Below are positions 1 through 64,000 of a DNA stretch of 64,000 nucleotides, one piece after another. The notes under the pieces were generated by a model, which made no database searches, was not told the origin of the DNA, and worked only from the letters and a program-made list of their open reading frames with translations. Source of the DNA: Dyella acidiphila (lineage in GTDB: Bacteria; Pseudomonadota; Gammaproteobacteria; Xanthomonadales; Rhodanobacteraceae); assembly GCF_014863405.1 (NCBI RefSeq), contig NZ_JACZZA010000008.1:124001-188000 (forward strand), given 5' to 3'. Each line of letters starts with the position of its first letter. The stretch's first letter is position 1. The translations under genes were made by a program, and so were the position numbers.

Positions 1-413
1 TGCAGGCATTGGTCGAGGCACGCGCCGCGGCCACCGCGGAACTGCGCAAGCGCGCCGGCGATATCGCCATTGGCGTGGTCAAGCACATTGCACCGGCAAT
101 CGGCGCGGAGCGCATCGTTGCTTCGCTGGTGGCCGAGGCGATGCAGAAACTGGTATTCGAACCGCATCTGCTGGTACGCATCCATCCCGATGTAGTGGCG
201 CAGGCACGCAGCGAAGTTTCTGCCTTGGGCGCGGCCGCTGCGCCGGATATTGAAATCATCGGCGATCCGAATCTGGACCGCTTCGACTGCATCATCGAAT
301 CGGCCGGCGGCATCGTGCGCGCGGGTTTCAACGAGCAGCTCGAACAGGCGCGGGTGATTCTGGCCGCCGCCGAAAAGAGCAGCGGAGGACGGCGTGAACG
401 TCCGGACGCCTGA
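1..413 (+). CDS. sctL: T3SS ATPase stator SctL (HrpE/YscL/FliH family), 5' end missing
   Basis: The frame is open from the window edge, so the N-terminus is missing; about 136 C-terminal residues are present. The residues alternate helical, Arg/Glu/Ala-rich stretches with a compact end (FEPHLLVRIHPDVV, then IEIIGDPNLDRFDCIIES), which matches the C-terminal domain of FliH/YscL proteins. In the family this protein bridges the secretion ATPase to the cytoplasmic sorting platform. The gene overlaps the SctN ATPase gene by 20 bases, which fits translational coupling of the two partners. The family call relies on this pattern plus position directly before sctN. Confidence 0.8.
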   Translation, partial: QALVEARAAATAELRKRAGDIAIGVVKHIAPAIGAERIVASLVAEAMQKLVFEPHLLVRIHPDVVAQARSEVSALGAAAAPDIEIIGDPNLDRFDCIIESAGGIVRAGFNEQLEQARVILAAAEKSSGGRRERPDA

Positions 414-1746
414 ATCGCCCAGCGAGGAAAGCCTGCTGCCGCCGGGCGAGGATCCGCTGCTGCGCGCACTGAGCCGGCGCGACACCTTGCAGCACGTGGG
501 CCGCGTGGCCGAAGCCTACGGCACCCTGGTGCGCGCCACCGGCGTGCGTGCGGCGATCGGTGAGCTGTGTTTGCTGGAGCAGGGCGATACGGGTTTCAGC
601 ATGCCGGCCGAAGTGGTCGGCGTATCGCAGCAGCAGACGCTGCTGACGCCGCTGGGGCCATTGGAAGGCATTTCCACCGCAACCACGGTGACGGCGACCG
701 GCAAGCAGGCCACTGCGCCGGCCGGCCGCAGTTTGCTGGGCCGGGTGATCGATGCGCATGGCGAGCCGCTGGATGGGCTCGGCCCGCTGCTGGAGGTCGA
801 GCGTGTGCCCTTGTACGCGGCCTCGCCGAATCCGTTCGCGCGGCAGACCATCGAACAGCCGCTGCCCACCGGCGTGCGTGCGATCGACGCGGCGCTGACC
901 ATCGGCCGCGGCCAGCGCACCGGCATTTTCGCGATGGCCGGCGGCGGCAAGAGCACCTTGCTCGGCATGCTGGCGCGCCACGCACAGTCGGACGTGAATG
1001 TGATTGTGCTGGTCGGCGAGCGCGGCCGCGAAGTGGGCGAGTTTCTGCACGACAGTCTCGGCGAGGAAGGGCTGCGGCGCAGCGTGCTGGTGGTTGCCAC
1101 CTCGGATCGGCCGGCGCTGGAACGCAGTCGCGTGGCGTGGCTGGGTACGGCGATTGCCGAATATTTCCGCGATGCCGGCATGAACGTGCTGCTGATGATG
1201 GATTCGGTCACGCGCTTCGCGCGCGCCTTGCGCGACGTGGGCCTGGCGATGGGCGAGCCGCCGGCACGGCGCGGCTTTACGCCGTCGGTCTTTTCCGCGC
1301 TACCGCGCTTGTTCGAGCGCGCGGGCAATAACGACAAGGGTTCGATCACCGCCTTCTACACCGTGCTGATGGAAGACGAGGACGGCGGCGATCCGATTGC
1401 CGAGGAAGTGCGTTCGATCCTCGATGGGCATATCTATCTGTCGCGCCGCCTGGCGCAGGGCAGCCATTATCCGGCGATCGACGTGCTGGCCAGCGCCAGC
1501 CGCCTGATGCCGCGCGTAACCACCTCGACCCATCAGCGCGCGGCCGGCCTGCTGCGGCGCTATCTGGCCAAATACCGCGAGATCGAGATGCTGTTGCAAC
1601 TGGGCGAATACAAACCGGGCGGTGACGCGGATGCCGATACGGCCATCGCGCGCATCGACGCCATCAACCAACTGCTGCGGCAGGACACGCATGAGCATGC
1701 CGATTTCAGTGCCACGCTGCAGCGCTTGAGTGGAGTCTGCACATGA
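394..1746 (+). CDS. sctN: T3SS ATPase SctN (HrcN/YscN/FliI family)
   Basis: This 450-aa protein is the cytoplasmic hexameric ATPase that unfolds and releases type III substrates from their chaperones. The Walker A loop reads AMAGGGKSTLL, with the Walker B strand at NVLLMMDSVTRFARALRD. The stretch GEPPARRGFTPSVFSALPRLFERAG is the signature shared with F1-beta and FliI, and the C-terminal helical domain is present, so the length is normal for the family. It starts at a GTG preceded by GGAGG five bases upstream. Its stop overlaps the sctO start as ATGA. The GSGVGKS form seen in FliI is AMAGGGKS here, so the second glycine of the usual loop is methionine. Assignment is firm; the exact T3SS subfamily is not settled by this fragment. 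Confidence 0.95.
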   Translation: MNVRTPESPSEESLLPPGEDPLLRALSRRDTLQHVGRVAEAYGTLVRATGVRAAIGELCLLEQGDTGFSMPAEVVGVSQQQTLLTPLGPLEGISTATTVTATGKQATAPAGRSLLGRVIDAHGEPLDGLGPLLEVERVPLYAASPNPFARQTIEQPLPTGVRAIDAALTIGRGQRTGIFAMAGGGKSTLLGMLARHAQSDVNVIVLVGERGREVGEFLHDSLGEEGLRRSVLVVATSDRPALERSRVAWLGTAIAEYFRDAGMNVLLMMDSVTRFARALRDVGLAMGEPPARRGFTPSVFSALPRLFERAGNNDKGSITAFYTVLMEDEDGGDPIAEEVRSILDGHIYLSRRLAQGSHYPAIDVLASASRLMPRVTTSTHQRAAGLLRRYLAKYREIEMLLQLGEYKPGGDADADTAIARIDAINQLLRQDTHEHADFSATLQRLSGVCT

Positions 1747-2237
1747 GCGATGGCACCGGCAAATTTCCGCTTGAGCCGTTGTGCACGGTGCGTGGCATGC
1801 GCCTGCGCAAACTGGAGGCGGAACTGAAGGCCTGCCGTGCGCACTGGAGCGCTGCCGAACAGCAGCGCGCCGAAGCCGCCGAACGCTGCGCGCAGACCGT
1901 GCAGCAACGCCAGGACTTTGCCGCGCGTTCGTGGCGCGAGCTGTTCGAGCAGGGTGCGCCGACGGCCGAGGCGATGCGCCGGCACGAACATCATCTGGCC
2001 TTGCTTGATCAGCTTATCGCGCAATGCCAGGCCGAACTGGCCCAGCGCACGCGCGAACGCGACGACGCAGCCGCGGCGCTGGATCTTGCCGCCACCGCCT
2101 GGCAGCGCGCGCACCACAAGCTCGACGCGCTCGGCGAACTGAAACAGGAATGGCTGCGCCAGACGCGCAGCCGGCAGGCCCTGCACGAGGAGCATGGCCT
2201 GGAAGAACTGATGCTGCGCCAGACCCGATCACGCTGA
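1743..2237 (+). CDS. sctO: T3SS stalk protein SctO (YscO/HrpB7/FliJ-like)
   Basis: The 164-aa protein is almost entirely helical and charged (heptad-rich Leu/Ala/Arg/Glu/Gln from about residue 15 to 155), as expected of the two-helix coiled coil of FliJ/YscO proteins that insert into the ATPase ring. Sequence conservation in this family is very low. The call therefore rests on the coiled coil, the length and the fixed position right after sctN, with ATGA overlap. The N-terminus (PLEPLCTVRGMRLRKLEAELKACR) resembles the start of YscO-type proteins. No membrane segment or signal peptide is seen. Confidence 0.72.
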   Translation: MSDGTGKFPLEPLCTVRGMRLRKLEAELKACRAHWSAAEQQRAEAAERCAQTVQQRQDFAARSWRELFEQGAPTAEAMRRHEHHLALLDQLIAQCQAELAQRTRERDDAAAALDLAATAWQRAHHKLDALGELKQEWLRQTRSRQALHEEHGLEELMLRQTRSR

Positions 2238-2244
2238 GGTCGAT

Positions 2245-3036
2245 ATGCATATGCCATCTTCAACTACCCCATCGTCGAGTGCGCATCCCTTGGCCGGCCG
2301 GCATGGCGTGCGCGACAGCCATGCCAAGAGCGATGTAAACGGCGAGCACGAGAACGTGCAGCGGTTCCGCACGCTGATGAACGGCAAGCCGCAACGCTCG
2401 AACAGCGGCAACGGCGAAAGCGATACGGACGACGAGCAAAGCACGGTCGAGGTCAGCGTCGACGCCAGTAGCGATAGCGATAGCAGTGTCAGCGACAGCC
2501 AGTCCGCGCCGGACCAGGAGCAGGCGCTGCGCGACTTGCTGCAGCAGCAGTTGAATCAGGCCAGCGGCCCCTTGTCCGGTCCGGCGGCTCGCGACCAGGA
2601 CAGCGGCGAGGATAGCGATGAGCAGGACGACCACCGTGACGACAGTCAGGCGGCGAACATCGGCATGCAGGCGCTGCATCTGGCCCAGCAGACGATGGTG
2701 CAGAACAGCCAGCAGCCGGCGGCGGCGACCCAGGCAGCGGCAGTGGCGCCGGCCCTGGCCGAATTGATCGAGCGGCATGTGAAGCAGTTGCTGGTACCCG
2801 ATGCCACCAGCCGCAGCGCGGCGCATGCACGCGAAATCATGATCACGCTGAAAGACGGCCTGCTGCCCGGCACCGAATTGTGGCTGAGCCGCACCAGCGA
2901 CGGCTGGAAGCTGCGCGCCGATACGCGCTCAAGCTCTGCTTATCGCAGTCTGCTCGAAGGGGCGCCGCAGCTGATCGAGCGCTTCGCGCAGAGCCGGCTC
3001 GGCACGCTGGAAGTGACCCCTACTTTGTTGGCTTGA
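2245..3036 (+). CDS. sctP: T3SS needle/substrate-switch protein SctP-like (HpaP/YscP/FliK type)
   Basis: The protein has 263 residues. Its first ~150 residues are disordered and rich in Ser, Asp, Gln and Glu, with an Asp/Ser run near residues 70-90. The last ~90 residues form a compact domain (ITLKDGLLPGTELWLSRTSD, then LRADTRSSSAYRSLL), which matches the C-terminal switch domain layout of FliK/YscP/HpaP. These proteins set needle or pilus length and switch export from early to late substrates. It begins at ATG after GAGG, seven bases downstream of the sctO stop, in the usual N-O-P order. No sctQ-like gene follows, so the operon ends or is rearranged after the next gene. Confidence 0.68.
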   Translation: MHMPSSTTPSSSAHPLAGRHGVRDSHAKSDVNGEHENVQRFRTLMNGKPQRSNSGNGESDTDDEQSTVEVSVDASSDSDSSVSDSQSAPDQEQALRDLLQQQLNQASGPLSGPAARDQDSGEDSDEQDDHRDDSQAANIGMQALHLAQQTMVQNSQQPAAATQAAAVAPALAELIERHVKQLLVPDATSRSAAHAREIMITLKDGLLPGTELWLSRTSDGWKLRADTRSSSAYRSLLEGAPQLIERFAQSRLGTLEVTPTLLA

Positions 3037-3046
3037 TGGTTCGCCC

Positions 3047-4456
3047 ATGTCGGATTCGTTGTTGCAAGCAGTGGTCGGCAATCCCCTGGACCTGCTCGGC
3101 CTGGGCCAGCAAAACCATGGCATGACCCTGCTGTTTCCGCTGTCGCAAGGCAATACGGTGAACGACCTGGCGAATGTGCTGAATGTGCCGGTCGATGCGA
3201 TTCTGGCAGTGAATCCGGGGCTGCAGGCGAACAGTCCGCTGAGCCTCAGCCAGGTGGTCGGATTGCCGGACGGGCATGTCGAGCAGATCATGCAGAGCGT
3301 GAGTCTGGTCGGCAATCGTGCCTACCTGCCCAGCGCGCCGTCGCCATCACCTTCGGATCAGCCGCCGCAGAGCAACCCGGCACCGGTGGTGCAGCTGTCG
3401 AACCAGGGTATCGAGCTGGTGTTGCCGGCGACACGCTCCGCCACGCTCGCCTTCGATGTGCTGAGCATGCCGCAGGCGCAGGTATCGCTCAGCGTCGGCG
3501 CGGAGCAGCAGGATGGTTGGACGGTAAGCATCATTCCCGCTGCACCGGTAGTGAGTGCGCCGATCAGTGTGCCGGCGCCTGCTCCGGTGCCGGTATCGTC
3601 CCAGCCGGTTGCTGCTGCGCCGGCACCGGTGGCACAGCCGGAACCGGCTGCTGTGCCGGTAACGCCAGCTGTAAATCTCGATCCCGATCGCGTTGCGGCG
3701 GCATCGCCCGGTCAGTTTTCGTATGTAGGTGTCAACAATGCCGGGCAGGGCACGAATGCTGTCGCCGGTAACGCGCCGTACCGCCAGCGCAATCCTTCTT
3801 CGGATATCCCGCCACCGCCGATCGATCCCAGCCGCTTTGCCGGGCCAGTCGCGAATACGGCGGTATCGAGTAACACCATCGGTGTGATGCCGCCGGTGGC
3901 GATCAACTCCGTGCTGCCGGCCGATGGCCGTCCGCTGACGCTGCAGATGATGGCGTTGATGCTGGCGGCGCAATCAGCTGGGTCGATCGCACCCGCCGGA
4001 GCAGCGCCTGCGCAGGTAACGCCGTTTATCGATCCGCAGGCGCTGGCCGCCATTGCTGTCAATCTTGGCGGCACACGGGTGGTCGATCTCGGTGCCGGGC
4101 GCAGCATGGAATTTTCGCTGGTGAATGATCGCTTGCGTCGTGTCGATCCGATCGGTGAAGAAGATCGGCCGAGTGCGCGGCGTACCGGCGATGGGCTGGA
4201 TGAAGTGCGCGTCAGCCCGGCGGAGAAGGAGCAGGCCGAGCAGACCGACGAGCAGCGCGAGCAGGGGCGTCGACGTCGTGCGGCCATTGCGGCGATGCGT
4301 CGGCGGCGGCGGGCGCGTACGCGGCGGTGTCGGTATTGGCGTGGTGCGCGGAGTGAGCTGCGTGCGGGTGCGCGGGGTTATCCGAAGCAGGTGGATCTGG
4401 CGGAGTTTCGCAGTCGGCAGGTGCCGCGTTATATGTGGACTGCCGGCAAGCCGTAG
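3047..4456 (+). CDS. Proline-rich T3SS-operon protein with a degenerate LysM-like N-terminus
   Basis: I do not recognise this 469-aa protein as a named family. Residues 25-85 look like a degenerate LysM repeat (TVNDLANVLNVPVDAILAVN, then a Leu-Ser-rich end). Residues ~100-220 are a Pro/Ala/Val linker and the middle is Ala/Gly-rich. The tail is strongly basic, with several Arg runs between residues ~405 and 440. It starts 10 bases after sctP and so probably belongs to the T3SS operon. There is no signal peptide. Position suggests a secreted or regulatory T3SS-associated protein, but this is inference. Its TAG stop is formed inside a copy of an extragenic palindromic repeat, so the last residues may be repeat-derived. 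Confidence 0.6.
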   Translation: MSDSLLQAVVGNPLDLLGLGQQNHGMTLLFPLSQGNTVNDLANVLNVPVDAILAVNPGLQANSPLSLSQVVGLPDGHVEQIMQSVSLVGNRAYLPSAPSPSPSDQPPQSNPAPVVQLSNQGIELVLPATRSATLAFDVLSMPQAQVSLSVGAEQQDGWTVSIIPAAPVVSAPISVPAPAPVPVSSQPVAAAPAPVAQPEPAAVPVTPAVNLDPDRVAAASPGQFSYVGVNNAGQGTNAVAGNAPYRQRNPSSDIPPPPIDPSRFAGPVANTAVSSNTIGVMPPVAINSVLPADGRPLTLQMMALMLAAQSAGSIAPAGAAPAQVTPFIDPQALAAIAVNLGGTRVVDLGAGRSMEFSLVNDRLRRVDPIGEEDRPSARRTGDGLDEVRVSPAEKEQAEQTDEQREQGRRRRAAIAAMRRRRRARTRRCRYWRGARSELRAGARGYPKQVDLAEFRSRQVPRYMWTAGKP

Positions 4457-4547
4457 GTTGGGTTATCCCGGACTTGATCCGGGGGTAACCCAACGATATC
4501 GCTACGAAGACAGATCGTTGGGTTACGCTGCGCTAACCCAACCTACG
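4453..4547. repeat. Composite palindromic extragenic repeat (TAGGTTGGGTTA family), copy 1
   Basis: The element is bounded by GTAGGTTGGGTTA at 4453-4465 and its exact complement at 4534-4546. It contains two hairpins: an outer GGTTATCCCGGA...TCCGGGGGTAACC arm and a GTTGGGTTACGCTGCGCTAACCCAAC hairpin (shown here as GTTGGGTTACGC plus GCGCTAACCCAAC). It lies between convergent genes and overlaps the stop of the upstream one. Related copies occur near 17.9, 20.2, 31.6 and 59.9 kb. Confidence 0.85.
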
Positions 4548-4559
4548 TGGTGTGCGGTT

Positions 4560-7500
4560 TTATCCGAGTTCGCCGATGTATTGCTGCGTCTGGTCGGCGG
4601 ACAGCACGCCTGCGCTCTGCGCGTTTTGCAGCGCCGACGTCGCCGCTTGCGGCCAGCCGTTGTACGCATACGCGTTGCCCATCTGCTCCACCCACGCATC
4701 GAGCGAGCCGTTGTTCTTCATGATGCTGATGATCTCGGCCTGATACGCCGCGTTGTGGTTGCTCTTGAGCAGGTTGCCGATTTGCGCCGGCTGCATGCTG
4801 CCGCTGGATTGCGCCAGTTCGTAGTCGTAGTCGGCCTGGCGCCGCGCATCGCCGTCGGGACTGAATACCTCGGGCGAGTGGCTTTGCACATAAGCCTTGG
4901 CGTGGGCGAAGCCGCCGCCGCCGATCAGGTTGACGAGGTTGGCGGTATGGCTCAGCGGCATGGCGGGGTTGTTGGCGGGCGAGCTGTTCTGGGCGAAGAA
5001 CAGGTTGAGGTAATTCGGATTGTCCTGCTGCAGCGCGGAGAGAAAGCCGTTCGCATCGGCCGGCTTGATCTGGCAAGCCTTCAGTACATTGATCAGGCCT
5101 TGCGTATACGCGCTGCCCTGGCCGAAGGCTTCCGGGTGCGCGACCAGAATGTCCTGCGCCTGTTGCGCATTGAGGCCCAGCTGCGAGGCGAAGGCGTTGA
5201 TCGCGCCGCCGTCCTTGGCCATGGCTTCGGCTTCTTCCTTGTCGCTGATCCCCGCTGCCTGCAGGTATTTCACCTGCTCTTCCTGGAATTCCTGCTGTTC
5301 CTTGTTGCCGACCAGGATATGGCCGACCAGCTCGAATGGCGCGGAGATCAGCGTGCCGATGCCACTGACCACTTCGCCTGCCACGGCGGCAGGCGGAAAG
5401 TTCTCCATGAAACTGCCCATCACCGACAGCACGTCGCCGGCGATGGCCAGCGCATACATGGCGCCGCCGGCACTGCCGGTATTGTTCTTTGCTTCCTGCA
5501 GATCGGAGGCGAAGGCACTGGTGCTAGCGACCATCGCCAGGCCGGGCACGAAGCGTGAGCCAAGCCGTGCCATCGCTTCGGCAGAGGCGTTGAAGGCGCC
5601 GAACTTGCCGGCATCGGCCATTACCTGCAGCACGCCGGTGCCGACTTCGGACACATCGCCGCCGGCCATCGAGAACGCGTTGATGGTTTCGTTGATCTGC
5701 TCGGCGTTGGCGCCGTTGATGCTGTCGACGGTGATCGCGGCCACCGCCCAGGCTTTGCCGGAGGCGCCCATGGCCTTGTAGCCCTCGGCGAAATTGGCCG
5801 GCGTAAACGCCTTGGTATCGCCATTGGCCAGCGCTTCGAAACCTTCCTTCACCTGGTTCCAGCCGTTGCGGCCCTTGAACACCGGATCGGCCAGTTCCAA
5901 TAGTTCGCTGGCGGCGGACTTGGTATCGCCGTTGTGCTCGACCAGCAATTCGCCTTCTGCCGCTTTCACCGCGTCGGGCAGGAAGCTGCTCTGGTAGTCG
6001 GAGAATTTGCCGAAGGCCTTGGATGCGGCGGCATCGTTCTGCACATAGCCAGCAAATTGCAGCGCGACCTTGCCCTGGCCCGACTGCACCAGATCCTGCA
6101 TGCAGCTGTAGAGCTGCTGCGCGGCGGCCTGGTTGTGGCCGGCCGCGTACAGCAGGGCCGACTGGTTGTTCTGCATATAGGTGGCCAGCGTCTTTGCCGC
6201 CGTGGCGTCGGCCTGGTAGACCTTGGCGTTGTCCGGATCGCTGCGATACGCCTTGATAAAGGCCTGCTGCTGCGCATAGGTGAGCGGGCCGGACTGGGCC
6301 AGCAATTGCGCCAGGGTCTTGTCTTTGTCTTCGGCGGCGCTGTGCGCGGCGTCGTAGGCCTTGAGCGGACTGTTGCCGTTGTTGGCGAGGTAATCCTGCA
6401 CACCTTGCGCGCCTGCATCGAAGGCATCCTTGGCGGCACTGCTCTGACCGCGTGCCTGCAGCGCATTGCCGAATGCGATGGCGAAGTTCGGATTGCCGGC
6501 CGCGCCGAAACCGGGGCTGTCGAGAATGCTGTTTTCCAGTTCGCTGGTGGTGCCGCCGCGGGTAAGAAAGCCGACGCTGCCGAGATTGCCTGCATAGGCA
6601 TCGGCGACCTGCTGCACCACGGCGTTGGCGTTATCGCTGCTGCCCAGGTTGGCCAGCACGCTTTGCACGCTGTCGAACGGCACCATGCTGCCGGCGTAGC
6701 CGAGCTGCAGCTGCGCGATCTTCTGCAGGGTCGGCATGCTGGCCTGGGTGACCGCGGTGGCGAGTTCTGGCGACAGGCCGGTGGTGGCGGTTTCCAGCTG
6801 ATTGGCGGCGGCGGTGGCCTGGTCCTGGGCGTAATACACAGCGTCCGGCTTGACCTGCGCATACGGCTGCGCCACTTGGTTGGCCTCGGCCTGGATCCAG
6901 CTTTTTACCTGTGCGTCGGCCAATACCTGGTCGACCACGTTTTGCGGCTGGCCTTGCAGCTGCTTGCTCAGGCTTTGCAGTTTGTCCTGCGCGCTACCAC
7001 TGCCGGGCACAGCGGCGATCAGTGTGCTGGCCTTGTTCTGCAGTTGATAATTGCTGACGCAGGTAGTGACCGCGGCTTGCGTGTCCGGATCGCTGGCATA
7101 GCGCTGGGCAATCGACTGGCCGAAGCTGGCGATCAGCTGGTCGGTGGGCGTGCGGAATTGCGGCGGCACGCCATTGTTGCGATTGGCGATCTCGCCGGCG
7201 ATCTCATGCTGGATCGCGGTATCCATTGTCTGCTGTGCACTATTGACCGACGCGGCATTGTCTTCAGAAATCTCGGTGCGAATGCCCATATTGTGCGGCG
7301 CATTCTGCAGTGCCTGCTTGGCTTGGGCGACAGCGGTCTTGTAGGCGCCGACCGCCGCATCGGTTTGCTGTTGCAGCGACTGGTTCGACGGCAGCTGCTG
7401 TTTGGGCGGCGGCGGTACCGCATTGGGCGGCAGCGTAAGCGTCTGCCCTTCGCTCAGCGTGGTGCCGACGGCGATGCCGTTGGCGCGCGCCAGTTCTTCC

Positions 7501-7625
7501 GGTGTCACGCTGTAGCTTTGCGCAATGCTCTGCACGGTGTCGTGCGGCTGCACTTGATAGGTGCTTGGCGTGGGTTGCGGCGGCGGAACGTAGGCGGCGG
7601 AAGAGCCGGGAGAAACAGGAAACAT
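4560..7625 (-). CDS. Large LysM-domain protein, candidate T3SS translocator or effector
   Basis: The 1021-aa protein has no signal peptide. Residues 1-22 are Pro/Ser-rich, and residues ~23-68 form a clear LysM domain (VQPHDTVQSIAQSYSVTPEE, ending GQTLTLPPN). A very long Ala/Gln/Asn-rich helical body follows. A hydrophobic zone at about residues 690-775 contains GGAMYALAIAGDVLSVMG and VVSGIGTLISAPFELVGH. The C-terminus again has short helical repeats. A long hydrophilic body with late amphipathic or transmembrane segments is the layout of T3SS translocators such as HrpF/NolX, but I see no diagnostic motif. It lies 63 bases downstream of the lipase gene on the same strand and probably shares its promoter. 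A non-T3SS toxin or surface protein remains possible. Confidence 0.62.
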   Translation of the reverse strand: MFPVSPGSSAAYVPPPQPTPSTYQVQPHDTVQSIAQSYSVTPEELARANGIAVGTTLSEGQTLTLPPNAVPPPPKQQLPSNQSLQQQTDAAVGAYKTAVAQAKQALQNAPHNMGIRTEISEDNAASVNSAQQTMDTAIQHEIAGEIANRNNGVPPQFRTPTDQLIASFGQSIAQRYASDPDTQAAVTTCVSNYQLQNKASTLIAAVPGSGSAQDKLQSLSKQLQGQPQNVVDQVLADAQVKSWIQAEANQVAQPYAQVKPDAVYYAQDQATAAANQLETATTGLSPELATAVTQASMPTLQKIAQLQLGYAGSMVPFDSVQSVLANLGSSDNANAVVQQVADAYAGNLGSVGFLTRGGTTSELENSILDSPGFGAAGNPNFAIAFGNALQARGQSSAAKDAFDAGAQGVQDYLANNGNSPLKAYDAAHSAAEDKDKTLAQLLAQSGPLTYAQQQAFIKAYRSDPDNAKVYQADATAAKTLATYMQNNQSALLYAAGHNQAAAQQLYSCMQDLVQSGQGKVALQFAGYVQNDAAASKAFGKFSDYQSSFLPDAVKAAEGELLVEHNGDTKSAASELLELADPVFKGRNGWNQVKEGFEALANGDTKAFTPANFAEGYKAMGASGKAWAVAAITVDSINGANAEQINETINAFSMAGGDVSEVGTGVLQVMADAGKFGAFNASAEAMARLGSRFVPGLAMVASTSAFASDLQEAKNNTGSAGGAMYALAIAGDVLSVMGSFMENFPPAAVAGEVVSGIGTLISAPFELVGHILVGNKEQQEFQEEQVKYLQAAGISDKEEAEAMAKDGGAINAFASQLGLNAQQAQDILVAHPEAFGQGSAYTQGLINVLKACQIKPADANGFLSALQQDNPNYLNLFFAQNSSPANNPAMPLSHTANLVNLIGGGGFAHAKAYVQSHSPEVFSPDGDARRQADYDYELAQSSGSMQPAQIGNLLKSNHNAAYQAEIISIMKNNGSLDAWVEQMGNAYAYNGWPQAATSALQNAQSAGVLSADQTQQYIGELG

Positions 7626-7688
7626 GGAAACCTCTGCGGGGGTAAGAGAGCCTTGCGTGCGCTGCGTGCAGTCGTCAGCGGCGGCGTG

Positions 7689-9026
7689 CTACCAGTTCCA
7701 CGGCAGCGCGTCTTTGGCGTGGCTGCCGACCCAGTCCGCCGCCTTTCTGGTCGCGTTGACGCCGGTGGTGATCGCGCCGCCGAAAAATTCCACTGCGCCC
7801 TGCTGCAGATGGCCGGCTACTTCAATGCCACCTTGCGCGAGGCCGCCGGCCACGGTGATGGTCTTGTCGCTGACCGTGCCGAGCGTGCGCATTGCATTGC
7901 CGGCCCAGTGGCCCGGTTTGCCGAGATGATCGAGCGCGCTGCCGGCCGCATCGAAGGTGCTGGACGCCGCGCCGCCGGCCTTGTCGGCCACCGTGCCCAC
8001 CGCATTGGCGGCGGTGTTGCTGGCGTTGCCGTAGAAGCCGGCAATGCGCGAGGTGATGCTGGTGTCGCGCAGGTAGTTGCCGTTGTGATTCCACGGCTGG
8101 TCGTTCTGCAGGGCATCGATCACCGAATTCATCAGGTGATCGCGCACGCCGCTGACGGTGTCGGTGATCAGGTTCAGGCCGGGCGCTTCCAGATACCAGG
8201 CTGGTTTGTTCGGATCGCGCAACTGGATTTCATGGCCCAGCGCCTGCGGAATCAATCCGCGTGCCGCGCCGGTCTGCTGTTCGCCGGTAAGGATGTCGCC
8301 CTGCACGGCGTAGCGGCGGACCAGGCCGTCGCTGGCGGCCTGCTTCATCGCGGCGACATTGCCTTCCGGAGCCAGGCGCTGCAGCGTCGCATCGTTCACG
8401 CCAGCGGCGTTGAAGGTGACTGCGGGCGTGTCGGTGATTACCGAAGCGGTGGACGCCAGACCGCCGCCCAGCGAGTGGCCGGTGAGCACCAGGTTGTCGC
8501 CGAAGGCCGCCTTGGCCTTGGTGGCCAGCGCCGTCGCTTCGTCGTATTGCGCAGTATTCAGGCCCAGTGCCTGGGTGGCATCGGCCTTCCAGTCCTGGGC
8601 GCCGGAGGTGCCTTTGAAAGCGAGCACGTAATCGCCCTTGCCGTCCTGGTAGAGCGCGGCGCGGAAGCCGGTGGAGGTGTCGTTCAAAGACGCCGGATCG
8701 ATATCGGCCGCTTCCAGCTGTGCATCGCTCAGGCGCGTCCAGCCATCGATATTCTTGTTGTCGAGGTTGTAGGAATCCTGCGCCAGCTTGGCCAGGTCCA
8801 GATCGATCGGCTTGGCATCCTGGCCTTCCACCTGCTGCGCAAAGCCGGGTGCCTGTTTGGTCTGGAAACTGGCCAGTTGTACGGCTTGCGCGTTGTAGGC
8901 GAGCTGCGGCGTGGAGCTGTGCTGGTCGGCGCTGGCGACGGCTGCGCTGGAACTGGCTTCGTCTTCGGCCGGCGCGATGGCCGTATCGGTGAACTGGCGT
9001 CGACTGATGCTGGCGTCCAGAAACAT
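7689..9026 (-). CDS. Class-3-type lipase, candidate secreted effector
   Basis: The 445-aa protein has no signal peptide; its first ~50 residues are Ser/Ala/Gln-rich and look disordered, as in many T3SS-exported proteins. The catalytic core carries FKGTS at ~137-141 (oxyanion strand of class 3 lipases) and the nucleophile elbow GHSLGG at 183-188, with Ser185. Asp244 (VQGDILTG) and His265 (GHEIQL) are candidates for the rest of the triad. The last ~110 residues are Ala/Gly-rich and helical. It starts at ATG after GGGAGG. Class-3 lipases are known among plant-pathogen T3SS effectors (XopAP/RipAL) and among T6SS phospholipase effectors. The T3SS neighbourhood favours the former, but this is inference. 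Confidence 0.75.
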   Translation of the reverse strand: MFLDASISRRQFTDTAIAPAEDEASSSAAVASADQHSSTPQLAYNAQAVQLASFQTKQAPGFAQQVEGQDAKPIDLDLAKLAQDSYNLDNKNIDGWTRLSDAQLEAADIDPASLNDTSTGFRAALYQDGKGDYVLAFKGTSGAQDWKADATQALGLNTAQYDEATALATKAKAAFGDNLVLTGHSLGGGLASTASVITDTPAVTFNAAGVNDATLQRLAPEGNVAAMKQAASDGLVRRYAVQGDILTGEQQTGAARGLIPQALGHEIQLRDPNKPAWYLEAPGLNLITDTVSGVRDHLMNSVIDALQNDQPWNHNGNYLRDTSITSRIAGFYGNASNTAANAVGTVADKAGGAASSTFDAAGSALDHLGKPGHWAGNAMRTLGTVSDKTITVAGGLAQGGIEVAGHLQQGAVEFFGGAITTGVNATRKAADWVGSHAKDALPWNW

Positions 9027-9082
9027 GACAAGCCTCCCATGCGATACCTGGGAACCTTAGCGGGCGGGATCGAGGGGAACAG

Positions 9083-9115
9083 CTAGGGCTTTCCCTGGGC
9101 TAGGGACAGCCCTAG
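9083..9115. promoter_or_regulatory. Two tandem CTAGGG-N4-CCCTAG palindromes upstream of the lipase gene
   Basis: CTAGGGCTTTCCCTGG (9083-9098, one mismatch) is followed directly by the perfect CTAGGGACAGCCCTAG (9100-9115). They lie 57-89 bases upstream of the lipase start codon, where an activator site would sit. Hexamer half-sites with a 4-base spacer resemble sites of NarL/LuxR-type response regulators; the cognate protein is not identifiable from the window. Confidence 0.65.
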
Positions 9116-9171
9116 GGATACGCAGGGGGAGGCAGGCTGCATGGCTGCGAGGATGTTCATGTATTCGATAA

Positions 9172-9253
9172 ACCGTCGTCCCGGTACAGGCCGGGATTCA
9201 GCGACTTCGCTGAGTGAAAGACACTGGGTCCCGGCCTGCGCCGGGATGACGGT
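9172..9253. repeat. Extragenic GTCATCCCGG-type repeat, composite copy
   Basis: Terminal arms ACCGTCGTCCCGG (9172-9184) and CCGGGATGACGGT (9241-9253) are inverted and nearly identical. Inside is a second hairpin, CAGCGACTTCGCTG (9200-9213). A simpler member of this family lies at 41581-41614. Confidence 0.75.
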
Positions 9254-9310
9254 GGGGGGCTCTGTCAGTTTGTGGTTGACGGTCTGGCGGCGGTGGGACA
9301 GCGATGCGGC

Positions 9311-10075
9311 TTAATGCACGCCTTCCTCCACCGCCACCTGATGCTGCCGCAACCACTGATGCACCGCTTCATGCTGTGCCTGCGCCGCAGGATTGAGTCC
9401 GCCGGCAGGAAGAATATTGAAATAGGTCTGGAAGGTATCGCCGTGCTTGTTGCGCCGGCTGGGATCGGCACCGGCCTTGAGCAGCGCCAGCACGCATTGC
9501 GGCTTGTGCACCTGCGCGGCGACATGCAGCGGCGTGTCGCCCAGGCGATCGGGGCGATTCGGATCGGCGTGATGCGCCAGCAACAAGTCAAATGCGTCGT
9601 TCTGCGGATTCATCAGCGCCGCATCGATCGGCGGCGCCTGGGTGACGCCGTGTGGCGCATTGGGATCGGCGCCATGGTCGAGCAGCAGTTTCAGATAACT
9701 GACGTCGTTGGCCTTGGCCGCAAGATGCAGCACGGTATCGCCGCCCAGACCCGGCTGCGAGGCCTGGGCGCCGGCATCGAGCAGGGCGCTCATGGCCGGC
9801 TTGCTTTGCCGCAGCAGCGCCCATTCCAGCAAGGTGACATCGTCCTTGCCCTGCGCATCGGGATTGGCGCCTTCCGCCACCATGGCGCGTACCCGCGCAC
9901 CGTCGCCGCCCAGCGCGGCGTTGGCCAGCGCAATGGTCTTGGCCTCGGAGAACACATTGCTTGCGTCGGCATTGCTCATGGCTTCTCTCCCGGCGGTGCT
10001 TGTCGCCACCATCAAACCTGCCAGCAGCATACATAGGCCATAGCTGCACTTTTGTATAAGTCGCATCGGGTCCAT
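9311..10075 (-). CDS. Ankyrin-repeat protein, probably exported
   Basis: This 254-aa protein carries at least four ankyrin repeats from about residue 60 on, for example GGDTVLHLAAKANDVSYLKL and LGDTPLHVAAQVHKPQC. Ankyrin repeats bind proteins and have no catalysis. The N-terminus (MRLIQKCSYGLCMLLAGLM, then VATSTAG) looks like a Sec signal peptide, which would place it in the periplasm; the start may be ATG 10075 or 10066. A third ATG at 9979 has a stronger Shine-Dalgarno (GGGAGAG) and would give a 222-aa cytoplasmic form. A CTAGGG-N4-CCCTAG palindrome lies ~90 bases upstream, as for the lipase gene, so the two are likely co-regulated. It could be the lipase's immunity protein, by inference only. 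Confidence 0.75.
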   Translation of the reverse strand: MDPMRLIQKCSYGLCMLLAGLMVATSTAGREAMSNADASNVFSEAKTIALANAALGGDGARVRAMVAEGANPDAQGKDDVTLLEWALLRQSKPAMSALLDAGAQASQPGLGGDTVLHLAAKANDVSYLKLLLDHGADPNAPHGVTQAPPIDAALMNPQNDAFDLLLAHHADPNRPDRLGDTPLHVAAQVHKPQCVLALLKAGADPSRRNKHGDTFQTYFNILPAGGLNPAAQAQHEAVHQWLRQHQVAVEEGVH

Positions 10076-10165
10076 TCCACACGGGACGCAAGGGCCGCAC
10101 GTTCACATCTCAATGACGTGGGTGAACGGCCGCTGCCTACGATAACGGCCGCCTTTGACCGGACC

Positions 10166-10185
10166 ATCTAGGGACAACCCTAGAT
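10166..10185. promoter_or_regulatory. Perfect CTAGGG-N4-CCCTAG palindrome upstream of the ankyrin gene
   Basis: ATCTAGGGACAACCCTAGAT has 8-base inverted arms and an ACAA spacer. It shares the hexamer half-sites and spacing of the pair at 9083-9115 (the spacer ACAG there, ACAA here). It lies 90-110 bases upstream of the ankyrin start codon. Confidence 0.65.
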
Positions 10186-10204
10186 AAGACGGCGTGATGG
10201 CGCA

Positions 10205-10245
10205 GCCTGGGTCCGCGCAGCCTAACCCAACCCAGCCATCGAATG
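10205..10245. repeat. Degenerate TAGGTTGGGTTA-family fragment
   Basis: CGCGCAGCCTAACCCAACC resembles the CGCTAACCCAACCTAC arm of the repeat family seen at 4.5 and 18.0 kb, but the partner arm is missing. Treated as a decayed copy. Confidence 0.4.
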
Positions 10246-10270
10246 GCTTGAACAGATTGGACTGCGCCAA

Positions 10271-10298
10271 CCCGGGCGTGCGTCGCGGCACGCCCGGG
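10271..10298. terminator. Strong GC-rich hairpin of unknown ownership
   Basis: CCCGGGCGTGC and GCACGCCCGGG pair perfectly over 11 bp with a 6-base loop and are followed by CTTTA on the + strand. No + strand gene precedes it. It may end a small transcript or insulate the pilus operon; the rest of 10076-10668 holds the palindrome at 10166, a repeat remnant and the inverted repeats at 10493-10560, with no convincing gene. Confidence 0.4.
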
Positions 10299-10492
10299 CT
10301 TTATGCAGATGCGCACTTCACGTATGCGATGTGTCGGCCACGCCGGGGAATGGCGTCATGTAGTCCTGGCGACGTCATGCATGTCATCGCTTGCCGGCTG
10401 TCATTTCGGGTTATGCCGACTGAGTGTCTTGTCGAGGTTTGCACACGCGGCATAAGTGCGTGGAATCGTTTCATTTAATGGCGTTATATGCG

Positions 10493-10560
10493 CCGGAAAT
10501 ATCTAGCCGGCTGGAATATTCAAGAACTATCCAGATAGTCGGCTCGCTAGAAATTTCCGG
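10493..10560. promoter_or_regulatory. Nested inverted repeats upstream of the pilus operon
   Basis: CCGGAAATATCTAGC (10493-10507) pairs with GCTAGAAATTTCCGG (10546-10560) at 14 of 15 positions across a 38-base spacer. The spacer holds GAATATTC (10514-10521) and ACTATC-CA-GATAGT (10526-10539). The region is AT-rich relative to its surroundings and lies 110-175 bases before the pilin gene, so it is a likely promoter/operator region. Confidence 0.55.
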
Positions 10561-10668
10561 TATGTCGCACTTCGAGAAGTTCTTATCGTCGCTCTGGCCC
10601 TCTGTCTGGCCGGGCAGTGGAAGCGCCAAGTCTGTTCTCCGGCCTTGCCCCCATAAGGACTTACTCCA

Positions 10669-11241
10669 ATGAAAAAATTTGTCAGCGCTGCCGTTATCGG
10701 CGGTCTGCTGTTTGCCGCAAGCGCTCATGCTTCGGACGGCACCATCACTTTCACCGGCTCGGTCACGGCGAATAGCTGCACCATCAAGATCAACGGCGGC
10801 TCGGCTACCGCGACGGTGGCGTTGCCGGCGGTGTCGTCCAGTCAGCTGGATGCGGCCGGCAAAACGGCCGGCTCGACCAAGATCACGTTCGATCTTGCCG
10901 ATTGCGTAAGCGGCGATGCCGCGGCAACCGGTGCAGTGAAGGCGTTTTTTGAAGCCGGCGCCAACGTGGATGTGGCCAGCGGCCGTCTCAACAATACGGC
11001 CAGCGGCACCGGTGCGGCCAAGAATGTGCAACTCGAGCTGGTCAATAGCGATGACTCGGTCATCAAGGTCGGCGATGTCAGCTCGATCAAGGGCGGCACG
11101 CTTACGGCGGGCGCCGCTCCCAACGACAAGAAGAGCTCGGCGCAATTTGCCTATGCCGTGCGTTATTTCAAATCGGGCGCAGATGCCGTAGGCGCCGGTA
11201 CGGTGTCCAGTTCGGTGACTTACAGCGTGGTGTACCAGTAA
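10669..11241 (+). CDS. Major fimbrial subunit of a chaperone-usher pilus
   Basis: The 190-aa protein has a Sec signal peptide (MKKFVSAAVIGGLLFAASAHA, cleavage before SDGT shown here by its last residues SAHA). The mature start GTITFTGSVTANSCTI is the donor strand plus first cysteine of type 1 pilins. The second cysteine is in LADCVSGD, giving the usual single disulfide. The C-terminus ends in the beta-strand VTYSVVYQ with tyrosine second from last, as chaperones need. It is assembled on the cell surface by the two genes downstream. The start follows AAGGA about 10 bases upstream. It is the only subunit gene in the operon. Confidence 0.92.
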   Translation: MKKFVSAAVIGGLLFAASAHASDGTITFTGSVTANSCTIKINGGSATATVALPAVSSSQLDAAGKTAGSTKITFDLADCVSGDAAATGAVKAFFEAGANVDVASGRLNNTASGTGAAKNVQLELVNSDDSVIKVGDVSSIKGGTLTAGAAPNDKKSSAQFAYAVRYFKSGADAVGAGTVSSSVTYSVVYQ

Positions 11242-11249
11242 TCCGCGCA

Positions 11250-11283
11250 GGGGCGGCCGTGCCGGCATGGCCGCCCCCTTTTC
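11250..11283 (+). terminator. Hairpin between pilin and chaperone genes, probable attenuator
   Basis: GGGGCGGCC (11250-11258) pairs perfectly with GGCCGCCCC (11269-11277) and is followed by CCTTTTC. It would end most transcripts after the pilin gene, giving more subunit than chaperone and usher. Confidence 0.6.
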
Positions 11284-11295
11284 AGGATCTTATCC

Positions 11296-12024
11296 ATGAA
11301 GACCAAACTGTTTGCCGGCGCACTGTGCGTCGGCCTTATTTTCTCGTCCCTGCTGCATGCCAGCGTGACGATCGATCGCACCCGCCTGATTTACCAGCAG
11401 GACGATCGGGAAGCCGATGTGCGACTGCGAAACGACGGACCTAAACCGGTTGTCGTGCAGTCGTGGCTGGATAACGGCGATGCCACTCAGGCACCGGCCG
11501 ATATTCCGGTGCCGTTTGTACTGATGCCGCCGATTGCCCGCGTCGAGGCGGCGCATGGCCAGGTGCTGCGCGTGGTCTACACGGGCGAGCCGCTGCCGCA
11601 CGACAAGGAGTCGGTGTTCTGGCTCAATGTTCTGGAAATTCCGCCGAAGGAACAGCCAGCCGAGTCGCGCAACGTGCTGCAGTTTGCCATTCGCAGCCGG
11701 ATCAAGCTGTTCTATCGCCCCAAGGGTCTGTCCGGCGATGCGGCAGACGCGCCATCGAAGCTGACCTGGAAAATTGTGGCGCAGGGCGATGGCTATGCGC
11801 TGGAAGCGAGCAATCCCACCGCTTATCACGTCAGCCTCAATCGCGTGGCATTGCAACTGGACAGCCGGATCATCGAAGCCGGCGACGGCATGGTCAGTCC
11901 AGGCGAGACGCAGCGCTATGCGTTGAAAGGCGTGCAGCAGGCGCCCGCTGCGGGACGCGTCAAATATTCCTTTATCGATGACTGGGGCGCCATCCGCGAC
12001 AACGGCGCCGCCGAGCTGCATTAA
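11296..12024 (+). CDS. Periplasmic pilus chaperone (PapD/FimC family)
   Basis: The 242-aa protein has a signal peptide (MKTKLFAGALCVGLIFSSLL, cleaved near HA-SVT). The two-domain immunoglobulin fold of PapD proteins follows. The conserved arginine is in DRTRLIY and the conserved lysine in RSRIKLFYRP; both anchor the subunit C-terminus in this family. The signature VLRVVYTGEPLPHDKESVFW covers the G1 strand and the loop after it. It holds pilins in a folding-competent state and delivers them to the usher encoded next. Confidence 0.93.
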   Translation: MKTKLFAGALCVGLIFSSLLHASVTIDRTRLIYQQDDREADVRLRNDGPKPVVVQSWLDNGDATQAPADIPVPFVLMPPIARVEAAHGQVLRVVYTGEPLPHDKESVFWLNVLEIPPKEQPAESRNVLQFAIRSRIKLFYRPKGLSGDAADAPSKLTWKIVAQGDGYALEASNPTAYHVSLNRVALQLDSRIIEAGDGMVSPGETQRYALKGVQQAPAAGRVKYSFIDDWGAIRDNGAAELH

Positions 12025-12083
12025 AGCTCGCCGCACTTGCGGACGCGCCTTTGCGCTCCCCCAGCGACCGACGGTATGTGAGC

Positions 12084-14870
12084 ATGTCCACTTCGACGTT
12101 GATCCGCCCCGCCGGGGGCGGGGAAGAGCTTCGTCAAAAGCGTTTGCACTTGCGTATCGCCTATGCCTTGGCCGGCCTGGCGATGTTGCCCGGTGCAGCG
12201 TTGGCTGGCGGTGCCGCAGCGGCATCGGCTGCGTTGGCGGCAGGTGGTTCGGCCCATGGATTGGATTTCGACGCCACGTTTCTGTCGGGCGGTGCGAGTT
12301 CGGCCGATCTGGAGCGCTTCGCCCAGGGCAATCGCGTGCCGCCGGGCGACTATCAGGTAGACGTCTATTTGAATGAAGCTCTGTGGGGCAGCGAGCGCGT
12401 GCATTTTGCCGCCGTGCCCGGTTCGGACGATGCGGTGCCGTGTATCACCCCGGAACTGGCCAGGCGGCTTGGTCTTGATTTGACCGGCGTTGCGCCGGAG
12501 TCGCCGTGCCTGGATCTTGCGGCATGGGCGCCGGCCGCCATCGCCCGCTTCGACTTTGGCGAGCAGCGCCTGGATATCGGCGTGCCGCAGGCGAAGCTCA
12601 AGCGCAGCGCGCGCGGCTATGTGGATCCCTCAAAGTGGGATCGTGGCATCACCGCCGGTCTGCTCAATTACGATCTGAATATGTATCGCAGCGACAGCGG
12701 TACGCGGAGCGACACGCAGGGCTATCTGGGTGTGGCCGGTGGCTTGAACCTCGGCGGCTGGAACCTGCGCCATCAGTCGTCGCTGACCTGGAACAGTCGA
12801 CGGCAAGGTCCGCAATGGCAGAACCTGCGCAACTATGCGCAGCACGATCTCGTCCGCCTGAAGTCGCAGCTGCTGGTGGGCGATTTCACCACCGATGGCG
12901 ATCTGTTCGACTCCATGCCGGTCCGCGGCGTAGAGCTGTTCAGCGACGAACGCATGCTGCCCGATTCGCAGCGCGGCTATGCGCCGGTGGTGCGCGGTAT
13001 CGCCGCCACCAATGCCAAGGTGACGATTCGCCAGAACGGTTACACCATCTATGAAACCACCGTGGGTGCGGGGCCGTTCCTGATCAACGACCTGTATCCG
13101 TCTGGTTATGGCGGGGACCTGGAAGTGTCGGTACTGGAAGCGGATGGGCGCACGCAGAAGTTCAACGTGCCGTACGCCGCGGTGCCGCGCATGCTTCGCC
13201 CGGGTTCCACGCGTTACAGCGCAGCCATCGGCGAATACCGCGAAGCGGTGGGCGGCACCGCGCGCTCGCCGGTACTGCAGGCTACGGTGCAGCGCGGTAT
13301 CAGCAATCGCTTTACGGGCTATGCCGGTCTGCAGGCGGCCGAACATTACGGCGCATTGCAGCTTGGCGGCGCCTGGAATACGCGGATCGGTGCTTTCGGG
13401 CTCGACGCGACGCATGCGCGGACCAGTCTTCGGGCCGTGCCGTCTCCCGATCCGGCGCGGCTTGCACAGCGGGCGAGGAAGGCCAGCGGCCAGAGCATCC
13501 GCATCAGCTACAGCAAGGCGCTCAACGATGGCGGAACCAATCTGTCGCTGGCGGCTTATCGCCATTCCACTGGCGATTTCTACAGCCTGCGCGATGCATT
13601 GCGCGCCAACCAGGAGCCGGGTTCGGGCAGCATGCACCAACGCAACACGCTCCAGCTGGTGCTGAGCCAGAAGCTGGGGTCGGGCTCCATCTACCTGACC
13701 GGTTCCACCCAGAACTATTGGGGGCGCCCCGGTGGCGATACGCAGTACCAGTTGGGATACAACAACGCCACGCGCTGGTTCAATTACTCGATTTCCGCCG
13801 CGCGTTCGCGCAACAGCGAAGATCGGTGGGAAAACCGCATCTATGCAACGTTGTCGATTCCGCTGGGCGGCAGCGGCAGTCTCAATAGCAGCGTCAATGT
13901 CGGACGCCGTGGTATCGGCAGCCAGGTCAACTACAGCAATCTGGCCGGCGATCGCGGCAGCTACGGCATCTCGCTGGCACGTGATGAAGCGGCAGCCACG
14001 TCGTTCAACGCCAACGGCAGCTATCGCGCCGATGCGGCCATCCTCAACGGCAGCGCGGCCACCGGCAACGGCTATCGGCAAATCGGGTTCGGCGCGGCCG
14101 GGTCGATCCTGGCGCATGCCGGCGGCGTTACGCTGGGGCAGAACATGGGCGATACCATCGCCCTCATCAAGGCCCCCGATGCCGCCGGTGCGCATGTGGC
14201 TTCCTATCCCGGCGTGCAGCTCGATCGCCGCGGCTATGCCATCGTGCCGTATCTGGTGCCGTATCAGCGCAACCAGGTGGAGCTGGATCCCAAGGGGCTG
14301 TCCAGCGAGGTGGAGCTGGTTCAATCCAGCCGCGAGGTCGTGCCGCGCAGCGGCGCGATTGTGCTCGCCAGCTTTGAAACCAAGAAAGGCCGCGTCGCCG
14401 TGATCGATTTGAAGCCGGCCGCGCACGTGACCATCCCGTTTGGTGCCGACGTGCTGGATGAAGGCGGCAATGTGGTGGGGGTGGTGAGCCAGGGCGGCCG
14501 CGCGATGGTGCGCGGTGTTGCCGATCGCGGCCGCCTGACGGTGGCGCTGGCCGGCGGCAGTCGTTGCAGTTTCGGCTATCAATTGCCGGCGAAGAACGCA
14601 AAAGCACGCGGTGCTGCCGATTACGCGCATTTGCAAAGTGTCTGCGATCCAGGCAGCAAGGATGTGGACGCCACATCTGGCTCAGGGCCGAAAGCTGATG
14701 CTGCCGCGCGTTCGAAGACGGGGAAAGCACGCAATTCGGCTGTGTACATGCTGCCACCCAGTAGCGGCATTTCAGGTTTCAGTCACGGCTTGCCTGAAAA
14801 CGAACGGTATTGGACTACGCCGCGATTCGGTTTGACGCACCTGGATGCCGTGCGGAGCAAGGGCGTTTAG
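12084..14870 (+). CDS. Outer membrane usher (FimD/PapC family)
   Basis: This 928-aa usher forms the outer membrane pore that assembles the pilus. After an unusually long N-terminus, the signal sequence ends near LPGAALAGG (about residue 45). The N-terminal subunit-binding domain starts at LDFDATFLSG with DYQVDVYLN. The barrel and plug carry PVRGVELFSDERMLPDSQ, GYAPVVRGIA and FLINDLYPSGYGGDLEVSV, all family signatures. Past the C-terminal domain (FGYQLP) there is an extra ~90-residue hydrophilic tail without a recognisable motif. ATG 12084 was chosen over an upstream TTG because the latter lacks a ribosome site. The stop overlaps the convergent hydrolase gene by four bases. Confidence 0.93.
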   Translation: MSTSTLIRPAGGGEELRQKRLHLRIAYALAGLAMLPGAALAGGAAAASAALAAGGSAHGLDFDATFLSGGASSADLERFAQGNRVPPGDYQVDVYLNEALWGSERVHFAAVPGSDDAVPCITPELARRLGLDLTGVAPESPCLDLAAWAPAAIARFDFGEQRLDIGVPQAKLKRSARGYVDPSKWDRGITAGLLNYDLNMYRSDSGTRSDTQGYLGVAGGLNLGGWNLRHQSSLTWNSRRQGPQWQNLRNYAQHDLVRLKSQLLVGDFTTDGDLFDSMPVRGVELFSDERMLPDSQRGYAPVVRGIAATNAKVTIRQNGYTIYETTVGAGPFLINDLYPSGYGGDLEVSVLEADGRTQKFNVPYAAVPRMLRPGSTRYSAAIGEYREAVGGTARSPVLQATVQRGISNRFTGYAGLQAAEHYGALQLGGAWNTRIGAFGLDATHARTSLRAVPSPDPARLAQRARKASGQSIRISYSKALNDGGTNLSLAAYRHSTGDFYSLRDALRANQEPGSGSMHQRNTLQLVLSQKLGSGSIYLTGSTQNYWGRPGGDTQYQLGYNNATRWFNYSISAARSRNSEDRWENRIYATLSIPLGGSGSLNSSVNVGRRGIGSQVNYSNLAGDRGSYGISLARDEAAATSFNANGSYRADAAILNGSAATGNGYRQIGFGAAGSILAHAGGVTLGQNMGDTIALIKAPDAAGAHVASYPGVQLDRRGYAIVPYLVPYQRNQVELDPKGLSSEVELVQSSREVVPRSGAIVLASFETKKGRVAVIDLKPAAHVTIPFGADVLDEGGNVVGVVSQGGRAMVRGVADRGRLTVALAGGSRCSFGYQLPAKNAKARGAADYAHLQSVCDPGSKDVDATSGSGPKADAAARSKTGKARNSAVYMLPPSSGISGFSHGLPENERYWTTPRFGLTHLDAVRSKGV

Positions 14871-16792
14871 TGCGTACCGGAGGAGCAGGGCTGTTGGGTG
14901 CCGGTCTCCGGCTGAAGGCAATGCAGCGTGCTCGCATGCAAGCGCAGGATGCGTCGTAGCTCGATGATGGCCTGCGGCGTTTCCTGCACATCGTGCCAGG
15001 AGGGTACGGCGAGTTCGGAATCGGCCCCTTCTAGATGCGAACTGGCGTACGGCACTACACCGTCATCCGAATCGGGCAGGGCACCTTTGGGTTTATACAC
15101 GCCGACTATGGTGTGGTAGTGCACGTTCGACGAAATCGGCAGCGTGCTGGATGCCTTGATAAAAGGATCGGTATCGCTGAGGTTGTCGATGCTGTTGGGC
15201 AGCTGGGTCGGGGTGGTGGGTACGCCGCTTTTGCCCTGTGCGGCATCGGCGATGTTCTTGGCTTCTTCCAGCAAGGTGAGCGGCAGGCGGATCAGGCCGC
15301 CGAACCAGCGGGCCAGTTTCCAGCGCGCAACCGGGGTGCCGCGATGCGGCGCGGCGAGGAAGACGGCGCGCGTGACTTGCGGCATCGGCGAGAATTGCAG
15401 ATAGGGCGCGAGTCGCTCGCGCAGGCGTTGCTTGTCGGCGGCCGCAAGATCCGCGCGTTCGGGCACGACATTCCATAGCTTGTCATCGCTGGAAGACACC
15501 AGCAGCCGTGCGATCACGCCGCCCATGCTGTGGCCGATCAGCACCATATGGTTGGACGCCACCGCTTTGCCGGACGGATCAAAATGGCGCAGCGTTTCAT
15601 CCAGCGCCTGGCGGATCTGACGCAGGTTGACCGCCACCGGCACGTTGGTGGGGTAGTACACCTCCCACACCTGGTAGGTGCGGCGCAGCTGCTCGTCGCC
15701 CATCACCTCGTTGACCACGTTGATCCAGGCTTCGGGGCTGCTGGCCAGGCCGTGCAGCATCACGACGGTAAGCCGGTCGGGATCGTAGGGCTGCATCAAC
15801 AGCACCTGCGGCTTGCTGATGCCGCCGCGCCCGAGCAGCGATCGGATCGATTGCCGGGCAAAGCCCGAGCGCGCCAGCCACACGCCATAGGGGGCGGTGA
15901 AGTTGGCGGCGAGCGGAATGGTCTGGTGGTCGAGCTCGATGCTGTTGTCCAGATACGGATTTTTGGCGTACACCCGCACGCTGTCGGTATTCAGCACGCT
16001 GGCGAGGGTGTCGCCGGGAAATTCAAGCACGGCGGTGAGCGGCACGTAGTTGGGCTCGCGCCAGACCTGGCTGGTGTCGGCCGGCGCTGCGCCGACCGCA
16101 ACGAACTCCGAGCCGAAGCCATCGCGGCGGTAGGTATTGCGCAGGCCGATAAAGCGCAGGCCGGCGGAAGGGATCAGCTCGCTGGGAATGTAGTCGCCGG
16201 AACCGAGATAGACATCCGTATTGGGCCGCAGCAGGTTCCAGCCGGCCACCGGCTTGCTGCTCCAGTCGGTGCCCAGCTCCGGCAGACGCCGGAAGAAGCT
16301 GCCCACCGACTGCTGCACGGCATAGTTGTAGAAATCCAGCACCTGCGACTGGCGCGTTTCGAAGGCCCGCTCGCCGGGGTTGCGCGCGGTGTAGAACAAG
16401 TAGGCGTAGGCATAGCGCGCCGCCTGCAGGTAATCGTTGAGCGCCTGGTCATCGACAGTCTTGGCGCGATCGCTCTGTTGCAGCGCATAGGCCAGCCACA
16501 GTTCGGACAGCGCGGACAGGCGGCGCTCGTCGTCCAGCCCATCGGTATAGAGCAGGGTATTGGTGCAGCGGGGGAAATTGGCCGCGCATTCGTCCTGGCT
16601 GAGCGCCACCACGTTGAGCGTCTGCACCGTGGTATCGCTGAGCGTGCGCGTGCTGAGCACATCGCTGCGGCGCTGGCTGGCGTATTGCCTGGAAGTGACG
16701 TGCTTGACGCCCACCATGTCGCAGCCGGCGGCCAGCAGCATGGTCGCCAGTACAACGGCGCGGAGGATCCGGGTTGGCGTGCGGCCCTTCAT
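14867..16792 (-). CDS. Lipoprotein alpha/beta hydrolase (esterase/lipase-like)
   Basis: The 641-aa protein begins with a lipoprotein signal; the lipobox is LLAAGC in MLLAAGCDMVG, so it is likely anchored to a membrane facing the periplasm. An N-terminal half of ~330 residues has no family I recognise. The alpha/beta hydrolase half carries VVMLHGLASSPEAW (oxyanion) and GHSMGG with the nucleophile serine near residue 422. A later LAAPHRGTP and a C-terminal SWHDVQE histidine are consistent with a PGAP1- or lipase-like fold. The ATG at 16792 follows GGAAG; an in-frame ATG at 16804 is possible. The substrate is unknown. Confidence 0.8.
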   Translation of the reverse strand: MKGRTPTRILRAVVLATMLLAAGCDMVGVKHVTSRQYASQRRSDVLSTRTLSDTTVQTLNVVALSQDECAANFPRCTNTLLYTDGLDDERRLSALSELWLAYALQQSDRAKTVDDQALNDYLQAARYAYAYLFYTARNPGERAFETRQSQVLDFYNYAVQQSVGSFFRRLPELGTDWSSKPVAGWNLLRPNTDVYLGSGDYIPSELIPSAGLRFIGLRNTYRRDGFGSEFVAVGAAPADTSQVWREPNYVPLTAVLEFPGDTLASVLNTDSVRVYAKNPYLDNSIELDHQTIPLAANFTAPYGVWLARSGFARQSIRSLLGRGGISKPQVLLMQPYDPDRLTVVMLHGLASSPEAWINVVNEVMGDEQLRRTYQVWEVYYPTNVPVAVNLRQIRQALDETLRHFDPSGKAVASNHMVLIGHSMGGVIARLLVSSSDDKLWNVVPERADLAAADKQRLRERLAPYLQFSPMPQVTRAVFLAAPHRGTPVARWKLARWFGGLIRLPLTLLEEAKNIADAAQGKSGVPTTPTQLPNSIDNLSDTDPFIKASSTLPISSNVHYHTIVGVYKPKGALPDSDDGVVPYASSHLEGADSELAVPSWHDVQETPQAIIELRRILRLHASTLHCLQPETGTQQPCSSGTH

Positions 16793-16879
16793 CAATTCTT
16801 CCATGGCAAGAAAGCAGGATGAGGCGGTCGTTGCCGGTCTATTATCCATGCGGCGATGGTGATGGGGAGAGGTCCGGTG

Positions 16880-17866
16880 ATGTTGCGATGGTTGCTGTGC
16901 GGACTGCTGGCGGTCGTGGTGCTGGGTTCCGGCGGCTGGGGCGGCATGGCCCTGTGGTACCAGTTTCCCGGCGGCACGGCCGCGCGCTGGATCGCCAGCC
17001 TGATCTGGTCCTTGCTGGTGCTGCTGGCGCTGGCCTGGGCCTGGCAGCGGCGCAGTGTGCTGCCGATCGGCGCCTATGCGCTGGCGTTTGCCCTGCTGCT
17101 GGTGTGGTGGAGCAGCATCAAGCCATCCAATCACAAGGACTGGGCCGACGATGTCGCCCAGCTGCTGACCGGGCAGGTGGATGGCGACCGCGTCACCCTG
17201 CACAACGTACGCAACTTCAACTGGCGCAGCGAGCAGGATTACGACGCGCGCTGGGAAACGCGCAGCTACGACCTGGACCGGCTGGCGTCGGCGGACCTGA
17301 TTCTTTCTTCATGGGGCATGCCGGGTATTGTGCATGCGTTGATCTCGTTCGGCTTCGACGATGGTTCGCATGTGGTGTTCTCGGTGGAGATCCGGCGCCA
17401 GCGCGGGCAGTCGTTTTCCTCCATCGGCGGATTCTTCAAGGATTTCGAACGCACCATCGTGGCGGCGGACGAGAGCGACGTGATCCGCCTGCGCACCAAT
17501 GTGCGCGGCGAGACGGATCATCTGTTTCGCCTGCAGATGAGCAAGCCGGTGATGCGCTCGCTGTTTCTGTCCTATGTGCGCGGGGCCAACGAGTTGACCG
17601 TGCAGCCGGCGTACTACAACACGGTGACGTCCAACTGCGTGACGATTGTGTATGCCATGGCCAAGCGGATCGATCCGGGGCTGCCCTATGACTACCGCTT
17701 GCTGTTGACGGCGTATTTGCCGAGTTATCTGTACAAGCTCGGGGCGCTGGATACGCACTATCCGCTGAGTGTGCTGATCGGGCAGGGCGATATCACGGCG
17801 CGGGCACGGGCGGTGCCGGCGGGTGGGGATTTTTCCAGGGCGATACGTACGCCGGCGGAGCCGTAG
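16880..17866 (+). CDS. DUF4105 membrane protein
   Basis: The protein is 328 aa from the ATG at 16880, which follows GGGGAGAGG; ATG 16856 is in frame but lacks a good site. Two or three membrane segments lie in the first ~80 residues (LIWSLLVLLALAWAW; YALAFALLLVWWSS). The soluble domain has NHKDWADDVAQLLTGQVDGD, VHALISFGFDDGSHVVFSVE and YNTVTSNCVTIVYAMA, the last with the conserved Asn-Cys pair, matching the DUF4105 family. A papain-like or NlpC-type fold has been suggested for such Cys/His families, but function is unknown. It is divergent from the lipoprotein hydrolase, with about 90 bases between start codons. Confidence 0.8.
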   Translation: MLRWLLCGLLAVVVLGSGGWGGMALWYQFPGGTAARWIASLIWSLLVLLALAWAWQRRSVLPIGAYALAFALLLVWWSSIKPSNHKDWADDVAQLLTGQVDGDRVTLHNVRNFNWRSEQDYDARWETRSYDLDRLASADLILSSWGMPGIVHALISFGFDDGSHVVFSVEIRRQRGQSFSSIGGFFKDFERTIVAADESDVIRLRTNVRGETDHLFRLQMSKPVMRSLFLSYVRGANELTVQPAYYNTVTSNCVTIVYAMAKRIDPGLPYDYRLLLTAYLPSYLYKLGALDTHYPLSVLIGQGDITARARAVPAGGDFSRAIRTPAEP

Positions 17867-17870
17867 CTGC

Positions 17871-18006
17871 ATGATGGGCTGGATTACCCCGGGCTTGGTC
17901 CGGGGTAATCCAGCCATATTACGCAGGAATCATGTCGTTACCCCGGGATCATCTCCTGGGTAACGTGTGGATTCGTTGGGTTACGCTGCGCTAACCCAAC
18001 CTACGC
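17871..18006. repeat. Composite palindromic extragenic repeat, copy 2
   Basis: Three hairpins follow one another: GGCTGGATTACCCCGG with CCGGGGTAATCCAGCC (17878-17913), CGTTACCCCGGGA with a CCTGGGTAACG partner (17935-17965), and GTTGGGTTACGC with GCGCTAACCCAAC (17974-18000) ending CTACG. It lies between the ends of convergent genes. Confidence 0.8.
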
Positions 18007-18015
18007 GTCTGCGGA

Positions 18016-19983
18016 TCACTTTACGGTAAAAGTGTTGTTGCTGCGGTCCACGTCCGGCAGCGCGTGCTGCGGGTCGATGGTGGCGGACTTCACCGCCTTG
18101 TTGCCATCCACTACGACGACAAAGCTGCGGTGCTGCATCCAGGTTTCCACCGGTACGCGTACATCCTGCTTGCTGCCGTCGGTGTAGACCACTTCCAGCG
18201 TGGCCGGCATCACCAGTTTGTCGAGGTTGGCGACGGTGACTTGCGCACCCTTGTGCCAGTCGCCGTCCACCGGCGCTACGTTCTGTACCGCCAGGTCGAG
18301 CTTCCAGTTGTATTCGTACCAGCCGCGCCAGAACCAGCCGAGATCTTCGCCGGATTCGCTTTCCATGAAGCGGAAGAAATCCGAGGGGCTGGGATGCTTG
18401 TAGGCCCAGGTGTGGATGTACTTGCGGAAGGCGTCGTCGAAGCGTTCGGGACCGAGGATCTGTTCGCGCAGCAGCACCAGGCCGAAGGCGGATTTGAAGT
18501 AGGTCACCGGGTGGCGGTATTTCTCCTGGATCGCGTCGGCGCGGGTGAGCAGCGACGGCGCTTCCGGATCGGTCAGCACCTTCACGATCTCGTCGGCCGG
18601 ATTGCCGTGGCCGGGCGCGTATTCGGAATCGCGCTTGGGCGCGTATTCGCCATGGTTGAAGTTGTCCGCTTCGTAGATATCGATAAAGGTATTGAAGCCT
18701 TCATCCATCCACGCATTGCGGCGCTCGTCGGTGCCGACGATCATCGGGAACCAGGTGTGGCCGATTTCGTGCGCGATCAGCGCATGCAGGTCGCTGCCCT
18801 TGGCGCCCTTCCAGTCGAAGGTGATGCCCGGGTATTCCATGCCGCCGGCGGTACCGGCTTCATTGATCGCCGCCGGATACGGGTAGGGGAACCATTGCTT
18901 GGAGAAGTATTCGGTGGACGCCTTCAGGTATTCGGTGGCGCGGCCCCAGGCATCCTTGCCGGCGCTTTCCACCGGATAGGCGGATTCGGCCAGCGCAGTC
19001 TTGCCGTCGGGCAGGTTGATGCGCGCGGCGTCCCAGATATAGGCCTTCGAGGCGCCGAACACCGCATCGCGGCTGTTCTGGATGCGGAAGTGCCAGGTCA
19101 GCGTGCCGCTCTGCTTGGGACGCGATTGCGGATCGTTGATTTCATCCGCGGAGCGGATCATCACCGTGGTATCGCTGTGGCGCGCCTGCTCCAGGCGCTG
19201 CAGTTCGGTCTTGGTCAGCACTTCCTGCGGGTTGAGCAGTTCGCCTGAGCCGACCACGATCATGTCCCACGGCACGGTGACCGAATAGTCGTAGTCGCCG
19301 TATTCGAGATAGAACTCGTTATTGAGGAAGGGGTCGGTGGTCCAGCCGCGCAGGTCGTCGTACACGCACATGCGCGGATACCACTGCGCGATTTCGTAGA
19401 TGTCGCCGTTCTTGGTGGCGTTCCAGTCGGTGCGGCCGCCGAATTCGCCGGGTACGGTGTAGTTGTAGCCGATATGCACGCGCAGCTTGCCGTCGTGTGC
19501 CTTCAGCGGCTGCGGCAGACGGATCTGCATGCGCGTGTCGGCGATCACCCATTCGGCCTTTTGCAGCTTGCCGTCGGCGCCTTCCACCGACACCGAGGTG
19601 ATGTGCTCGCCATCGGTGAATTCATCGGGGAAGCGACCGCCGCCGAAGGCGCCGCGTGCGTCCTTCAGGTAGCGGTTCTGCTCCACCTGCAGCCACAGCA
19701 CGTCCAGTTCGTCCGGGCTGTGGTTGGTGTAGGTGATCACTTCGTCGGCGCTGAGTTTGCGCTCCGTGGGATCGAGCGTGGCCTTGATCTGGTAATCGGC
19801 GCGGTTCTGCCAGAACAGCGGGCCGGGCTTGCCGCTGGCGTTGCGGTAGGCATTGGACGGCTGCGGGTAGGACCAGGGCGCGAAGGTTTCCAGCGGGTTG
19901 TAGCTGGACGGGGCGTCAGCGGCGATGGCTGCAAACGAAAGAGCGGCAAGCACCGCGCCGCATAGCATCGGGAAGGTTTTCAT
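18016..19983 (-). CDS. Exported M1-family metallopeptidase
   Basis: The 655-aa protein starts with a signal peptide (MKTFPMLCGAVLAALSFAAI, cleaved near AIAADAP). An N-terminal beta domain of the aminopeptidase N type follows. The zinc site is H405-E-I-G-H409 with E428, exactly 18 residues after the second histidine (MDEGFNTF), which is the gluzincin M1 pattern. An exopeptidase motif GGMEYPGITF (about residue 380) stands where M1 enzymes have GAMEN. It probably trims peptides in the periplasm or outside the cell. It is likely monocistronic; no partner gene is adjacent. Confidence 0.9.
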   Translation of the reverse strand: MKTFPMLCGAVLAALSFAAIAADAPSSYNPLETFAPWSYPQPSNAYRNASGKPGPLFWQNRADYQIKATLDPTERKLSADEVITYTNHSPDELDVLWLQVEQNRYLKDARGAFGGGRFPDEFTDGEHITSVSVEGADGKLQKAEWVIADTRMQIRLPQPLKAHDGKLRVHIGYNYTVPGEFGGRTDWNATKNGDIYEIAQWYPRMCVYDDLRGWTTDPFLNNEFYLEYGDYDYSVTVPWDMIVVGSGELLNPQEVLTKTELQRLEQARHSDTTVMIRSADEINDPQSRPKQSGTLTWHFRIQNSRDAVFGASKAYIWDAARINLPDGKTALAESAYPVESAGKDAWGRATEYLKASTEYFSKQWFPYPYPAAINEAGTAGGMEYPGITFDWKGAKGSDLHALIAHEIGHTWFPMIVGTDERRNAWMDEGFNTFIDIYEADNFNHGEYAPKRDSEYAPGHGNPADEIVKVLTDPEAPSLLTRADAIQEKYRHPVTYFKSAFGLVLLREQILGPERFDDAFRKYIHTWAYKHPSPSDFFRFMESESGEDLGWFWRGWYEYNWKLDLAVQNVAPVDGDWHKGAQVTVANLDKLVMPATLEVVYTDGSKQDVRVPVETWMQHRSFVVVVDGNKAVKSATIDPQHALPDVDRSNNTFTVK

Positions 19984-20138
19984 GAGTGGCCCTGTAGCGA
20001 TGGGGAGTGCGCCGTCCTGGCGCTAGCGGCCGAACATACTGCAAGGGTGCGAGGTGGTACCAGTGCGAGAAGGCCGGGGCTGTTGGCATCCGCTCTCTGT
20101 GTGGGGAGCGGGCTGTGGAATTACGAATGCAGTGGGCA

Positions 20139-20226
20139 GGCTGGGTTACTTCGGGTTTGGTCCGGGGTAACCCAGCGGTGCTTCGGTGAGGGTTTGTTGG
20201 GTTACGCTGCGCTAACCCAACCTACC
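20139..20226. repeat. Composite palindromic extragenic repeat, copy 3
   Basis: GGCTGGGTTACTTCGGG pairs loosely with TCCGGGGTAACCCAGC (20139-20176), followed by GTTGGGTTACGC and GCGCTAACCCAACCTAC (20196-20225). It fills most of the 258-base gap between the peptidase start and the epimerase stop. Confidence 0.8.
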
Positions 20227-20241
20227 TGGTGCTGCGTTGGC

Positions 20242-21459
20242 TCAGGGTTTGCCGCCTGCGCGAATCAGCGCCATCACTTCGTAGCACGCGCCCATGGTGT
20301 GGTAATCCACCTTGCCGGCCGGGCTTTTTTCGTCGTCGTATTTCTTGTTGTCCTGGGTCAGGATGCGGTACCAGGCGCCGTACTGGTGGTCGACGAAATG
20401 CTGCCAGGAGTAGTCCCACAGCTTCTCGTACCACGCGTCGTATTTGGCGTCGCCGGTGCGTGCGTGCAGCAGTGCGGCAGCGGCCAGCGATTCGGCCTGC
20501 ACCCAGAAATACTTGTCGCCGTCGCAGATGCTGCCGTCCGGCGCGAAGCCGTAGCAGATACCGCCGTTGACCGGGTCCCAGGCGTGTGCGAGCGCGGTGT
20601 CGAACAGATGCTGGGCGGTCGGCACCAGCCACTTTTCTTCGCGGTTACGTTCCAGCAGCAGCGGTTCGAGGATCAGCAGCAGCTTGGCCCATTCGGTCTG
20701 GTGGCCGGGCTGGAAACCCCACGGGCGGAACAGATGCTTGGGATTGTCGCGGTTGTAATCCCAGTCGATGCTCCAGTCGAGCTTGTAGTGTTCCCACACC
20801 AGGCCGTCGGCCAGCTTGGCCTGGCGCTGGGTCATGGTCTGCGCGAGGGTGAGCGCGCGTTCCAGATAGCGCGGTTCGTCGCTGGCCTGGTAGGCGGCCA
20901 GCATCGCCTCGCACATGTGCATATTGGCGTTCTGGCCGCGATAGCTGGTGAAGTTCCAGTCGGCGTCGGCTTCATCGCGATACAGGCTGGCCTGGGCATC
21001 CCAGAAGCGCAATTCCAGCAGATCCCAGGTTTCGTCCATCCAGGCCTTGGCTTCGTGGATGCCGGCCTTCACCGCAGTGGAATAAGCGAGCAGCACGAAG
21101 GCCACGCCGTAGCAGTGGTTCATGCGGTCTTCCGGCTGGCCGTCGCGGATGGTCCAGGCATAGCCGCCGGTCTGTGCGTTGCGATGCACCTCGCGCAGAT
21201 AGCGCAGGCCGTGATGCGCGGCCTTGAGGTAATCCTCGTGGCCGAATTCGATCGACGCCATGGCGTAGTTGAAGACGAAGCGCGTGCTGCTCACCAGATG
21301 GCGATGGCTGGTGTCGTAGATGGTGCCGTCGTCGTGGAAATAGTGGAAGAAACCGCCGGCCGGATCGATCGCGCGCGGGTGGTAGAACGCCATCGTCTTG
21401 GCGATGTGTTCGCGCAGAAAGGTTTCGGAGCGGAAGTCGGGGGATGTGGGCTTGCTCAT
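20242..21459 (-). CDS. AGE-family epimerase/isomerase, probably mannose to fructose
   Basis: This 405-aa cytoplasmic enzyme is of the N-acylglucosamine 2-epimerase family, an (alpha/alpha)6 barrel. Motifs include HLVSSTRFVFNYAMA near the start, NANMHMCEAMLAAY, PGHQTEWAKLLL with an active-site-type histidine, and VDHQYGAWYRIL with the second. The same family contains mannose isomerase and YihS. The neighbours argue for D-mannose to D-fructose: the next gene upstream is a fructokinase-type kinase (ATGA overlap), then a FucP-type permease and a GH92 alpha-mannosidase across the divergent promoter. Cellobiose or acylglucosamine epimerase cannot be excluded from sequence alone. Confidence 0.85.
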   Translation of the reverse strand: MSKPTSPDFRSETFLREHIAKTMAFYHPRAIDPAGGFFHYFHDDGTIYDTSHRHLVSSTRFVFNYAMASIEFGHEDYLKAAHHGLRYLREVHRNAQTGGYAWTIRDGQPEDRMNHCYGVAFVLLAYSTAVKAGIHEAKAWMDETWDLLELRFWDAQASLYRDEADADWNFTSYRGQNANMHMCEAMLAAYQASDEPRYLERALTLAQTMTQRQAKLADGLVWEHYKLDWSIDWDYNRDNPKHLFRPWGFQPGHQTEWAKLLLILEPLLLERNREEKWLVPTAQHLFDTALAHAWDPVNGGICYGFAPDGSICDGDKYFWVQAESLAAAALLHARTGDAKYDAWYEKLWDYSWQHFVDHQYGAWYRILTQDNKKYDDEKSPAGKVDYHTMGACYEVMALIRAGGKP

Positions 21460-22433
21460 GCGTGCGTCTCCATAAACTGTTCCACCTCGGCCGGATTCGG
21501 CATCGCGGTGAACGAACCGTGCCGCGTTACCGCCACGGCGCCGCAGGCGCTGGCGTAACGCAGCGCGGCATGCAGGCGCGGCAGGGTGGCGATAAAGCCG
21601 TCGATGCTTTCGCGCGTCACGTGTTGCTGCGCGAGCTGGTACAGCAGGCCGCCGACGAAGGCGTCGCCGGCGCCGGTGCTGTCGACCATCGGCACGTTGT
21701 AGCAGGGCAGTTCGCCGTCGGCGTCGGGGTGGTGCCAGCGCAGCGGATGCGGGCCGTCGGTGATCACCACCAGGCGCGTGTGGCCGGCCCACAGGCGATC
21801 GAGCAGCGCCTGTTCGCCGTCCACGGCGAGCCAGTCGAATTCTTCGGCGCTCACTTTCACCACATCAGCCAGCAGCAACGCCGGCCACACTTGTTCGCGC
21901 GGCTCGCTGCCGCGTGGCCACAGCGCGGGGCGCAGGTTCAGATCGAAGCTGGTGAGCGCACCGGCGGCGCGTGCGCGGCGCATGCCTTCCACCGTGGCGG
22001 CAGCGAGGCCGGCATCGGTAAGGCTGTTGGAGCAGATATGGAAGATGGCGAGGTCGTCGAAGGCTTCGCTGCGGAAATGCTCGGCGCGGAACAGCAGGTC
22101 GGCCGACGGCGGCCGGTAGAACGCAAAGCTGCGTTCGCCGCGCCCATCCAGCGTGACAAAGGCCAGCGCGGTATTGGCTTCGCCGCTGCGCACCACATCG
22201 ACGGTATCCACGCCGGTCTGCTGCAGGCTGTTGAGCAGGAAGTCGCCGAAGCGGTCCATGCCGAGCATGCCGGCGAAGCGCGCGTGACATCCCAGCTTGG
22301 CCAGCGCCACCGCCACGTTGGCCGGCGCGCCGCCGGCGAAGGGAACGAAGTGCCGCGCAAAGCCGTGGCCGTCGCTGCCTTCGCCGTGCATGTCGATCAG
22401 GGCCTCGCCGAAGCAGAGGATGGAACGAGTCAT
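21456..22433 (-). CDS. PfkB-family sugar kinase, probably fructokinase
   Basis: The enzyme has 325 aa. The N-terminal signature is FAGGAPANVAVALAKLG, and the C-terminal ATP/anion-hole signature is DSTGAGDAFVGGLLYQL, with the GAGD aspartate as catalytic base. The start FGEALIDMHGEGSD resembles ScrK-type fructokinases. In this operon it would phosphorylate the fructose made by the epimerase, giving fructose 6-phosphate for glycolysis. ATG 22433 is preceded by AGGGG. The gene ends inside the epimerase start (ATGA), so the two are translationally coupled. Ketodeoxygluconate kinase is the main alternative, but no Entner-Doudoroff partner is nearby. Confidence 0.85.
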   Translation of the reverse strand: MTRSILCFGEALIDMHGEGSDGHGFARHFVPFAGGAPANVAVALAKLGCHARFAGMLGMDRFGDFLLNSLQQTGVDTVDVVRSGEANTALAFVTLDGRGERSFAFYRPPSADLLFRAEHFRSEAFDDLAIFHICSNSLTDAGLAAATVEGMRRARAAGALTSFDLNLRPALWPRGSEPREQVWPALLLADVVKVSAEEFDWLAVDGEQALLDRLWAGHTRLVVITDGPHPLRWHHPDADGELPCYNVPMVDSTGAGDAFVGGLLYQLAQQHVTRESIDGFIATLPRLHAALRYASACGAVAVTRHGSFTAMPNPAEVEQFMETHA

Positions 22434-22518
22434 CAAGAAACCCCTGGAAAAAATGGGAATGAGAAAAAGGTCCAGCCGTTATCCCCGCCGAACCGCGGGC
22501 GGGGAGCAGGGGCTTGCA

Positions 22519-23838
22519 TTATTCGGCGCCGACCGGCGCGCTGCGGATGCGCGAGCCGCGCCAGCCATAGAACACGATGTAGGCGTAGCACAGCAGCGGC
22601 AGCACGAAGGCGTGCTGGATGCCGATGTTGTCCGCCAGCACACCTTGCAGATAAGGCACCAGCGCGCCGCCGACGATGGCCATGATCAGCAGGCTGGAGG
22701 CCTTGCCGGTCAGCGGGCCCATGCGTTCGATGCCGAGCGCGAAGATGGTGGGGAACATGATCGAGTTGAACAGGCCGATGGCGATGATGCTGTACATCGC
22801 CGTGTCGCCGCTGGTGGACATGGTGGTGAGCAGCAGCAGCATGTTCACCGCCGCAAAGCCGGCCAGCAGCGCACGCGGCGAGAGTTTGGCCAGCAGCCAC
22901 GAACCCAGGAAGCGGCCGACCATCGCGCCGCCCCAGTAATACGACACGTAGTTGGCCGCCTGCTGCTCGCTGATATGGCCGATGCCCGGCTGCGAGATGT
23001 AGTTCACCATGAAGCTGCCGATGGATACCTCGGCGCCCACGTAGAAAAAGATGCCCAGCACGCCGAACAGCACGTGCGGATAGCGCAGTGCATCGAGCAG
23101 CGTGTGACGGCCGCTATCGGCCTGCTCGGTGCTTTCTTCCAGCTTGGGCAGGCGGAACAACCACACGAAGATCGCCAGCAGCACCAGCACCACGGCCAGG
23201 CCGATGTAGGGCGTCTGCACGGCCTGCGCCTCCTGGGCGCGGTAAAGCATTTGCTGGCTGGCCGACAGCTGCGCGATCTCGCCGGCGCTTTTCACCTGGG
23301 TGGAAAGAATCAGCAGCGCGCCGAAGCGCGGCGCGATGGTGGTACCGAACGAGTTGAGCGCCTGCGCCAGGGTGAGGCGGCTGGAGCTGGTGCGTTCGGG
23401 CCCGAGCAGCGCTACATAAGGATTGGCTGCCACCTGCAGCAGGGTGATGCCGGTGGCCAGCACGAACAGCGCGCCGAGAAAGGCCGGATACCAGCGCAAC
23501 CCGGCGGCAGGCCAGAAGCCGACGGCACCGATGCCGGCGACGATCAGGCCGGCCACGATGCTTTTCTTGTAGCCCAGGTGCGCCACCACTCGTCCGGCCG
23601 GCAACGACATCAGGAAATACGCGCCGAAAAAGGTGAACTGCACCAGCATCGCCTGCGCGTAGTTCAGTTCGAACACGGCTTTCAGGTGCGGAATCAGGAT
23701 GTCATTCAGGCAGGTGAGAAACCCCCACATGAAGAACACCGCCGTCATCACGCCGAGCGCCATCGGGTAATAGGTGTAGCGGCCGTCGGAGCCCGTGCTG
23801 GATGCTGCGGGCGGCGCGGTAGGTGCGGTAAAAGCCAT
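22519..23838 (-). CDS. FucP-type MFS sugar:proton symporter
   Basis: The 439-aa protein has 12 predicted membrane segments. The start of the first and second segments, FFMWGFLTCLNDILIPHLK, is the hallmark of the FucP/GluP group (fucose, glucose/galactose, mannose). QFTFFGAYFLMSLPAG and VGRFLGSWLLAKLSPRALL also match the family. In this operon it probably imports mannose across the inner membrane for the epimerase and kinase downstream (85-base gap to the kinase start). The upstream gene, the LacI regulator, lies 16 bases away, so the four are likely one transcript. Confidence 0.87.
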   Translation of the reverse strand: MAFTAPTAPPAASSTGSDGRYTYYPMALGVMTAVFFMWGFLTCLNDILIPHLKAVFELNYAQAMLVQFTFFGAYFLMSLPAGRVVAHLGYKKSIVAGLIVAGIGAVGFWPAAGLRWYPAFLGALFVLATGITLLQVAANPYVALLGPERTSSSRLTLAQALNSFGTTIAPRFGALLILSTQVKSAGEIAQLSASQQMLYRAQEAQAVQTPYIGLAVVLVLLAIFVWLFRLPKLEESTEQADSGRHTLLDALRYPHVLFGVLGIFFYVGAEVSIGSFMVNYISQPGIGHISEQQAANYVSYYWGGAMVGRFLGSWLLAKLSPRALLAGFAAVNMLLLLTTMSTSGDTAMYSIIAIGLFNSIMFPTIFALGIERMGPLTGKASSLLIMAIVGGALVPYLQGVLADNIGIQHAFVLPLLCYAYIVFYGWRGSRIRSAPVGAE

Positions 23839-23854
23839 GGTTAGTCCCGAGGGT

Positions 23855-24904
23855 TCAAGCGTGTGGCGGGGAACTGCTGTCGCGGATCAGCAATTGCACC
23901 GGAACGATGGTCTGGCGCGGTGCTGCCGCCGGCTCCTGCAGGCGCTGCATGATCAGCTCCGCCGCCTGGCGTCCGCGCGCGCGCGGCGTGACCGCCAGCG
24001 TGGTGAGCGGCGGCGCGCTTACCGCGGCTTCGGCGATGTCGTCGAAACCGGTCAGCGCGAAATCGCGGCCCGGCTGCAGGCCGCGCTGATGCAGGCCGAG
24101 CATCAGGCCCAGCGCCACCGCATCGTTGTAGCAGACCGCAGCGGTCGGCGCGGTGCCGCCGTTGAACAGCTGCTCGCACTGCGCCACTGCATCCAGGCGA
24201 TTGGGAATGCATTCCACCAACCACTGTGGCTCCACGCGCAGGCCGGCCGATTTCATCGCTTCGGCGTAGCCGTTGCGGCGCTGCTTGCATGAGCTGGAAT
24301 TGCTGTGGCCGCCGTAGAAGGCGATGTGCTTGTGACCTTGCGCGATCAAGTGCTCGGTCGCCATGCGCGAGCCGTGCTGGTTGTCCAGGAACAGCCGGTC
24401 CCAGTGGTCGCAGGCGGAGATGTCGCCGCTGACTTCGCGGTTGAACAACAGCAGCGGCGTGGTGGTGCCGACGGCCGACAACAACTGCTGCGCGTCGCTG
24501 CCCTCGGCGGGCGAAAGAATGATGCCGGCCGGGCCGTGTTCCATCAGCGAACCGAGCACCGCCAGTTCGCGCTCGGTGGATTCGCTGGTGCTGCCCAGCA
24601 GGGTGACGTAGCCGGTGCTGCCCAATACTTCGTCCACGCCCGCGGCGAATTCGGCGAAGAACGGGTTGGCTAGATCGTTGAGCACCAGCGCAATGCTGGA
24701 CGACGTGCGGCGGCGCAGATTGGCAGCGGCACGGTTGTACACATAGCCTTGGCGGCGCAGCTCTTCTTCGACGCGCGCACGGGTGTGCTTGTTGACCAGC
24801 GGGCTGCCCCGCAGCACAAGTGACACGGTGGCGCGGGAGACGTCGCAGCCCGCGGCAATATCGCTAAGGGTGACCTTGCGGCCGACCGGCGGTGTGTTCC
24901 CCAT
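23855..24904 (-). CDS. LacI-family repressor of the mannose operon
   Basis: The 349-aa regulator has its helix-turn-helix at residues ~11-30 (TLSDIAAGCDVSRATVSLVL), a hinge helix near YNRAAANLRRRTS, and a periplasmic-binding-protein-like effector domain (NDLANPFFAEFAAG, then IAFYGGHSNSSSC and ALTGFDDIAEA). It is the first gene of the permease-kinase-epimerase operon and divergent from the GH92 gene. Two near-palindromes with a central CG lie between the two start codons and are its likely operators. A mannose-derived inducer is inferred. Confidence 0.9.
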   Translation of the reverse strand: MGNTPPVGRKVTLSDIAAGCDVSRATVSLVLRGSPLVNKHTRARVEEELRRQGYVYNRAAANLRRRTSSSIALVLNDLANPFFAEFAAGVDEVLGSTGYVTLLGSTSESTERELAVLGSLMEHGPAGIILSPAEGSDAQQLLSAVGTTTPLLLFNREVSGDISACDHWDRLFLDNQHGSRMATEHLIAQGHKHIAFYGGHSNSSSCKQRRNGYAEAMKSAGLRVEPQWLVECIPNRLDAVAQCEQLFNGGTAPTAAVCYNDAVALGLMLGLHQRGLQPGRDFALTGFDDIAEAAVSAPPLTTLAVTPRARGRQAAELIMQRLQEPAAAPRQTIVPVQLLIRDSSSPPHA

Positions 24905-24938
24905 TAGAAGCTTGTCCTCTTTGAGCCCGATCCATGCT

Positions 24939-24954
24939 TTTGGAACGATCCAAA
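24939..24954. promoter_or_regulatory. LacI-type operator 1 (mannose locus)
   Basis: TTTGGAACGATCCAAA is symmetric at 14 of 16 bases around a central CG, the usual form of LacI-family sites. It lies 35 bases upstream of the repressor start. Confidence 0.75.
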
Positions 24955-25026
24955 TTTACCCGAATCGCCGAAAATGGGATCACGCAGTGCAGCATGCCAA
25001 GTATGCCCGCCGATGCTAGCGTTGGC

Positions 25027-25048
25027 GGGTTTAGAACGATCCAAACCC
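25027..25048. promoter_or_regulatory. LacI-type operator 2 (mannose locus)
   Basis: GGGTTTAGAACGATCCAAACCC shares the GAACGATCCAAA core with operator 1 and extends the symmetry to 22 bases. It lies 24 bases upstream of the GH92 start codon, close to where the transcription start should be; it is 88 bases from operator 1 (centre to centre), about eight helical turns. Confidence 0.75.
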
Positions 25049-25071
25049 CTTCCTCCCGGATCTTAGCCCCT

Positions 25072-27411
25072 ATGAACCGCTCCCGCCTGCTTTGTGCCTG
25101 CCTTGCCGCCCTGATGATCACACCGTTGGGAGCGCTCGCCGCAGCCCAGGGTGGCGGGCAGCATGCGTCAGAAGTCGATCCTCGCATAGGTACGGGCGGG
25201 GATGGACACCTGTTCCCGGGCGCCACGGTGCCGTTCGGCATGATCCAGCTGTCGCCCGACACCGCCATGCCGGATTTCAAGCACGCCTATAAATGGGCGG
25301 CCGGCTATCAGTACGGCGATCCCACCATCATGGGCTTTTCGCACACGCATTTTTCCGGTTCCGGCCATTCGGACCTGGGCGATGTGCTGGTGATGCCGAT
25401 CGCCGGCGACGACGTCAAGCTCGATCCGGGCGATGAAAAAGTGCCGGGCAGCGGCTACCGCTCGCGCTTCGACCATGCCACCGAGCAGGAACAGCCCGGC
25501 TATTACGCGGTGACCCTGGCCGACTACGGCATCCGCGCCGAGCTGACCGCCAACCAGCGCGTAGGCTGGCATCGCTACACCTTCCCCGCCGGCAAGCCGG
25601 CGCACCTGCTGCTGGACCTGCGCCCGAGCATCTACGACTACGCCGGCAAGGTGCTGTGGTCGAACCTGCAGGTGCGTGCGGACGGCACCGTCACCGGCTG
25701 CCGCACCACCCGCGGCTGGGCGCCGGGCCGCCAGCTGTGCTTCGCCATGCGCTTCAACCAGCCGATGAGCTCGCGCGAGCTGTACAACCGCGAGACCGAC
25801 GTGCTCTACAAGGGCTTCAAGGGCCCGGGCTACCAGCCGGCGGACAGCAATGCGCAGAACGGCCGCGCGGTGGTCGGCGTGTTCGATTTCGGCGACCTGA
25901 AACAGCCGCTGCTGGTGAAGGTGGCGGTGTCTTCGGTCAGCGAAGCCAATGCGATCGCCAACCTCGATCACGATGGCGAAGGCTGGAATTTCGATGCGCA
26001 GCGCAGCGCCGCCCTTGCCGCATGGAACAAGGCGCTGGCGCCGATCGATGTGGATGGCACCCCAGTGCAGCGCACGCAGTTCTATACCGCGCTCTATCAC
26101 GCGCTGATCGCACCCAGCCTCAGCATGGACGTGAACGGCGAATTCCGCGGCCCGGATTACCAGGTGCATCATGCCGACGGCTTCAATTTCTATTCGAGCT
26201 GGTCGATGTGGGACGTGTACCGCGCGCAGCAGCCGCTGATCATCCTGATGCATCCGGACCGCACGGTGGATTTCATCCGCTCGATGGTGGCCGCGCAGCA
26301 GGCCAGCCCGTTCGGCATGCTGCCGGTGTGGGCCTACCAGGGCCTGGAAACCTGGTGCATGACCGGCTATCACGCCGTGGCCATCATTGCCGACGCCTAT
26401 GTCAAAGGCATTCGCGGCTTCGACGCGGACAAGGCGATGAAGGCGATGGTGTCCACCGCCACCTACGGCAACTACGGTGACCTGGCCGACTACATGAAGC
26501 TCGGCTACGTGCCGATCGACAAGGAAGTGGAAGGCGGCTCCAAGACCCAGGAATACGCCTACGACGACTGGGCCATCGCGCAGATGGCCAAGGCGATGGG
26601 CAAGAACGACATCTACGCCACCTTCGAAAAGCGCTCCACCAACTGGCGCAATGTGTGGGATCCGAAAACCGGCTTCATGCGCGCGCGCCTGACCAACGGC
26701 CAGTTCCGCGAGCCCTTCGATCCGACCAGTGCCGGCTACGGCGACGACTACACCGAAGCCAACGCCTGGCAGTACTCCTGGTACGTGCCGCAGGACGTGG
26801 CCGGCCTGATCACCGCGATGGGCGGCGACCAGGCGTTCGATACCAAGCTCGACCAGATGTTCGATGCCAAGGTCGATCCGGCCATCTTCAAGAACGTGGA
26901 AGACATCACCGGCCTGATCGGCTGGTATGCGCACGGCAACGAACCCAGCCACCACATCGCCTACCTCTACGACTACGCCGGCGAGCCGTGGAAAACGCAG
27001 CAGCGCCTGAAGCAGATCATGGACAACGAATACGGCCCGGGCCCGGCCGGCCTGATCGGCAATGATGACCTGGGCCAGATGTCGGCCTGGTACATCTTTA
27101 CCGCGATGGGCTTTTATCCGGTGACGCCGGCCAGCGACGAATACGCCATCGGCCGCCCGTTCGTGCCGCGTACGGCGATCCACCTGGCCAATGGGCACAC
27201 CTTCACCGTCAGCGCCTCGCCGATGGATGCGGCGCATCCGTATGTCGGCGCGGTCACGCTCAACGGCAAGCCGCTGGACCGCGTTTACCTGCGCCATGCC
27301 GACATCATGGCCGGCGGCGAACTGCACTTCACCATGCAGGCGGAGCCGAACAAGAACTGGGGTACCGCCATTTCGGCACGGCCCACGGCCATGAGCAGCT
27401 ATTCCCGCTAA
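25072..27411 (+). CDS. Exported GH92 alpha-mannosidase
   Basis: The 779-aa enzyme has a signal peptide (MNRSRLLCACLAALMITPLG, cleaved near ALA-AAQ). GH92 motifs run in order: GTGGDGHLFPGATVPFGMIQ, MGFSHTHFSGSGHSDLGD, FYSSWSMWDVYRAQQPL, GNEPSHHIAYLYDYAGEPW and GNDDLGQMSAWYIFTAMGF. GH92 enzymes are calcium-dependent exo-alpha-mannosidases acting on N-glycans, yeast mannan or mannosylated glycans. It would release mannose in the periplasm or outside the cell for the divergent uptake operon. ATG 25072 was chosen over upstream in-frame codons because it opens the signal peptide and follows the operator region. Confidence 0.93.
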   Translation: MNRSRLLCACLAALMITPLGALAAAQGGGQHASEVDPRIGTGGDGHLFPGATVPFGMIQLSPDTAMPDFKHAYKWAAGYQYGDPTIMGFSHTHFSGSGHSDLGDVLVMPIAGDDVKLDPGDEKVPGSGYRSRFDHATEQEQPGYYAVTLADYGIRAELTANQRVGWHRYTFPAGKPAHLLLDLRPSIYDYAGKVLWSNLQVRADGTVTGCRTTRGWAPGRQLCFAMRFNQPMSSRELYNRETDVLYKGFKGPGYQPADSNAQNGRAVVGVFDFGDLKQPLLVKVAVSSVSEANAIANLDHDGEGWNFDAQRSAALAAWNKALAPIDVDGTPVQRTQFYTALYHALIAPSLSMDVNGEFRGPDYQVHHADGFNFYSSWSMWDVYRAQQPLIILMHPDRTVDFIRSMVAAQQASPFGMLPVWAYQGLETWCMTGYHAVAIIADAYVKGIRGFDADKAMKAMVSTATYGNYGDLADYMKLGYVPIDKEVEGGSKTQEYAYDDWAIAQMAKAMGKNDIYATFEKRSTNWRNVWDPKTGFMRARLTNGQFREPFDPTSAGYGDDYTEANAWQYSWYVPQDVAGLITAMGGDQAFDTKLDQMFDAKVDPAIFKNVEDITGLIGWYAHGNEPSHHIAYLYDYAGEPWKTQQRLKQIMDNEYGPGPAGLIGNDDLGQMSAWYIFTAMGFYPVTPASDEYAIGRPFVPRTAIHLANGHTFTVSASPMDAAHPYVGAVTLNGKPLDRVYLRHADIMAGGELHFTMQAEPNKNWGTAISARPTAMSSYSR

Positions 27412-27423
27412 GCCGCATGGCTT

Positions 27424-27445
27424 CCTCTCCCCTGCGGGGGAGAGG
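27424..27445. terminator. Hairpin after the GH92 gene
   Basis: CCTCTCCCC and GGGGAGAGG pair perfectly with a TGCG loop, 13 bases after the stop codon. There is no U tract, so it may be a dispersed repeat or an RNA-stabilising hairpin. The rest of the 238-base gap to the next gene shows nothing recognisable. Confidence 0.45.
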
Positions 27446-27649
27446 AGCGAGGCGAGGGACAAGCTCGTGGGAGCGGCGGAGAATACGTAGCTCGATTTAA
27501 ATTCGGCGCAGGCGCATCCCCGCCTCCGTCCCTGCGGGGCAACTGCTTGCCAAACGGGAGCAGCGCGCCGCTGTCGCACTAGTCAGCCAACGCAAACATG
27601 CGCAGAATGCATGCATCATGCCGGGATGTATGGCCATGCAGGGGCGTCG

Positions 27650-29458
27650 ATGATCCGTGGGACGGTGCGACAAGTAGCTGCCTTGCGCTGGCGCACCGGC
27701 GGTCTGCTGCTTGCCGTGCTGGTGATCGTGGCGCTGCCGTACATGATCATGCGCGGCGGCTCGCGGCAGGCGCTGGATGCCGGCGAGCTGGTCACGCGCG
27801 CGGCCGAAGTGCAGGCGCTGGTCTACCGCATCGCCGACCAGACCTACGACAGCGAAGCCGCCATCCAGCACCTGCTGGCGGATGACCCGTACGCGCGCGG
27901 CGAAGAAACCGTGCAGAACGCCGAGCGGCTGGTGCCCAACCTGCTCGATCAATTGCATCGCCTGGTCGCCGACAACGCCGAGCAGGAACACTTGGTCGAG
28001 CAGCTGAGCGCAGTGGAAAACGGCCGCCTGGCGCTGCTGCACCAGGCCCTGCAGCGCTACAAGCACAACGACGCGATCGGTGCCGGACAGGCGCTGCGCG
28101 ATGCCGGCAATCTGTTCCGTATCGACGACATCGCCAGCCGCCTGGTCGGCAGCGCCGAGCTGCAATTGCAGCATCGCCGCGAGGCGGCACAGCAACTGTC
28201 GCGGGACAGCAGCACCGCGCTGGCGCTGACCGCCATTGCGCAGCTGGTGATGCTGACCATCGTGGTGGTGGTGTCCGAACGGCAGATCGGCAAGCGCCTG
28301 CGTGCCGAGATCGGCGAACGCCAGGCCGTGCAACGTTCGCAGATGATCCTGCAGGCGGTGCGCGAACCGATCGCGCTGCTCGACAACAGCCTGCGCACGC
28401 TGCTGGTGAATGCGGCCTTCAGCGAACTGTATGGCGTTTCCGAGGACAGCCGCGCCGAATACCTGGACGACATCGGCCAGGGCGCCTGGGCCGACGAAGT
28501 GCTGCAGCAGCGCCTGCGCGACGTCTTGCTGCGCGACCGCGAGCTGTGGGACTACGAACTTACGCAGCGCACCATCGACGGTGTCGAACGCCACGTGGTG
28601 ATCAATGCACGGCGCCTGCAACAGCAGGACAGCGAGAATCCTGTGCTGCTGCTGACGGTGAGCGACGTCACCGCGCGGGCCCTGGTCGAGCAGCAGGTAA
28701 AGGAGCTCAATCACCAGCTGGAGGGCAAGGTGGTGCAGATCTCCGACGTCAACCGCGAACTGGAGGCTTTCAGTTATTCCGTGTCGCATGACCTGCGCGC
28801 GCCGTTGCGGCACATCACGGCGTTCGCGCAAAAGCTGGAGCTGCACCTGGGCGATGACGTGGATGTCACCACCCACCATTACCTGGGCGTGATCCGCGAC
28901 GCCTCGCAGCGCATGGCGCAGCTGATCGATGATCTGCTGGTGTTCTCGCGGCTCGGACGCGGCGCCTTGCGGCTGCAGGCGGTGGACATGCAGTCGCTGG
29001 TGGATGAGGCACGCATGCTGGCCGAATCCGAAGTGCCGGACCGCCACATCGAATGGCAGGTCGACCCCATGCCGGTCGTGGTGGGCGACGAGAACATGCT
29101 GCGCACGGTGTGGCAGAACCTGATCGGCAATGCCGTCAAATACACCGGCCAGACGCGCACGGCGTATATCCGGGTCAGCGTGGAGCACGGCGAATCCGGC
29201 GATTTCGAATTCACCGTGTCCGACAATGGCGCCGGCTTCGACATGCGCTACGTCGACAAATTGTTCGGCGTATTCCAGCGCCTGCACAAGGCCAGCGAAT
29301 TTCCGGGCAACGGCATCGGGCTGGCGAATGTGCAGCGCATCGTGTCGCGGCATGGCGGCCGGGTCTGGGCCGAAGGCGAGCCGGGGCAGGGCGCGCAATT
29401 TCACTTCACGCTGTCGGCGGTGGAACCGCCGGTGGCCAATGAATGGGTCTCGCCATGA
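27650..29458 (+). CDS. Membrane histidine kinase with PAS domain
   Basis: The protein is 602 aa from ATG 27650, which follows AGGGG. Membrane segments at about 13-33 and 188-208 flank a periplasmic helical sensor domain of CHASE3-like length. A PAS domain follows (AVREPIALLDNSLRTLLVNA). The HisKA box is FSYSVSHDLRAPLRHI with the phosphorylated histidine near residue 381. The ATPase domain has WQNLIGNAVKYT, SDNGAGFDMRYVDKLFGVFQ and GNGIGLANVQRIV. The VSHDLRAPLR box and next-door single-domain receiver are typical of the phytochrome-like kinase/Rcp1 type, but no chromophore domain is present. The signal is unknown. Confidence 0.9.
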   Translation: MIRGTVRQVAALRWRTGGLLLAVLVIVALPYMIMRGGSRQALDAGELVTRAAEVQALVYRIADQTYDSEAAIQHLLADDPYARGEETVQNAERLVPNLLDQLHRLVADNAEQEHLVEQLSAVENGRLALLHQALQRYKHNDAIGAGQALRDAGNLFRIDDIASRLVGSAELQLQHRREAAQQLSRDSSTALALTAIAQLVMLTIVVVVSERQIGKRLRAEIGERQAVQRSQMILQAVREPIALLDNSLRTLLVNAAFSELYGVSEDSRAEYLDDIGQGAWADEVLQQRLRDVLLRDRELWDYELTQRTIDGVERHVVINARRLQQQDSENPVLLLTVSDVTARALVEQQVKELNHQLEGKVVQISDVNRELEAFSYSVSHDLRAPLRHITAFAQKLELHLGDDVDVTTHHYLGVIRDASQRMAQLIDDLLVFSRLGRGALRLQAVDMQSLVDEARMLAESEVPDRHIEWQVDPMPVVVGDENMLRTVWQNLIGNAVKYTGQTRTAYIRVSVEHGESGDFEFTVSDNGAGFDMRYVDKLFGVFQRLHKASEFPGNGIGLANVQRIVSRHGGRVWAEGEPGQGAQFHFTLSAVEPPVANEWVSP

Positions 29459-29901
29459 AGCATGGACCGCTGCGCACCATCCTGCTGGTGGAAGACAGCC
29501 CCGTCGACGCCGAAATGACCGTGGACGCCCTGCGCCAGGCCAACCTCGCCAACCCCGTCGCGCACGTGGAGGACGGGGAAGAGTGCATGGACTGGCTGTA
29601 TGCCCGCGGCGCGTTCGCCGGCCGCCCCGTCGCCGACCCGGCGGTGGTGCTGCTGGATATCAAAATGCCGCGCATGACCGGCCTGGACGTGCTGCGCCAG
29701 ATGCGTGCGGACGAGCGCTTCCGGCGTACGCCGGTGGTGATTTTGTCGTCGTCGCGTGAAGAAAGCGATCTGGCCCGCAGCTGGGACCTGGGTGTGAATG
29801 CCTATGTGATCAAGCCGGTGGACGTGGCGCAGTTTTTCCGGGCAGTGCAGACCCTGGGCCAGTTCTGGGGCGTGCTGAACCAGGCGCCGGAGACGGAATG
29901 A
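29455..29901 (+). CDS. Single-domain CheY/Rcp1-like response regulator
   Basis: The 148-aa protein is a receiver domain only. The acidic pair is in LLVEDSPVDAE, the phosphoacceptor is Asp68 (VVLLDIKMPRMTGLD), the Ser is in VVILSSSREESD and the Lys in YVIKPVD. It has no output domain, so it probably acts by protein contact or as a phosphate shuttle. The start overlaps the kinase stop (ATGA), which makes the kinase its probable partner; it may pass phosphate to the hybrid kinase encoded next. Confidence 0.92.
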   Translation: MKHGPLRTILLVEDSPVDAEMTVDALRQANLANPVAHVEDGEECMDWLYARGAFAGRPVADPAVVLLDIKMPRMTGLDVLRQMRADERFRRTPVVILSSSREESDLARSWDLGVNAYVIKPVDVAQFFRAVQTLGQFWGVLNQAPETE

Positions 29902-30008
29902 CGCCTCCGGCGCGCCGCCCGCATGCCGCTTTTTTGCAGTAGTGCGCAACGCATGCCGTTAGCGATCCGTTGAAATATGATGAACGGATTGACCAAGCAG
30001 GCTCAGGG

Positions 30009-31571
30009 ATGCCGGACAAGTCAAACCATCAACGTGCGCTGCCGCGGATCCGCGTGCTGCAGGTGGAGGACAGCCCGCTCGACGCCGAGCTGATCCTTAC
30101 CGAGCTGCAGGCGGACGGTATCGACTACGAAGTGCGGCTGGTCGACGACGAGCCGGCCTTCATCGATACGCTGCAGGGATTCCAGCCGCATATCGTGCTG
30201 TCGGACCTGAGCATGCCGGGCTTCTCCGGTCAGCGTGCGCTGGAATTGCTGCTGGCGCACAGTCCGGAGACGCCGTTCATCTATGTATCGGCCACGCTCG
30301 GCGAAGAAGCGGCCATCGCCGCGCTGCGCGAAGGCGCCACCGACTACATCCTGAAACAGAATCCCGCGCGCCTGGCCAGCGCGGTGCGCCGCGCCCTGCG
30401 CGAAGCCGAGGAACAGCGCGCCCGCGCGCATGCCGAAGCCGAGCTGATCCGGGTGCAGCGTTTTGAAAGCCTGGCCATGCTGGCCGGCGGCCTCAGCCAC
30501 GATCTGCGCAACCTGCTGCAGCCATTGCTGCTGGCCGGCGACAGCCTGCTCGATTACCAGGAGGATCCGCGCCTGGCCCGCCTCGGTGCGCTGGTGCGCG
30601 ACTGCGGGCGGCGCGGGCTGGAGATGGTGCAATCGATGCTGTCGTTTGCCCGTGGTGCGCGGCGCGCCGAGCAGGTGAAAGCGCGGGCCGTGCTCGATGC
30701 GCTGTCCCTGCTGCTGCAAGGCAGCGTGCCGCGCGGGGTGCAGCTGGATATCGAATTGAACGATGCCGAGCTGAGCTTCGAAGGCAATCACACCGAACTG
30801 CAGCAGTGCCTGCTCAACCTCTGCCTCAACGCGATCCAGGCGATGCCTGGCGGCGGCATTTTGCGCGTGGTAGCGAGCAAGGCAAAGCTGGATACCTCAT
30901 TCCTGCTCGAACAGGAAGAAGCGCAGCCGGGCGACTACGTGCGCCTGTCCGTGGCCGATACCGGCCAGGGCATGAGCGAAGAAGTGCGTGGGCGTTTGTT
31001 CGAGCCCTTCTTCACCACCAAGGACGGCGGCACCGGACTGGGCCTGTTGTCGTGCCGGCGCATTGTCTACAGCCACGGCGGCGTGATGCGGGTGGATAGC
31101 CTGCTGGGCGAAGGCACCTGTTTCGACCTGTATATCCCGGTGACGCGCGCCGTCGCCGAAACGACGGAACTGGTGGACGGCGATGGCTCCCTGCACGGCA
31201 ATGCCGAGCACGTGCTGCTGGTGGTGGAAGAGGCCGGCCAGCTCACCCTGCTCACCGACACGCTCGATACCTGGGGCTATGAAGTGCACGCCAGCCAGAG
31301 CGGTACCGCGGCCCTGCAATGGATCGAAGCCTGTGGCCTGCCGGATCTGGTGGTAATGGACGCCGACATGAGCCTGTTCACCAGCGAGCGTACGCTGGCC
31401 GCGCTGAGCGAGTCGGGTTACCGCAAGGGCGTGCTGGTGCTGTGCCGTGCGGACGATCCGCCCGATTCGGCGATCTTCCAGGTCCCCGGCAAGTTGCTGC
31501 GCCTGAACAAGCCGGTGAACACACGGACCTTGCTGCAGGCGGTACGCGCCACGCTGCAAAAGAGCGCCTGA
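30009..31571 (+). CDS. Hybrid receiver-histidine kinase-receiver
   Basis: The protein has 520 aa and no membrane segment. The N-terminal receiver has Asp66 (HIVLSDLSMPGFSG) and VEDSPLDAE as acidic site. The kinase core carries LAGGLSHDLRNLLQPLL with His164, CLNAIQAMPGGG (N box) and GTGLGLLSCRRIV (G2). The C-terminal receiver keeps the Asp (VVMDADMS) and the Lys (LNKPVN), but its acidic pair is Glu-Glu and the Thr/Ser switch position is Cys, so it may not be a normal receiver. It lies about 110 bases after the single-domain regulator and probably completes one phosphorelay with it and the kinase upstream. The start follows AGGG at 30003-30008. Confidence 0.88.
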   Translation: MPDKSNHQRALPRIRVLQVEDSPLDAELILTELQADGIDYEVRLVDDEPAFIDTLQGFQPHIVLSDLSMPGFSGQRALELLLAHSPETPFIYVSATLGEEAAIAALREGATDYILKQNPARLASAVRRALREAEEQRARAHAEAELIRVQRFESLAMLAGGLSHDLRNLLQPLLLAGDSLLDYQEDPRLARLGALVRDCGRRGLEMVQSMLSFARGARRAEQVKARAVLDALSLLLQGSVPRGVQLDIELNDAELSFEGNHTELQQCLLNLCLNAIQAMPGGGILRVVASKAKLDTSFLLEQEEAQPGDYVRLSVADTGQGMSEEVRGRLFEPFFTTKDGGTGLGLLSCRRIVYSHGGVMRVDSLLGEGTCFDLYIPVTRAVAETTELVDGDGSLHGNAEHVLLVVEEAGQLTLLTDTLDTWGYEVHASQSGTAALQWIEACGLPDLVVMDADMSLFTSERTLAALSESGYRKGVLVLCRADDPPDSAIFQVPGKLLRLNKPVNTRTLLQAVRATLQKSA

Positions 31572-31577
31572 CTACTT

Positions 31578-31669
31578 ACGTAGGTTGGGTTAGCGCAGCG
31601 TAACCCAACGCAATGATCGAAACCGCGTTGGGCCAGCCCTGCATCCAGCCCGGGCTAACCCACTGACGC
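31578..31669. repeat. Composite palindromic extragenic repeat, copy 4
   Basis: ACGTAGGTTGGGTTAGCGC pairs with the GCGTAACCCAACG half (31578-31610); a second arm, CGTTGGGCCAGCC with GGGCTAACCCA (31625-31662), follows. It lies between the converging ends of the hybrid kinase and pilR genes. Confidence 0.8.
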
Positions 31670-31682
31670 CAACAAGCCCGCA

Positions 31683-33125
31683 TCAATCGATGCCGAGCTT
31701 CTTCAGCTTGTAGCGCAGCGCGCGGAAGGTGATGCCCAGCTTTCTCGCCGCCGCCGTCTTGTTGTAGCGCGACTCTTCCAGCGCCTTCATGATCGCGGTG
31801 CGCTCGAGATTGCTGATGTAGTCGTCCAGGCCCAGTTCGCTGGACGGCGTCTGCACCGGCGGCGCGGAGGACATCGGTGCATGCGCCGGATGCGCGAAAC
31901 CCGGCGCGGGGTGATGGGCCTGTGCCGGTGCCGGCGCTTCCGCGCCGTGGCGCGGCGGGCGCTGCGGCAGCATCAGGTCGCTGGCGTCGATGCGGTCGCC
32001 GTCGCACATCGCTACGGCGCGCTCGAGGATGTTTTCCAGCTCGCGCACATTGCCGGGAAAGTCGTAGTCCTCCAGCGCCTGGCGTGCTTCAGGCAGCAGC
32101 CGTGCCGGGGTGTCGCTGCGGCTCTTGGTGGCGAGCTGGCGCAACACGAAATCGGCCAGCAGCGGCACATCGCCCCGGCGCTCGCGCAGCGGCGGCACGC
32201 GCAGCTCGATCACGTTGATGCGGTAGAACAAGTCCTGGCGGAATTGGGCCTGATCGACCAGGGCGGCGAGGTTCTTGTGGGTGGCCGAGAGAATGCGTAC
32301 GTCGACCGCGATTTCCTCGCGCGCACCGATCGGGCGTACGGCTTTTTCCTGGATCGCGCGCAGCAGTTTCACCTGCATGTGCAGCGGCAGCTCGGCCACT
32401 TCGTCCAGGAACAGCGTGCCGCCATGCGCGGCCTGGAACAGCCCTTCCTTGTCGGCCACGGCGCCGGTGAAGCTGCCTTTGCGATGGCCGAAGAATTCGC
32501 TTTCCATCAATTCGGAGGGAATCGCGCCGCAGTTGACCGGCACGAACGGGCCGCTGGCGCGCGGACCCTGCTCGTGGATCAGCCGCGCCACCAGTTCCTT
32601 GCCCACGCCTGACTCACCGGCGATATACACCGGCGCCTGATTGCGCGCGAGCTTGCCGATGGTGCTGCGCACCTGCTGCATCACGGTGGAGTCGCCGATC
32701 AGGCGATCGCCGGAGGCGGTGGTGGTGCTGGCGGGGGTGGCGCCGCTGCGCTTTTCCTCGGCCAGCTTCAGCGCCGTGCGCACCAGCCGGCGCAGCATCT
32801 GGATGTCGACCGGCTTGGACACGAAGTCGAAGGCGCCGGCCTTCAGCGCCGTCACCGCCGCATCGACATTGCCGTAGGCGGTGATCATCGCCACCGGCGT
32901 GTCGTCGTATTCGGCAGCGATCAGCTCGATCACCTCCTGCCCGCTGCCATCCGGCAGGCGCATGTCGGTGAAGCATAGATCGTAGTGATGATCGGTCAGT
33001 GCCTGGCGCGCATCGGCCACGGTGCCGACGGCATCAACCTTCAGGTCCATGCGGCCCAGCGTGATAGTCAGCAGTTCGCGGATGTCGCGTTCGTCGTCAA
33101 TGACCAGGACGGTCTGTTGGCTCAT
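31683..33125 (-). CDS. pilR: Sigma54-dependent response regulator PilR
   Basis: The 480-aa protein has a receiver (Asp54 in CFTDMRLPDG), an AAA+ domain with GESGVGKELVARLIH (Walker A) and a GSFTGA loop in place of the usual GAFTGA, LFLDEVAELPLHMQVKLLRA (Walker B), and a Fis-type helix-turn-helix ending NKTAAARKLGITFRALRYKL. The last motif matches PilR, the activator of the type IV pilin gene, rather than NtrC. The best partner in the window is the PilS-type kinase at 48.8-50.4 kb, about 15.7 kb away on the same strand. A linker of ~60 Pro/Ala/His-rich residues precedes the HTH. Confidence 0.88.
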   Translation of the reverse strand: MSQQTVLVIDDERDIRELLTITLGRMDLKVDAVGTVADARQALTDHHYDLCFTDMRLPDGSGQEVIELIAAEYDDTPVAMITAYGNVDAAVTALKAGAFDFVSKPVDIQMLRRLVRTALKLAEEKRSGATPASTTTASGDRLIGDSTVMQQVRSTIGKLARNQAPVYIAGESGVGKELVARLIHEQGPRASGPFVPVNCGAIPSELMESEFFGHRKGSFTGAVADKEGLFQAAHGGTLFLDEVAELPLHMQVKLLRAIQEKAVRPIGAREEIAVDVRILSATHKNLAALVDQAQFRQDLFYRINVIELRVPPLRERRGDVPLLADFVLRQLATKSRSDTPARLLPEARQALEDYDFPGNVRELENILERAVAMCDGDRIDASDLMLPQRPPRHGAEAPAPAQAHHPAPGFAHPAHAPMSSAPPVQTPSSELGLDDYISNLERTAIMKALEESRYNKTAAARKLGITFRALRYKLKKLGID

Positions 33126-33262
33126 GGTCCGGGGGCGAATGTGGGTTGTTGTTCAGGATACTCGCCTACAGACAAGTCGCAAAGCATGTGTGCTCATCTA
33201 GGCGGGTGCTGGTGCGTGATGTATAGGCAGCTCCGTTATCGCGGAGTGAAAATCGCCGCCGC

Positions 33263-34318
33263 CTAATGCCCCAGGCGGCGCTCGAAAAACTGCACGATCA
33301 CCCGGTAGGCGTCCTGCGATTCAGGGATTTCCGGGTCGGAGAAGAAGGAATGCCACATGCCTTCCCAGACATGCAGTTCGGTGGGCACGCCGGCCTGGTC
33401 GAGCAATTGCTGGCTGTGCACCACCGAGCTCATCGCCATGTCGCGGGTGCCGGTGATCAGCAAGGTGGGGGGGAATTTGGCCAGCAGCGCCGGCGAGCGG
33501 CCGGGCTGCACTAGCGGATCGTCCGCACGGGCGCCATGGAAATAGGGGATATCGGCCAGGTGCAAGGGGTGCACCGGCACGCCCTGGCCATTGAGCAGCG
33601 GCGCGATATAGGCCGAATCGCCATCCAGGTCGGTCAGCGAGCCGCAGAAGGTGCCGATTGCGCCGGGCACCGGCAGCTGGTCATGGATGATGCGCGCGGT
33701 CGCCTCGGCGGTAAGCGCACCGCCGGCCGAGCAGCCGTAGATGCCGATATTGCGCGGCTTGTATTGCTTGAGCAGCGCCCGGTACACCGCTTCCACATCG
33801 TCGCTGGCGGCGGGAAAGGTACGTTCCGGACCCTGCCGGTAGTCGACGGTGATCACCTTGATGCGGCCCAGGCTGGCGATCGGAATCGATTCCACCAGCC
33901 CGCCGCTGTGCGCACCCCATAGAAAGGCGCCGCCGTGCAGATTGATCAGCACGCGCTCGCGATTGGCCGGCGCAATGCCCTGGGCCGGCAGCACCACGTC
34001 GGTGCCGACTCCGGCAATGGTCTCGTGATGGGTGGTGACCGGGTACAGCTTTTCCATGCGCGCGGCGCGATCGCTGTTCATGCGGTCGTAGAAGCTGCGG
34101 CTTTGCCCGATCGGCGCGGTGATCGGCGGCGCCTTGCTGCCGGCGGCGAGCAGTTTCGGAAAGAACGCTTTTGCCTGCGGCGAGGCGTAGGAGGAATACG
34201 GCACCGTGGCGGCTGGCGCGGTGACGCTGCCATCGGCATTCATGCCAGCGGTCTGGGCGCTGGCGGCGGTGGCGAACAGCGCAGCGGAAACCACGGCGAG
34301 GTGGCGCAGGACGGACAT
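33263..34318 (-). CDS. Exported HSL-family (family IV) esterase
   Basis: The 351-aa protein has a signal peptide (MSVLRHLAVVSAALFATAAS). It carries the family IV oxyanion motif as HGGAF (NLHGGAFLWGA) and the nucleophile elbow as GCSAGG (IGIYGCSAGGALTAE), where most family members have GDSAGG. The remaining triad candidates are Asp in TGTRDMAMS and His in WHSFFSD. It would remove acyl groups in the periplasm. As the last gene of the glycosidase operon (29 bases after GH37) it may deacylate the sugar substrate before cleavage; this is inference. Confidence 0.85.
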   Translation of the reverse strand: MSVLRHLAVVSAALFATAASAQTAGMNADGSVTAPAATVPYSSYASPQAKAFFPKLLAAGSKAPPITAPIGQSRSFYDRMNSDRAARMEKLYPVTTHHETIAGVGTDVVLPAQGIAPANRERVLINLHGGAFLWGAHSGGLVESIPIASLGRIKVITVDYRQGPERTFPAASDDVEAVYRALLKQYKPRNIGIYGCSAGGALTAEATARIIHDQLPVPGAIGTFCGSLTDLDGDSAYIAPLLNGQGVPVHPLHLADIPYFHGARADDPLVQPGRSPALLAKFPPTLLITGTRDMAMSSVVHSQQLLDQAGVPTELHVWEGMWHSFFSDPEIPESQDAYRVIVQFFERRLGH

Positions 34319-34347
34319 GAGTTTCCCCTCGATGGCGGCGATGCCGT

Positions 34348-36018
34348 TCAATGTGCGGTGCCCGATTGGGTGTCGGCCGCTGCCGTCGGCTTGGCGCCAT
34401 GCAGCAGCTCCTGCAATTTCAGGTACACGCCGTTGCTCCAGCCGAAGCCGATCACGTTGGTGGTGTAGCCGGAACTGACTTTGACGTCGGCATTGCCCAG
34501 CGCCATGTTGTATTTCTCGCGGATGGTGCCGTCGTCGGCGAAGCCGCGATCGATGGTGGCGTCGAACTTGCCGGCCAGGCGCAGCGCGTCCTGGTGGAAG
34601 CCATACGCTTCCAGGCCGGAGATCGCCAACCAGTTGGTCGGTGCCCAGCCGAAGGGTGCGTTCCATTGCGCGCCGCTGGGACGGTTGTCCATGGCCAGGC
34701 CGCCTTTGAGTTCGAAGGTCGGCAGCGTCTTGCGCACGGCCTCGGCCTGCTGCGGCGAAGCGGCGCCCGCCCAGAGCGGATAGAACGCCGTGAGATAAGG
34801 CGTGCCGGAGGGCTTGCCGGCGACGAAGTCGTAGTCGCGATACATGCCCAGCTCCGGCCGCCACAGGTATTTATCCATCGCCGCCTTGCGTGCGGCGGCG
34901 GCTTGCGCCCAATGTTCGGCCTCGTCCGGCTTGCCCAGTTGCTTGGCGAAATCGCTCAGATCCAGTTCGTAGCGATACAGCAGGCTGTTCAAATCCACCG
35001 CCGCATAGTGATGGGTGGAGCCGCCGAACGGACCGAAGTGGAAATTGGTGTCGAAACCGGATTCGCGCATTGCGCGATCGCCGTGATAGTAGTCGGCCGT
35101 CAGGCGATAGCCGCCGACCCAGTTGCCGGCGCATACGTTCGATGCGTGCACATCGCAGCTGGTGTTCTGCAACTGCGCGGCTTCGGCAGCGTTCGGATGC
35201 TGGGCGCCCTTGAGCAGGTAGCCTGGGTTGTCGGCGGGATGCGCGATCAGCCAGGTGATCACGTCGTTATAGAAACTGCTGTCCTGCGCTTCCAGCACCG
35301 GGCCGCTGCCCAGGTCGTAGTAGCGGGCCAGTCCGGTATTGCCGGCCTGGTGTTCCGGGCGCGTCCAGATGGCGTGGTTGCGTACCGCCAGCGGATAGGA
35401 TTGCTCCAGCCACGCGCGTTTTTCCGCGGCGCTGTGGAAACTGGCCGGATCGCCCAGCACCGCCTGCATCATGCCGGTGAGGAAGGGCGGTTGCGAACGG
35501 CTGAGGTAATAGCTGCGGTTGGCATTGAGCACGCCGCCGTAGTACTGCACTTCGAACAGCGCGTTGTCGGTCATGTCGCGCGCCAGCTCGGTGCGATGGT
35601 CGGCGACCAGGCCGAGCACGATGAAATAGCTGTCCCAGCCATACATTTCATTGAAGAAGCCGCCGGGCACCACGTACGGATGCGGCAGGTAAAGCAGGCC
35701 TTGCACCGGCAGCCTGGTGGCATCGATCGCGCCCAGCTGATCGATCACCTGCGGCAACGGGCGCACATCCACATTGCAGCGCCTGGCGGTCTGGGTCAGC
35801 GCGGCCGGGACGGCGAATTGCGCCGGCACATAGATCACCGGGCGTGCCTTGATCTTGGGATCGGCCAGCGATTTGCAGTTGTCCATCGAGCGGGTCAGGG
35901 TGGTCCAGGCCTGGTCGATATAGGCACGTGTCTTGGCCGGATCGGGCTGAGCCGCCGAGGCGGCAGCGGCCAGGCTGGCGCAGAGCAGCAGTGCGAGGGG
36001 ACGGAGTGGGTAGGTCAT
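34348..36018 (-). CDS. Exported GH37 enzyme (trehalase-like) with altered signature residues
   Basis: The 556-aa protein has a signal peptide (MTYPLRPLALLLCASLAAAA). It follows the GH37 trehalase layout: VPGGFFNEMYGWDSYF, ANRSYYLSRSQPPF, RESGFDTNFHF with the general acid Asp, AQWNAPFGWAP, and IREKYNMAL with the general base Glu. Two signature residues differ from E. coli TreA: PGGRF is PGGFF, losing a substrate-contacting arginine, and QWDAP is QWNAP. Both catalytic residues are kept, so it is probably active, but the glucoside cleaved may not be plain trehalose. It lies in an operon with an exported GH65 enzyme and an MFS permease. Confidence 0.85.
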   Translation of the reverse strand: MTYPLRPLALLLCASLAAAASAAQPDPAKTRAYIDQAWTTLTRSMDNCKSLADPKIKARPVIYVPAQFAVPAALTQTARRCNVDVRPLPQVIDQLGAIDATRLPVQGLLYLPHPYVVPGGFFNEMYGWDSYFIVLGLVADHRTELARDMTDNALFEVQYYGGVLNANRSYYLSRSQPPFLTGMMQAVLGDPASFHSAAEKRAWLEQSYPLAVRNHAIWTRPEHQAGNTGLARYYDLGSGPVLEAQDSSFYNDVITWLIAHPADNPGYLLKGAQHPNAAEAAQLQNTSCDVHASNVCAGNWVGGYRLTADYYHGDRAMRESGFDTNFHFGPFGGSTHHYAAVDLNSLLYRYELDLSDFAKQLGKPDEAEHWAQAAAARKAAMDKYLWRPELGMYRDYDFVAGKPSGTPYLTAFYPLWAGAASPQQAEAVRKTLPTFELKGGLAMDNRPSGAQWNAPFGWAPTNWLAISGLEAYGFHQDALRLAGKFDATIDRGFADDGTIREKYNMALGNADVKVSSGYTTNVIGFGWSNGVYLKLQELLHGAKPTAAADTQSGTAH

Positions 36019-36128
36019 GGCGTTTCTCCCTTCGAGGCGCCGTGGGTGGCGGCGCTGTGATGTATCGCAGCTCGATGCAGCGTGCAGTGCTCGCTGCCTG
36101 GCACCGGATGCTGTGTGCGTGTCATGGA

Positions 36129-37943
36129 CTAGCGCTCCGGCACCACGTCGAACGCTACCGTGAGCCGCGTCTGCGCGGCATGGAACGGTACGGTGCCGTG
36201 CCAGACATACGACGGAAACAGCACCAGTCGTCCCGGCTGCGGGCGCACCACATGCTGTGCGGGCAGCGGCGGCGTGGTGAGCATGCCGGGTGCGCCGAAG
36301 GCCAGGCAGCCATCGTCGCTTTCGGCATCGGCCATGCCATCCGGCAGATCGACGTAGAAGGCCGAGGAAATCCAGCCGCGCGGATGCACGTGGTTGGCGT
36401 GATAGCCGGCGCTGCGCAGCCGCACCGACCAGCCGCCGTTGTAGCGATAGCTGCCGCGGTTGCGCCGGCGCAGGGGATCGCTGCCGTGACCGATCTGTGC
36501 GAGATAGTCGCGAATCGGTGCATCGAAGGCCTGGAACAGCGCCTGGATCACCGGATCCTGTTCACGCGTGAGGTCGCCGGTGGTTTCGGTGCCATGGCGC
36601 AGCGACTGGAACAGTAGCGGATGTTCGTAGCGCTGATGCAGGTTCTCCAGGCTTTGCCTGAGGTCGGCGAGGAAGCTGGCCAGATCCGGCCAGCCGTGAG
36701 GCGCCTGCAGCAACTGCGGACGTACCAGTTGCGGGTAATCGCAATACGCGTCGTAGCGTGCATCGCCGAGCAGGCGCCAGGCGGTGGTCTGCAAGGCGAT
36801 CAGGTATTGATCGTCGGGGGCGCCAAGCAGCAGCGCCGCGCACTGTTCCAGCGCGCGCTGCGCATCGCCCACGCCGAGCAGCGCCGCGGCAAGCAGATTG
36901 CGCGGCGCAGTGGCGGCCGGGGTCCGTTGCAGTGCGCGTTCGGCCAGGGTCAATGCGGTGGCCGGATCGAATTCCAGTGCGGCCAGCCCAGCACGTACCA
37001 GCAGCGCAGGCGTGGCCTGCGCGCGCGTTGCGGCATCGGCCAGGCATGCATAAGCCGCACGCACGTCGCCGGCGCCTTGCAGCACGGCGGCCTTGGTGGC
37101 CAGCAGCGCTTCATCGCCATGTGATGCGTGCAGCACCTGGTCGAGCATGGCGGTGCTTTGGGCAGCATCGCCGGTACGCATCCATATTAGTCGCGCCAGA
37201 TGATCGTGTGCATCGCGGTGGCGCGGATCCCCGCGCAGGCATTCGCGCAAGGCACTTTCGGCGCGATCGAATTCACCCAGCGCCACCAGGCTGCTGGCCT
37301 GGGTGAAATACACGGCGGCGCTGCGATGTCCGCGCGTCAAGGCGTGCTGGGCCGCATGTTCGGCTTCGGTATGCCGGGCCGCGGCGCCCAGCGCGATCGC
37401 CAGGGCATGCGTGGCGGCGGGATTGTCGGGCGCAGCCTCCGCCAGCTGGCGATAGCACGTCACCGCTTCGTCCTGCCGCTGCAATGCCGACAGCGCGGCC
37501 ACGTGTTGCGTCACCAGTTCCGGATGCAACTGGCCGGCAGCGCATAGCGGACCGACAACGGCCAGCGCCTCGGCCGGCTGCTGCTGGTCGTTGTAATGCC
37601 GCGCCAGCAACAGCGCCGCTTGCGGCAGGCGTTGCGCGGCACGGCGCAGCAGGGGTTCGGCCTGATCGGCGTGTCCGCGTTGCAGCAGCAGTTCACCGAG
37701 TGTGAGCAGGGTCGGTGCCCAGCCGGGATCGAGTGCCAGTGCTTTGCGCAACAGCATTTCGGCGCCATCGGCATCGCCGAAGCTTTGCCGGATACCGCCG
37801 AGCAGGCGCAAGGCCTCGACGTAATCCGGATGCGCATCCACGACCGCCAGCAAGTGATCGTGCGCGCTGCGCAAGTCGCCGCCCTGCAGCAGGCTGCCGA
37901 TGTGCTGCATGGTGTGGAGCAGGGCGGGCGACGTGCTGGGCAT
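36129..37943 (-). CDS. TPR protein with C-terminal 2OG-Fe(II) oxygenase-like domain
   Basis: The 604-aa protein has no signal peptide. Tetratricopeptide repeats fill residues ~10-390 (for example ALRLLGGIRQSFGDADGAEM and TLLTLGELLLQRGHADQAEP). The last ~200 residues match the putative 2OG-Fe(II) oxygenase family found with TPRs: HVHPRGWISSAFYVDLP supplies the first iron ligand(s) and LVLFPSYVWHGTVPF the distal histidine, with RLTVAFDV after it. Such proteins recur in TonB-receptor sugar loci of Caulobacter and Xanthomonas relatives with unknown role. Here it sits between the GH65 and GH37 genes (18- and 110-base gaps). Substrate unknown; hydroxylation is inferred from fold only. Confidence 0.78.
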   Translation of the reverse strand: MPSTSPALLHTMQHIGSLLQGGDLRSAHDHLLAVVDAHPDYVEALRLLGGIRQSFGDADGAEMLLRKALALDPGWAPTLLTLGELLLQRGHADQAEPLLRRAAQRLPQAALLLARHYNDQQQPAEALAVVGPLCAAGQLHPELVTQHVAALSALQRQDEAVTCYRQLAEAAPDNPAATHALAIALGAAARHTEAEHAAQHALTRGHRSAAVYFTQASSLVALGEFDRAESALRECLRGDPRHRDAHDHLARLIWMRTGDAAQSTAMLDQVLHASHGDEALLATKAAVLQGAGDVRAAYACLADAATRAQATPALLVRAGLAALEFDPATALTLAERALQRTPAATAPRNLLAAALLGVGDAQRALEQCAALLLGAPDDQYLIALQTTAWRLLGDARYDAYCDYPQLVRPQLLQAPHGWPDLASFLADLRQSLENLHQRYEHPLLFQSLRHGTETTGDLTREQDPVIQALFQAFDAPIRDYLAQIGHGSDPLRRRNRGSYRYNGGWSVRLRSAGYHANHVHPRGWISSAFYVDLPDGMADAESDDGCLAFGAPGMLTTPPLPAQHVVRPQPGRLVLFPSYVWHGTVPFHAAQTRLTVAFDVVPER

Positions 37944-37961
37944 GGGCGGCGGCTCGATGAT

Positions 37962-40205
37962 TTACAGCGCCTGGCGCACCAGTTCGGCCTTACCGTCGGC
38001 ACCGCGTCGCACGCTGATGTCGTAGGTCTTGCCGCGGAAATGCACCTGCTTGAGCGTCAGCGACTGCCACGATGGCGGCAGCACCGGCGCATAAGCCTGG
38101 TCCAGGCCCTTGTCGTCGACGCGCAGGCCGGTCAGGCCATACACCATGCTCTGCAGAAAGCCGGCGGACGTGGCCAGGATATAGCCTGCATTATTGGCCA
38201 CCGTTTCGGTGCGCACATTGAACGGCGGTTTCAAAAAGCCGACCAGGTTGCGCTGGATCCAGTCGCCTGCGGTCTTGGCGTCGCCCAGTTCCGACGCGCC
38301 GACGGCCAGCATCACCATCATCATTTCGTTTGGATCGTCGCCGTGGACTTTCAGCTCCTGCAACTGGAAATCGAAGTCGTTGCGGCGCACCGCCGGCGAC
38401 ATCGGCAGATCCAGATTGGGATACATCAGCCAGGCCAACGACGAACCCATCCAGGTGATCTTGTCGTGCGGCACGGAGGCGTCGAAATCGAGGTGGCGCT
38501 GTTCCTGGTCCAGGAACGGGATATACATCTTGTCGGCGATCGCCTGCCATTGCGGATCGGGTGTCTCACCCACTTGCCTGGCCGCTTCGATCGCGATCTG
38601 CAGGGCCTTGCGCGCGGCGGCGTTGGTGAAGGAGTCGTTCGGCACGTCGTCGTAGGCCTCGTCGGGCGACGTGACGTGCATGATTTCGTAGCGGTCCCTG
38701 CTCTTGTCGTAGCTGACGCGGCTGGCCCAGAACTGCGCCACTTCGCGGATCACCGGCCAGCCGGATTGCTTGAGCCAGGCCTGGTCGCCGCTGGCCAGGT
38801 AGTACTGCCATTGCGCAATGGCGATATCGGCATTGACGTGGATCTCGCGGTACACGCCATAGGCAAAGTGCGGCGTGTAGTCGACGCCGGTCTGCGGATC
38901 GGCCTCCCACGGATACATGGTGCCCTTGGCGCCGTACTGCGCGGCGCGGTCGCGCGCCGGCTGCATGGTGCGGCGGCGGAACATCACGATCGGCTTGGCG
39001 CGTTCCGGATGCAGCAGCAACAGCGCGGGGAACACCCATGAATCGCTGTCCCAGAACGCATGGCCGGCGTAGTTGGGTGTGAGTGCGCAGGCGCCCATCG
39101 GCCATGCGGTGCCGACGGTGGTGTTGGACAGCAGGTAATACAGATCGGAGTGCACCGCTTTCTGCACCTGCGGATCGCCATCGATCACGATGTCCGATTT
39201 CCACAGCTCATGCCAGGCGGCTTGATGCCGTGCCAGCAGCGTGGCGAAGCCGGTCTGGCGTGCCTGCGTGGCCAGCGCCACATCGTCTTTCGCCGCGCCG
39301 CCCCAGTCCTGGCGCGAAGCGGCGAGGTACTTGGTGAAGGTATAGGTGGTGCCTTGTTTCACCTTGGCGGTGATATGCAGCGAGAGCAGGTCGCTGGTCT
39401 TGTCGAGGCGTACGTTCTGGATTTCCAGCCCGGCCGGCATTTGCACCGCTGCCGCTTCGGCCATGCTCAGGCCTTCCTTCGCGCGGCCATCCAGCCACAG
39501 CGTGAGCTGTTTGCTGTCGCCGTCGCTGGACAACACCTGGGTGTAGCCCGGATACCACACGGCAGCGCGGTCCGGTGTCGGCACCGGTTTGTTGTCCAGG
39601 TTCTGCCCGCTGGCGATCACGCCGGCAATCATCTGGTCGCCGGTCATGCTGCCGATCGGAAAGCGCGGCTGATATTCGGACCACAGGCGCAGCGGGAAGG
39701 TGAGTTCCACGCTACCGTCGAAATGCGGGGTGATGCTGAACTGCGTCGCTGCCAGATGGTTGTCGGCCTGGCTGACGAAGGTCACCACTTTGACGTCGGT
39801 GGATTTGTTGGCGTAGTCGAAGCGGTAGCTGGTGGTAAGCGTGCCGTCGTGCATGTCCAGCGTCTGCGCGTAGCCGGCGAAGATCTTTCGGTCCAGGCGG
39901 GTGGAATTGATCCAGCCGCCGCCGGGGTTGTAGTCGATCTCGCTCCAGCCGGGGATCGCTGCGGGGCGCGCAATATCGCCCTTGCTGTAGTCCATGAAGG
40001 CGACCATGTAGGCGCGGCTCGGCTCGGTGCCGCGCGGCGAGGTCATGGTAGAGAAATAGCCGTTGGCCAGGTAGCCGGGAAAATAGCTGCCGAAATTGTC
40101 GGCGGTGGCGGTGAGCATGAAGCTCGGATCGGTGGCGCAGGCGTTGGATGCGGCCGTGCCCGCAAGCAGGAACAGTCCGGTAATGCCGATGGTGCGAAAG
40201 CTCAT
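37962..40205 (-). CDS. Exported GH65 hydrolase-type enzyme (acid trehalase/kojibiose hydrolase-like)
   Basis: The 747-aa protein has a signal peptide (MSFRTIGITGLFLLAGTAAS). GH65 motifs are HAFWDSDSWVFPALLLLHP and HVTSPDEAYDDVPNDSFTN, whose Glu is the general acid. The later stretch NVRTETVANNAGYILATSAG keeps a Glu where hydrolytic GH65 members (acid trehalase, kojibiose hydrolase, PGGHG) have their base; phosphorylases have a Thr-Ser-His-Gly phosphate site there. So this enzyme should hydrolyse an alpha-glucoside in the periplasm. Trehalose, kojibiose or nigerose are all possible. It follows the MFS permease gene by 43 bases. Confidence 0.83.
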   Translation of the reverse strand: MSFRTIGITGLFLLAGTAASNACATDPSFMLTATADNFGSYFPGYLANGYFSTMTSPRGTEPSRAYMVAFMDYSKGDIARPAAIPGWSEIDYNPGGGWINSTRLDRKIFAGYAQTLDMHDGTLTTSYRFDYANKSTDVKVVTFVSQADNHLAATQFSITPHFDGSVELTFPLRLWSEYQPRFPIGSMTGDQMIAGVIASGQNLDNKPVPTPDRAAVWYPGYTQVLSSDGDSKQLTLWLDGRAKEGLSMAEAAAVQMPAGLEIQNVRLDKTSDLLSLHITAKVKQGTTYTFTKYLAASRQDWGGAAKDDVALATQARQTGFATLLARHQAAWHELWKSDIVIDGDPQVQKAVHSDLYYLLSNTTVGTAWPMGACALTPNYAGHAFWDSDSWVFPALLLLHPERAKPIVMFRRRTMQPARDRAAQYGAKGTMYPWEADPQTGVDYTPHFAYGVYREIHVNADIAIAQWQYYLASGDQAWLKQSGWPVIREVAQFWASRVSYDKSRDRYEIMHVTSPDEAYDDVPNDSFTNAAARKALQIAIEAARQVGETPDPQWQAIADKMYIPFLDQEQRHLDFDASVPHDKITWMGSSLAWLMYPNLDLPMSPAVRRNDFDFQLQELKVHGDDPNEMMMVMLAVGASELGDAKTAGDWIQRNLVGFLKPPFNVRTETVANNAGYILATSAGFLQSMVYGLTGLRVDDKGLDQAYAPVLPPSWQSLTLKQVHFRGKTYDISVRRGADGKAELVRQAL

Positions 40206-40248
40206 GGAAACTCCAGCGGTGACAGCGCGTGCGGCTTCCTGCAGCACG

Positions 40249-41514
40249 CTACTTGGCGACGATGCGGATGCTTGCCTCCACGTTGACCTGGTGGCGATCG
40301 GTTTCGCGCTTGAACAGGAACAGCGTGATCAGGATCAGGCTCATCGGCACCAGCGAAAAGTAAAACGCATGAATGCCGTCGAAGCGTGAAAAGACGATCG
40401 CGGTGATGCGCGAGCCGAGCGTGCCGCCCAGGGCGGAGAAGATCACGATCAGGCCGGTCATCGCCGCGTGCGAGGGCTTGGGCAGCGAGCTGAGCGCTAC
40501 CGAGTTGATTACCGGATAGATCGGCGCCATCAGCAGGCCGATCAGCGGAATCAGGTAGGCGGCGGGCGGCGCATCGCGCCAGCCGACGTGCGCGTGCGCG
40601 ACCACGCCCTGCGCCAGCGGCAGGGTCAGCGTCACCAGCAGGCCCATGCCGACCACGCAGATATTCAATAGCGTGTACCAGCGCATGCGCCGCAGCAGCT
40701 GGCCGGCGACGATGCGGCCGACCGCGCTGGCGGCGGCCAGGATGGTCGCCATCTGGATGCTCATCGCATTGGGCAGCTTGAGGATCTCGTTATTGAAGGT
40801 GGGCAGCCAGGTGCTGAAGCTCTGTTCGATCAGCACGTACAGGAAGGCCGAAGCGAGAAATACGTAGACCAGCGGACGCAAGAACAGATGCAGCATTTCC
40901 AGCAGCGAGCCGCGCATCGGCTGGTCTTCGTCCGCGCGGGCGGCCGACTCGTCCATGCGTGCGGTGGCCAGCAGCGCGATCACCAGCACGCAGATCACCG
41001 CCAGCACCCAGTACACATTGAGCCAGGACGGATTGGCCGGCGCATCGCGGTCGACGAAGGCGCTGAACAGCCAGCCGGCCACCAGTACGCCGACCATGAA
41101 CAGGCCTTCGATGGTGTTGGTGAGCCGGCCGTGTTCGCTGCGGCTGTTGGTAAGCAGCCCGATCGAGGAATACACCGCCACCTTGGTCAGCGCGAACGAA
41201 ATGCCGACGCAGGTGAACAGCAGTTCGGTGGTGCGGAAGCTGGGATAGAGCGGCATCAGCACGCAGGCACAACCGACGATGCCCAGCGCGATCATCATCG
41301 CGCGCCGATAGCCGAGCAGGGGAAGGAACGAAGCAACCAGGAACGAGGTGATGGCGATCGGCAGGTCTTTGAATAATTCGAGCAGACTGGCCTGCGGTTT
41401 ATCGATGCCGAAGGTATAGATGGATTGCAGGATCACCGTGCCGACGCTGTTGAGCAGGATCGCGAAGACCATGTAGATCAGGGCCAGCGCGGTAATCATG
41501 CGGAATCGGTTCAT
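40249..41514 (-). CDS. MFS permease of the alpha-glucoside locus
   Basis: The 421-aa membrane protein has 12 predicted segments, a central cytoplasmic loop near residue 195-210 (RMDESAARADEDQPMRGS) and MFS features such as ASFLPLLGYRRAMMIALGI and GRIVAGQLLRRMRW. The layout resembles FucP-like sugar permeases, but the FucP N-terminal signature is absent. It is the first gene of the permease-GH65-TPR-GH37-esterase run and would import the glucose or disaccharide released in the periplasm. Confidence 0.82.
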   Translation of the reverse strand: MNRFRMITALALIYMVFAILLNSVGTVILQSIYTFGIDKPQASLLELFKDLPIAITSFLVASFLPLLGYRRAMMIALGIVGCACVLMPLYPSFRTTELLFTCVGISFALTKVAVYSSIGLLTNSRSEHGRLTNTIEGLFMVGVLVAGWLFSAFVDRDAPANPSWLNVYWVLAVICVLVIALLATARMDESAARADEDQPMRGSLLEMLHLFLRPLVYVFLASAFLYVLIEQSFSTWLPTFNNEILKLPNAMSIQMATILAAASAVGRIVAGQLLRRMRWYTLLNICVVGMGLLVTLTLPLAQGVVAHAHVGWRDAPPAAYLIPLIGLLMAPIYPVINSVALSSLPKPSHAAMTGLIVIFSALGGTLGSRITAIVFSRFDGIHAFYFSLVPMSLILITLFLFKRETDRHQVNVEASIRIVAK

Positions 41515-41580
41515 GGCTGCCTGCTAATCGATGGGCATGCGGACGAAATCTGCCGGCATGCCTAGCCTTGTGTGCTACCT

Positions 41581-41614
41581 CACCGTCATCCCGGCCTTCG
41601 CCGGGATGACGGTG
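41581..41614. repeat. GTCATCCCGG extragenic palindrome
   Basis: CACCGTCATCCCGG and CCGGGATGACGGTG form perfect 14-bp arms around CCTTCG. Same family as the element at 9172-9253. Confidence 0.8.
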
Positions 41615-41682
41615 GAGTGAGTGGAAACCTGGTGGCGATCCCTCACCGGACGAACTCTACAACTGACCCTCGAGAGAAAGTC

Positions 41683-41720
41683 CATGGCCGGGTGCTTGGG
41701 GATGCAAACACCCGGCCATG
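41683..41720 (-). terminator. Hairpin after the TonB-receptor gene
   Basis: CATGGCCGGGTG (41683-41694) and CACCCGGCCATG (41709-41720) pair perfectly over 12 bp. On the minus strand it follows the receptor stop by ~35 bases and is trailed by a pyrimidine-rich CTTTCTCTC. It probably ends or attenuates receptor transcription before the permease gene. Confidence 0.6.
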
Positions 41721-41755
41721 GGTGCCCCAGGGAGGGGAGGGCTCTAAAACGCCGG

Positions 41756-44341
41756 TCAGAACTTGTACTTGATCTGGCCTTGTACCTCGCGGCCTTCGAT
41801 CGAGCGGGCCAGGATCACGCCGCCGCTGCTGGCAAAGCCGAACAAACGGGCGTTGCCTTCGGTGATGCCGATCTGGTTGGTCATGTTGGTGCCCATGACC
41901 GTGTACACCCAGTGCTGGCCCACGTTGGCGCTGACGTTGAAGCTCAGGTCGTAGAAGTTGCCCAGCGGCTGCTGCTCGATCAGATCGCCGTAGCGGCTGC
42001 CTACGTATTCGTAGGTGATCGCTGCGCGCAGGCTGCCCCAGCTGGTCGGCAGGTCATAGGCCGGGGTGAAGCGGAACTGCACCTTCGGCTGGCGCTGCAG
42101 CACCATGCCGTACATGCTGGCGAACGCGGCCGCACCGCTCTGCGTGGTGTATTCCTGCAGGCCGGTGTTGGTGTAGTGGCCGTCCATGTAGTCGCCGCTC
42201 AGCGTCAGGGTGACGTGCTCGAACGGCTTGAACGTGGTGTTGAGGTTCACACCCTTGGTGCTGGTGCCGTATACCAGCGAGACCTGCTGGCCGAACGGAT
42301 TGGTGTAGGTGTAAGGCACGCCGAAGAAGATGCGGTGATAGGCGTTGACGTCCAGGTAGACCCAGTCGGCCTGGTACTTGAAGCCGATTTCCTGGTTGTG
42401 GATCTTCTCCACCGGCGTGCTCGGCAGGCCGCGCAGATCGTCGAAGCCGGGGAAGTGCACGCCGTCGTTCAAGCGTACGTACGCACTCATATTCGGCGTG
42501 AACTCGTAGTTGGCGCCGAGGGTCCACGACGGTGCGCTCTTGCGGTAATTGATGTAGCTCATGCCCGACGCCAGGTACTGCGAGCCGTTGTTGTACAGGG
42601 TGAACGGATTGTCATCCAGGTCGCCGGTGGCGGTGTTCTGAATGCCGCCGCTGGCCTGCTGGCGTTCCTCGCGGATGCCGGCATCGAACAGCCAGTTGTC
42701 GAGCTTCCAGGTATCGGTCAGGAAGAACGCGGTATTGAAGCCGTTCCAGCGTTCGTAGATCGCCGTGCTCGGACCGCTGGTGAAGCCGGCCGGGCTGCTC
42801 AGCTGGTAGGTGTTGGTACCGTTGCTGATATCGACCGCGATCGGATCCGGATTGCTGATTGCCTGCAGCAACATGTTGTTGCCCAGGTACCAGGTGTCGT
42901 GGTCGTTGTAGACCGCGGTGTAGTTGCCGAGGGTCAGCGTATTGCCGTCGAACAATTCCTTGCTGATATGGAATTCGTTGCTGATCGCGGCGATGCGCTT
43001 GTGCACGTACCAGTAGCCCTGGGTAGTGACGTTCTGGTTCATGTTGGCCGCCGCGCCGTTATTGGCGTAGGTGGCGGACGAGGTGTAGGTGCCGGCCGGC
43101 AATTCGCCCGAGGCGATATCCGAGGCGACCTGGCTGGAGATGTATTCGCCCAGCGTGCTCGGGTTGGCGCCGGTGCTGAAGAACGACACCGTGTTCATCT
43201 GGCCGCCGGTGAAGTTCAGCTTGTCGGAAATCGACAGGCCGTTGCCGAAATCCCAGTCGAAATTGCTGCCGAACATGTGGATGTCGGCACCGCGACCCTT
43301 GGCCAGGTTCAACGGAATGCCGCCGGGGGTGCAGCCGGCCGTATTGCAGGGCGTAACCTGGATCGTCTCGTACTGATCGGCCTTGCTGCCGAAGGTGCCG
43401 GTCAGCGGATTGAAGCCCGGATAGTTGGAGAACGTGCCCTGGTTCGGATTGAGGATCGGCGTGTCGGTGACGAACTGGTTGTGATCCTTCAGCGCGCGCG
43501 CATAGAACATCAGCGAGCCACTATCCCAGTCGCGGCTGATGGTGGCGCTCAGCTGGCCGCCGTTGTCGGCGGGGAACTGCGGATTGCGCACGCCGTCGGA
43601 CTTGCGCCAGAAGCCGCCGAAGCTGCCGTACCAGCCAGTGTCCTTGCCGAGCGGGAAGCCGATGAAGCCGTCGATGCGGCTCATGCCTTCTGAGCCGTAG
43701 GTGTAGCCCAGGTCGCCGGAGGGCGTATCGGTGCCTTCACGCAGAATGAAGTTGCCGGTCAGGCCAGGCTGGCCATTGCCGTACAACACGCCCGGGCCGC
43801 CCTGCACCAGTTCGGCGCGGTCGATGGTGTCGTCGAGGCGGAACATGGAGGAGTTTTCCATGAACGATAGCGAGGACATTGGATACAGCGGCGAGCCGTT
43901 GAGCTGGAAGGTGACGTAGGGTGCGTCGCCGCCGCCGGGGAAGCCGGCCACTTCGATGTTCGCGCCGGTCTGGCCGCCGGAGGATTCCGGATAGATGCCG
44001 GGCGAGGCCTTCAACAGGTCGGCCGCGCTCTTGGGATTGGCCTGCTTGATCTGGTCGGCGCTCATCGAGGTGATCGAGTAGCTGGCGTCAATCTTCTTTA
44101 CGCCGCCGAAGGTGGCCGTGCCGGTCACCACCACCTGTTGCAGGGTGGATGCGTTCTTGGCGTTGGCGGCCTGCTGTGCGCCGGGACTGCTCCTCACCGG
44201 CGCGGTCGTGGGCGCGTTCTGCGCGGACGGCGGCGGAGGCGGTGTGCTTTGATCGGTTTGCTGTGCGTAGGCGGCGCCGGACATCAGAGTTGCGGCGATC
44301 GCCGTCGACAACGCTAAGCGTGCGAGTGGCTTGGTCTTCAT
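41756..44341 (-). CDS. TonB-dependent outer membrane receptor for a sugar
   Basis: The 861-aa protein has a signal peptide (MKTKPLARLALSTAIAATLM, cleaved near AYA-QQT), a Pro/Gln-rich linker, a plug with VVVTGTATFGG, DLLKASPGIYPESSGGQTGA and VQGGPGVLYGNGQPGL, and a 22-strand-type barrel ending in the aromatic KYKF needed for insertion. It imports a ligand with TonB energy. Location between the GH65-PGM gene (60 bases upstream) and the permease operon makes an alpha-glucoside or glycan the likely ligand. ATG 44341 follows GGGGAGAAC, nearly the same leader as the upstream gene has. Confidence 0.9.
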   Translation of the reverse strand: MKTKPLARLALSTAIAATLMSGAAYAQQTDQSTPPPPPSAQNAPTTAPVRSSPGAQQAANAKNASTLQQVVVTGTATFGGVKKIDASYSITSMSADQIKQANPKSAADLLKASPGIYPESSGGQTGANIEVAGFPGGGDAPYVTFQLNGSPLYPMSSLSFMENSSMFRLDDTIDRAELVQGGPGVLYGNGQPGLTGNFILREGTDTPSGDLGYTYGSEGMSRIDGFIGFPLGKDTGWYGSFGGFWRKSDGVRNPQFPADNGGQLSATISRDWDSGSLMFYARALKDHNQFVTDTPILNPNQGTFSNYPGFNPLTGTFGSKADQYETIQVTPCNTAGCTPGGIPLNLAKGRGADIHMFGSNFDWDFGNGLSISDKLNFTGGQMNTVSFFSTGANPSTLGEYISSQVASDIASGELPAGTYTSSATYANNGAAANMNQNVTTQGYWYVHKRIAAISNEFHISKELFDGNTLTLGNYTAVYNDHDTWYLGNNMLLQAISNPDPIAVDISNGTNTYQLSSPAGFTSGPSTAIYERWNGFNTAFFLTDTWKLDNWLFDAGIREERQQASGGIQNTATGDLDDNPFTLYNNGSQYLASGMSYINYRKSAPSWTLGANYEFTPNMSAYVRLNDGVHFPGFDDLRGLPSTPVEKIHNQEIGFKYQADWVYLDVNAYHRIFFGVPYTYTNPFGQQVSLVYGTSTKGVNLNTTFKPFEHVTLTLSGDYMDGHYTNTGLQEYTTQSGAAAFASMYGMVLQRQPKVQFRFTPAYDLPTSWGSLRAAITYEYVGSRYGDLIEQQPLGNFYDLSFNVSANVGQHWVYTVMGTNMTNQIGITEGNARLFGFASSGGVILARSIEGREVQGQIKYKF

Positions 44342-44401
44342 CAATCGTTCTCCCCAACGGTTTGTTTGTGATCGCGTGGCGTGTGCCACGTCGGTTTGCG
44401 C

Positions 44402-47400
44402 TTATGTGGTTAATCGGCTGATGTCGAACGCGGCGACGTCCGGCAACAGCAGGTCTGCCCCAGCCAAAGCCTGCGGCTGGCCGATCCCTACCGCTTTCAT
44501 GCCTGCAGAGTGAATGCTGGCAATTCCAGCCGCGGCGTCCTCCACGCCGAGGCATTCGCTCGGTGCCAGTCCGAGGCCGCGCGCGGCGGCCAGGAAAATC
44601 TCCGGATCGGGTTTTGCATGACGGATGTGGTTAGCGTCGACCACGTAGTCGAACAAATCGGCGATACCGAGCTTTTCCAGCAAAAGCGGTGCATTGCGGC
44701 TGGCCGAGGCCAGCGCGGTTTTCAGGCCCGCGCGGCGCACCGATTCGATCGCGGTGCGCGCGCCAGGCAGCAGATGCTGCGGTCCGAATCCTTCGATCTG
44801 CTGCCGGTAGTAGTCGTTCTTGCGGCTTGCCAGCGCTTCTTTCTCGGTTTCCGAGTAAGTGCGCGCAGCCTGTTCCAGCAAAATGTCCAGCGAGGCGCGC
44901 CGGTCCACGCCCTTCAGGCGCTCGCCGACACTGTCGTCGAACGGAATGCCGATTTCCCCTGCGAGCTTTTTCCAGGCGGCGTGATGCACCACGGCGGTGT
45001 CCGCGATAACGCCATCCAGATCGAAGATGACGCCGCGAAGGTTATGCACCGGCGAAGAAGCCGTAAGCGGCATGTGTACGGGGGTGTCTGCACGCAGGCT
45101 CAGCGGCTGGCCGTAATGCAAAATCTCCAGCGGCTGCCCTTGCGCAAGCGTGTAGGTGACGCCGTTCGCAGCGACGGCCACGCTGATGTGGCGCCCCTGC
45201 CAACGCAGACCGAAGCGGTAGCCCTGCCACGCGGCCGGCAGCATCGGCGCGAAGGCGGCACGCCCCGCCTGCGGACGCATGCCGCCAAAGCCCCACGCCA
45301 CCGCCAGCCAGCTGCCCGCCATCGCCGCCATGTGCAGGCCATGCGAGGTATTGCCGTGCAGGTTGTCCAGGTCCACGCGCAAGGTATCGAGGAAATAGCG
45401 ATACGCCTTGTCGGCATAGCCCACTTCCGAGGCGACGATGCTGAAGGTGGATGCCGACAGCGTGGAGTCGTGCACGGTGACGCCTTCGTAGTAATCGAAG
45501 TTGCGTCGCTTGGCGGCCGTATCGATCGCGTGACCGGCCAGCACGAAAGCCTGCAGCACATCCGCCTGCTTGCACACCTGGTGGCGATAGATGGTGAGTG
45601 GATGCATCTGCAGCAGCAGCGGGCGATGTTCGTGCTCGCCGTCCTGCGCGAATGGCAGGCGCGGCTTGTTGAGGAAGTCGTCGTCCTGCGGAAAGATGTT
45701 CAGTTGCGCATCCACCGGCAGGTACATCGCTGCGGCCGCGGCTTTCCAGGCCTCGATTTCGCGGCTGGGCAGGTCGATCGCGGTGGCGATGCGCTGATAG
45801 TCATGCGGCCGCTGGTCGGCCAGCTTGGCGGCGATCTCCGCGGCATAGCGCAGATGCTGCTGCGCCATGTGGTTGGTGTAGTAGTTGTTGTCGACCAGCG
45901 CGGTGTATTCGTCCGGGCCGGTGACCTGGCAGATGCAAAAGGCATTGCCCTTGCGCGGGTTGTAGTTGCCTACCTGCAGCCACAGGCGCGCCGTTTCGAA
46001 CAACACTTCCGCGCCGCCGGCGACCAGGAAATCCAGGTCGCCGGTGGCTTCCACGTACAGGCGGATGGCGAACGCGATGGCGGCATTGATGTGGTACTGC
46101 GCCGAGCCTGACGGGAAATACGCCGAGCATTCGTCGCCGCTGATCGTGCGCCACGCATACAGCGCGCCGGCGGAATGATTCATTTCGCGGGCGTGGTTGC
46201 GCGCGCGATCCAGTGTGTTGACGCGGTACACCAGCATGCTGCGCGCCTGCGCCGGCGAGGTCAGCGCCAGAACCGGCAGGATGAACGCCTCGGCGTCCCA
46301 GAAATAGTGGCCTTCGTAGCCTTCGCCGGTGAGGCCTTTCGCCGCCGCGCTGCCGCTGCCGTCGCGGCCGGTACATTGCAGCAGGTGGAACAGATTGAAG
46401 CGCAGCGCCTGTTCGGCCGCCGGGTCGCCATCGATCTGCAATTCGGCTTCGTGCCAGAACGCGGCGCAGGCCTTGGCCTGGGCGGTGCGCTGGCTTTCGA
46501 AATCCTGCTCCAGCGCCTGCTCCAGGGTGGTGGCGACTTCGTTGAGCAGGGAGGCTTCGGTCTCGCCGCCTTCCGGCCGCGTCCACGCATAGGCGACGTA
46601 TTTTTCCAGCGCCACGCTGCTGCCCGGCTGCAGCTCGGCGCGGTAGTGCTGCTGCACGCCTTCGCCGTCTTCGATGATGGCGCGTGCGAACTGCAGCCCC
46701 GGCTGCAGCATGCGATGGCGCTGGCCGCTGGCCAGGCGGATATGGCTGTTGAGCGTGCGCTGGCAGATCGAGGCCAGCACGTGGTCGGCATCGGAGGTGG
46801 TGATGCTCAGGCCGCCGGCCACGCGCGCGCCCATGCGCGGATCGTCGCCCTGGGCGGCCGCGGTATTGCTGGCTATCAGCGCCGATTCGAGGGTGATCGG
46901 ACCGCTGTAGTCGATAGAGGTGACGCGGTAACGGATGCACAGCAGGTTAGGCGTGTGCAGGGGAACGATCCGTTCCGCGTCGATCTGCAGGGTGACACCC
47001 GTGGGGGAGCGCCAGTGCAGTGTGCGTTGCAGGCAGCCGGCGCGCAGGTCCAGCGCCTGCTCGAAGGCCAGCCATTCGCCGTCGTCGAGGTCGACCAGCA
47101 TGTCGCCCAGGCGCAGGCGGATGCGGGTGCCGTCGGGGGCGGGAATACGGGTGTCGCTGGTGCGGGCAAAGCCCGGGAAGCGTTCGTGGTACTCGATCGG
47201 GGTGCGTTCCCACACGCCGCTAAGGAAGGTGCCCTGGGTCGGGCTGCCGTGTTCCTCCAGGCCGCCGCGCACGCCGAGCATGCCGTTGGCCAGCGCAAAC
47301 AGGCTTTCCAGCGTGGGCTGCTCGCCGGCCGTGGGGCGGTGCGCCAGCACCAGGCGCCAGGGATCCACGCTCCCGTTGGATGCCGGGTCCGTGGCGGCGT

Positions 47401-47422
47401 TTGGCGCGTCGTGGCTTAGCAC
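44402..47422 (-). CDS. Fused GH65 phosphorylase and beta-phosphoglucomutase
   Basis: The protein has 1006 aa. Residues ~10-780 are a GH65 disaccharide phosphorylase: EGHYFWDAEAFILPVLAL, the general acid near residue 504 in VTGPDEYTALVDNNYYTNH, and GNTSHGLHMAAMAGSWL as phosphate site. Residues ~790-1006 are a HAD beta-phosphoglucomutase: GVIFDLDGVIADT (nucleophile and acid aspartates), ALASASRNAP, HAKPDPEIF and LGVEDAAAGI. Together they would split an alpha-glucoside (maltose, trehalose or kojibiose) with phosphate and turn beta-glucose 1-phosphate into glucose 6-phosphate in one chain. The GTG at 47422 follows AGGGGAGAA; ATG 47440 is an alternative without a site. There is no signal peptide, so it is cytoplasmic. 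Confidence 0.9.
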   Translation of the reverse strand: MLSHDAPNAATDPASNGSVDPWRLVLAHRPTAGEQPTLESLFALANGMLGVRGGLEEHGSPTQGTFLSGVWERTPIEYHERFPGFARTSDTRIPAPDGTRIRLRLGDMLVDLDDGEWLAFEQALDLRAGCLQRTLHWRSPTGVTLQIDAERIVPLHTPNLLCIRYRVTSIDYSGPITLESALIASNTAAAQGDDPRMGARVAGGLSITTSDADHVLASICQRTLNSHIRLASGQRHRMLQPGLQFARAIIEDGEGVQQHYRAELQPGSSVALEKYVAYAWTRPEGGETEASLLNEVATTLEQALEQDFESQRTAQAKACAAFWHEAELQIDGDPAAEQALRFNLFHLLQCTGRDGSGSAAAKGLTGEGYEGHYFWDAEAFILPVLALTSPAQARSMLVYRVNTLDRARNHAREMNHSAGALYAWRTISGDECSAYFPSGSAQYHINAAIAFAIRLYVEATGDLDFLVAGGAEVLFETARLWLQVGNYNPRKGNAFCICQVTGPDEYTALVDNNYYTNHMAQQHLRYAAEIAAKLADQRPHDYQRIATAIDLPSREIEAWKAAAAAMYLPVDAQLNIFPQDDDFLNKPRLPFAQDGEHEHRPLLLQMHPLTIYRHQVCKQADVLQAFVLAGHAIDTAAKRRNFDYYEGVTVHDSTLSASTFSIVASEVGYADKAYRYFLDTLRVDLDNLHGNTSHGLHMAAMAGSWLAVAWGFGGMRPQAGRAAFAPMLPAAWQGYRFGLRWQGRHISVAVAANGVTYTLAQGQPLEILHYGQPLSLRADTPVHMPLTASSPVHNLRGVIFDLDGVIADTAVVHHAAWKKLAGEIGIPFDDSVGERLKGVDRRASLDILLEQAARTYSETEKEALASRKNDYYRQQIEGFGPQHLLPGARTAIESVRRAGLKTALASASRNAPLLLEKLGIADLFDYVVDANHIRHAKPDPEIFLAAARGLGLAPSECLGVEDAAAGIASIHSAGMKAVGIGQPQALAGADLLLPDVAAFDISRLTT

Positions 47423-47495
47423 GTGTTCTCCCCTAGGCATCTTGCTTGGTCTTCCGATCGGCCGCCGGGCCATGGTTGGCGGAGCATAAAAGTGA

Positions 47496-47525
47496 ATGAT
47501 ATCGATATCAAGATATCGATATCAT
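47496..47525. promoter_or_regulatory. Perfect 30-bp palindrome, probable double LacI operator
   Basis: ATGATATCGATATC (47496-47509) and GATATCGATATCAT (47512-47525) are exact inverted repeats separated by AA. Each arm is itself a GATATC-GATATC site with a central CG, so two LacI-type sites may be abutted. It lies 74-103 bases upstream of the GH65-PGM start and about 210 bases before the divergent LacI gene. The rest of the 314-base gap shows no other clear element. Confidence 0.75.
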
Positions 47526-47736
47526 TTGCGGCAAAGCAGCATTTTTCGCAACTGCATACGAATGCACGGGCGTACGGTTGGACGTAGAGGTAGGGTCGGG
47601 CCACACTTGCCGCGTCTAATCGCTGTTGCCAAACCATAAGGTTGGCCGGGTCAATTCTGTGTGGGCAGCGTGATGGCGAAACTTAACGCTGGCGTGTGCG
47701 CTGCCTGGATCGGACATCCTTGAAGGGGTCGTTGTT

Positions 47737-48750
47737 TTGACGGGAATCAAAAAGAAACAACCGCTGGCGCATCGGCACAACCTGACCATGGCCGACCTGG
47801 CCGAGCTGGCGGGGGTCTCCAAGATCACCGTGTCCCGGGCGCTGAGCGAAAGCCCGCTGGTGAACGCCGAGACGCGCGAGCGGATCCAGGCGCTGGCCCG
47901 CAAGCATGGCTACAAGCTCAATGTAAGCGCGCGCAACCTGCGCCTGCGCCGCAGCCATACGGTGGCGGTGATCGTGGAGATGAAGCCGTCTTCGGGCCGC
48001 ACTATGTGGGACCCCTATCCGCTTTCGCTGCTCGGCGGTATCTCGCAGGAACTCACCTCCGCCGGCTACAGCGTGCTGCTGACCACCCGCCAGGGCGCCA
48101 CCGATGCCGCGGTGCAGGCGGCCGACGGCCTGATCCTGCTGGGCCAGGGCGCGCGCCAGGATGCCGTGCGGCTGTACGACAAGCTGGGCCTGCCGATGGT
48201 GGTGTGGGGCGCGGCCGCGCAGGGCGGCGACAACCACATCGTGGTCGGCAGCGACAACCGCCAGGGCGGGATCAGCGTGGCCGAACGCTTTTTATCGATC
48301 GGCCGGCGCAATCCGGTGTTTATCGGCAATCCCGATCACCCGGAGATGGCCCAGCGCCTGTTCGGTTTCGTGGACGAACTGGCCGGGCACGGCATCAAGC
48401 CGCTGCTGCTGCGCCGCGCCGACTTCACGCTGGAATCGGGCGTGGATGCGGTGCGTTCGCTGGCGGCGCGCAAGGTGCGCTTCGATGCGATCTTCGCCTG
48501 CAGCGACTTGCTGGCGATGGGGGCGATCCGTGCCCTGGTCGAGCTGGGTCTGTCGGTGCCGAACGATGTGTCGGTGATCGGCTACGACGACACGCCGCTG
48601 GGCGCGAGCTTCCTGCCGCCGCTGAGTACGGTGCGGCAGAACTGGCAGGAAGGCGGGGTGTTGCTGGCGCGCAAGGTGCTGGGGCTGATCCAGGGCCATG
48701 CGGTGCAGTCGCAGATGATGGCGTCGACGCTGGTGGTGCGTTCCACCTGA
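47737..48750 (+). CDS. LacI-family regulator of the alpha-glucoside locus
   Basis: The 337-aa protein has its helix-turn-helix at about residues 17-36 (TMADLAELAGVSKITVSRAL) and a hinge near YKLNVSARNLRLRRS. The effector domain includes MWDPYPLSLLGGISQELTSA, DDTPLGASFLPPLSTVRQN and an NPDHPEMAQRL loop. It is divergent from the GH65-PGM gene, with the 30-bp palindrome between them, so it probably controls that operon. The start used is TTG after GAAGGGG; an in-frame ATG at 47788 would cut into the HTH and is unlikely. Confidence 0.88.
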   Translation: MTGIKKKQPLAHRHNLTMADLAELAGVSKITVSRALSESPLVNAETRERIQALARKHGYKLNVSARNLRLRRSHTVAVIVEMKPSSGRTMWDPYPLSLLGGISQELTSAGYSVLLTTRQGATDAAVQAADGLILLGQGARQDAVRLYDKLGLPMVVWGAAAQGGDNHIVVGSDNRQGGISVAERFLSIGRRNPVFIGNPDHPEMAQRLFGFVDELAGHGIKPLLLRRADFTLESGVDAVRSLAARKVRFDAIFACSDLLAMGAIRALVELGLSVPNDVSVIGYDDTPLGASFLPPLSTVRQNWQEGGVLLARKVLGLIQGHAVQSQMMASTLVVRST

Positions 48751-48796
48751 TGCCTTGCCGGCGCCTCGATGCCATGCGGCGCCCAGGTGGATGCAG

Positions 48797-50428
48797 CTAA
48801 ACCGTCGGCTCGATCCGCGCCGGTGGCGTCAGCACCAGCCGGAAACAACTGCCACCACCCGCCACGCGCACATATTCCAGCGCTGCCTGGTTCGCCTCGG
48901 CCATCTGCCGCGCCAGGTACAGCCCCAGCCCGGTGCCGTATTCGTGGGTGGTGTAGAACGGCTCGAAAATCTGCGCCGCCACCTTCGGCGCGATGCCGGG
49001 GCCGCGATCGATCACTTCCAGGATCGGCACGCCGTGTTCGCCATGGCGGATCACCACCATCACGCGCGCCGGCTCGCCCGGCATGCGGCCGTAGCGCAGG
49101 GCGTTCTGCACCAGATTCCACACCACTTGCTGCAGCTGCTGCGGATCGGCCACCGCCGCCACCGGCGCGGCGCTGTTGTCGATCACGCGCAGCGAATCGC
49201 CGCCCAGGTCGTTGCCCTGCTTGTATTCCTCCACGAAGCCGTGCGACCAGTCGCCGAGGTTGAGCGTTTCCGGGCGCGAGCGTTCGCGCCGCGACAATTG
49301 CAGGATGTTCTCGATGATTTCGTTGAGCCGGCTGCAATGGTTGTTGATGATTTCCACCATGCGCAGGTCGGTGGGATTCATGTCGCTGGATTCGGCCAGC
49401 AGCTGCGCCGAATAGCGGATCGCCGCGAGCGGGTTGCGGATCTCGTGCGCGATCGAGGCGGACAGGCGGCCGAGCGAGCTGAGCGTAAGTTCTTCCGCGC
49501 GGCGCGAGACCAGCGAGGTATCGTCGAGAAAGATCAGCACCAGCGAATCGTCGTTCGGCGCCAGGCGGCTGAAGCGCGGAACCACTTCCGGCATGCCGTC
49601 GGCCAGCTGGGTGGCGGTTTCGTCGAGCTTGCCCGAGGTGATCCAGTGATACAGGCGGCGCGACAGCTCCGGCGCCACGCGGCCCAGGTCGCGCTGGTCG
49701 GACGAAGGATTGCCCAGCAGCATCCAGGCCGATTCGTTGATCTGGTGGATGCGGTTGGCGTCGTCCACCAGCATCACCCCGGTTTTCATGCGCCGGATGA
49801 TCAGCTCGTTGACCTGCGAAAGATTGACCAGGTCGATGCTGCGCTGCTCGGCCAGCGCCTCGCTGGCACGCAGCTGGCGGCCCAGCACGTGGCACAGCAC
49901 CACGATGGCGAAATAGGCCATGCCGAACAGGCCCGATTCGAGTAGGTCGCGGTCGTCGGCGGAGGCCATGTGCGGCACCGAGAACAGGGTGCGGCCGAGT
50001 ACGCCCAGGGTGGCCAGCGCGGCCAGGAACAAGGCCATGCGCAGCGGCAGCAGCAGGGCGCCGGCCGCCAGGTTCACCGCCAGCATCATGGCGATGCCGA
50101 TGCGCGCGTCGTTCATCGCGGCAATCGCCAGCACCGCCGCCAGGATGTCGCCCAGCAGGGTGGCCAGGATGCCCAGCCAGCCCAGCGCGCGGACCATGCG
50201 CGTGATCGAGATGATCGCCAGCGCGAACAGCAGGTAGCCGCCCGCCACGACGCGCGCCATCCCGATGTTTTCCAGGTGCGGCCAGCCCATGCCGGAGGGC
50301 GTGAAGGCCAGGCCGATATAGACCAGCGCCTGGGCCAGCCGGAAATAATTCAGAAACAGTAATTCGTGGCGGGTTGTCGTGCTGTTGGGCGAATCGGAGA
50401 TCGCGCGGCTGGACACGGGTTTGAGCAC
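48797..50428 (-). CDS. pilS: Membrane histidine kinase PilS
   Basis: The 543-aa kinase has about six membrane segments in its first 200 residues (ending MAYFAIVVLCHVLG), a PAS domain (MKTGVMLVDDANRIHQINES), a HisKA box LSASIAHEIRNPLAAI with His near residue 328, and an ATPase domain (VWNLVQNALRYGRM, IDRGPGIAPKVAAQIF, YGTGLGLYLARQM). This six-helix plus PAS layout is that of PilS, the sensor that senses pilin levels and phosphorylates PilR. PilR lies ~15.7 kb away on the same strand; sucCD diverges from pilS. It starts at GTG (50428); no other start is better placed. Confidence 0.86.
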   Translation of the reverse strand: MLKPVSSRAISDSPNSTTTRHELLFLNYFRLAQALVYIGLAFTPSGMGWPHLENIGMARVVAGGYLLFALAIISITRMVRALGWLGILATLLGDILAAVLAIAAMNDARIGIAMMLAVNLAAGALLLPLRMALFLAALATLGVLGRTLFSVPHMASADDRDLLESGLFGMAYFAIVVLCHVLGRQLRASEALAEQRSIDLVNLSQVNELIIRRMKTGVMLVDDANRIHQINESAWMLLGNPSSDQRDLGRVAPELSRRLYHWITSGKLDETATQLADGMPEVVPRFSRLAPNDDSLVLIFLDDTSLVSRRAEELTLSSLGRLSASIAHEIRNPLAAIRYSAQLLAESSDMNPTDLRMVEIINNHCSRLNEIIENILQLSRRERSRPETLNLGDWSHGFVEEYKQGNDLGGDSLRVIDNSAAPVAAVADPQQLQQVVWNLVQNALRYGRMPGEPARVMVVIRHGEHGVPILEVIDRGPGIAPKVAAQIFEPFYTTHEYGTGLGLYLARQMAEANQAALEYVRVAGGGSCFRLVLTPPARIEPTV

Positions 50429-50806
50429 TCACGAACAACTGGGGGTTACGCCCTCATCCTGCCCGGGGTCGGGCGGGGCGAGGGGCCGGTTTTGCAATAG
50501 GACAACATCGAAGCGGACTCCGATGCGCCACTTTCGCAAGATTGGCCGCAGTCCTCAATCCTTCGTTGGGGGAGGCTGCCGGGAGGCGCAATTGGAAGGG
50601 CGGCGCGAGCTTGCGTCGGTCTTGCAATCTTGTTTCTGAAGGCCGGGACGGACAACGGCGGCAGGCGATTCTTGCGCGCCCCTTTCCATCAGAGGCCGCT
50701 TCCGCGAAAATACCGGGCCGTATTGCGCGGTTTTCGCCATGTTGACCCATGGCCGCGGCGCACTGCACGCGGGTAGTGCGTCCCACCGCCGTCCGTTCTC
50801 CCAAGT

Positions 50807-50836
50807 CCGTGCACGCTCACGCACGGGCTCGATTTT
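50807..50836 (+). promoter_or_regulatory. Terminator-like hairpin in the sucC leader
   Basis: CCGTGC and GCACGG pair around an 8-base loop and are followed by GCTCGATTTTT, 24 bases before the sucC start codon. It could attenuate or time sucCD translation. The 431-base gap between pilS and sucC otherwise shows only ordinary GC-rich sequence, with no gene seen. Confidence 0.4.
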
Positions 50837-50859
50837 TCCCCATTCACTCGAGGTATCGA

Positions 50860-52020
50860 ATGAATTTCCACGAGTACCAGGCTAAAGAGCTGTTCGCGCA
50901 GTACGGCATCGCCGTGCCGCCGGGCAAGGTCGCCAATTCCCCCGACGCCGCCGTCGATGCCGCCAAGCACCTGGGCGGCACGCAATGGATGGTCAAGGCC
51001 CAGATCCACGCCGGTGGCCGCGGCAAGGCCGGCGGTGTCAAGTTCTGCAAGAGCCTGGACGACGTCCACGCCGCCGCCAAGGGCATGCTCGGCAAGAGCA
51101 TGGAAACCTACCAGTCCGCCGGCCGTGCGCTGCCGGTGAACCTGGTGCTGGTGACCGATGCCACCAACATCGCCAAGGAGCTGTACCTGTCGATCCTGGT
51201 GGATCGCGACAGCAAGGCCGTTACCTTCATCGCCTCCAAGCACGGCGGCGTGGACATCGAACAGGTGGCCAAGGAAATGCCGGACGACATCCACACCATC
51301 GTGGTCGATTTCGTCGAAGGCCTGCAGCCCTACCAGTGCCGCCAGCTCGGCTTTGCGATGGACCTCAATCCCAAGCAGGTCACGCAGCTGACCAAGATCA
51401 TGCTGGGCCTGTACAAGCTGTTCAACGAGAAGGACCTGTCGCTGGTTGAGCTCAACCCGCTGGCCATCCTCGAAGACGGCAACCTGGCCGCGCTCGACGG
51501 CAAGGTCAACTCGGACGACAACGCCGAGTTCCGCCACGCCGACCTGGCCAAAATGCGCGACCTTTCGCAGGAAGATGCCGCCGAAGCGGCAGCCGTGCAG
51601 CACAACCTCAACTACGTGACCATGGACGGCAACATCGGCTGCATGGTGAACGGTGCGGGCCTGGCCATGGCCACCATGGACGTGATCAAGCTGGCGGGCG
51701 GCGAGCCGGCCAACTTCCTCGACGTCGGCGGCGGCGCCACCAAGGAGCGCGTCACCGAAGCGTTCAAGCTGATCCTTTCTTCCGACAAGGTGCGCGCCAT
51801 CCTGGTGAACATCTTCGGCGGGATCGTGCGCTGCGACCTGATCGCCGAGGGCATCATCGCCGCGGTGAAGGAAGTGGGCCTGAAGATTCCGGTGGTGGTG
51901 CGCCTGCAGGGCACCAATGTGGAGAAGGGCCGCGAACTGCTGGCCAACTCCGGCCTGGCGATCACGCCGGCCGACGATCTCAACGACGCGGCGAAGAAAG
52001 CCGTGGCTGCCGCGAAGTGA
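50860..52020 (+). CDS. sucC: Succinyl-CoA synthetase beta subunit
   Basis: The 386-aa ATP-grasp subunit of the TCA-cycle enzyme makes succinate and ATP (or GTP) from succinyl-CoA. Motifs: [38 protein letters not shown] (nucleotide grasp), [17 protein letters not shown] and [20 protein letters not shown] follows CGAGG with a short spacer. It is the first gene of a two-gene unit with sucD. Confidence 0.97.
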
Positions 52021-52033
52021 GGAGCTTTGAGTC

Positions 52034-52909
52034 ATGAGCGTATTGGTCAATAAAAACACCAAGGTGATCGTGCAGGGCTTTACCGGCCAGCAGGGCACCT
52101 TCCACGCCGAGCAGGCGATCGACTACGGCACCAAGGTGGTCGGCGGCGTAACCCCGGGCAAGGGCGGCACCGAGCACATCGGTCTGCCGGTCTTCAACAG
52201 CGTGGCCGAAGCGGTCGACGAAACCGGCGCCGACGCGTCGGTGATCTTCGTGCCGCCGCCGTTCGCCGCCGATTCGATCCTCGAAGCGATCGACGCCGGC
52301 GTGCGCGTGATCGTCACCATCACCGAAGGCATCCCGGTGCTGGACATGCTGCGCGTGAAGAACGTGCTGGCGCAGCATCCGGAAACCGTGCTGATCGGGC
52401 CGAACTGCCCCGGCATCATCACTCCGGGCGAGTGCAAGATCGGCATCATGCCGGGCCACATCCACAAGCCGGGCAAGGTCGGCATCGTGTCGCGTTCCGG
52501 CACGCTGACCTATGAAGCCGTGTTCCAGACCACCAACGAAGGCCTGGGCCAGTCCACCTGCATCGGCATCGGCGGCGACCCGATCAACGGCCTGAACTTC
52601 ATCGACTGCCTGAAGCTGTTCCAGGACGATCCGCAGACCGAAGGCATTATCATGGTCGGCGAAATCGGCGGCAGCGCCGAGGAAGAGGCCGCTGAGTTCA
52701 TCGGCGAATACGTCAAGAAGCCGGTGGTGTCGTTCATTGCTGGCGCGTCGGCCCCGGCCGGCAAGCGCATGGGCCATGCCGGTGCGATCATCTCCGGCGG
52801 CAAGGGCACGGCGGCGGCGAAGTTCGCGGCGCTGGAAAAGGCCGGCGTCACCACGGTGAAGTCGCCTGCCGACCTCGGCAAGACGCTGGCGGGTCTGCTG
52901 AAGAAGTAA
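52034..52909 (+). CDS. sucD: Succinyl-CoA synthetase alpha subunit
   Basis: The 291-aa subunit binds CoA through its N-terminal Rossmann domain ([20 protein letters not shown]) and carries the phospho-histidine in [18 protein letters not shown], where ADP or GDP is charged. It works with SucC and begins 13 bases after its stop. The length is normal for the family. Confidence 0.97.
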
Positions 52910-52933
52910 TCGATCGCTTTCGGGTGATCTGCA

Positions 52934-52961
52934 AAGGGCCGCGGCAACGCGGCCCTTTTTT
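52934..52961 (+). terminator. Rho-independent terminator after sucCD
   Basis: AAGGGCCGCG and CGCGGCCCTT form a perfect 10-bp stem with a GCAA loop and a T run, 25 bases after the sucD stop. Confidence 0.9.
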
Positions 52962-53088
52962 ATGGCTTCGACGATGCCAGGTGCCTGCCGGTTGCGCAGG
53001 GCGGCGGCCTGTCATCGAAAGTAAATCGACAAGCACCCCGTTTCGTGCCAGCGTATCCCCACCGCAGAAGGGGCATGGGGGTGCTGGC

Positions 53089-54066
53089 ATGTCTGCGACA
53101 CGTCCGCCGTTCTTGTATCCGCCGGGTTCGCCGCTGATGCATCCGCCATTGGCGCTGGAGCAGGCACGTCTTTACGGTTTCTGGGTGGCGGGTGACCTGG
53201 CTGCGCTGCAGGCCAGCGTGGACCGCACGCTCAATGCCTGCAGCCGCGGGCAACTGCATTTCACCGTGCTCACCCACTATGTGCTGCTGAGTTTTGCCGA
53301 GATCCGGCACGCGCACAGCGCCTATCCGATGGATGTGGTGAAGGGCTGGGGCACGGAAATCGACATCGTCACCTGGGTGATGGTCGGCTGCAGCAAGCCC
53401 GGCGATCCGTGGCCGACGTTCTATGCCTATCCGCTGCACATCTGGGTCGACGACTGCATGGCGCTGGTCAACGGGCGCGAGCTGTACGGCTACCCGAAAT
53501 ACGAATGCCTGTATGCGATGCCCGCGCGCAACGAACCGCCTGCCACCTTCCGCCTCGCCGCCAAGGGCTTTCAGCCGTATGCGCCGGAAACGGAACTGGC
53601 GATGCACCCGCTGCTCGATCTGGATGCCACCGTAGGCGTGAAGGATGAACCGACCAAGGACGTACTGGCCTGGCGCGAAGGCCTGATCGCTTGCATGCAT
53701 GAGACCCCGGGCTTCTGGGATACGCATCCGGCGTGGCGCAAGAAATTCGACGAATGGTTTGATTTCTTTCCGGGCGTCGAGCAGCTTTTCCTCAAGCAGT
53801 TTCCCGACGGCGACGGGCATCGCGCGGTGTATCAGGCGATCGTCGCCGCGCCGGCCAAGATCAAGGCGATCCATGGCCTGTCGCTGCTGAGCGGACGCTA
53901 CGACCTGCGCCTGCATCCGCTCGATAGTTTTCCGCTGCAGCGCACGCTGGGCTGGCAGCTGGGCGTGCAGCCGGCGCATTGCGGCTTCTGCATCGAATTC
54001 GATTTCGAAGTGCAGGCGGCGGTGGAACTGGTGGACAACTCGCGCATCGACGGGGACGCGCGCTGA
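53089..54066 (+). CDS. Acetoacetate-decarboxylase-like protein
   Basis: The 325-aa protein has the ADC-family core, DDCMALVNGRELYGYPKYE, which holds the Gly-Arg-Glu and Gly-x-Pro-Lys turn of that family, and a conserved TDVTWV-like strand IDIVTWVMVG. The lysine of the PKYE turn is a possible Schiff-base residue, but the true ADC catalytic lysine cannot be assigned without alignment. It has no signal peptide. It starts at ATG 53089 after a GGGG run. Its TGA shares bases with the ATG of the next gene (TGATG), so it is tightly coupled to a desaturase-like flavoprotein. ADC-fold proteins also act as hydratases or cyclases, so decarboxylation is not assured. Confidence 0.75.
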   Translation: MSATRPPFLYPPGSPLMHPPLALEQARLYGFWVAGDLAALQASVDRTLNACSRGQLHFTVLTHYVLLSFAEIRHAHSAYPMDVVKGWGTEIDIVTWVMVGCSKPGDPWPTFYAYPLHIWVDDCMALVNGRELYGYPKYECLYAMPARNEPPATFRLAAKGFQPYAPETELAMHPLLDLDATVGVKDEPTKDVLAWREGLIACMHETPGFWDTHPAWRKKFDEWFDFFPGVEQLFLKQFPDGDGHRAVYQAIVAAPAKIKAIHGLSLLSGRYDLRLHPLDSFPLQRTLGWQLGVQPAHCGFCIEFDFEVQAAVELVDNSRIDGDAR

Positions 54067-56234
54067 TGGCCGCGCAACCCCGGCGCATCGCCGTGCTCGG
54101 CGGCGGTGTCGGCGCGATGACGGCGGTGTTCTGGCTGACCAGCGTGGCCGACTGGCAGCAGCACTATCAGATCGATGTGTATCAGATGGGCTGGCGCCTT
54201 GGCGGCAAAGGCGCGAGTGGGCGCAATGCCGGGCTGGCGCAGCGCATCGAGGAACACGGCCTGCATATCTGGTTCGGCTTCTACGACAACGCTTTCCAGC
54301 TGATGCAGCAGGCCTATGCGGCATTGAATCGTCCCGCCGGCAGCCCGTTGGCGAGCTGGACCGATGCATTCAAGCCGCAGCACTACGTATGCCTGTCTGA
54401 ACTGATCGAGGCGAGCTGGCGGGTATGGCCGATCGAAACACCGGTCTTGCCCGGCACGCCGGGGACGCCGCGTGCGCCGGAAGGACTAGAAGCGATCCTG
54501 GCCGAATTGCTCGACTGGCAACGCTCATGGCTGGAATCCTGGGCCGAAAGTTATCTGCTGCATACCGGCCAGCGGCTGCGCATGGGTGCGCCGCATGAAA
54601 GCCGTTTGCGCGAACTGCTGGCGGCGGCGCATGCCGGGCTGACGGCATTCGAAGACGTGGGCGATCCGCTGGTGGTGGCGCGCAAGGCGCGCGATCTCGC
54701 ACGTACTGCCGCGCAAACGCCGGCTGCCGCCGATTGGCCGTCCATTCTGCTGTTGCTGCAGCATCTGCAGCACGCGCTGCACGATGTGGCGCTGCCGTTC
54801 GGCGATCCGGATACCTGGTCGGACGACTGGCGCCGGCTGTATATGGCGATGGATCTGTCGCTGGCCGTGGGCATCGGCATGCTGGCGGACGATGTGGTGA
54901 GCAAGGGTTTCGAGATCATCAACGGTATCGATTTCCGCAGCTGGCTGGCGTCGCACGGCGCGCAGCCGGTGAGCGTGAACGGTGCGCCGGTGCGCGGCTT
55001 TTACGACCTGGTGTTTGCCTACCGCAATGGCGATCCGCGGCTGCCGGAGATCGAAGCCGGCACCATGCTGCGTGGCATGCTCAAGGTCGGGCTCGGCTAC
55101 CGCGACGCGCTGATGTACAAGATGCAGGCGGGCATGGGCGACGTGGTGTTTGCGCCGCTGTACGAAGTGCTGGCGCGGCGAGGCGTGCGTTTTCACTATT
55201 TCCACAAGCTGCGCGAGCTGCGTCCGGATGCGGCGGGCGGCGCGATCGGCGAAATCGAACTGGAACAGCAAGTCGCCGTGCCTGGCGACGCGTATCAACC
55301 ATTGCTGGATGTAAACGGCTTGCCGTGCTGGCCATCGGCCCCGCTATACGCCCAGCTCGACCCGCAACAGGCCGCGTTGCTGCAGGCACATCAGGTCAAT
55401 CTGGAAAGCCATTGGACGGATTGGCCGCAGTTGTATCAGCAAGCGACCGGCGTGCCGCTGCCGAGAAAAATCCTGCGTGCGGGCAGTGACTTCGACCAGG
55501 TGGTGTTCGGCCTGTCGGTGGCCAGCCTGGCGCGGGTGGCGCAACCGCTGCTGGCCATCAGCGCGCCCTTGCGCGAATGCAGTGAACATGTCGCGGCGGT
55601 AGCCACGCAGGCCTACCAGCTGTGGTTGAACCGCGATCTGGACGGCATCGGCTGGAATTACCCCGGCGCCCACGGCGAAGAGCCGGTGCTGTCCGGCTTT
55701 ACCGAGCCGTTCGATACCTGGGCCTCGATGAATCAATTGCTGTGCCGGGAAACCTGGCCGGCGGGCGATGCGCCGAAGAACATCGCCTATTTCTGCAATG
55801 CGCTGGCGCTGGATGCGTATCCGTCGGCCGACGATCACGACTTTCCCGCACGCTGCGCCGCACAGGTGAAGGCGGCGGCGATCGAACAACTGCAGACACA
55901 GATCCATGCGCTGTGGAGCAAGGCCGGCAGCCATGATTTTCCCTGGGACTGGCTGGTCGATCCGGCCGGCGGCACCGGCGCAGCGCGGCTGGACAGCCAG
56001 TACTGGCGCGCCAATATCGATCCTTCCGAACGCTACGTGCTGTCGCTGGTCGGCACCAGCCGTTATCGCCTGCGTGCGGATCAATCCGGTTTCAGCAATC
56101 TGTTTCTGGCCGGCGACTGGCTGAAGACCGGGCTGGATGCCGGCTGCGTGGAAGCGGCGGTGATGGGCGGCATGCAGGCGAGCCGGGCGATCTGCGGCGT
56201 GCCGGCAGTGATTCAGGGCGAGCGCGGCTGGTAA
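54066..56234 (+). CDS. Carotenoid-desaturase-like FAD protein
   Basis: The 722-aa protein binds FAD at the N-terminus (RRIAVLGGGVGAMTAVFWL, then YQMGWRLGGKGASGRN). The motif RIEEHGLHIWFGFYDNAFQL is the desaturase/amine-oxidase signature seen in phytoene desaturase and isorenieratene synthase relatives. The C-terminal FAD loop is NLFLAGDWLKTGLDAGCVEA. A ~400-residue middle domain gives it more length than typical CrtI proteins. Substrate is unknown; no other carotenoid genes are nearby. Translation is coupled to the ADC-like gene (TGATG), so the two probably work in one pathway. Confidence 0.78.
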   Translation: MAAQPRRIAVLGGGVGAMTAVFWLTSVADWQQHYQIDVYQMGWRLGGKGASGRNAGLAQRIEEHGLHIWFGFYDNAFQLMQQAYAALNRPAGSPLASWTDAFKPQHYVCLSELIEASWRVWPIETPVLPGTPGTPRAPEGLEAILAELLDWQRSWLESWAESYLLHTGQRLRMGAPHESRLRELLAAAHAGLTAFEDVGDPLVVARKARDLARTAAQTPAAADWPSILLLLQHLQHALHDVALPFGDPDTWSDDWRRLYMAMDLSLAVGIGMLADDVVSKGFEIINGIDFRSWLASHGAQPVSVNGAPVRGFYDLVFAYRNGDPRLPEIEAGTMLRGMLKVGLGYRDALMYKMQAGMGDVVFAPLYEVLARRGVRFHYFHKLRELRPDAAGGAIGEIELEQQVAVPGDAYQPLLDVNGLPCWPSAPLYAQLDPQQAALLQAHQVNLESHWTDWPQLYQQATGVPLPRKILRAGSDFDQVVFGLSVASLARVAQPLLAISAPLRECSEHVAAVATQAYQLWLNRDLDGIGWNYPGAHGEEPVLSGFTEPFDTWASMNQLLCRETWPAGDAPKNIAYFCNALALDAYPSADDHDFPARCAAQVKAAAIEQLQTQIHALWSKAGSHDFPWDWLVDPAGGTGAARLDSQYWRANIDPSERYVLSLVGTSRYRLRADQSGFSNLFLAGDWLKTGLDAGCVEAAVMGGMQASRAICGVPAVIQGERGW

Positions 56235-56238
56235 GGAT

Positions 56239-57999
56239 TTATTCGCTGCCCAGTTCGGACAGCGGGCGCTCCGCGTTGCGCTCGCTGTAGCGCTGCGATT
56301 TGTGCGCGTACATGATGCGGTCGGCCAGGCGGATCAGCTCGGCGAAATCGGCGCTGCTGAAATGCCGCTGGTTGATCGGTGCGCTGCAAATGCCGTAGCT
56401 GATGCCGGCGCCGGGATAATCGCTTTTGCGCAGCGCCAGATCCAGTTCGTCCAGCGCGCGGCCCAGGCGCTGCTTGCCGAGCTCGTCGCCATAGGCGATC
56501 AACGCAAATTCGTCGCCGCCCAGGCGGAACGCGCGGATCAGCTCGCCCAGGCGCGCCAGTCCTTCGCCGACGGCACACAGCAGATCATCGCCGCGCTCGT
56601 GGCCCTCGCGGTCGTTGATCTGCTTGAGACCGTCCAGATCGATCATCGCGATCTGCCAGGTGCCTTCGGCCGGATCGGCATTTTCGCGCCGGGTGATTTC
56701 TTCGATCATCACATTGAAGGCGAGGCGGTTGCCCAGGCCGGTGAGGGCATCGATGGACGCCTTGGCCACCGCTTCCTGCATGCCGCGGCGGAAACGCTCG
56801 CGGCCATCCTCCACCAGCTTCACGTGATCGGCCAGCGCAAAGGCCAGCAGCATCGCTTCGCAGGCGTTGCCGATCAGGGTGAGCAGGTCGGCGTTGTCCA
56901 CCGCGCTGGGCACCAGGCCGAAATTCACCGGCAGGATGATCGCGCCCGGAATCAGCGTGGCCATGAAGGCCAGGGTGAAGAAGCGTGCGCGGCGCACCCC
57001 GTGCAGCAGCGACCACAAGCCCATGCTGGCGGAAAACAGCACCGCCACCGACACGCCGATGGTCGCCAGCAGAAACGCCAGCGACGGCAGCCACAGCGAC
57101 AGCGGCAACGCGACGATCGCGCCGATCACGATGCCGTCGCCGATCCGCGCCATGCGCGGTGCGTGCCGCCACAGATCGAGAAAGCGGATGGTGAAGCGCG
57201 CATGCACCACCGGCAGCAGGATGAACCACTGGGCGAAATTCACCGGTTCGGTATTCACCCCCAGCCAGCCCTGCGGCACGCCGAAAAAGAAACTCCAGCC
57301 CAGCACCAGGATCAGCGCCTGCGACCCGTACAGGGTGTAGCCGCGATCCTTGATCCACAGTCCCACGAACAGGATGAAAACGCCCAGTCCGAACAGGATG
57401 CCGAGCGCGCCGAGCATCAGCGCCGTCTCGCTGATCCGGCGCTGGTGATATTGGGCGCGCGTGTGCAGGTCGATGCGCGGCAGCGCGGTGAAGAACTTCG
57501 AGGTGACGTGGATCACCACCGCATAGTGATGACCCGCGGTGAGCTTGACCGGCAAGGTGCCGCGCGGCATGTCGTTGATGCCGGTGTCGGCGCCGCTTTC
57601 CGATTGCCGGCGCAGGCCGTCATCGCCCAGCACCCAGATATCGGCGTTGTCGTAATAGGTGTTGTCGAAGGTCACCACCCATTCGGTGGCCGATTGCGTG
57701 GGGGTGAAGCGCGCCACCAGCCAGAAGCTGCCGCCCAGCATGTCGATGCGGGGCAGGGATGGGTGCGCCACCAGCCAGTGATCGAGCGCGGCATAGCCGG
57801 GCGGTGCCGGTTCGTCGGCGCTGGCCCCATAGACCAGCACCGTCGGTGTCCGCAGCGGCGGCCCGAACAGGGAATAGGGCTCGGCCGCCCGGCTTGCCGC
57901 GGGCATCAGCAAGGCCAGCAGCAGCCATAGCACGGCCATCGGGCCACGGCCCGGCAACCGCGGCGACGCGGGTTCCTGTGCGTGCGGATGAGTACGCAA
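56239..57999 (-). CDS. 7TM-DISM receptor with GGDEF domain (diguanylate cyclase)
   Basis: The 586-aa protein has an N-terminal signal, a periplasmic 7TMR-DISMED2-type beta domain (YSLFGPPLRTPTVLVYG; FWLVARFTP), seven membrane segments at about 190-400, and a GGDEF domain with the intact active site GGDEFALIAYG at about residues 494-498. The I-site RxxD is not seen five residues before it. It should make cyclic di-GMP in response to a periplasmic, perhaps carbohydrate, signal. The TTG at 57999 is preceded by AAGGGG; ATG 57939 is the alternative and has no such site. Confidence 0.9.
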   Translation of the reverse strand: MRTHPHAQEPASPRLPGRGPMAVLWLLLALLMPAASRAAEPYSLFGPPLRTPTVLVYGASADEPAPPGYAALDHWLVAHPSLPRIDMLGGSFWLVARFTPTQSATEWVVTFDNTYYDNADIWVLGDDGLRRQSESGADTGINDMPRGTLPVKLTAGHHYAVVIHVTSKFFTALPRIDLHTRAQYHQRRISETALMLGALGILFGLGVFILFVGLWIKDRGYTLYGSQALILVLGWSFFFGVPQGWLGVNTEPVNFAQWFILLPVVHARFTIRFLDLWRHAPRMARIGDGIVIGAIVALPLSLWLPSLAFLLATIGVSVAVLFSASMGLWSLLHGVRRARFFTLAFMATLIPGAIILPVNFGLVPSAVDNADLLTLIGNACEAMLLAFALADHVKLVEDGRERFRRGMQEAVAKASIDALTGLGNRLAFNVMIEEITRRENADPAEGTWQIAMIDLDGLKQINDREGHERGDDLLCAVGEGLARLGELIRAFRLGGDEFALIAYGDELGKQRLGRALDELDLALRKSDYPGAGISYGICSAPINQRHFSSADFAELIRLADRIMYAHKSQRYSERNAERPLSELGSE

Positions 58000-58229
58000 A
58001 TCTGCCCCTTTTTTCACAGTCTGCGTGCGGCGGATGGTACACCGCTGAGCCGGCGTGCACGCGTTAGGGGCGGTGCTGTGCAGGCACGTCTCGTGTCGCC
58101 GGCCGGCGCGATTCCGCCTCAGCAATAAATGCGCCATCGGCGCGGGCAGCTCCGGGGCCGGCTGCCGCTCTCTTGTTCTTTGCGCTTCCACTACCATTTA
58201 GCGCCACTCGTCCCCAACAAGTACAACGC

Positions 58230-59870
58230 ATGGCTGCGCTTCGACTGGCTCTGGCCCAATACGATTTTCCCGTCGGCGCGGTCGCCGCCAACACCGCCAA
58301 GGTGCAGGAACTGATGGCCGAGGCGCGTGCCGGGCACGCGGCGCTGGCGGTGTTTCCGGAGCTGACCATCAGCGGCTATCCGCCGGAAGACCTGCTGTTG
58401 CGCCCGAGCTTTCTGGCGGCCTGCCAGGAATCCATGCAGCAGCTGGCGGCGCAGACCAATGGCCTGGCCGCCATCGTCGGCTTTCCGCACAGCCAGGGCG
58501 AGGTGTTTAACGCGGCGGCGTTCCTGCGCGGCGGCGAGATCGCGCAGGTGACGCACAAACAGATCCTGCCCAACTACGGCGTGTTCGACGACAAACGCTA
58601 TTTCCGCCCCGGGCGTACCAGTGCCATCGCCGTGCTCGATGGCGTGCGCGTGGCGTATCTGATTTGCGAAGACATCTGGCAGGCCGAACCGGCCGCTGCC
58701 GCCGCCAAGGCCGGTGCTGAACTGATTGTGGTGATCAATGCCTCGCCCTGGGATGCGGCCAAGCAGACCACCCGCGAAGAAGTACTGTCGGCACGCGCGC
58801 AGGAAACCGGCTGCGCCGTGGTCTATCTCAATCTGGTCGGCGGCCAGGACGAAGTGGTGTACGACGGCGGCAGTCTGCTGGTGAATGGCGACGGCAGCAT
58901 TGCCGCGCGCGCACCGGCCTTCGTCGATGCCCTGCTGTGGGCCGATTTCGATCCCAGCGATCGCACCTTGCGCGCACGCGACTGGCCCAGCGTGCCCGAC
59001 CGCTCGCACGAAGCCACGCTATATGCCGCGCTGGTGCGCGGCGTGCGCGACTACATCGACAAGAACGGTTTCCGCGGTGTGCTGCTGGGTCTGTCCGGTG
59101 GCATCGATTCGGCGCTGACCCTGGCGCTGGCGGTCGATGCGCTCGGTCCCGAACGCGTTACCGCGGTGATGATGCCAATGCGCTACACCTCGCAGCTGTC
59201 GCTGGATGGCGCACGCGAACAAGCCGAACGGCTGGGCGTGGAGTATCACGTGCTCGGCATCGAGCCGGCCTACGATGCCTTCATCACTACCCTGACCCCG
59301 CTGTTCCAGGGCAAGCCGGCCGATACCACCGAGGAAAACCTGCAATCGCGCACCCGTGGCGTGATGTTGATGGCGCTGTCCAACAAGCACGGCCGGCTGT
59401 TGCTGGCCACCGGCAACAAGAGCGAGATGGCGGTGGGCTATGCCACGCTGTACGGCGACATGTGCGGTGCCTATGCGCCGTTGAAGGACGTCTACAAGAC
59501 CGAGGTGTATCGCCTGTCGCGCTGGCGCAACCAGGCGCAGGCGCTGCAGACAGGCAAGCCCGACGACTGGACGATTCCGCCCGCGGTGATCGAGCGGCCG
59601 CCTTCGGCCGAGCTGCGCGACAACCAGACCGACCAGGATTCGCTGCCGCCGTACGACGAACTCGACGCGATCCTGGCGCGCTTTATCGAAGACGAGCAGT
59701 CGCAGGCGGAAATCATCGCTGCCGGCTACGACGAAAACACCGTGCACCGGGTAGTGCGGCTGGTGCTGGTGAACGAATTCAAGCGTCGCCAGTCGGCGCC
59801 TGGGCCACGTGTCACCACGCGAGCATTCGGACGCGAACGCCGCTATCCGATCACTTCCGGCTGGAAGTAG
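58230..59870 (+). CDS. nadE: Glutamine-dependent NAD+ synthetase
   Basis: The 546-aa enzyme makes NAD+ from nicotinate adenine dinucleotide. Its N-terminal nitrilase-like domain has the Glu-Lys-Cys triad (FPELTISGYPP, HKQILPNYGVFDDKRYF, YLICEDIW) and frees ammonia from glutamine. The synthetase domain has the P-loop LLGLSGGIDSALTLAL and the ATGNKSEMAVGYATLYGD loop. It starts at ATG 58230 with a weak upstream site. Confidence 0.95.
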   Translation: MAALRLALAQYDFPVGAVAANTAKVQELMAEARAGHAALAVFPELTISGYPPEDLLLRPSFLAACQESMQQLAAQTNGLAAIVGFPHSQGEVFNAAAFLRGGEIAQVTHKQILPNYGVFDDKRYFRPGRTSAIAVLDGVRVAYLICEDIWQAEPAAAAAKAGAELIVVINASPWDAAKQTTREEVLSARAQETGCAVVYLNLVGGQDEVVYDGGSLLVNGDGSIAARAPAFVDALLWADFDPSDRTLRARDWPSVPDRSHEATLYAALVRGVRDYIDKNGFRGVLLGLSGGIDSALTLALAVDALGPERVTAVMMPMRYTSQLSLDGAREQAERLGVEYHVLGIEPAYDAFITTLTPLFQGKPADTTEENLQSRTRGVMLMALSNKHGRLLLATGNKSEMAVGYATLYGDMCGAYAPLKDVYKTEVYRLSRWRNQAQALQTGKPDDWTIPPAVIERPPSAELRDNQTDQDSLPPYDELDAILARFIEDEQSQAEIIAAGYDENTVHRVVRLVLVNEFKRRQSAPGPRVTTRAFGRERRYPITSGWK

Positions 59871-59872
59871 CC

Positions 59873-59963
59873 GCGTAGGTTGGGTTAGCGCAGCGTAACC
59901 CAGCGATGCCGCTTCGATAGCGGCTTGTCCGATTACCCCGGATCAAGCCCAGCGTAAGCCAGC
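59873..59963. repeat. Composite palindromic extragenic repeat, copy 5
   Basis: CGTAGGTTGGGTTAGCGC and GCGTAACCCAGCG form the main hairpin (59874-59905), followed by a second degenerate arm ending AGCGTAAGCCAGCC. It follows the nadE stop by three bases, as seen after other genes here. Confidence 0.75.
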
Positions 59964-59967
59964 CAAC

Positions 59968-60005
59968 AAAAAAAGCCGGTGGCCTGAGGGCGCACCGGCT
60001 TTTTT
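59968..60005. terminator. Bidirectional terminator between nadE and bamD
   Basis: AAAAAAAGCCGGT and ACCGGCTTTTTT pair around a 13-base loop, giving a U tract on both strands. It serves the convergent nadE and bamD genes. Confidence 0.85.
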
Positions 60006-60026
60006 GTGAAGCATGAAACCGTCGAC

Positions 60027-60887
60027 TCAATAGTGGCCAGAGAACGGAATCATCTTGCGCAGCGTCGAGGGCGTGTGCGGCCACTTCGGATCCTTCAAGT
60101 ACGGATGATCCGGATAGTTCAGCGCCAGCACCTGGCGCACCTGCGCCGCCTGGTCCTTCTGGTTCAGCATCAGATAGCTGCGGCACAGGATCGCCAGCGC
60201 ATCGCCGGCCTGCGGCGATTCCTGGTAATGCTCGATCACGTACTGCGCGCGATCGGCCGAGGCCACGAAGGCCTTGTTGCGCAGGTAGAACTTGGCCACG
60301 TTGATTTCGAACTGGGCCAGCACGTTGCGCAGGTAGATCATGCGCTGGCGCGCATCGGCGGCGTAGGCGCTGTCCGGGAAGCGGCGGCTGAGCTCGGAGA
60401 AATCGTCGAAGGCCTTCAGGTTGTAGCCCTGGTCGCGACGGGTCTGGGCGCCTTCCTGCTTGCTGGAAAACACACGCTCGATCACACCGGCGGTGCGGTC
60501 GAAGTTGATCAGGCCGCGCAGGTAATAGGCATAATCCACATGTGGATTGAGCGGGTTGGCCTTGATGAAGCGGTTGATGGTGGAGTACGCATCATCCGGC
60601 TTGTTGTTCTTGTACTGCGCGTACGCCAGTTCCAGCTGGGCCTGTTCGTTGAACGGGCCGGACGGGAAACGGGCGATCAGTCGCTGATAAGCTTTCTCGG
60701 CCGCCGAGTAATCGGAGTGGATCAGATCGTTGTGGGCCCTGGCGTAAAGCAGCGGCAGCGGCAGGGTGTCGAGCGGGTCGCCTTTGTGCCCGAACCACGA
60801 GCAGGCGCTCATCGTCAAAGCCAGAACGAGCACCATCAATACTTTAAGGGCAGATGTCGGAGCGACCGGCAGCTTGGTTACGCGCAT
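60027..60887 (-). CDS. bamD: Outer membrane assembly lipoprotein BamD (ComL)
   Basis: The 286-aa lipoprotein has its lipobox at LTMSACSWFG. Five TPR-like helical hairpins follow, including AAEKAYQRLIARFPSGPFNE and AFDDFSELSRRFPDSAYAAD. It is the essential TPR partner of BamA in outer membrane protein insertion. ATG 60887 precedes the signal sequence MRVTKLPVAPTSALKVLMVL; an upstream reading frame extension lacks a lipobox at a proper distance. It is divergent from rluD. Confidence 0.93.
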   Translation of the reverse strand: MRVTKLPVAPTSALKVLMVLVLALTMSACSWFGHKGDPLDTLPLPLLYARAHNDLIHSDYSAAEKAYQRLIARFPSGPFNEQAQLELAYAQYKNNKPDDAYSTINRFIKANPLNPHVDYAYYLRGLINFDRTAGVIERVFSSKQEGAQTRRDQGYNLKAFDDFSELSRRFPDSAYAADARQRMIYLRNVLAQFEINVAKFYLRNKAFVASADRAQYVIEHYQESPQAGDALAILCRSYLMLNQKDQAAQVRQVLALNYPDHPYLKDPKWPHTPSTLRKMIPFSGHY

Positions 60888-60958
60888 GAGTAAGGGGTTC
60901 AGATGTTTGAGCGAAAAGGGATCATAGCCGAAACCGGCGCCTGGCCGGGGGATCGAGC

Positions 60959-61912
60959 ATGACCGTGATTCGACACGAGGCCGTGGTCCCATTGTCCGCG
61001 GCAGGTCGGAGGTTCGACCAAGCCCTGGCCGAGATGTTCCCGGACTATTCCCGTTCCCGCCTCACCGCCTGGGTCAAGGCCGGCGCAGTGACCCTGGACG
61101 GCGCCCCGGCGGCCCCGCGCTATCTCCTGCGCGGCGGCGAGCAAGTGCGGCTGGAGGCGGAGCTGGAGGTCGAGGTGGCCAGCGCGCCGGAAGATATTGC
61201 GCTGGACATCGTGCACGAGGACGACCACCTGCTGGTGCTGAACAAGCCGGCCGGCCTGGTCGTGCATCCCGGCGCCGGCAACCCGGCCGGCACCGTGCTC
61301 AATGCCCTGCTGCATCACGATCCGCGCCTGGCCGAGCTGCCGCGCGGCGGCATCGTGCACCGCCTGGACAAGGACACCTCCGGCCTGATGGTGGTGGCCA
61401 AGACCCTGGCCACCCACACCGCGCTGGTGGCGATGCTGTCCGAGCATGCGGTGGAGCGTCAGTACGAGGCGGTGGTGCTGGGCACCCTGATCGCCGGCGG
61501 CACCGTCGACGCCCCTATCGGGCGCCATATGAGCGATCGCCTGCGCCAGGCCGTGCGCGACGAGGAAGACGGCAAGCACGCCGTCACCCACTATCGCCTG
61601 CGCGAGCGGTTCCGCGCGCATACCCTGATCCAGTGCAATCTCGAAACCGGCCGCACCCATCAGATCCGCGTGCACCTGGCGCATATCGGGCATGCGCTGG
61701 TCGGCGACCCCCTCTATGGCGGCGGCCTGCGCCTGCCCAAGGGCGCCTCGGCGGAGCTGGTCGCAGCCTTGCGCGCATTCCGGCGGCAGGCGCTGCATGC
61801 CGAATGCCTGGCCTTCGAGCATCCGGCCGACGGGCAGCCGATGCGCTTCCAGGCGCCGCGGCCGGCCGACATGGACGCGCTGATCGCCGCGCTCAAAGGG
61901 GATGCCGCGTGA
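60959..61912 (+). CDS. rluD: 23S rRNA pseudouridine synthase RluD
   Basis: The 317-aa enzyme has an S4 RNA-binding domain at residues ~15-60 ([20 protein letters not shown]) and the pseudouridine synthase core with [16 protein letters not shown], whose first aspartate is catalytic, and [20 protein letters not shown]. It modifies the helix 69 uridines in 23S rRNA. The start follows GGGG. The bamD-divergent layout is the standard one. The stop overlaps a membrane-protein gene by GTGA. Confidence 0.93.
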
Positions 61913-63300
61913 ATGCAGGCGCATCGGGCCGGCATTCGCTGGGACGCTTGTTGCAGTTGCTGTGCCTGGTGCTGATCCTCTCGGTGGGATTGCTGCTGCG
62001 CCTGGGCACGGCTTGGGGGACGCAGGTGGACGCGCCGGTCCGCAACGATGCCAGGGACTATGTCGCCTACGCCTGGAATGTGCAGACCTATGGCGTGTAT
62101 TCGCTGGACGCATCCACCTTCATGGACCGCTCACCGGCGGCGCCCAGGCCGGATGCGATCAGGCCGCCGGGGTATCCGCTGCTGCTGCAGGCGTTGATGC
62201 CGAAGCAGCTCTCGCCGGCCTTCATCGCCAGGGTCTGTTACGTGCAGGGATGGATCGCGGAAGCGACCCTGCTGTGTTCCGTCCTGCTGGCGATGGAACT
62301 GGTCGGGGCCTGGCCCGGATTGCTGCTGGGCGCCCTGGTCGTGCTCAGTCCGCACCAGAGCGTCTACGTCGGCTATCTGTTGACGGAGACCTTCTACGGC
62401 TTTGCGCTGATGCTGGCGCTCGCCGCCGCGGTGCTGGCGCTGAAATCCGCGCGCGGGTGGCCGCGCTGGAGCTATGCCTGTGCCTGCGGCATGTTGTTCG
62501 GCCTCAGCTGCCTGATCAGGCCCACGCTCAACCAGTGGGTGCCGGTATTGGTATTGCTGATGCTGGTGTGGCGCCCGCTGCGGCAGTACCGGCGCGAAAT
62601 CGCCTTGCTGGCCTTCGGTTTCGTGCTGGCGATGTCGCCCTGGTGGATCCGCAATGAAATCACCCTGCATCGGCTGTCCGATGCGGAAAAGATGATCGAC
62701 ACGCTGCACGACGGCAGCTATCCGGGTTTTATGTACGAAGGCCGGCGCGAGACGTTCGGCTACCCCAACCGGTTCGATCCGAATACCGCGCTTGCCACCG
62801 CAAGCTGGCCGGGCATCTATCACGATCTCGCCAGCAAGTTCGCCAAGGCGCCGCTGGCGATGCTGCATTGGTACCTGATCGGGAAGGTGGTGTATTTCTT
62901 CAACTGGTCGGCGGACCAGGGCTGGGGCGATATTTTCGTCTATCCGCTGCTCCGTTCGCCCTGGCTGTGGAATCCGATGTTCCTGGGCGCACGTGCCGTG
63001 ATACGGGCGATCTACGCGCCTTTGATCATCGGCGGCGTGCTCGGCATGCTGTTCGCTTTCCTGCCGCGGACCGCCGCGCTGTTCGCGCCCAGGCAGACGC
63101 AGGGGATCCGTTTTCTGGCCTTGCTGCAGTTGTTTGCCATCGGCGTGCATGTGGTGGGCGCGCCGTTCTCGCGCTACAGCGTGCCGTTCCGGCCGCTCAC
63201 TTTTCTGCTTGCGGTTTTCTTGTTTGTCTGGCTGTATCGCTATTTCTTGCAGGTATTGCGCGAGCGTGAGGCAGCACGCGTGGTCACGGCTAATGACTGA
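61909..63300 (+). CDS. Polytopic glycosyltransferase-like membrane protein
   Basis: The 463-aa protein has 9 or more membrane segments. The periplasmic first loop has [15 protein letters not shown], whose Asp residues lie after the first segment as in PMT/ArnT-type GT-C transferases, and [12 protein letters not shown], a common motif there. It would move a sugar from a polyprenyl-phosphate donor, but the acceptor is unknown. It starts at GTG 61909 (overlap GTGA with rluD) after AAAGGGG and overlaps pgeF at its end, so it sits inside the rluD-pgeF unit. Confidence 0.75.
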
Positions 63301-64000
63301 ATCCTGGCTCTTCCCCGACTGGCCCGCGCCGGGCCGCGTACATTCGACTGTCACCACGCGCGATGGCCCGGGCGTGTCGCAGGCGCCGTTCGGACGCTTC
63401 AATCTTGGCTTGCGCAGCGGCGACGACGCCCAGGTGGTGCAGAGCAATCGCGCCGCTTTGCGCCAGTCGTTGGGGTTGCCGGCGGAACCGCGCTGGCTGC
63501 GCCAGGTGCACGGCACGGTGGTGGCCGACCTGGGGCCCTTGCCCAGTCCCGAAGAACCCGAAGCCGATGCGGCCGTTTCGCATTTGCCCGGCACGGTGCT
63601 GGCCATTCTCACTGCCGACTGCCTGCCGGTGCTGTTCTGCTCCGAGGACGCCAGCACCATCGGCGCCGCGCATGCGGGTTGGCGCGGGCTGGCTGCCGGT
63701 GTGCTGGAAGAAACCATCGAACAGATGCAGCGGCCGGCGACGCGCCTGATGGCCTGGCTGGGGCCGTGCATCGGTGGGCCGTCCTACGAAGTGGGCGAAG
63801 AAGTGCGCAAGGCTTTCATCGCCCACGATGCGGCGGCCGCAAGCGCTTTTACCGCGACCCGCCAGGGTCATTGGCTATGCGATTTGTCGATGCTGGCGCG
63901 GCAGCGGCTGCAGGCCGCCGGGGTGACCCGCATTTATGGCGGCGGTTTCGACACGCGTGCAGATGCGCGCTTTTATTCCTATCGGCGCGAAGGCGCCCGC
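63293..64000 (+). CDS. pgeF: Purine nucleoside phosphorylase/laccase-like PgeF (YfiH), 3' end missing
   Basis: 236 codons are present; the gene runs off the window. The family motifs are FNLGLRSGDD, RWLRQVHGTVV (metal His), ILTADCLPVLF (Cys) and IGAAHAGWRGLAAG (second His), plus GPCIGGPSYEVGEEV. YfiH proteins have purine nucleoside phosphorylase and adenosine deaminase-type activity and help keep cell-wall precursors correct. The ATG overlaps the end of the membrane-protein gene. It is commonly next to rluD. Confidence 0.9.
   Translation, partial: MTESWLFPDWPAPGRVHSTVTTRDGPGVSQAPFGRFNLGLRSGDDAQVVQSNRAALRQSLGLPAEPRWLRQVHGTVVADLGPLPSPEEPEADAAVSHLPGTVLAILTADCLPVLFCSEDASTIGAAHAGWRGLAAGVLEETIEQMQRPATRLMAWLGPCIGGPSYEVGEEVRKAFIAHDAAAASAFTATRQGHWLCDLSMLARQRLQAAGVTRIYGGGFDTRADARFYSYRREGAR

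Follow-up and report, generated by a model that had tools for sequence, protein, structure and literature searches.

The T3SS regulon of Xanthomonas is marked by HrpG/HrpX and the PIP box. In Salmonella, the 18-bp SsrB palindrome of 7-4-7 arrangement described in the available text of PMC2837388 lies before SPI-2 operons and dispersed effectors, and in the HrpX/HrpY system HrpY acts via HrpS, sigma-54 and HrpL, as given in the accessible part of PMC12910134. Of two further accounts, each available in part, one (noted in 2026; PMC13163355) states that the T3SS cluster of Lysobacter antibioticus Hz25 includes genes for a kinase and a response regulator and that its secretin gene is located outside it; the other reports that Dyella japonica MF79 keeps its effect on plant immunity when its T3SS, which may or may not be the present one, is mutated (PMC11928319). 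A description of the operator considered here was not found in the open PubMed Central literature as far as its text was available, and the CTAGGG strings met in the accessible parts of PMC5715377 and PMC6821963 fall within primers.

The locus analyzed here is a 64-kb stretch of Dyella DNA (the window), corresponding to C27:124001-188000 in a 5.07-Mb genome of 28 contigs. We consider it highly probable that CTAGGG-N4-CCCTAG palindromes in this stretch are activator-binding operators of a T3SS regulon, bound by a FixJ/LuxR-type regulator encoded within the T3SS cluster itself. That this regulator binds the dyad we infer from linkage, co-occurrence and class.

Palindromes in the window and across the genome

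The initial annotation had placed perfect CTAGGG-N4-CCCTAG palindromes at two places, and direct reading of the sequence finds them at 9100-9115 (the distal lipase operator; PWM score 21.1) and at 10168-10183 (the ankyrin promoter operator; 25.0), together with the claimed second copy beside the lipase site at 9083-9098 (the proximal operator, with one mismatch and 17 bp from the distal copy; 20.1); all three are training sites of the matrix. The distances given for them hold, the lipase start at 9026 lying at 57 and 89 bp and the start of the ankyrin ORF at 10075 lying at 93 bp, as does the statement that the window contains no other copy, its remaining matches all carrying 3 mismatches. Two perfect copies compare with 0.003 on average over 300 dinucleotide shuffles of the window, and three copies with at most one mismatch compare with 0.03, the largest shuffled count being 1 in both cases. 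Copies with up to 3 mismatches are not enriched in the window (10 vs 15.95 expected; 95 of 100 shuffles reach 10), so that only near-perfect copies are informative. CTAG is itself rare in the 64 kb, with 19 occurrences vs 208 expected from base composition.

Two neighboring features deserve mention. Between the lipase and ankyrin genes, an inverted repeat at 9172-9253 has 36-nt arms that are 81% complementary; it may be a dispersed repeat, because a similar string, GCGCCGGAATGACA, sits upstream of the kinase gene. On the other side of the ankyrin gene and divergent from it, ORFs at 10669-14870 resemble a fimbrial operon (subunit, chaperone and usher by appearance). The fimbrial gene at 10669 (+) was considered as a target of the 10168 site and rejected, being 486 bp off and having, on its strand, no -10-like box at a distance of 22-25 bp.

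The whole genome holds 4 perfect copies and 8 with at most one mismatch, while a reversed control pattern gives 1 and 11, respectively. All eight precede T3SS-linked genes and are thus not randomly placed. Those on C27 lie at 106063, between a LysM protein gene and a needle-like gene (needle match 19.6 bits, under the Pfam cut-off of 29.4); at 109279, between sctU and the divergent orf92-orf213; at 115675, before sctV; at 133083 and 133100, before the lipase gene; and at 134168, before the ankyrin gene. The other two, at C25:6853 and 6869, precede the gene for a 612-aa protein whose domains are LysM and lysozyme, a match to CHAP staying below cut-off. Weaker copies with 2 mismatches, at C27:105986, 106046 and 107394, fall inside the same T3SS cluster, which spans from about C27:102.7 kb into the window and so starts about 21 kb to its left. 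SctU, SctV, SctC, SctD and SctJ of this cluster exceed curated cut-offs. Within the window, all on the plus strand, the ATPase SctN is encoded at 394-1746 (TIGR02546, 594.7 bits against a cut-off of 604.75; TIGR01026, 539.5 against 379.5), preceded by an ORF at 9-413 that is called SctL-like from position only (it has the same place in related T3SS regions) and followed by three ORFs at 1743-2237, 2245-3036 and 3047-4456. The first two of these are SctO/SctP-like by position (gene order) only, and the ORFs at 2245-3036 and 3047-4456 gave no NCBIfam match. The idea of a private regulon beside a T3SS is not supported, as the same operator also fronts T3SS structural operons (sctV, sctU and the needle-like gene) and candidate substrates elsewhere.

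Conservation of the operator with the T3SS

SctV was sought in 197 genomes of the family and gave 17 matches, of which 15, own genome included, are of the present type (at least 63% identity) and two, in G003 and G033, belong to another T3SS type at 40-42% identity; a class-wide search at a stringent cut-off found SctV only in this genome among 369. Copies with at most one mismatch number 125 in the 15 T3SS genomes vs 15 in 15 genomes without this T3SS (Mann-Whitney p 4.9e-6), in a comparison for which the T3SS-free genomes were hand-picked before these counts were known, the perfect counts being known for most, and in which the reversed control pattern, too, shows a modest excess in the T3SS genomes (325 vs 243, p 0.007). 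G007 and G025, with one perfect copy each, were kept among the T3SS-free genomes, and G008 and G013 (same genus, less complete, and with no SctV match) were excluded; outside the family, G039 has one perfect copy. In stretches from T3SS genomes, 123 distinct sites have at most one mismatch, and 112 of them are followed at 25-200 bp by what could be a gene start, a lenient count because later in-frame start codons were allowed. Many remote sites of this quality in T3SS genomes front ordinary-looking genes and may be due to chance.

Clusters of this type are uniform in carrying a kinase-regulator pair between sctQ and sctV (15/15). With 2 mismatches allowed, 13 of the 15 have the palindrome ahead of sctV, the sctV genes of G068 and G070 having no site and G068 having a single site with at most one mismatch in all. 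For sctU, which 13 regions contain, the palindrome is found upstream in 11, and the total for this site is 13 of 15, since the contigs of G002 and G004 break there and the site was seen on other contigs. Neither a kinase-regulator match nor a copy with at most one mismatch is present in the two regions with the other T3SS type. When conservation was checked at the level of the lipase orthologue, the site was found to be kept in all five other T3SS regions holding one (G127, G103, G115, G089 and G024). In these five, even with 2 mismatches allowed, no copy lies between the lipase and the directly downstream ankyrin gene, and a separate ankyrin site is thus special to this genome among those compared.

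The commonest near-copy in the T3SS-free genomes is CTAGGGTTTTCCTTAG, present in 5 of the 15 and treated here as unrelated to the operator. This element occurs with or without a T3SS, in G001, G006, G010, G011, G015, G103 and L149 (G089). A cold-shock-like gene lies about 70 bp past it in L149, from a T3SS genome, and a variant in L148 (G007) is placed likewise.

A test set of 398 genomes of the order yielded 13 with this T3SS from a second family, none of which had been used for the matrix. Kinase and regulator are present in all 13 clusters, the regulator being 52-55% identical, and every one of the 10 stretches holding sctU has a site with a score of 13.7-27.9 between this gene and orf213, although these ten sites are not independent (they are orthologues, and those of G788 and G778 are nearly identical). 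On the orf213 side a -10-like box stands at 23-24 bp in 10/10; on the sctU side a -10 box at 22-25 bp is seen in 0/10, and no site scoring at least 9 precedes sctV in any of the 13 clusters. The second family is probably Lysobacteraceae, because its clusters gave no sctC match and the secretin gene was noted in 2015 to be missing from Lysobacter T3SS clusters (PMC4657364, in the text available). The SctR match falls into two pieces about 255-360 bp apart in 12 of these 13 clusters (L240-L252) and is one longer piece in the thirteenth, as if a stretch had been inserted in sctR.

Beyond these sets, the sites of Saccharospirillum salsuginis (L163) precede sctV, sctU and a needle-like gene, those of Lysobacteraceae PS02065 (L161) number three, and a 12-kb stretch of Lysobacter ISL-50 (L162), which does not include sctU, has none. 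Kinase and regulator accompany 28 of 28 clusters found via SctV (15 + 13); L161-L163 also hold both, but were found via the regulator. In 69 FixLJ loci without sct genes there are no sites with at most one mismatch, 8 with at most two, and 5 PWM hits in 1.25 Mb.

The regulator and the promoters it may serve

The regulator is encoded at C27:113229-113828 and the adjoining FixL-like kinase at C27:113825-114922, both on the minus strand. Assignment of the regulator to the NarL/FixJ class follows from its match to NF006900 FixJ (E 1.3e-63, residues 7-196) and from its best solved match, FixJ 5xso (residues 5-196); it is not FixJ proper, its 214.3 bits being below the NF006900 cut-off of 255. Similarly, the kinase is not FixL proper (NF041777, 173.4 bits vs a cut-off of 850, for the kinase core only). 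It has HisKA and HATPase domains, with an AHELNQPL box that is invariant in 13 sequences, and no strongly hydrophobic stretch, the top 19-residue hydropathy being 1.15. Pfam gave no PAS match in the kinase; a PAS-like order of elements can be made out by eye in its N-terminal part (model mean pLDDT 72.9), and the best fold matches of the model are LOV-histidine kinase chimeras at a TM of about 0.42. In a tree of 87 regulators, the 18 that are embedded in T3SS clusters (the 15 plus L161-L163, the 13 of the second family being left out) form one clade with support 99/97, the bootstrap being not fully settled.

One NarL/LuxR-type regulator had been suggested to switch on both the lipase and the ankyrin gene, and a single LuxR/FixJ-type regulator linked to the T3SS is what our indirect evidence supports. 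It is also possible that the dyad is indeed the operator of the T3SS regulon and is bound by a regulator encoded elsewhere, the FixJ-like protein standing upstream in a cascade, as HrpY does via HrpS. Such an arrangement would resemble Erwinia HrpX/HrpY, which works via HrpS and HrpL (PMC12910134, accessible part), and it would fit with binding of the FixJ-like protein to the dyad being itself a deduction; candidates to the left of the cluster are a NarL-type regulator at C27:93813-94508, with a kinase-like ORF behind it, and a regulator at C27:98882 that is OmpR-like by appearance. We judge it unlikely, given that the FixJ-like regulator contributes the sole DNA-binding domain among the ORFs scanned in the own cluster and is present in 15/15 and 13/13 clusters, and that hrp boxes are not in excess in the 15 regions (8 vs 10 in shuffled sequence). 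No operator precedes the operon comprising kinase, regulator and sctQRST in any of the 15 clusters (no PWM hit of at least 5 within 300 bp upstream), suggesting a different control for this part of the machine.

Sequence alignment defines the operator as a 20-bp dyad, A-N-CTRGGG-W4-CCCYAG-N-T, that occurs singly or in tandem with 16-17-bp steps. Among 118 rows kept of 154, the bases outside the 16-mer used for searching are also symmetric (A at 0.66 two bases out, T at 0.70 in the mirrored position) and the spacer is A/T-rich; 106 of the rows could be oriented with a gene of at least 90 aa, and the rows are not independent, as they include orthologues and both strands. The sequence TANNNT starts 23-25 bp past the palindrome in 34 of the 106 oriented rows, where 2000 shuffles reach at most 10, and YANNNT does so in 53, about half being without a box. 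A -10-like box is found in 61 of 128 oriented targets (at least 70 aa), the remainder including bystander genes on the other strand, and in only 5 of the 22 members of the LysM family. In the window, putative -10 boxes read from the sequence and placed by spacing class are TAAGGT at 9054-9059, 23 bp past the proximal lipase operator, and TATCGT at 10139-10144, 23 bp past the ankyrin operator, both on the minus strand. Between the divergent sctU and orf92 genes every sctU row (12/12) and every orf92 row (8/8) has a correctly spaced box, and one dyad at sctU can, to judge from this layout, serve two divergent promoters.

With the -10 box taken as -12 to -7, the center of the dyad falls near -43/-44. 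No clear -35 box accompanies it: at least 4 matches to TTGACA occur in 7 of 62 box-bearing rows, compared with 9% in shuffles, and the mean match is slightly above that of shuffles (2.61 vs 2.32 of 6). The combination of a -10-like box at 23-24 bp and no clear -35 box suggests activation from about -43. RNA polymerase could be blocked by a dyad placed at about -36 to -51, as would be expected of a repressor operator that covers the promoter and is vacated when T3SS genes are needed. We regard this as very improbable, since promoters that lack a clear -35 box seem weak enough not to require repression and since the 23-24 bp spacing, where a box is seen, is constant, as contact activation predicts. 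The same constancy bears on the notion that the palindromes form hairpins in RNA, as terminators or mRNA structures, or that they belong to a dispersed repeat placed by chance. Perfect inverted repeats can form stems, copies changed on both sides (CTGGGG-N4-CCCCAG) occur, and the pairing pattern is compatible with an RNA hairpin because selection for at most one mismatch removes two-sided changes; yet the dyad keeps a constant distance to a -10-like box downstream of it, serves divergent genes, and is present in only 8 genome copies with at most one mismatch, so that we give this notion almost no weight. A terminator, riboswitch or repeat was also rejected, as the window matches nothing in Rfam at gathering scores, the copies are few and the distance to the -10 box is constant.

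For operators acting through an activator, we propose that the FixL-like kinase, which has no evident membrane span, would supply a phosphoryl group on a cytoplasmic signal, and that the phosphorylated FixJ/LuxR-type regulator would bind the dyad as a dimer. Bound near -43/-44, it would recruit RNA polymerase as a class II activator. The lipase gene, with the LysM protein gene behind it, and the ankyrin gene would then be switched on along with the secretion machine.

Candidate cargo and comparison with known systems

The three window genes behind the operators lie on the minus strand. The first encodes a lipase-like protein of 445 aa (7689-9026) with no hydrophobic N-terminus, a candidate T3SS substrate, which matches Mbeg1-like PF11187 at 25.9 bits (cut-off 21.1) and the Lipase_3 and SA1320 families below cut-off. 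Located 63 bp behind it on the same strand, and probably co-transcribed with it, is the gene for a 1021-aa protein (4560-7625) with an N-terminal LysM domain (PF01476, 39.6 bits). The ankyrin-repeat protein of 254 aa (9311-10075; Ank_2, 72.4 bits) has a Sec-like hydrophobic N-terminus. In this genome the order of lipase and ankyrin is swapped and each has its own operator.

Among the 128 oriented targets, the largest families are LysM proteins (22), small needle/harpin-like proteins (14) and SctU (12), followed by orf92 (8), SctV (7), lipases (6) and GNAT proteins (5). The LysM pattern is visible in 17 of the 22, and the four that were Pfam-scanned were all confirmed; these proteins are large, examples being those at window 4560-7625, L024:12701-15985, L026:4979-6817 and many remote loci. 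Pfam scans of ten chosen targets left four with nothing above cut-off; the other six are a DUF1521 protein, a calpain-like protease, a lysozyme and an N-acetylmuramidase that each carry LysM, a protein with LysM alone, and a Peptidase_M91 protein (a family that Pfam labels 'Effector protein'). None of the 22 LysM-family and 6 lipase proteins has a strongly hydrophobic N-terminus (at most 1.4). The ankyrin orthologues have one in 6 of 6 cases (1.7-2.4, with start codons chosen by hand), so that the ankyrin protein is probably a Sec-exported one rather than a T3SS substrate. As the lipase adjoins the ankyrin in all 6 regions holding the latter, the ankyrin may protect against or assist the lipase, the two forming an effector-immunity or helper pair.

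A broader reading, which we offer as a speculation that is unlikely to hold, is that the operator marks a T3SS lineage of soil Xanthomonadales, reaching Saccharospirillum, whose cargo is directed mostly against cell envelopes: large proteins with LysM at the N-terminus, some fused to lysozyme, muramidase or CHAP, and the lipase, with the Sec-exported ankyrin perhaps as an immunity partner. The machine would then act mainly on walled microbes (fungi, oomycetes and bacteria) and not on the animal or plant cytosol, under one cytoplasmic FixLJ-type sensor. Whatever its targets, the little-studied T3SS of Dyella, Frateuria and relatives gains a candidate master switch that can be tested, together with a 20-bp operator of near-strict sequence. 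This operator can be used, as the hrp box or PIP box is, to list substrates by sequence alone, and so far it has singled out LysM proteins and lipases as well as a calpain-like protease, a DUF1521 protein and a Peptidase_M91 protein. A list of the regulon makes it testable what these soil bacteria inject, and into whom.

Several described systems share parts of this arrangement. Like HrpX/HrpY of Erwinia, Pectobacterium and Dickeya, the pair described here is a two-component system dedicated to a T3SS; unlike the HrpY-HrpS-HrpL cascade, one operator fronts structural and substrate genes directly and hrp boxes are not in excess. The count of sigma-54 boxes in the 15 T3SS regions, 0 both as observed and in shuffles, is uninformative on this point. 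FixL/FixJ are the best or near-best family match for both proteins, which nevertheless fall below the curated cut-offs and whose targets are T3SS genes. In the same bacterial order, the HrpG/HrpX-PIP box regulon of Xanthomonas is likewise a T3SS regulon tagged by a short operator. HrpX is of AraC type. Of the 15 regions, however, 10 have no strict PIP box; 7 strict PIP boxes (3 in shuffles) and 21 loose ones (11 in shuffles) occur in these regions, and the one strict box of this genome falls within the sctJ match. The account of Lysobacter antibioticus Hz25 (PMC13163355), in the text available, gives no operator, regulon or regulator class.

A close parallel is with SsrA-SsrB of SPI-2, where a response regulator and inverted half-sites with a 4-bp spacer likewise front T3SS operons and scattered effector genes, effector status being deduced in the present case. 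The two differ in that the half-site here, CTAGGG, is near-strict and often at constant spacing from the -10 box, whereas the SsrB element is degenerate and its spacing is not strict. They also differ in that the regulator is FixJ-like and the kinase FixL-like, and that their own operon has no site (0/15), whereas ssrA-ssrB has two copies. The T3SS-wide operator is real, and it is in kind like the palindrome of SsrB, with a FixJ-like regulator and a different sequence.
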